Part shown: positions 1 to 17,053 of the stretch, piece after piece
How the letters are laid out: the number at the start of each line of letters is the position of its first letter
Position numbering within the stretch: the first letter of the stretch is position 1
Origin: Rhodococcus sp. IITR03
GTDB taxonomy: Bacteria > Actinomycetota > Actinomycetes > Mycobacteriales > Mycobacteriaceae
DNA: 17,053 nucleotides
Direction of reading: 5' to 3'
Assembly (NCBI GenBank): GCA_001017865.1
Contig: LATQ01000605.1
Location: forward strand, 1-17,053
Translations under genes and position numbers: made by a program
The notes under the pieces: model-generated
Told to the model about the DNA's origin: nothing
Database searches by the model: none
The model's input: the letters and a program-made list of their open reading frames with translations, nothing else

Positions 1-1395
1 GCCGACGCGTACGCGGACGCCTGGAGATCGCCGAGCAACTCGACGCGTGGGACGCCGACCGCCGGGTCGACACCGCCCTCGAAGCGCTCGGCGCCGTCAC
101 CGACCGTTCGCGACCTTTGGCGGAGATGTCGGTCGGGCAGCGCTACCGTGTGCGCCTGGCCGCACTGCTCGGCGCCGAACACGATTTCCTGCTGCTCGAC
201 GAGCCGACCAACCATCTCGACGCGTCGGGACTCGACTATCTCACCGAACGCCTGCAGCAGACCCGCAGCGGCGTGATCCTCGTCAGCCACGACCGCGCCC
301 TGCTGACCGATGTCGCCACGTCGATCCTCGACCTGAACCCGAGCCGCGACGGTCGTCCGCGCCTGTACGGCGGGGGATATGCCGGCTTCCGGACGGGACG
401 CGAGGCCGAATACGCCCGCTGGGTCAGCGAATACGCCCGGGAGCAGGCCGAGCGGGCCCGGCTGGAGTCCGATCTCGAATCCGCGCAGGATCGGCTCGTC
501 ACCGGCTGGCGGCCGGAGAAGGGCACCGGCAAGCACCAGCGTGCCACCCGTGCGCCGGCGCTCGTGCAGTCGGTGCACCGCCGTCAGGAAGCGCTGGACG
601 ACCACGCGGTGGCGTACCGGTACCGCCGCTGCAGTTCTCGATGCCGGCGCTCGGTGCGGAGGCCGACGGGATCGACCCGGACACACCGTTGGTGCGCGTC
701 GAGGACGTCATGGTGCGCGGCCGGCTCGACCGTCCGGTCAGCCTGGCCGTCCTCGCCGGTTCGCGGCTCGTCATCACCGGACCCAACGGCGCCGGCAAGT
801 CGACGCTGCTCGCAGTGCTCGCCGGTGAGGTCGAACCGACGGCGGGAACCCGCGAGAGCGATTCCGTCGTGCGGATCGGGCGGCTCGCCCAGGAGTCGCC
901 GGCACCGTCGGCGGCGCGGGTACAGCAGGTCTACGACGCGCACGTCGGCGAACTGATCGTCGCCGGGCTCGTCCCCGACCAGGGAGCCGTCGAGCTCGAC
1001 GAACTCGGACTGTTCACCGAACGCGACCTCGGCAAGCGGGTCCGCGACCTGTCGATGGGCCAGCAACGACGCCTCGACCTGGCGATGGTGCTCGCCGCGC
1101 GACCGCACGTACTGCTGCTCGACGAGCCCACCAACCACCTGTCGATCACGTTGGTGGATGAGTTGACCGACGCCTGGGGGCGACCGACGCTGCGGTCGCC
1201 GTGGCCACCCACGACCGGCAGATGCGACGCGACATCGCCCACTGGCCGCACCTGGCTCTGGGCTCGCCCCGAAGGAGTGCACCCGAAAGGGACCGAAGAC
1301 ATGAGCGTCCGGGTGCCGCGGAGTTGTTCACCGCAGGGACCACCGCAGCGACGCGCGAAGTGGTCATCGGAGCGCGGAATTGCGCGCTCCGATGA
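1..1395 (+). CDS. ABC-F family ATPase, 5' truncated by window, three frameshifts
   Basis: A duplicated ABC ATPase without membrane segments, typical of ABC-F proteins, which act on the ribosome (translation factors or antibiotic-resistance proteins). The start lies upstream of the window. Domain 1 shows a signature (SVGQRYR, about 126-146), Walker B with DEPTNHLD (about 187-221) and an H-loop (VSHDRA, about 283-300). The charged linker is at about 390-600. Domain 2 shows Walker [10 protein letters not shown] (779-805), signature LSMGQQ (1049-1066), a second DEPTNHL (about 1115-1141) and an H-loop ATHDRQM near 1204. The reading frame changes at about 20, 611 and 1173. Each change is restored by adding one base to a CC, GG or CC run, giving [17 protein letters not shown] and [18 protein letters not shown]. 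After 1204 the frame stays open to 1395, inside the palindromic repeat, so the true stop may be nearer 1260-1300 with one more lost base. Family call is firm; substrate or drug class cannot be told. Confidence 0.8.
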
Positions 1396-1408
1396 CCACT
1401 TCGCGCTC
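1342..1408. repeat. REP-like palindromic repeat, copy 1
   Basis: A 67-bp element containing a perfect 24-bp inverted repeat: arms 1353-1376 and 1383-1406 around the loop GAATTG (1377-1382). It lies between the convergent ends of the ABC-F gene and vanK, so it could work as a bidirectional terminator. The same element recurs at 5633-5699 with 62 of 67 positions identical, in the same orientation. The conserved flank ACCGCAGCGAC lies outside the stem, which argues for a dispersed repeat family rather than two unrelated terminators. Confidence 0.85.
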
Positions 1409-1425
1409 TGATTCCTGGCCGTCGG

Positions 1426-2777
1426 TCAGCTCTGCGACTCTGTGGAGACGGCGGCGGGCACCGGCTCTGACGAGCGTCCGCCGAGCGTGCCGGGCGGCAG
1501 CGCGAACAGTGCCACCGCGGCGAGCACGACAACCCCGGCCACTCCGAAGTAGAGCTGTTCGGGCGTCCATCCCGCATCGAGGAGCACACCGGCCGCGGTC
1601 GGTGCGAGGATGGCACCCGCTCGGCCGATACCGATGGCGGAACCGACGCCGGTGGCCCGCACCTGCGGTCCGTAGAGGGACGGCGCGAGGGTGTACAGAC
1701 CGGCGATGCACCCGTTGATGAGTCCGCCGATCAGGATGCCGAGCGCGAACGCCAGCATCAGGGTCGAGATCGACATGATGAAGACGGTCATGGTCGCGGC
1801 GGCGGCGATGGTGAAGGTGAGCAGGACCGATCGGGTGGCCCATCGGCTGGCGAACACTCCGAAGAGCACCGACCCGACGGTGCCGCCGAGGGTGAGCATC
1901 ATGCCCGCCGTGGCGCTCTGGTCCTTCGTGAGACCGGCGGTCTCCAGCAGCGACGGCGTCCACGAGTTGACGAAGTAGAAGCCGAACATGGTGGCGAAGA
2001 AGGCCGCCCAGAGCAGCACCGTCGAACGGGTGTTGCTCCCGGAGAACAGATCCGAGATCCGTCCTGCCCGCGGTGCCGCCTTGTCACCGGAGCGGGTGAG
2101 CTCGGAGACGGGGCTCTGGCCGATGCGTCGCGCGATGCTGTTGACCCGGTCGAGATCGCCTGCGCGTCCCCGGCTGGTGAGGAAATCGAGGGATTCGGGC
2201 AGCAGGAAGACGAGGAGAGCGAGCACCAGGCCGGTGAGGCCGGCGCCGGTGACGAAGACTGCGCGCCAACCGTATTCGCTCTGCAGACCGACGGCGGCCA
2301 TACCACCGATCGTGGCACCGACGCCGTATCCGGCGGTGTAGATGCTGATGGCCAGACCACGCCAGCGGGCCGACGAGTATTCGCTCGCGATCACGGTGGT
2401 GCAGGCGAGGACGCCGCCGATGCCGAGTCCGGTGATGACCCGCCAGATGCCGAGTTCCCACGCCGATCCGCGCTCGCGGACAGGCCCATGCCGGCGGTGG
2501 CGAGCGCGACCGACATGAGGATCAGGGGCCGTCGGCCGATCCGGTCCGCCATCGGGGCGAGAGCGAGAGCACCGACGGCCATGCCGATCAGACCCGCGCT
2601 GAGCAGCACGCCGAGTTCCGATCCGCCGAGGCCGAAGTCGCTGCCGATGCTCTTGGCGGTGAACGCCAGGGCCATGACGTCGAACCCGTCGAGGATGTTC
2701 AGCACGACGCACAGGGCGACGACCATCCATTGGTAGGGATGCATCGGCGAGGCGTCGATGCGTGCGCGAAGATCCAT
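1426..2777 (-). CDS. vanK: Aromatic acid:H+ symporter (VanK-type MFS transporter), one frameshift
   Basis: Major facilitator superfamily permease of the AAHS branch (PcaK/VanK/BenK type), predicted to import vanillate or a related aromatic acid by proton symport across the cytoplasmic membrane. The start MDLRARIDASPMHPYQ at 2777 has a GAGGAAA ribosome site just upstream on the minus strand. TM1 carries the AAHS signature D30-G-F-D33, and loop 2-3 reads PMADRIGRRP (residues about 75-84). About 12 hydrophobic segments and a total of about 450 residues fit the family. The frame breaks at the CC at 2468-2469 (+ strand); adding one base restores SASAGSAWELGIWR. It is the last gene of vanA-vanB-vanK, starting 32 nt after the vanB stop. 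The substrate is assigned from its neighbours; other aromatic acids are possible. Confidence 0.82.
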
Positions 2778-2809
2778 CGTGTTTCCTCGTGGTGTGAAAT
2801 GCGCGGTGG

Positions 2810-3790
2810 TCAGGGAAGGTCGAGCGTGACGACACCCGTCGTCGATCGGGGCGACGCCGAATCGCGCACCACGCGGGACACGCAGGCGCACATCCGACGC
2901 GAGGAGCGCTTCTGCTCCTCGCTGAAGAAGACATCGCGGTGGTCGACGCGACCGTCGAGCGAGGCGACGGAGACCTCGCACAGGCCGCATTCGCCCTTGC
3001 GGCAGTCGAACATCATGTCGACACCGGCACGCCGAAGGGCGTCGAGCATCGATTCGTCGGAGCCGACGGTGGTGGTGACGTCGAGTTCGGGCACGGTGAC
3101 CGTGAACTCCTCGGCATCGAACCATCCACTGTTGCCGAAGGTCTCGTAGCGGAGATTCGGCATCGGCAGGTCGCGGTCGTGCCACCGGCGCCGCACGGCG
3201 TCCATGAGGCGGATCGGGCCGCACATGTACAGCTCGGTGCCGTGATCGACGCCGTCGACGAGCGCGGCGACGTCCAATCCCGTTCCCTCGTCGTCGATGT
3301 GGACGTCGAGACGGTCGCCGTGGAGGGCTTCGAGTTCGGACAGGAAGGCCATCGCGGAGCGACTGCGACCGACATACACGAAGCGGTAGTCGGCACCGAG
3401 GCGGCGGAGCACGGCCCCCATCGCGCGGACCGCGGTGATGCCGATGCCACCGGCGAGCAGGACATATCGCGGTGCGCCGACCCGCAGCGGGAAGTTCTGG
3501 AGAGGCTCGGTGATCTCGAGTTCGTCGCCGGGGCGCAGCGAGTGCATGTACTCGGAACCACCGCGCGAGGTGGGGGAGCGGTGGACGCCGAGTGTGAGGC
3601 GACCGTCCGGACCACCCGCGGCGAGGGAGTACGAACGCGTGTCGCCCGAGGGGAGACGCACGTCGATGTGGGCGCCGGGTTCGACGCGGTGGGCGGTGTC
3701 GGCCGCGAGGGTGATCTCGGCGATCGAATCGGCGGCCCGCTCGGCACTCACGACTCGGGCTCGCTGCCAACGGATCTGGTTGTTGCTCAT
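2810..3790 (-). CDS. vanB: Vanillate O-demethylase reductase subunit
   Basis: Phthalate-dioxygenase-reductase type electron transfer protein that takes electrons from NADH via FMN to a [2Fe-2S] centre and hands them to the VanA oxygenase in the cytoplasm. Intact, 326 residues, the usual length. The flavin motif RSYS is at residues 52-55, the nucleotide-binding GGIGIT at 114-119 and CGP at 190-192. The C-terminal plant-type ferredoxin domain has C263-x4-C268-x2-C271 and, 29 residues later, C301. The start at 3790 follows the vanA stop with one intervening base and has a GGGAG ribosome site within the end of vanA, so the two subunits are probably translationally coupled. The reductase class is certain; the vanillate assignment rests on VanA, VanK and VanR alongside. 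Confidence 0.9.
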   Translation of the reverse strand: MSNNQIRWQRARVVSAERAADSIAEITLAADTAHRVEPGAHIDVRLPSGDTRSYSLAAGGPDGRLTLGVHRSPTSRGGSEYMHSLRPGDELEITEPLQNFPLRVGAPRYVLLAGGIGITAVRAMGAVLRRLGADYRFVYVGRSRSAMAFLSELEALHGDRLDVHIDDEGTGLDVAALVDGVDHGTELYMCGPIRLMDAVRRRWHDRDLPMPNLRYETFGNSGWFDAEEFTVTVPELDVTTTVGSDESMLDALRRAGVDMMFDCRKGECGLCEVSVASLDGRVDHRDVFFSEEQKRSSRRMCACVSRVVRDSASPRSTTGVVTLDLP

Positions 3791-3791
3791 G

Positions 3792-4906
3792 TCAGTGGGC
3801 TCCCTCGGGAACGGCGGTGGTCGAGGTGAGGTTCCGCTCCGCTTCGACCATGCGCTGGATCAGGCGTCGCACCCACATACCGCCGGCGTCGATGTTGAGG
3901 TTGTAGAACTCGTGATCCGGGTTCGCCTCGATGGCCTTCTGCTGCGCGGTGATCATCGCCTCGTCCTCACCGAACACGCCGTGCACACCGTCGCGCAGCT
4001 GCGTGGTGATGAGCTGGCTGTCGAGACGGTAGTTGCGCATGAACGCCCAGAAATACAGGGCAGTGCGCTCGTCGACGGGCGAGATCGTGTTCATGACGAA
4101 GCCGTTGACGCCCTGGCTGCGGTCGCCTCGGGGGCACCGGTTCCGGCCTTGGCCACACCGACATCGATGCGGATCGTGGACGGTGCCTGGAACTCGATGA
4201 TCTGCCAGCGGTCGACCTTGCCCTCGAAGCCGGGGAACTTGTCGCGCATGTTCTTCAGCCAGAACGGCGGTGCGTCGATGTCGTGCATCCAGCGGGTGAC
4301 CGTGACGGTGCGGTCGTCGTGGGTGACGACGAAGTCGGACTCGCTCAGTTCGTCCTGGCCGATGGACGACGAGTGTACGAACTCCTCGTGGGTGAGGTCC
4401 ATGAGGTTGTCGAGGACGAGCTGGTAGTTGGCCTGCACGTCGATCGTGCGTCCGTCGCCCGCCCAGTCGGGGGAGTCCATCTGGAACATGTCCGGGACGA
4501 GATCGGGATCGGCCTGCGTCGGATCGCCCGGCCAGACCCACACGAAGCGGTGCCGCTCGACGACGGGATAGGACGCCACCATCGCGGACGGATTGATCGT
4601 CTGCTGGGCGGGCATGTGCGTGCAGCGACCTGCGGAGTTGTACTGCAGACCGTGGTAGGGGCACTGGATGCCCTCGCTACCGATGAGCTTGCCCATCGAC
4701 AGTGGCGCCAGGCGGTGCCAGCAGGCGTCGGCGAGGGCGACGGGACGGCCTTCTTCGGTGCGGTAGAGGGCCATCGGCTTGCCGGCGATGGTGCGGGCGA
4801 GGATCTCGCGGCGACCCACCTCGTGATCCCAGGCGACGACGTACCAGGCGTCGAGCGGGTAGGCCATGTTCTTCGCGGTCGCCCCGGTGGGGCCGAGATC
4901 GGTCAT
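3792..4906 (-). CDS. vanA: Vanillate O-demethylase oxygenase subunit (Rieske), one frameshift
   Basis: Rieske non-haem iron oxygenase that removes the methoxy methyl group of vanillate as formaldehyde, giving protocatechuate. The Rieske site is C62-x-H64 and C82-x2-H85; the catalytic iron motif is DLTHEEFVH with D170, H173 and H178. APPFW, the MRNYRL region and LNIDAGGMWVRR near the C terminus match VanA proteins such as that of Pseudomonas as I recall them. The start MTDLGPTG at 4906 is chosen because GGAGG lies 8 nt upstream (+ strand 4914-4918); an in-frame ATG at 4924 lacks this. The frame breaks at the CC at 4126-4127 (+ strand); one added base gives GAPEGDRSQGVNGFV and a protein of about 371 residues. 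First gene of vanABK, presumably repressed by the divergent VanR. Another methoxybenzoate demethylase is the main alternative. Confidence 0.88.
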
Positions 4907-4936
4907 GTCGGATCCTCCGAACACTGAAGGTGAAAT

Positions 4937-4956
4937 AACTATCTACATAGATAGTT
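4937..4956. promoter_or_regulatory. Putative VanR operator 1 (vanA-proximal)
   Basis: AACTATCT-ACAT-AGATAGTT: a perfect 8-bp inverted repeat with a 4-bp spacer. It lies 31 bp upstream of the vanA start and would overlap its core promoter. The general layout, AACTA-type arms separated by 4 bp, resembles the VanR site I recall from Corynebacterium glutamicum vanABK. Seen directly as a palindrome; binding by VanR is inferred. Confidence 0.75.
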
Positions 4957-4972
4957 GGTGAGCTGGAGCACA

Positions 4973-4992
4973 GACTATCTATCGATATAGTT
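4973..4992. promoter_or_regulatory. Putative VanR operator 2 (vanR-proximal)
   Basis: GACTATCT-ATCG-ATATAGTT: the same layout as operator 1 with imperfect arms (6 of 7 core positions pair). Its centre lies 36 bp from that of operator 1 and 43 bp upstream of the vanR start. A second, weaker site on the regulator's side fits autoregulation or cooperative repression. Confidence 0.7.
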
Positions 4993-5035
4993 ATTCGCAA
5001 GGGTGGAATACTCGCCCGGGGAAAGGTGGTGGTCC

Positions 5036-5622
5036 ATGAGCCTGCGATACGCGCTGCTCGCATTGCTCACCGCCGAGCCTCTGACCGGCTACGACGCGGC
5101 GAAACGGTTCGGCGGGTCGGTCGGGCACGTCTGGCATGCACCCGACTCGCAGATCTACCCCGAACTACGCCGGATGGAGCGCGAGGGCCTCGTCGAGGGC
5201 GAACAGGTGCGCTGGGGTCCCAACAGCACCAAGACCCGGTACTCGATCACCGAGGAGGCATCCGGGCCTTCCGCGAGTGGATGTCCACCCCGCTGGACTA
5301 CGCCCCGGTGCGCGACGCCGCCCACATGCGCGCGGCCTACTTCGAATGGGCCGACCCGCGCAGTGCTCGCGAGTGCCTGCAACGGCACATCGACCACTAC
5401 ACCGAACAGATCGCCCAGTGGACCACGGTGCGCGACGCGATCCTCGACCTCAGCAACGCGACCATCGCGAGACGCGTGCAGAAGTATCCGGCCGAGGACC
5501 ACGAGCGGATCATCGCGTTCAAGGCGTTCGCGTACGACGGTCTCATCGGCCGGGGCGAGGCCGAGATCGCGTGGGCACGCCAGGGCCTCGAACTCCTCGA
5601 CAAGCTGTCGCCGCGTAACTGA
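5036..5622 (+). CDS. vanR: PadR-family repressor VanR, one frameshift
   Basis: PadR-type transcription regulator, about 195 residues after repair. The N-terminal winged helix runs over residues 1-75, with LTGYDAAKRFGGSVGHVWHA and QIYPELRRMEREGLV as the recognition region, then a wing (VRWGPNSTKTRYSITEEG). The C-terminal half, with ECLQRHIDHYTEQIAQWTTV, is the helical dimerisation and effector domain of longer PadR proteins. The frame breaks at GG 5257-5258; one extra G gives EEGIRAFREWMSTPLDYAP. ATG 5036 is chosen over the upstream GTG at 5003 because the protein starts directly with the conserved MSLRYALLALL. By analogy with corynebacterial VanR it would repress vanABK and release DNA when vanillate is present. 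The ligand is inferred from the neighbours. Confidence 0.85.
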
Positions 5623-5632
5623 GTCGCCCGGG

Positions 5633-5699
5633 ACCGCAGCGACGCGCGAACTGGTCAGCGGAGCGCGGAATTGCGCGCACCGATGACCGTTTCGCGCTC
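5633..5699. repeat. REP-like palindromic repeat, copy 2
   Basis: Second copy of the 67-bp element at 1342-1408, same orientation, differing at five positions. Arms 5644-5667 and 5674-5697 pair at 20 of 24 positions around the identical loop GAATTG (5668-5673). It lies 10 nt after the vanR stop and 17 nt before the end of the convergent lysR gene, so like copy 1 it sits at a convergent gene junction. The less perfect stem suggests this copy has drifted. Confidence 0.82.
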
Positions 5700-5716
5700 C
5701 GACGTCGGTGGTCTGA

Positions 5717-6613
5717 TCACGGCGTGCTGTCCGTCGGCGGCACGATCGAATGCGCGAGCGCCCGCATGAGGAACTCGAGTTCGGGATTGGGCGTCGCGTT
5801 GCTCCGCACCACCCCGCACACCGGCACCTGCAGCCGGTGGTGGATCTCGCGCATGAATTTCAGCCCCTTGCGGGGTGTGTCGGCCGCGGTGCCGGCGTAG
5901 AGCACGGTCCACGCCCTCGGGTTGGTGAGCACCTCGAGAGTCGCGGTGTGGTCGCTCGCGATCGGAGGCCCGAGGCGCACGCGACGACCGACCTCGACGA
6001 AGGCGTCCTCGACCACGCGGTGCAACAACACCTGGTTGCCGCGCGGCGGCAGCAGCAGCGGGTAGTGGGCGAGGTCGCCGAGATCGACGGTGGAGAAAGC
6101 CGACAGCGGGTGCTCGCTCGACGTGACGATGACGAGCTCTTCGATGCCGAGACGGATCGTCTCGAGCCCCGGGCGGTCGACGTCGCCGCGGATGAGCGCG
6201 AGATCGGCATCCCCGGACGCGACGGCGTTGACGCGGTCGGTGAAGTCCTTGATGACGAACTCCACGTCGATCTTGGGGTGACGCTCGCGGACGCTCGAGA
6301 TGGCGTCGAGGCTCTGCGACGCGAAGCTCATGTTCGCCGTGATGCGGATGCTCTCCCGCGGTTCGTGGCCCACTTCCAGGGCCTTCGCTTCGAGACTGAG
6401 CACTTCGGCGGCGATCGGCATCAGGCGTTGGCCGGCCGAGGTGAGCTTGACCGAGCGGGTCGTACGGTCGAACAGGGTGGTGCCCAGTTCGTGCTCGAGC
6501 TTCGCGATCTGATGGCTGATCGCCGACTGCGAGATGAAGCAGCGCTGGGCAGCACGGGAGAAGCTGCCCTCCTCGCCGACGGCGAAGAAGTAGCGCAACT
6601 GACGGAAATCCAT
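5717..6613 (-). CDS. LysR-family transcriptional regulator
   Basis: Intact LTTR of 298 residues. The N-terminal helix-turn-helix (residues about 1-60) contains the hallmark SFSRAAQRCFISQSAISHQI followed by LEHELGTTLFDR. Residues about 90-290 form the periplasmic-binding-protein-like effector domain. The start at 6613 has a strong GGGAGGAG ribosome site 5 nt upstream on the minus strand. It diverges from ndh with about 150 bp between the starts; LTTRs often control the divergent gene, but NDH-2 is a housekeeping enzyme, so a distant target is equally possible. Effector unknown. It converges on vanR, so it is not part of the van transcription unit. Confidence 0.92.
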   Translation of the reverse strand: MDFRQLRYFFAVGEEGSFSRAAQRCFISQSAISHQIAKLEHELGTTLFDRTTRSVKLTSAGQRLMPIAAEVLSLEAKALEVGHEPRESIRITANMSFASQSLDAISSVRERHPKIDVEFVIKDFTDRVNAVASGDADLALIRGDVDRPGLETIRLGIEELVIVTSSEHPLSAFSTVDLGDLAHYPLLLPPRGNQVLLHRVVEDAFVEVGRRVRLGPPIASDHTATLEVLTNPRAWTVLYAGTAADTPRKGLKFMREIHHRLQVPVCGVVRSNATPNPELEFLMRALAHSIVPPTDSTP

Positions 6614-6765
6614 GTCTCCTCCCGGGAACGTGTCATCTGGATTTATGAGCGAAACAGATAACAGTTTTTCGAATATCCCAGGTTAGTGGAGACCGAGGGT
6701 CCTTCGTACCTACTTGGGAGTCATACATCAACGGAGATGACAAGTACGTGGAGGTTTACGACAGC
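6614..6765. promoter_or_regulatory. lysR-ndh divergent intergenic region
   Basis: About 150 bp holding the promoters of both genes. A weak LTTR-like dyad, GATA-N13-TATC (6657-6677), lies in an AT-rich patch 44 bp upstream of lysR. No convincing -35/-10 hexamers stand out. Low-confidence site call; the divergent arrangement itself is certain. Confidence 0.35.
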
Positions 6766-8136
6766 ATGGACGATGCGGACACAGTGACCCTGGTCGATCG
6801 GACAGATGTAGTCATCGTGGGTTCCGGCTTCGGAGCATTGGCCACCGCCAAGAAGCTCGCCAAGGCCGGCACGCCCTTCGTTCTCATCTCGGAGACCACC
6901 GAGCATCTTTTCCAGCCTCTGCTCTACCAGGTTGCGACCGGTGTCCTCTCGCCCGGTGAGATCGCCCCCTCCGTGCGTGCGATCCTGGCCGAGTACCCCA
7001 ATGCCGACGTCCGCCTGGGCCGCGTCGTGGACGTGCTCCCCGAGGAGAACACGGTCGTCTACGAGGCCGGCGGCCAGCGTCTCCGCCTCGGCTTCAAGTA
7101 CCTCGTCGCCGCGACCGGCGCGCGCCAGGCGTATTTCGGACGCGACGAGTTCGCGGACCTGACGTACGCGCTGAAGACGGTCGAGGACGCCGAGAAGCTG
7201 CGTCGCCAGATCGTGCGCTGCTTCGAGGAAGCACACGTCACCACCGATGCGGAGCGTCGGAAGAATCTTCTCAGCTTCATCGTCGTGGGTGCCGGCCCGA
7301 CGGGCGTCGAACTCGCGGGACAGATCAAGGAACTCGCGCAGCGCTACTTCGCCGAGAACATCGGCAACATCCGCGCCGACGACGTCACCGTCACGCTCGT
7401 CGAGGGCGCCGACAAGGTGCTGCCCCCGTTCGGCGGCAAGCTCAGCGAGTACTCCAAGGAGTCGCTCGAGAAGAGCGGCGTCGACGTCGTCCTCGGGACG
7501 ATGGTCACCGACATCGACGAGCACGGTGCCATGCTCACCACGCCCACGACCGAGGAGACCCGCCGCCTCACCGCGGAGACCATCATCTGGTCGGCCGGAA
7601 TCCAGGCCAACGACTTCGCCGACGTGCTCGCCGAGCGCACCGGCTGCGAGACGGTCCGCGGCGGACGCCTGCTCGTCGACCCCGACTTCACCGTCGGCCG
7701 CAGCGACAACATCTTCGCCATCGGCGACATGGTCACCCTCGACAACCTGCCGGCGCAGTCGCCGTTCGCCATGCAGGGTGGCCGCCACGTCGCGAAGATG
7801 ATCACCGGCAAGGTCGCGATGGGCACCCCGTTCCAGTACAAGGACAAGGGCAGCATGGCGATCATCAACCGGTTCCGCGCCATCACGCGGGTCGGGAAGA
7901 TCGAGCTCACCGGCTTCATCGCCTGGGTGCTGTGGCTCGCCGTCCACCTCGTCTACCTGGTCGGATTCCGCAACCGGTACATCGCGGTCATGTCCTGGTG
8001 CGGTTCCTTCCTCGGACACCGTCGCCCGCACTTCTACTACGCGCAGGACACCGTCCCGGTGCCCGCTGTGGAGAAGGAGTCGGCAGCGAAGGACGAGCCG
8101 GAGAGCGACAAGGAACCCGTGCGGACGTCCGCATAA
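6766..8136 (+). CDS. ndh: Type II NADH:quinone dehydrogenase (NDH-2)
   Basis: Single-subunit, non-proton-pumping NADH:menaquinone oxidoreductase on the inner face of the membrane. The FAD-binding motif VVIVGSGFGALATAKKL is at residues 15-31 and the NADH-binding VVGAGPTGVELAGQI in the middle. FAIGDM is the second FAD contact. HLFQPLLYQVATG and the C-terminal amphipathic or membrane-anchor segment (TGFIAWVLWLAVHLVYLVGF) match mycobacterial Ndh. Intact, about 456 residues. ATG 6766 is preferred because GGAGG lies 11 nt upstream (6750-6754); an in-frame GTG at 6748 with GGAG upstream would add six residues. Monocistronic: the terminator at 8148 follows directly. Confidence 0.93.
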   Translation: MDDADTVTLVDRTDVVIVGSGFGALATAKKLAKAGTPFVLISETTEHLFQPLLYQVATGVLSPGEIAPSVRAILAEYPNADVRLGRVVDVLPEENTVVYEAGGQRLRLGFKYLVAATGARQAYFGRDEFADLTYALKTVEDAEKLRRQIVRCFEEAHVTTDAERRKNLLSFIVVGAGPTGVELAGQIKELAQRYFAENIGNIRADDVTVTLVEGADKVLPPFGGKLSEYSKESLEKSGVDVVLGTMVTDIDEHGAMLTTPTTEETRRLTAETIIWSAGIQANDFADVLAERTGCETVRGGRLLVDPDFTVGRSDNIFAIGDMVTLDNLPAQSPFAMQGGRHVAKMITGKVAMGTPFQYKDKGSMAIINRFRAITRVGKIELTGFIAWVLWLAVHLVYLVGFRNRYIAVMSWCGSFLGHRRPHFYYAQDTVPVPAVEKESAAKDEPESDKEPVRTSA

Positions 8137-8147
8137 CTACAGACCCC

Positions 8148-8181
8148 CGAAAGGCTCCGACCGCCCGGTCGGGGCCTTTCG
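8148..8181 (+). terminator. Hairpin terminator of ndh
   Basis: Arms 8148-8163 and 8166-8181 form a 16-bp stem with a single G-U pair and a very tight loop, 11 nt after the ndh stop. The downstream GTCGTTCG is only weakly T-rich, common for actinobacterial terminators. Confidence 0.75.
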
Positions 8182-8372
8182 TCGTTCGCGCGCCGAACCG
8201 GGATCGACGCGGCATGTTGCGGTAGCGAGTCCCGATTCACCGCGCGCACTGCTGCGACCGGCGGGTGAAAGCCGGGGTGATTTCCGGGATGTCCTGCAAG
8301 CCAGAGACGTTCGAGTGGTGTAGATCCGCCGACCTGCGGCTAGCGTGTGCAGCGCATCCCGAGGAGTGACCC
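8182..8372. promoter_or_regulatory. Intergenic region upstream of the carrier-protein operon
   Basis: About 190 bp between the ndh terminator and acpS with no supported gene. It must hold the promoter of the six-gene operon. The only feature I trust is the ribosome site GAGGAG (8361-8366), 6 nt before the acpS ATG. A TAGCGT at 8341-8346 has the TANNNT form of a -10 box but lacks a clear -35. Confidence 0.4.
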
Positions 8373-8801
8373 ATGAACGATGACAGCGGCCCCCGCGTCG
8401 CGACGACACGCGTCGGCTGCGATGTCGTCACCGTCCGCGACATCGCGTCGAGCATCGACCGGTTCGGCGACCGCTACCTGCAGCGCGTGTTCACCCCGCA
8501 CGAGCTGGAGATGTGCACCGGATCGGGTCGCGCCCAACGCCTCGCGGCACGCTTCGCCGCGAAGGAGGCCGTCATGAAGGTCCTGCGTCCGCGTGAGCAC
8601 GCAGTTCCCTGGCGGGCCATCGAGATCCGCCGCGCGGACTGGGGCGGATGCACTGTCGTACTGGCCGGTAACGCGGCCACCCTGGCGCGAGATGAACAGG
8701 TGACCGACATTCAGGTCTCGATTTCCCACGAGCTCGAATACGCCATCGCGACGGTCGTGGCGACCCGCGTCGACGAAGCAGAAACTGGCGAACATCCATG
8801 A
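8373..8801 (+). CDS. acpS: AcpS-type 4'-phosphopantetheinyl transferase
   Basis: Transfers 4'-phosphopantetheine from CoA to the active serine of a carrier protein, making the apo protein active. Intact, 142 residues, normal for the AcpS family. Mg-binding and catalytic signatures are present: VGCDVV with D17 near the N terminus, and RLAARFAAKEAVMKVL with E65. The C-terminal VSISHELEYAIATVVA matches the conserved SHxxxYAxA motif. The start at 8373 has GAGGAG 6 nt upstream. Its stop overlaps the start of the ACP gene (ATGA at 8798), so it probably serves that carrier rather than, or in addition to, the fatty acid synthase. The symbol denotes the family; the organism probably has another AcpS for FAS. 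Confidence 0.88.
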   Translation: MNDDSGPRVATTRVGCDVVTVRDIASSIDRFGDRYLQRVFTPHELEMCTGSGRAQRLAARFAAKEAVMKVLRPREHAVPWRAIEIRRADWGGCTVVLAGNAATLARDEQVTDIQVSISHELEYAIATVVATRVDEAETGEHP

Positions 8802-9041
8802 CGGAACAGGTGATCCGCAAGGGTCCTCGGTGAGCACGCGAAGCTGTCGGTCGACAGCACGGCGCTCGATCCCGCCGCCGACCTCTACGAGCTCGGCCTG
8901 ACATCGCACGCCAGCGTGAACGTGATGCTCGCCCTCGAGGACGCCTTCGACGTCGAATTCCCCGACGAACTGCTGCGCAAGAGCACCTTCGCGAGCGTCG
9001 GCGCCATCAGGTCGGCGTTGACGGAACTGGGCGTCGCGTGA
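8798..9041 (+). CDS. Acyl (aminoacyl) carrier protein, one frameshift
   Basis: Small acidic carrier protein of about 80 residues. From about 8826 the frame reads LGEHAKLSVDSTALDP, then DLYELGLTSHASVNVMLALE, then the ACP-typical DAFDVEFPDELL and FASVGAI, ending GVA at 9041. The phosphopantetheine serine is the S of LTSHAS (about residue 36), where most ACPs have DSL. The ATG at 8798 overlaps the acpS stop and opens with MTEQVIRK but meets a stop at 8831. The frame must shift at 8819-8826 by +1 (one extra G) or -2, a sign opposite to the other shifts in the window. It lies directly before the dehydrogenase and one gene before the amino acid:CP ligase, so it is the likely acceptor for both. Confidence 0.83.
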
Positions 9042-10224
9042 CGTCCCCGTCCGCGCCCCTCACCGTCGCGGAGCATGCCGGGCTGTCGCTGCTCGCCCGT
9101 GCCGAACTCGTCGGACGCGAGAGCGCCGGCCCCGCGGCCGCCGAGGTGGATCGTGAAGGACGCTTTCCGCACGAGGCCGTCGACGCGCTGCGCGCCCACA
9201 AGCTGCTGAACTGCGCCGTCCCTGTCGATCAGGCGGGGAGGGAGCGTCCCTCGGTGAGCTGTGCGCCGTCGCCCGCATCCTCGGCCGGTACTGCGCCTCC
9301 ACCGCGATGATCTTCGCAATGCACCAGACGCAGATCCTGTCGCTGGTGCATCACTCCACCCCGGGTGTGGCGGCCTTCGTCGCCGAAGCGGTGGCGAATG
9401 ACTACCTGATCGCTTCGGCGACCACCGAACTCGGCACCGGCGGCGACGTGCGCAGCAGCGTCTGCGCCGTGGCCCGCGACGGCGACACCGTCACCCTGAC
9501 GAAGAACGCACCGGTCATCTCGTACGGCGAATACGCCGACGCGATCCTGGTGACCGCGCGTCGCACCGCCGACAGCCCGCCCAGCGACCAGGTGCTCGTC
9601 GTATGCCGACGCGACGACGTGAACCTCGAACCCACCGGCAGCTGGGACACCCTCGGACTCCGCGGCACCTGCAGTCCCGGATTCGTCCTCACTGCCACGA
9701 CGTCCGCCGATCTCGTCGTCGGCACGGCCTACGCCGAGATCTCGTCGCGCACCATGCTTCCCGTCTCGCACAGTGTGTGGTCGGCGGTGTGGCTCGGAAT
9801 CGCCGACGCGGCGATGGAGAAGGCCCGCTCGTTCGTGCGGTCGGCGGCCCGCCGCAGCCCGGGGGTCACCCCGCCCGGTGCGCTGCGACTCGCCGAAGCA
9901 GCCGCCGTGCACCAGCAGTTCTCCGATCTCGTCGCCGGGTCCGCCGCCCGGTTCGACGCAGCCGCGTCGGCGCAGGAGGAATCGATGTCGAGCATGGGTT
10001 TCTCGCTCGCCATGAACAACCTCAAGGTCACCGCGTCCACGCTCGTCGTGGATCTGGTGAACCGCGCGATGCTCATCTGCGGGATCGCCGGATACCGCGA
10101 GGATTCGCAGTACTCGCTCGGCCGCCACCTGCGCGACGCGCACGGCGCCGCCGTGATGGTCAACAACGACCGCATCATGAACAACTCGGCCCAGTTGTCG
10201 ATCGCCTACCGGGGGACGCTGTGA
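9038..10224 (+). CDS. Acyl-CoA/acyl-ACP dehydrogenase-like flavoprotein, one frameshift
   Basis: Flavoprotein of the acyl-CoA dehydrogenase superfamily, about 395 residues after repair. The N-terminal helical domain starts SPSAPLTVAEHAGLSLLARA. The mid region ASATTELGTGGDVRSS is the flavin- and substrate-binding strand where the family has the TExxxGSD motif. The C-terminal helical domain ends with RHLRDAHGAAVMVNNDRIM. The usual YEGT active-site segment after RDA reads VNNDR, without the Glu of short- and medium-chain enzymes. GTG 9038 overlaps the ACP stop (GTGA). The frame breaks at GG 9232-9233; one G restores VDQGGEGASLGELC. In this setting it probably oxidises the carrier-bound aminoacyl group, as such enzymes do on prolyl-S-PCP in pyrrole pathways; that is inference, and acyl-CoA substrates remain possible. 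Confidence 0.82.
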
Positions 10225-11177
10225 CAAGTACAGCCATTACCAGCGCCGCAACCGACGAGCTGTCCGAACTCGAGCGCGCCCGCCTCGACTTCCAGCAGCA
10301 GCTGCTCGAGGCCGAACTGCTCGTGGAGACCGGTGTTCCCGGCCTCTACGGACGCTCGGGTGTCTTCGAGGACATCGTCGACGGCATCGACCGCGTGGTG
10401 GTCGCGGCGGGTCCGGGCCGGGCGGCCACGCGCCTGCGTTTCCCTCCGGTCTTTCCGCGGACGAGCTTCGAGCGCACCGACTACATCGCCTCCTTCCCGC
10501 ACCTGACCGGAGCGGTGAACACCTTCGCGGGCAGCAACGCCGAGCACGCCGAACTGCTCGCCGCGCGGTCGCGGGGAGAGGCGTGGGATCCGTGGCTCGA
10601 ACCCGCCGACACCGTGCTCGTCTCCGCCGCATGTCATCCCGCTTACTCGCGGTACACCGGCACGCTGCGCGAGGGTGGCGAACTGCTCGACGTCCTCGGT
10701 TACTGCTTCCGGCACGAACCTGCCGTCGACCCCGCTCGCATGCAGGCCTTCCGCATGCACGAGTTCGTGCGCATCGGCACCGAGAACGATGCTGCGCAGC
10801 ATCGTGATTTCTGGGTGGAGCGAGGACTCGAGGTGCTCGGCTCTCTGGGTCTCGACGCGACCGCCGTGCCCGCCAACGATCCTTTCTTCGGACGGGCCGG
10901 GCGCATGCTGGCCGTCAACCAGCGCACCGAGAACCTCAAGACCGAGCTGACCGTCCGGCTCTACGGCGACCTCGACGACGGCACCGCCGTGGTCTCGTGC
11001 AACTGCCATCGCGAGCACTTCGGCGAGACCTTCGAGATCCGCACCGCCGACGGCGAAGTCGCGCACAGCGCGTGCGTCGGATTCGGCATGGAGCGGATCG
11101 CCCTGGCACTGCTGCGGACCCACGGGCTCGACGTCGACCGCTGGCCCGCTTCGGTACGCGACAGGCTGTTCCCGTGA
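10221..11177 (+). CDS. Amino acid:[carrier protein] ligase (class II aaRS-like)
   Basis: Intact, 318 residues. Matches the catalytic core of archaeal-type seryl-tRNA synthetase with no tRNA-binding domain. Such proteins, described from Bradyrhizobium and Agrobacterium, adenylate a small amino acid (glycine or alanine in the tested cases) and load it on the phosphopantetheine of a carrier protein. Motif 2 is seen in FRMHEFVRIGTEND (about 176-191) and motif 3 in SACVGFGMERIALALL (about 283-298, with R292). The three zinc ligands expected from the family map to C138 (AACHPAY), E181 and C285. GTG 10221 overlaps the dehydrogenase stop as GTGA. An upstream in-frame extension to 9603 is only a shadow of the dehydrogenase gene. 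The amino acid used cannot be told from sequence alone. Confidence 0.88.
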   Translation: MTSTAITSAATDELSELERARLDFQQQLLEAELLVETGVPGLYGRSGVFEDIVDGIDRVVVAAGPGRAATRLRFPPVFPRTSFERTDYIASFPHLTGAVNTFAGSNAEHAELLAARSRGEAWDPWLEPADTVLVSAACHPAYSRYTGTLREGGELLDVLGYCFRHEPAVDPARMQAFRMHEFVRIGTENDAAQHRDFWVERGLEVLGSLGLDATAVPANDPFFGRAGRMLAVNQRTENLKTELTVRLYGDLDDGTAVVSCNCHREHFGETFEIRTADGEVAHSACVGFGMERIALALLRTHGLDVDRWPASVRDRLFP

Positions 11178-12132
11178 GCGATCGGCTCATCGACGTCCGC
11201 GTCGACGGGTACTCACCGCACTTCGTGCACGCTGCCGACCGGATCTGGACCGAGACCAACTGCTATGTCGACCTGTGGGTCGAGGTGCTGCATTCGCTCG
11301 GCCACGATCCGGTCCCCGCGGCCGCGTGCGCGTTCTCGGCGCGGTTCGACGGCGCCCAGTGGACCTTCCTCAAGTTCCGTCCCGAGGACCTGTTGGCGCT
11401 GTACGGGATCGACGTCGCGGAGATGAACGTCTGGCGCCGTCCGGTGGATCACCTCGAGGACAACGCCGCCGCCGGTCTGTTGTCGACGATCGAGGTGGAC
11501 GCCTTCTGGCTGCCCGACACCGAGGGCACCGGATACCGGGAGAGTCGTTCGAAGACGACGATCGTGCCCAACGTCATCGACCGCGACACCGAGACGCTCG
11601 AGTACTTCCACAACAGCGGCTATCACGTCCTCACCGGTGAGGACTTCCGCGGAGTGTTCGGCCTCGACGAACCGGTGCCCACCTGGCCTCCCTATCTCGA
11701 ACAGGTGCGCCTCGACGCGGCCCAACCGCAGCGTGATGCCTTCGACACGATGGTGTTCCGGCATCTGCGCATGCGTGCGGACTCGAATCCGGTGCGCGAA
11801 CTCGGGAAGCGGGTGCTCGCCGACATCGACTCGATCCGCACCGGCGGGATGGACGTCTTCCATCCGTGGACGTTCGGGGTGCTCCGCCAGTGCGGTGCCA
11901 CGGCCGAACTCGCCGCGGACGTGAGCGTCTACATGGACCGTCGCGGATATCCCGGTGCGGCCGCCGCAGCCGACGGATTCCGCGCGGTCGCCGAGGGTGC
12001 CAAGAGCGTGCAGTTCCGGATGGCGCGTGCGGCACGTGGCCGCAGCGTCGATCCCGGCGACCAGTTGACGGCGATGGCCGACGCTGGGAGGACGCCATGG
12101 CGACCGTCGTCCGCGCCGCCGGGGTGCGGTGA
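11174..12132 (+). CDS. DUF1839 family protein, putative aminoacyl transferase, one frameshift
   Basis: About 319 residues, with the conserved DUF1839 pattern: TETNCYVDLWVEVLHSLGHD (residues 26-45), DGAQWTFLKF (59-68), LLALYGIDVAEMNVWRR (73-89), VDAFWLPDTEGTGYR (108-122) and YFHNSGYHVL (144-153). No verified function known to me. The early Cys30 followed by an amphipathic helix, then a strand ending VDxxxLP, resembles the papain-like N-terminal domain of BtrH, which moves an acyl group from a carrier protein to an aminoglycoside. This is my own pattern match. GTG 11174 overlaps the ligase stop (GTGA). The frame breaks near 12084; one added base gives ADAWEDAMATVVRAAGVR and the stop at 12130-12132. 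Cytosolic, with no signal peptide or membrane segment. Confidence 0.82.
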
Positions 12133-12147
12133 CGGGACTCGACTCGT

Positions 12148-14633
12148 ATGGATCTCCTGCACGATGCGCGATGGCGGTGTCTCCCTATCGCTCCTGGGTC
12201 GGTCGAGCATCCCGGCGACCTTCCGGAGGACGATTGTTGGTTGCCGGTCCGCATACCCGGGACGGCGGCAGGCGCGATTCGGGAGACCGACGGAGTCGCG
12301 GCGGCCCGGGCGTCGTCACCCGACAGCGACGACTGGTGGTTCGTCACCGACGTCGAGGTGTCCGGCGACGGACCGTGGCATCTGACCTTCGACGGGCTCG
12401 CGACCCTCGCGGAGGTATGGGTCGACGGGACATGCGTCGCGACGTCGGAATCGATGTTCGCGCCGCTGACCGTCGTCCTCGACCGCCTGCCGTCGACTAC
12501 GCGGATCGCGATCGGTGTGCCTCGCTCGAGGCTGCACTCCGCAAGCGTCGGCCGCGCGGACGGTGGCGCTCGTCGCTCGTATCGGCCCAGGGATTGCGGT
12601 GGTTCCGCACCACGATGCTCGGGCGCGCCCCGGTCTACGCGGGAGCTCCGGCACCGGTCGGACCGTGGCGCCCTGTTCGTCTCGTCGATTCCGGCGAACC
12701 CGTCGTGCTGGGACGCGGGATACGAACGCGTGTACGCGGATCCGACGGGATCGTCGACGTCGATCTCGTGCTGGCAGGAGCCGTCGTCTCCGAGGTCGCT
12801 GTGGAGATCGGCGGGGCGGCGGCGCACGCCCGGCCCGAATACGGGCCCGACGGGACAGCGCGCGTGCGGATGCAGGTGACGCTCCCCGAGGTGCAGCGGT
12901 GGTGGCCGCATACCTACGGCGACCCGAACCTGTACGCGGCACACATCCTCTTGGACGGGCATCGGATGGAACCGGGCACTATCGGTTTCCGATCGGTGGA
13001 GCAAATTTCGGGCGACGGATTCGGCCTGCGGATCAACGACGTCGACATCTTCTGCCGCGGACTGGTGTGGACACCGACCGACCCGATCACCTTGAACGAC
13101 TCGGCCGGAACCCGGCGCATCCTCGAACGCTGCGTGTCGGCGGGCGTGGACACGATCCGCATCCCCGGCACGATGGTCTACGAGGACGACGAGTTCTACT
13201 CGGCGTGTGCCGAACTGGGCATCATGGTGTGGCAGGACGTCATGCTCGCCACGACCGATCCACCCGACGACCCGCACTTCCGCTCGCTGCTCGAGGACGA
13301 GGTCCGTGCACTGGCGCGCCGATGGGGCGGAAACCCGGCACCCGTCGTGATGTGCGGAGGCAGCGAGACCGAGCAGCAACCGGCCATGCTCGGTCTGACG
13401 GAGACATCCATCCCGGCACTCGACGACTGGTTGCCTGCGATCGTCGACCGCGAGTTACCGGGCACGGTGTGGGTGTCGTCGTCACCGTCCGCACCCCCGG
13501 GTAGCGACGCACTGTCGATCGCGGTGGGTTCGGGTGTGGCGCACTACTTCGGTGTCGGGGGTTACCGTCGTCCTCTCGCCGATGTGCGCGCTGCCGGCGT
13601 GCGCTTCGCCGCCGAATGCCTCGCTTTCTCGATTCCACCCTCCGACACGGCGATCGAGACTGCGTTCGGCAGTGTGAATGTCGCCGGTCACCATCCGCGG
13701 TGGAAGTCGGTTGTGCCGCGCGACAACGGCGCGTCGTGGGACTTCGAGGACGTACGAGACCACTATGTGCGCACGCTCTTCGGGGTCGACCCCGCCGAGG
13801 TGCGGTGGTCCGACCCCGCGCGGTATCTCGCGCTCGGGCGGGTGGCGATCTGCGAAGCGTTCACCGAGGTGCTGCAGTACTGGCGACGGTCCGGATCAGG
13901 ATGTTGCGGTGCCCTGATCCTGTCCGCCCGCGACCTGCAGCCGGGTGCCGGATGGGGCGTGCTCGACGCCGACGGGAACCCGAAGGCTCCGTGGTGGGTG
14001 CTGGCCCGGGTGTTCGCGCCCGTCACCGTCCTCCTCACCGACGACGGCCTCGACGGCCTGCGTGTGGACGCCATCAACGACACCGCCGACGTTCTCGACG
14101 TCACGCTGCAGTTGCAGGCCCACACCCCCTCGGGTGCGGTACCGGTGGACGTGTCCGTGCCGCTGCATCTCGCCCCGCACGAGACCCGGGTGATCTCGTG
14201 GGCATCGGTGACGGGCGGTTTCACCGATGTCAATTTTGCGTATCGATTCGGGCCGCGCACTTTCGACACGGCGACCGCCCGGTTGGTGGATCACGCCGGT
14301 GCGGTGCTGGCGGAGTCGGTGCATCTCGTGGGCGGTCCGGCACGGCCCGTCGAGCGCGGAATCGGTCTCACGGCGACCGCTCGACCCGTCCCGGACGGGT
14401 GGAGCGTGGAGGTGCGAACCGAGGGTGCGGCGCAGTACGTGCACCTCGACGTCAACGGCGGTGACCTGGAGGATTCCTGGTTCCACCTGCCTCCCGGAGG
14501 TTCTCGCACGATCACCGTGCGGGCCTGTGATCCGGCCGCGACGCCGATCGGTCGGGTGGGGGCATCGAACTCGGCCACGAGCGTGCCGATCCGGGTGCTT
14601 CCCGCCTCCGACGGCCACGAGGTCGAGGGGTAG
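12148..14633 (+). CDS. GH2 family glycosidase (beta-mannosidase-like), one frameshift
   Basis: About 828 residues after repair, the size of GH2 beta-mannosidases and exo-glucosaminidases. The N-terminal sugar-binding beta-sandwich shows WLPVRIPGTAAGAIRE and WWFVTDVEV. The central part shows WWPHTYGDPNLY, then RIPGTMVYEDDEFYSACAEL and GIMVWQDVMLA of the TIM barrel. The acid/base Glu is E407 in VMCGGSETE (codon 13365-13367). The nucleophile is very probably E490 in RFAAECLAFSIPP (codon 13614-13616). C-terminal beta-sandwich domains follow. The frame breaks at CC 12520-12521; one C gives IGVPSLEAALRK. ATG 12148 has GGGA about 10 nt upstream; a GTG at 12129 overlaps the DUF1839 stop but is in the wrong frame. 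There is no signal peptide, unusual for a polysaccharide-degrading enzyme, so the substrate is probably an internal glycoside. Exact sugar unknown. Confidence 0.85.
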
Positions 14634-14752
14634 CTTCCCGAGGCTCCCGGCGGGGCGGTGTGTGGCGCGCCGAAATCGACAGGTGCATATCGGGCATCGA
14701 CGGGGTATATGTATCTCCCAAGGGTCGCTCACCCGATTTGCACCTTCTGTAC

Positions 14753-14767
14753 GGTGCCGGTGGCACC
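14753..14767. repeat. Short inverted repeat upstream of the small ORF
   Basis: GGTGCC-GGT-GGCACC, a perfect 6-bp dyad, 28 bp before the ATG of the 54-codon ORF and about 120 bp after the GH2 stop. It could be an operator or a weak hairpin. The rest of 14634-14795 shows a short AT-rich patch (TATATGTAT, about 14706-14714) that may be promoter DNA, and nothing else that I can support. Confidence 0.4.
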
Positions 14768-14795
14768 TCTCCCCGCCTTCCGAGAGGAGATCGAC

Positions 14796-14960
14796 ATGGC
14801 GATCCGCTCCACGTCGCAGATGGGTGCCTCGCGCACCGCTTCGTCCACTCGCCGTCCTGCCCGGACAGAGCAGGACGGACCGTCCTTCACCGAGGTCATC
14901 CACTCGCAGCTGTTCTCGAACTACCAGGTGCCTCGCGGACAGGTACAGCGCAGCGCCTGA
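14796..14960 (+). CDS. Small hypothetical protein (54 aa)
   Basis: An ATG with a strong purine-rich ribosome site (GAGAGGAG, 14783-14790) opens a 54-codon frame ending TGA at 14958-14960. The product is basic in its N-terminal half, rich in Ser, Arg and Thr (SQMGASRTASSTRRPAR), then has FTEVIHSQLFSNYQVPRGQV. No membrane segment, Cys pair or recognisable RiPP leader. It lies alone between the GH2 gene and the MDR oxidoreductase. I do not recognise the family. The good ribosome site and ordinary codon use favour a real gene over chance. Confidence 0.55.
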   Translation: MAIRSTSQMGASRTASSTRRPARTEQDGPSFTEVIHSQLFSNYQVPRGQVQRSA

Positions 14961-15047
14961 CCGAGAGACTCTCCGGCCCGACATCGTGCCTGCCGGAGTG
15001 CCCGCGCGCAGCGTTCAGGACACCTGCGCGTGCGGCACACTGTCGGC

Positions 15048-16078
15048 ATGAGTGAAGCCACCACGAGTCAGAGCACCCGCATCGTTCTCGCGTCGCGTCC
15101 GGAGGGGGCGCCCACCGCCGACAACTTCCGTTTCGAGACGGTGGATCTGCCGGAGGTCGGCGACGGCCAGATCCACCTGCGCGTCGTCTACCTGTCCCTC
15201 GACCCGTACATGCGCGGTCGGATGAGCACCGCGAAGTCGTATGCCGCGCACGTCGAACTCGGGGACGTGATGGTCGCCGGAACGGTGTGCCAGGTCGTCG
15301 AATCGCGGTACGACGGTCTCGAGCCGGGCGATTACGTCCTGGCCGGAGCCGGCTGGCAGTCGCACGCCGTCCTCGACGGCTCCACCGTGCGCAAGCTCGA
15401 TCCGCAGGCCGCGCCGATCTCCACCGCGGTGGGCGTGCTCGGAATGCCCGGCTTCACAGCCTATTCCGGACTCCTGAAGATCGGGCAGCCGAAGGAGGGC
15501 GAGACCGTTGTGGTCGCTGCCGCCACCGGGCCGGTGGGATCGGCCGTGGGCAGATCGCGAAGCTGAAGGCGCCCGCGCGGTCGGTATCGCCGGCGGACCG
15601 GAGAAGTGCCGCGCACTGATCGAGGAGTTCGGTTTCGACGCGGCGATCGACCACCGCGACCCGAACTTCCCCGACAAGCTGGCGGAGGCGGTGCCCGACG
15701 GCATCGACGTGTACTTCGAGAACGTCGGCGGCCCCGTCCAGGAAGCGGTGTGGCCCTTGCTCAACACCTATGCGCGGATCCCGGTGTGCGGCCTGGTCGC
15801 GCAGTACAACGGCGCGGATCTGAACCGCACGGACCGCCTTCCGGGACTGTTCAATTCGATCCTCACCAAGAGCCTCACGATCCGCGGTTTCATCCAGAGC
15901 GAGTTCGTGAAGGAGATGTACGGCGACTTCCTACGTGAGGCCTCTGCATGGGTCCGCGATGGAAAGCTCAAGTATCGCGAGGACATCGTCGACGGACTCG
16001 AGAACGCCCCGGAGGCGTTCATCGGCATGCTCGAAGGAAGAACTTCGGAAGATGCTCGTGCGGGTCGCGCCGGAGTGA
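15048..16078 (+). CDS. MDR-family NADP-dependent oxidoreductase (CurA/PTGR-like), four frameshifts
   Basis: Zinc-independent medium-chain reductase, about 344 residues after repair, of the group that reduces alpha,beta-unsaturated ketones or acts as quinone-type reductases with NADPH. Signatures: YLSLDPYMRGRM near the N terminus, GMPGFTAYSGL before the cofactor domain, AATGPVGSAVGQIAKLKG as the NADPH-binding turn, VYFENVGGPV, and the C-terminal KYREDIVDGLENAPEAFIGMLEG. ATG 15048 is chosen over GTG 15030 because it begins MSEATTSQSTRIVL, typical of the family. The frame breaks at 15548-15550, 15568-15569, 16038-16039 and 16049-16050. Each is repaired by one base in a G or A run, the last two giving GKNFGKMLVRVAPE and the stop at 16076-16078. 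Substrate unknown; no strong link to the carrier operon. Confidence 0.85.
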
Positions 16079-16111
16079 CGGACACCGGTCCACCCTCCGG
16101 CGCCGGCCGCG

Positions 16112-16546
16112 TCAGCGTCGGGGGATTCCGGTGGACCACAAGGCCCACAGGATGAGCACCGGTTGGAAGAACAAGCGGATCAGGCGCTTACGGTCGGTGT
16201 CGAGACCGAAGGCGCTGCGCTTGCCGAGATACTGGGCGATGTTGCCCGGGAAGACGGCGGCGAAGAACAGTGCGGCCAGGCGGCCGACACGGACGCGGTC
16301 GCGGTTCGCCACGGCGAGTCCGGCGCCGAGCATGATCTCGACACCGCCGGATGCCATGACCACGCCGTCCTTGTCCATCGGCACCCAATCGGGCACCTGG
16401 GCCTGGAAGTCCCTGCGGGCCCAGAAGAGATGGCTCAGCCCGGCGAAGACGAGTGAGGCGGCCAGCAGATAACGCGCGAGGGTCCGGGCTCGTGTCGTGG
16501 GCGGAGCAGGGGCTTCGGTCGGTGGAGTTATCTGTACATCGCTCAT
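16112..16546 (-). CDS. DoxX-like membrane protein
   Basis: About 144 residues with four hydrophobic segments: YLLAASLVFAGLSHLFW, GGVEIMLGAGLAVA, LAALFFAAVFPGNIAQYL and LFFQPVLILWALW. This matches the small DoxX/DoxD-like integral membrane family, whose function is poorly defined. ATG 16546 (MSDVQITPP) is chosen; an upstream in-frame start at 16612 would read through the long hairpin. No Shine-Dalgarno is visible before this ATG, while TACGCT (minus strand, 16554-16559) lies 7 nt upstream as a possible -10 box, so the transcript could be leaderless. Its 3' end converges on the MDR gene with 33 bp between. Confidence 0.82.
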   Translation of the reverse strand: MSDVQITPPTEAPAPPTTRARTLARYLLAASLVFAGLSHLFWARRDFQAQVPDWVPMDKDGVVMASGGVEIMLGAGLAVANRDRVRVGRLAALFFAAVFPGNIAQYLGKRSAFGLDTDRKRLIRLFFQPVLILWALWSTGIPRR

Positions 16547-16566
16547 GATCACGAGCGTACGGACTG

Positions 16567-16606
16567 TACGGTGCTCGCGACGGGGGATCGCGTCGCGAGC
16601 ACCGTA
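16567..16606 (-). terminator. Perfect 16-bp hairpin between thiolase and doxX-like gene
   Basis: Arms 16567-16582 and 16591-16606 are exact reverse complements with an 8-nt loop. It lies downstream of the thiolase stop and 20 nt upstream of the doxX-like ATG, both on the minus strand, so a terminator for the thiolase transcript is the simplest reading. There is no T-run after the stem. An operator or attenuator for the doxX-like gene is possible. Confidence 0.55.
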
Positions 16607-16613
16607 GGTCACA

Positions 16614-16678
16614 TCAGGTGATGCGTTCGACGGCGTCGGTCGCCGTCAGGCGACGCGTTCGAACGCCGTCACTCGCCG

Positions 16679-16697
<19 letters not shown>
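16614..16697 (-). repeat. Tandem copies of the thiolase 3' end
   Basis: Three units starting with TCA at 16614, 16646 and 16679 (spacing 32 and 33 bp). Each contains a variant of the thiolase's last codons and stop, read on the minus strand as FERIA-stop, FERVA-stop and (F)ERIT-stop. The unit at 16679 is the real gene end. The first two units match at about 27 of 33 positions with one gap. Confidence 0.7.

Positions 16698-17053
<356 letters not shown>

Follow-up and report, generated by a model that had tools for sequence, protein, structure and literature searches.

The Locus and the State of Its Sequence

What is made by an operon that pairs an amino acid:[carrier protein] ligase with a carrier protein, a flavoprotein, a DUF1839 protein and a glycosidase? 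We addressed this in a 17,053-nucleotide stretch of Rhodococcus sp. IITR03 DNA (the window), in which a Pfam scan recovered pieces of all six predicted proteins on the + strand between 8373 and 14633. In the open-licence literature, no paper was found on a product for the six-gene set. In what follows, Pfam scores are those of the pieces in the window and NCBIfam scores those of the intact copies in G001, a relative 98.9% identical to the window over 17,074 alignment columns.

8373..8801, + strand: AcpS-type phosphopantetheinyl transferase (PPTase), 142 aa, frame open (Pfam ACPS, 59.4 bits)
8798..9041, + strand: acyl carrier protein (ACP), 80 aa in G001, one frame break in the window (PP-binding, 32.8 bits)
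9038..10224, + strand: acyl-CoA-dehydrogenase-fold flavoprotein (ACAD), 395 aa in G001, one frame break in the window (Acyl-CoA_dh domains on two pieces)
10221..11177, + strand: amino acid:[carrier protein] ligase, 318 aa, frame open (PRK07080, 445.5 bits)
11174..12132, + strand: DUF1839 protein of papain-like fold, 319 aa in G001, frame break near its end in the window (PF08893, 322 bits)
12148..14633, + strand: GH2 glycosidase, beta-mannosidase-like, 828 aa in G001, one frame break in the window (Pfam on two pieces)

The preliminary description, a six-gene operon on one strand, thus stands for gene content and strand, but only the PPTase and ligase frames are intact in the window; those of the ACP, ACAD, DUF1839 and GH2 genes each carry a single break, caused in every case by a one-base indel relative to G001. 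Such indels number 24 and are spread along the window (21 of the 24 are bases absent from it), with four in the operon and the other 20 in the 10.8 kb outside. In G001, the operon copies are all open, and the first five genes are joined by 4-base start/stop overlaps. We therefore take the breaks to be an artefact of sequence quality; the four breaks could also be read as decay of the operon in Rhodococcus sp. IITR03, which is highly improbable given the indels along the whole window and the intact operon of so close a relative. A scan of 8000-15100 for promoters and terminators returned no terminator-like site and a single promoter-like site, on the opposite strand, and no Rfam match in the window reached gathering scores. 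A plasmid origin was considered and set aside, as megablast at the DNA level gave no plasmid match and in a near relative the set sits on a contig of 5.46 Mb.

Conservation of the Gene Set

We surveyed the best 80 of 530 loci by score, a sample that is skewed to close relatives and includes strains almost identical to one another as well as truncated contigs. When the 79 loci with a called gene were grouped at 90%, 66 groups resulted. The ligase, the ACP, the redox enzyme, the conserved DUF1839 protein and the glycosidase are all present in the window and in most of these best 80 of 530 loci, and core-gene matches in 40 control stretches (hand-picked, at round positions) came to just two weak ones, the first GH2-like and the second ACP-like. 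By co-occurrence counts, the six genes stay together beyond chance, and this neighborhood check bears out the expectation that they would co-occur in other genomes. The core HMMs were trained on cassette loci, and two of the 80 surveyed loci (L103 and L150) were partly in the training set because they are identical to the training loci L007 and L049; 42 of 51 ligase places were examined. A core gene is missing in 19 loci, five of which are contigs of less than 9 kb and four more of 11.4-16.5 kb. Among the partial sets, L154 has the DUF1839 and GH2 genes without the ligase, ACP and ACAD, L109 is without the ligase and ACAD within 9 kb, and L039 has the ligase, ACAD and ACP together, with DUF1839 in the same genome about 15 kb off. 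R. opacus (L083) and R. jostii (L086) also have the set, as does Azospirillum sp. B510 (L160). Misbinning is possible for L127 and L135, MAGs assigned to Acidobacteria, and for L155, assigned to Chloroflexi.

A paper on such a neighborhood appeared in Biology Direct in 2010, reportedly by Iyer and co-workers. Its note added in proof describes a conserved neighborhood of a SerRS-like amino acid:[carrier protein] ligase and predicts, without experiment, that an amino acid is joined as an amide to the amine of a sugar (PMC2922099); the gene set and the amide prediction have thus been in print since 2010, a precedent that had escaped the preliminary description. That neighborhood and the window are alike in having a SerRS-like ligase, an ACP, a redox enzyme, a highly conserved uncharacterized protein (there Atu2574) and a glycosidase (PMC2922099). 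The gene order, with Atu2571 as the ACP, suggests that Atu2574 is a DUF1839 protein. The two differ in that the note added in proof makes no mention of a dedicated PPTase, whereas the window has one, and in that it mentions saccharide-biosynthesis genes, which are absent from the 20 kb round the G001 copy; this absence is compatible with membership, since the text describes an association (PMC2922099).

Predicted Charging of the Carrier Protein

The G001 PPTase matches NCBIfam TIGR00516 (acpS) at 68.4 bits (cut-off 59.8), and enzymes of the AcpS type make holo-ACP. The ACP, recognized in the window by PP-binding on the piece 8823-9038, matches PRK07081 at 98.7 bits (cut-off 72) in its G001 copy; Ser36 is kept in 86/86 aligned sequences, and the closest solved structures are the aminoacyl carrier proteins 4H2W_C and Atu2571.

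The G001 ligase scores above the cut-off of 357 for PRK07080, the NCBIfam 'amino acid--[acyl-carrier-protein] ligase', and Pfam tRNA-synt_2b reaches 18 bits, under its cut-off. Bll0957 and its carrier protein (3MEY, 4H2W) are homologues of the ligase and ACP, with the Bll0957 chains 4H2W and 3MEY matched at E 2e-68 and 9e-67. Of the SerRS chains (527 and 522 aa), only the C-terminal half is matched, by ligase residues 128-316 and 172-316; because the alignment covers the catalytic part alone, the tRNA-binding part is absent, as had been proposed. Charging of tRNA is consequently unlikely, judging from the sequence, since the ligase is without that part and is linked to an ACP and a PPTase. Cys138 and Cys285 occur in 86/86 sequences and Glu181 in 93%, and these we take to be Cys-Glu-Cys zinc ligands. 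The published work on Bll0957 (2010, PNAS) is said to cover amino acid loading on the carrier protein only. The table in PMC10888616 places bll0957 next to bll0958, an acyl-CoA dehydrogenase, and PMC9437257 terms the biological role unknown.

A Flavoprotein without the Usual Catalytic Glutamate

The ACAD pieces match Pfam Acyl-CoA_dh_1 at 32.4 bits, with the N part at 19.6, under its cut-off, and the structural model (pLDDT 88.5) reaches a TM of about 0.8 to several acyl-CoA dehydrogenases in a fold search. Profile comparison puts dehydrogenases slightly ahead (109 bits vs 89 for KijD3), and fold comparison puts the monooxygenase TdsC slightly ahead. At the position of the catalytic Glu of MCAD, 76/84 sequences have Val and 8/84 Ile. 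Some acyl-CoA dehydrogenases carry this residue instead in the helix corresponding to residues 236-256, where the 84 aligned sequences show no conserved Glu; His245, which lies in this segment, Trp248 and Trp252 are each found in 84/84. Because the usual catalytic Glu is missing, oxidation on the ACP, the second step of the chain first proposed (loading, oxidation, transfer, glycosidase), is tentative; the chain otherwise fits the findings.

DUF1839 and the Glycosidase

By sequence, DUF1839 has no match among solved chains up to E 10. Its model (pLDDT 92.3) has as fold matches CcbD, CtaG and AziU3, the latter two of which we take to be natural-product pathway proteins, and on this model the fold of CcbD is shared across the whole protein. 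Cys30, present in 87/87 sequences with a residue at that position, is the candidate counterpart of CcbD Cys19, and Thr/Ser128 and His146 are each conserved in 89/89; in place of CcbD's Cys-His-Glu triad (PMC10318531), there are Cys, Thr/Ser and His. The conservation of Thr/Ser128 and His146 fits the C(T/S)H triad that PMC10318531, the only paper found in the open-licence literature to name the family, gives for DUF1839. From its fold and conserved residues, we posit that DUF1839 is a candidate aminoacyl transferase, and the modeled likeness to CcbD strengthens the transferase role suggested earlier.

The GH2 pieces match Pfam Glyco_hydro_2_N2 (32.5 bits) and Ig_mannosidase (29 bits), and solved beta-mannosidases are close (5N6U, E 2.8e-85; 6BYC, E 1.2e-79). 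The two catalytic Glu, at sites that we presume from motifs, are kept in 78/82 and 79/81 sequences and are both present in G001; no signal peptide was seen by eye.

Predicted Pathway and Its Alternatives

We judge it somewhat more probable than its negation that the operon joins an amino acid in amide linkage to an amino sugar (or other glycan amine) through carrier-protein chemistry without an NRPS. The PPTase would first convert the ACP to holo-ACP. By analogy with Bll0957, the ligase would activate a small amino acid, which is probably Gly or Ala, and load it on the ACP. The linked ACAD-fold flavoenzyme would then modify the ACP-bound aminoacyl group, and, as its fold and conserved residues suggest, DUF1839 would take the acyl group onto Cys30 and pass it to a sugar amine in the manner of CcbD. 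The weakest step is the last, in which a cytosolic GH2 may cleave a beta-hexoside in either the acceptor or the product. The non-NRPS route of the preliminary description fits these findings, but its free small-molecule acceptor is not supported. If amide formation holds, DUF1839 (PF08893) would gain a function, that of a CcbD-like transferase whose triad differs, and sugars would be aminoacylated free of tRNA and NRPS in soil actinobacteria and plant-associated rhizobia; with a conserved gene set and a coupling-enzyme candidate drawn from structure, the question can be tested directly.

Against this amide reading stand the missing catalytic Glu of the ACAD, the DUF1839 protein's want of a sequence match to a solved chain and its triad unlike that of CcbD, the retention of DUF1839-side genes without the complete set in L154 and L109, and the weak link of the full set to polysaccharide genes in loci outside the training set (2/7 vs 1/40 controls, p 0.054, two duplicates dropped). 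Such genes lie near 44 of the best 80 of 530 loci, on which the HMMs for this count were trained. With the duplicates dropped, the other counts are 10/19 (p 1.3e-5) and, for the 12 other ligase loci, L039 among them, 8/12 (p 5e-6). The distant ligase loci tested gave 0/19, and the window's own subgroup 0/6. GT4, Bac_transf, Wzx and alpha/beta hydrolase genes, present in some other groups, were not found in the 20 kb round the G001 copy, and G001 has no match to one alpha/beta hydrolase of other loci. An exosortase link was rejected, as those hydrolases score 83 and 135 bits, under the exosortase-family cut-offs of 203 and 168; a search of the 2006 PEP-CTERM paper (PMC1569441) for the hydrolase or ligase gave no hit.

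The same chemistry might instead act on a soluble amino sugar or aminocyclitol to give a diffusible lincosamide- or butirosin-like product that a cytosolic GH2 unmasks. The natural-product origin of the nearest DUF1839 folds, the lack of nearby polysaccharide genes in the window's subgroup, the absence by eye of a GH2 signal peptide and an antibiotic-like Priestia cluster that contains the ACP-ACAD-ligase triad favor this minority possibility, which we take seriously but think unlikely, as exporter, resistance and sugar-nucleotide genes are not part of the set and polysaccharide genes accompany so many of the surveyed loci. Also unlikely is a broad form in which a portable pathway, present at least in Actinomycetota and Pseudomonadota, would make such conjugates: an aaRS-derived ligase would feed the ACP, a Glu-less ACAD-fold enzyme with an invariant His in its substrate helix would yield a modified aminoacyl thioester, and an enzyme of the CcbD fold, its triad rearranged to Cys-Thr/Ser-His, would couple it to an amino sugar, which a cytosolic beta-mannosidase would then unmask. 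DUF1839 could alternatively be a thioesterase- or protease-like hydrolase that cleaves the modified amino acid off the ACP, the product being a free unusual amino acid; the papain-like fold includes hydrolases too (PMC10318531), but we consider this improbable.

The amide reading can be set beside two characterized types of pathway. The lincosamide condensing enzymes CcbD/LmbD have no sequence match to DUF1839 among solved chains and have another triad. In the butirosin side-chain pathway, an ACP-borne amino acid is reportedly passed to an aminoglycoside, with another ligase, another flavin enzyme and no glycosidase. Lincosamide pathways activate the amino acid by an adenylation domain (PMC4351081), whereas the operon would use its ligase. 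Butirosin BtrH is a papain-like acyltransferase (PMC10318531), and DUF1839 has a papain-like fold as well.

Layout and genomic setting of the operon

The operon lies in a 17-kb Rhodococcus-like chromosome stretch, and the nearest genome compared, G001, is 98.9% identical to the window across 17,074 columns; among the named genomes listed, the closest DUF1839 protein (91%) is that of R. gordoniae DSM 44689. The stretch displays:

8373–14633, + strand: six-gene set recognized by profile matches, namely an AcpS-type PPTase, an acyl carrier protein (ACP), an acyl-CoA-dehydrogenase-fold flavoprotein (ACAD), an amino acid:[carrier protein] ligase, a DUF1839 protein and a GH2 glycosidase
1–1411, + strand: ABC-F ATPase, kin to TlrC/CarA/OleB-type ribosomal protection proteins (352 of 800 bits, below the cut-off)
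about 1426–4930, - strand: in a row, homologues of a Rieske-type oxygenase, a BenC-like reductase and an aromatic-acid MFS transporter (each under its NCBIfam cut-off, the transporter named by eye), perhaps an aromatic demethylase set
about 15041–16093, + strand: NADPH-dependent curcumin reductase homologue (536, above the NCBIfam cut-off of 440), the next same-strand gene past the operon save a 68-aa gene call

The preliminary description placed six genes on one strand; all six are indeed on the + strand, but in the window a single one-base indel interrupts each of four frames (ACP, ACAD, DUF1839 and GH2), which that description does not mention. G001 has the operon frames open. The window differs from it by 24 one-base indels, of which 21 are bases that the window lacks; by eye, they mostly stand at short homopolymers. 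Four of the 24 fall within the operon (6.3 kb) and 20 in the remaining 10.8 kb. We read the frame breaks as sequencing error, and since the assembly seems to carry such errors, no single frame in it should be relied on. In G001, four-base overlaps join the first five genes to one another and GH2 follows DUF1839 at a distance of 15 bases, a spacing that a single transcript would be expected to show.

Conservation of the gene set

Whether the genes stay together across genomes was suggested as a check, and they do. A scan of named genomes gave 530 DUF1839 relatives, and at the best 80 of these, over 9 kb or as far as the contig reached, we found the ligase at 78, ACP at 78, ACAD at 76, GH2 at 75 and PPTase at 65 (64, 64, 62, 61 and 52, respectively, of 66 groups at 90% identity). 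Gene order varies between groups of these 80 loci: it is collinear in Rhodococcus and most Acidimicrobiia; Williamsia, like most of the Gordonia and mycobacterial relatives, has ligase-ACAD in divergent orientation to ACP-DUF1839-GH2-PPTase; Rhodococcoides has a convergent layout and Burkholderiales yet another. That the genes are rearranged yet still linked argues for a joint function of the set. Two loci count against the genes staying together: L154 has DUF1839 and GH2 with the ligase, ACP, ACAD and PPTase absent in 19 kb, and L109 is without the ligase, ACAD and PPTase.

DUF1839 is rare in a sample of the phylum (4/396 genomes); in the order of G001 it occurs in 9 of 298 genomes, all within the 44 that have the ligase (p = 1.6e-8, kinship ignored). 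Seven of the first eight plasmid loci examined, from Rhizobium (two), Azospirillum, Mycetohabitans, Cupriavidus, Shinella and Methylobacterium, carry ACP, ACAD, ligase, DUF1839 and GH2, as does Caballeronia L212; the eighth, from Tsukamurella, has only the ligase, ACP and PPTase. Across 77 loci, pairwise identities are correlated between the five proteins (0.72–0.91, species kinship ignored), which fits their joint inheritance. On the Cupriavidus metallidurans CH34 megaplasmid (L163), one GH2 gene is flanked by two DUF1839 copies on opposite strands.

Predicted pathway

This operon encodes a conserved putative pathway, the outline of which was already predicted in 2010. A note added in proof to PMC2922099 places the ligase alongside an ACP, a redox enzyme, a glycosidase, liposaccharide genes and the highly conserved but uncharacterized protein Atu2574; it predicts an amide joining an amino acid to a cell-surface sugar amine, with Atu2574 as the coupling enzyme. 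PMC10318531 guesses at glycan processing for DUF1839. Atu2571, among the nearest solved relatives of the ACP, is the ACP, and Atu2574 therefore fits, by gene order, the place of DUF1839 in the collinear arrangement. New here are a CcbD-type fold for DUF1839 together with its triad residues, the lack of the Glu in ACAD, the relation of GH2 to beta-mannosidases, the locus counts and the variant contexts.

By sequence match, the ligase is a relative of Bll0957, for which carrier-protein loading is published (PMC9437257 and PMC2922099). The nearest solved relatives of the ACP are the aminoacyl carrier proteins of the Bll0957 system. ACAD has the acyl-CoA-dehydrogenase fold, but the position of the catalytic Glu of MCAD is Val or Ile in 84/84 relatives, in which His245, Trp248 and Trp252 are invariant; these lie on the helix that bears the catalytic base in some ACADs. 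Dehydrogenases on the one hand and the flavin monooxygenases TdsC, DszC and KijD3 on the other match the protein about equally well. ACAD thus likely catalyzes a flavin reaction on aminoacyl-ACP, perhaps of the dehydrogenase or the monooxygenase kind.

GH2 groups with beta-mannosidases by sequence match, and its two catalytic Glu are conserved in 78/82 and 79/81 relatives; no signal peptide was seen by eye in 12 aligned N-termini. Gln, Asp or Gly replaces a catalytic Glu at the acid/base site in L112, L118 and L142, in L137, and at the nucleophile site in L141 and L144, so part of the family may lack glycosidase activity.

We propose that a small amino acid would be carried on the ACP, where a flavin step would then act on it, that DUF1839 would couple it to a sugar amine and that GH2 would do the trimming. 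Loading and coupling together we consider somewhat probable, and we hold the flavin and glycosidase steps with less confidence.

Polysaccharide genes and the acceptor

GT4, Bac_transf or Wzx-type genes lie near 44 of the 80 named loci versus 1 of 40 control stretches, the HMMs having been trained on those same 80 loci. Outside the training set, with two loci identical to training loci left out, such genes occur at 2/7 loci with the operon-type gene set (p = 0.054) and at 8/12 other ligase loci (p = 5e-6); the same HMM search recovered none at 19 distant ligase loci. A two-domain alpha/beta hydrolase, kin to the exosortase-A-associated hydrolase families and scoring below them, is also a repeated neighbor, with 44 genes that we sorted into 18 groups ourselves. 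For the family, a sugar-linked acceptor can fairly be inferred. The case is weaker for the window's strain: unlike the neighborhood in the 2010 note, which is near liposaccharide genes, the window's subgroup (L002, L079–L082, L087) has no GT4, Bac_transf, Wzx or alpha/beta hydrolase genes nearby, and the hydrolase has no match in G001.

Variant contexts of the ligase

ACP, ACAD and ligase occur without nearby DUF1839 and GH2 in Priestia aryabhattai, L060 and L061. On the Priestia plasmid p-LAD4 (L211), an AcpS-ACP-ACAD-ligase set neighbors a ComX gene, a two-component system, an ATP-grasp enzyme, an alanine permease, an alanine racemase and a D-Ala-D-Ala ligase (Ddl), which together suggest a cluster under quorum control that would make a product derived from alanine. 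This separate triad ties ACAD to aminoacyl-ACP, and its alanine-related neighbors in Priestia hint at alanine as the amino acid. By eye, the triad adjoins a 1796-aa polyketide-synthase-like protein in L060 and condensation-domain-like and ABC-transporter-like genes in L061.

A second type of ligase context is formed by L040–L043, L047, L048 and Tsukamurella L162, where the ligase, ACP and PPTase sit in polysaccharide clusters, with no ACAD, DUF1839 or GH2 in the stretch examined. Distant ligase relatives are found near PPTase, condensation-domain and phytanoyl-CoA dioxygenase genes on Streptomyces clavuligerus pSCL4 (L213) and between two Ddl-like ligases on an Apilactobacillus kunkeei plasmid (L214).
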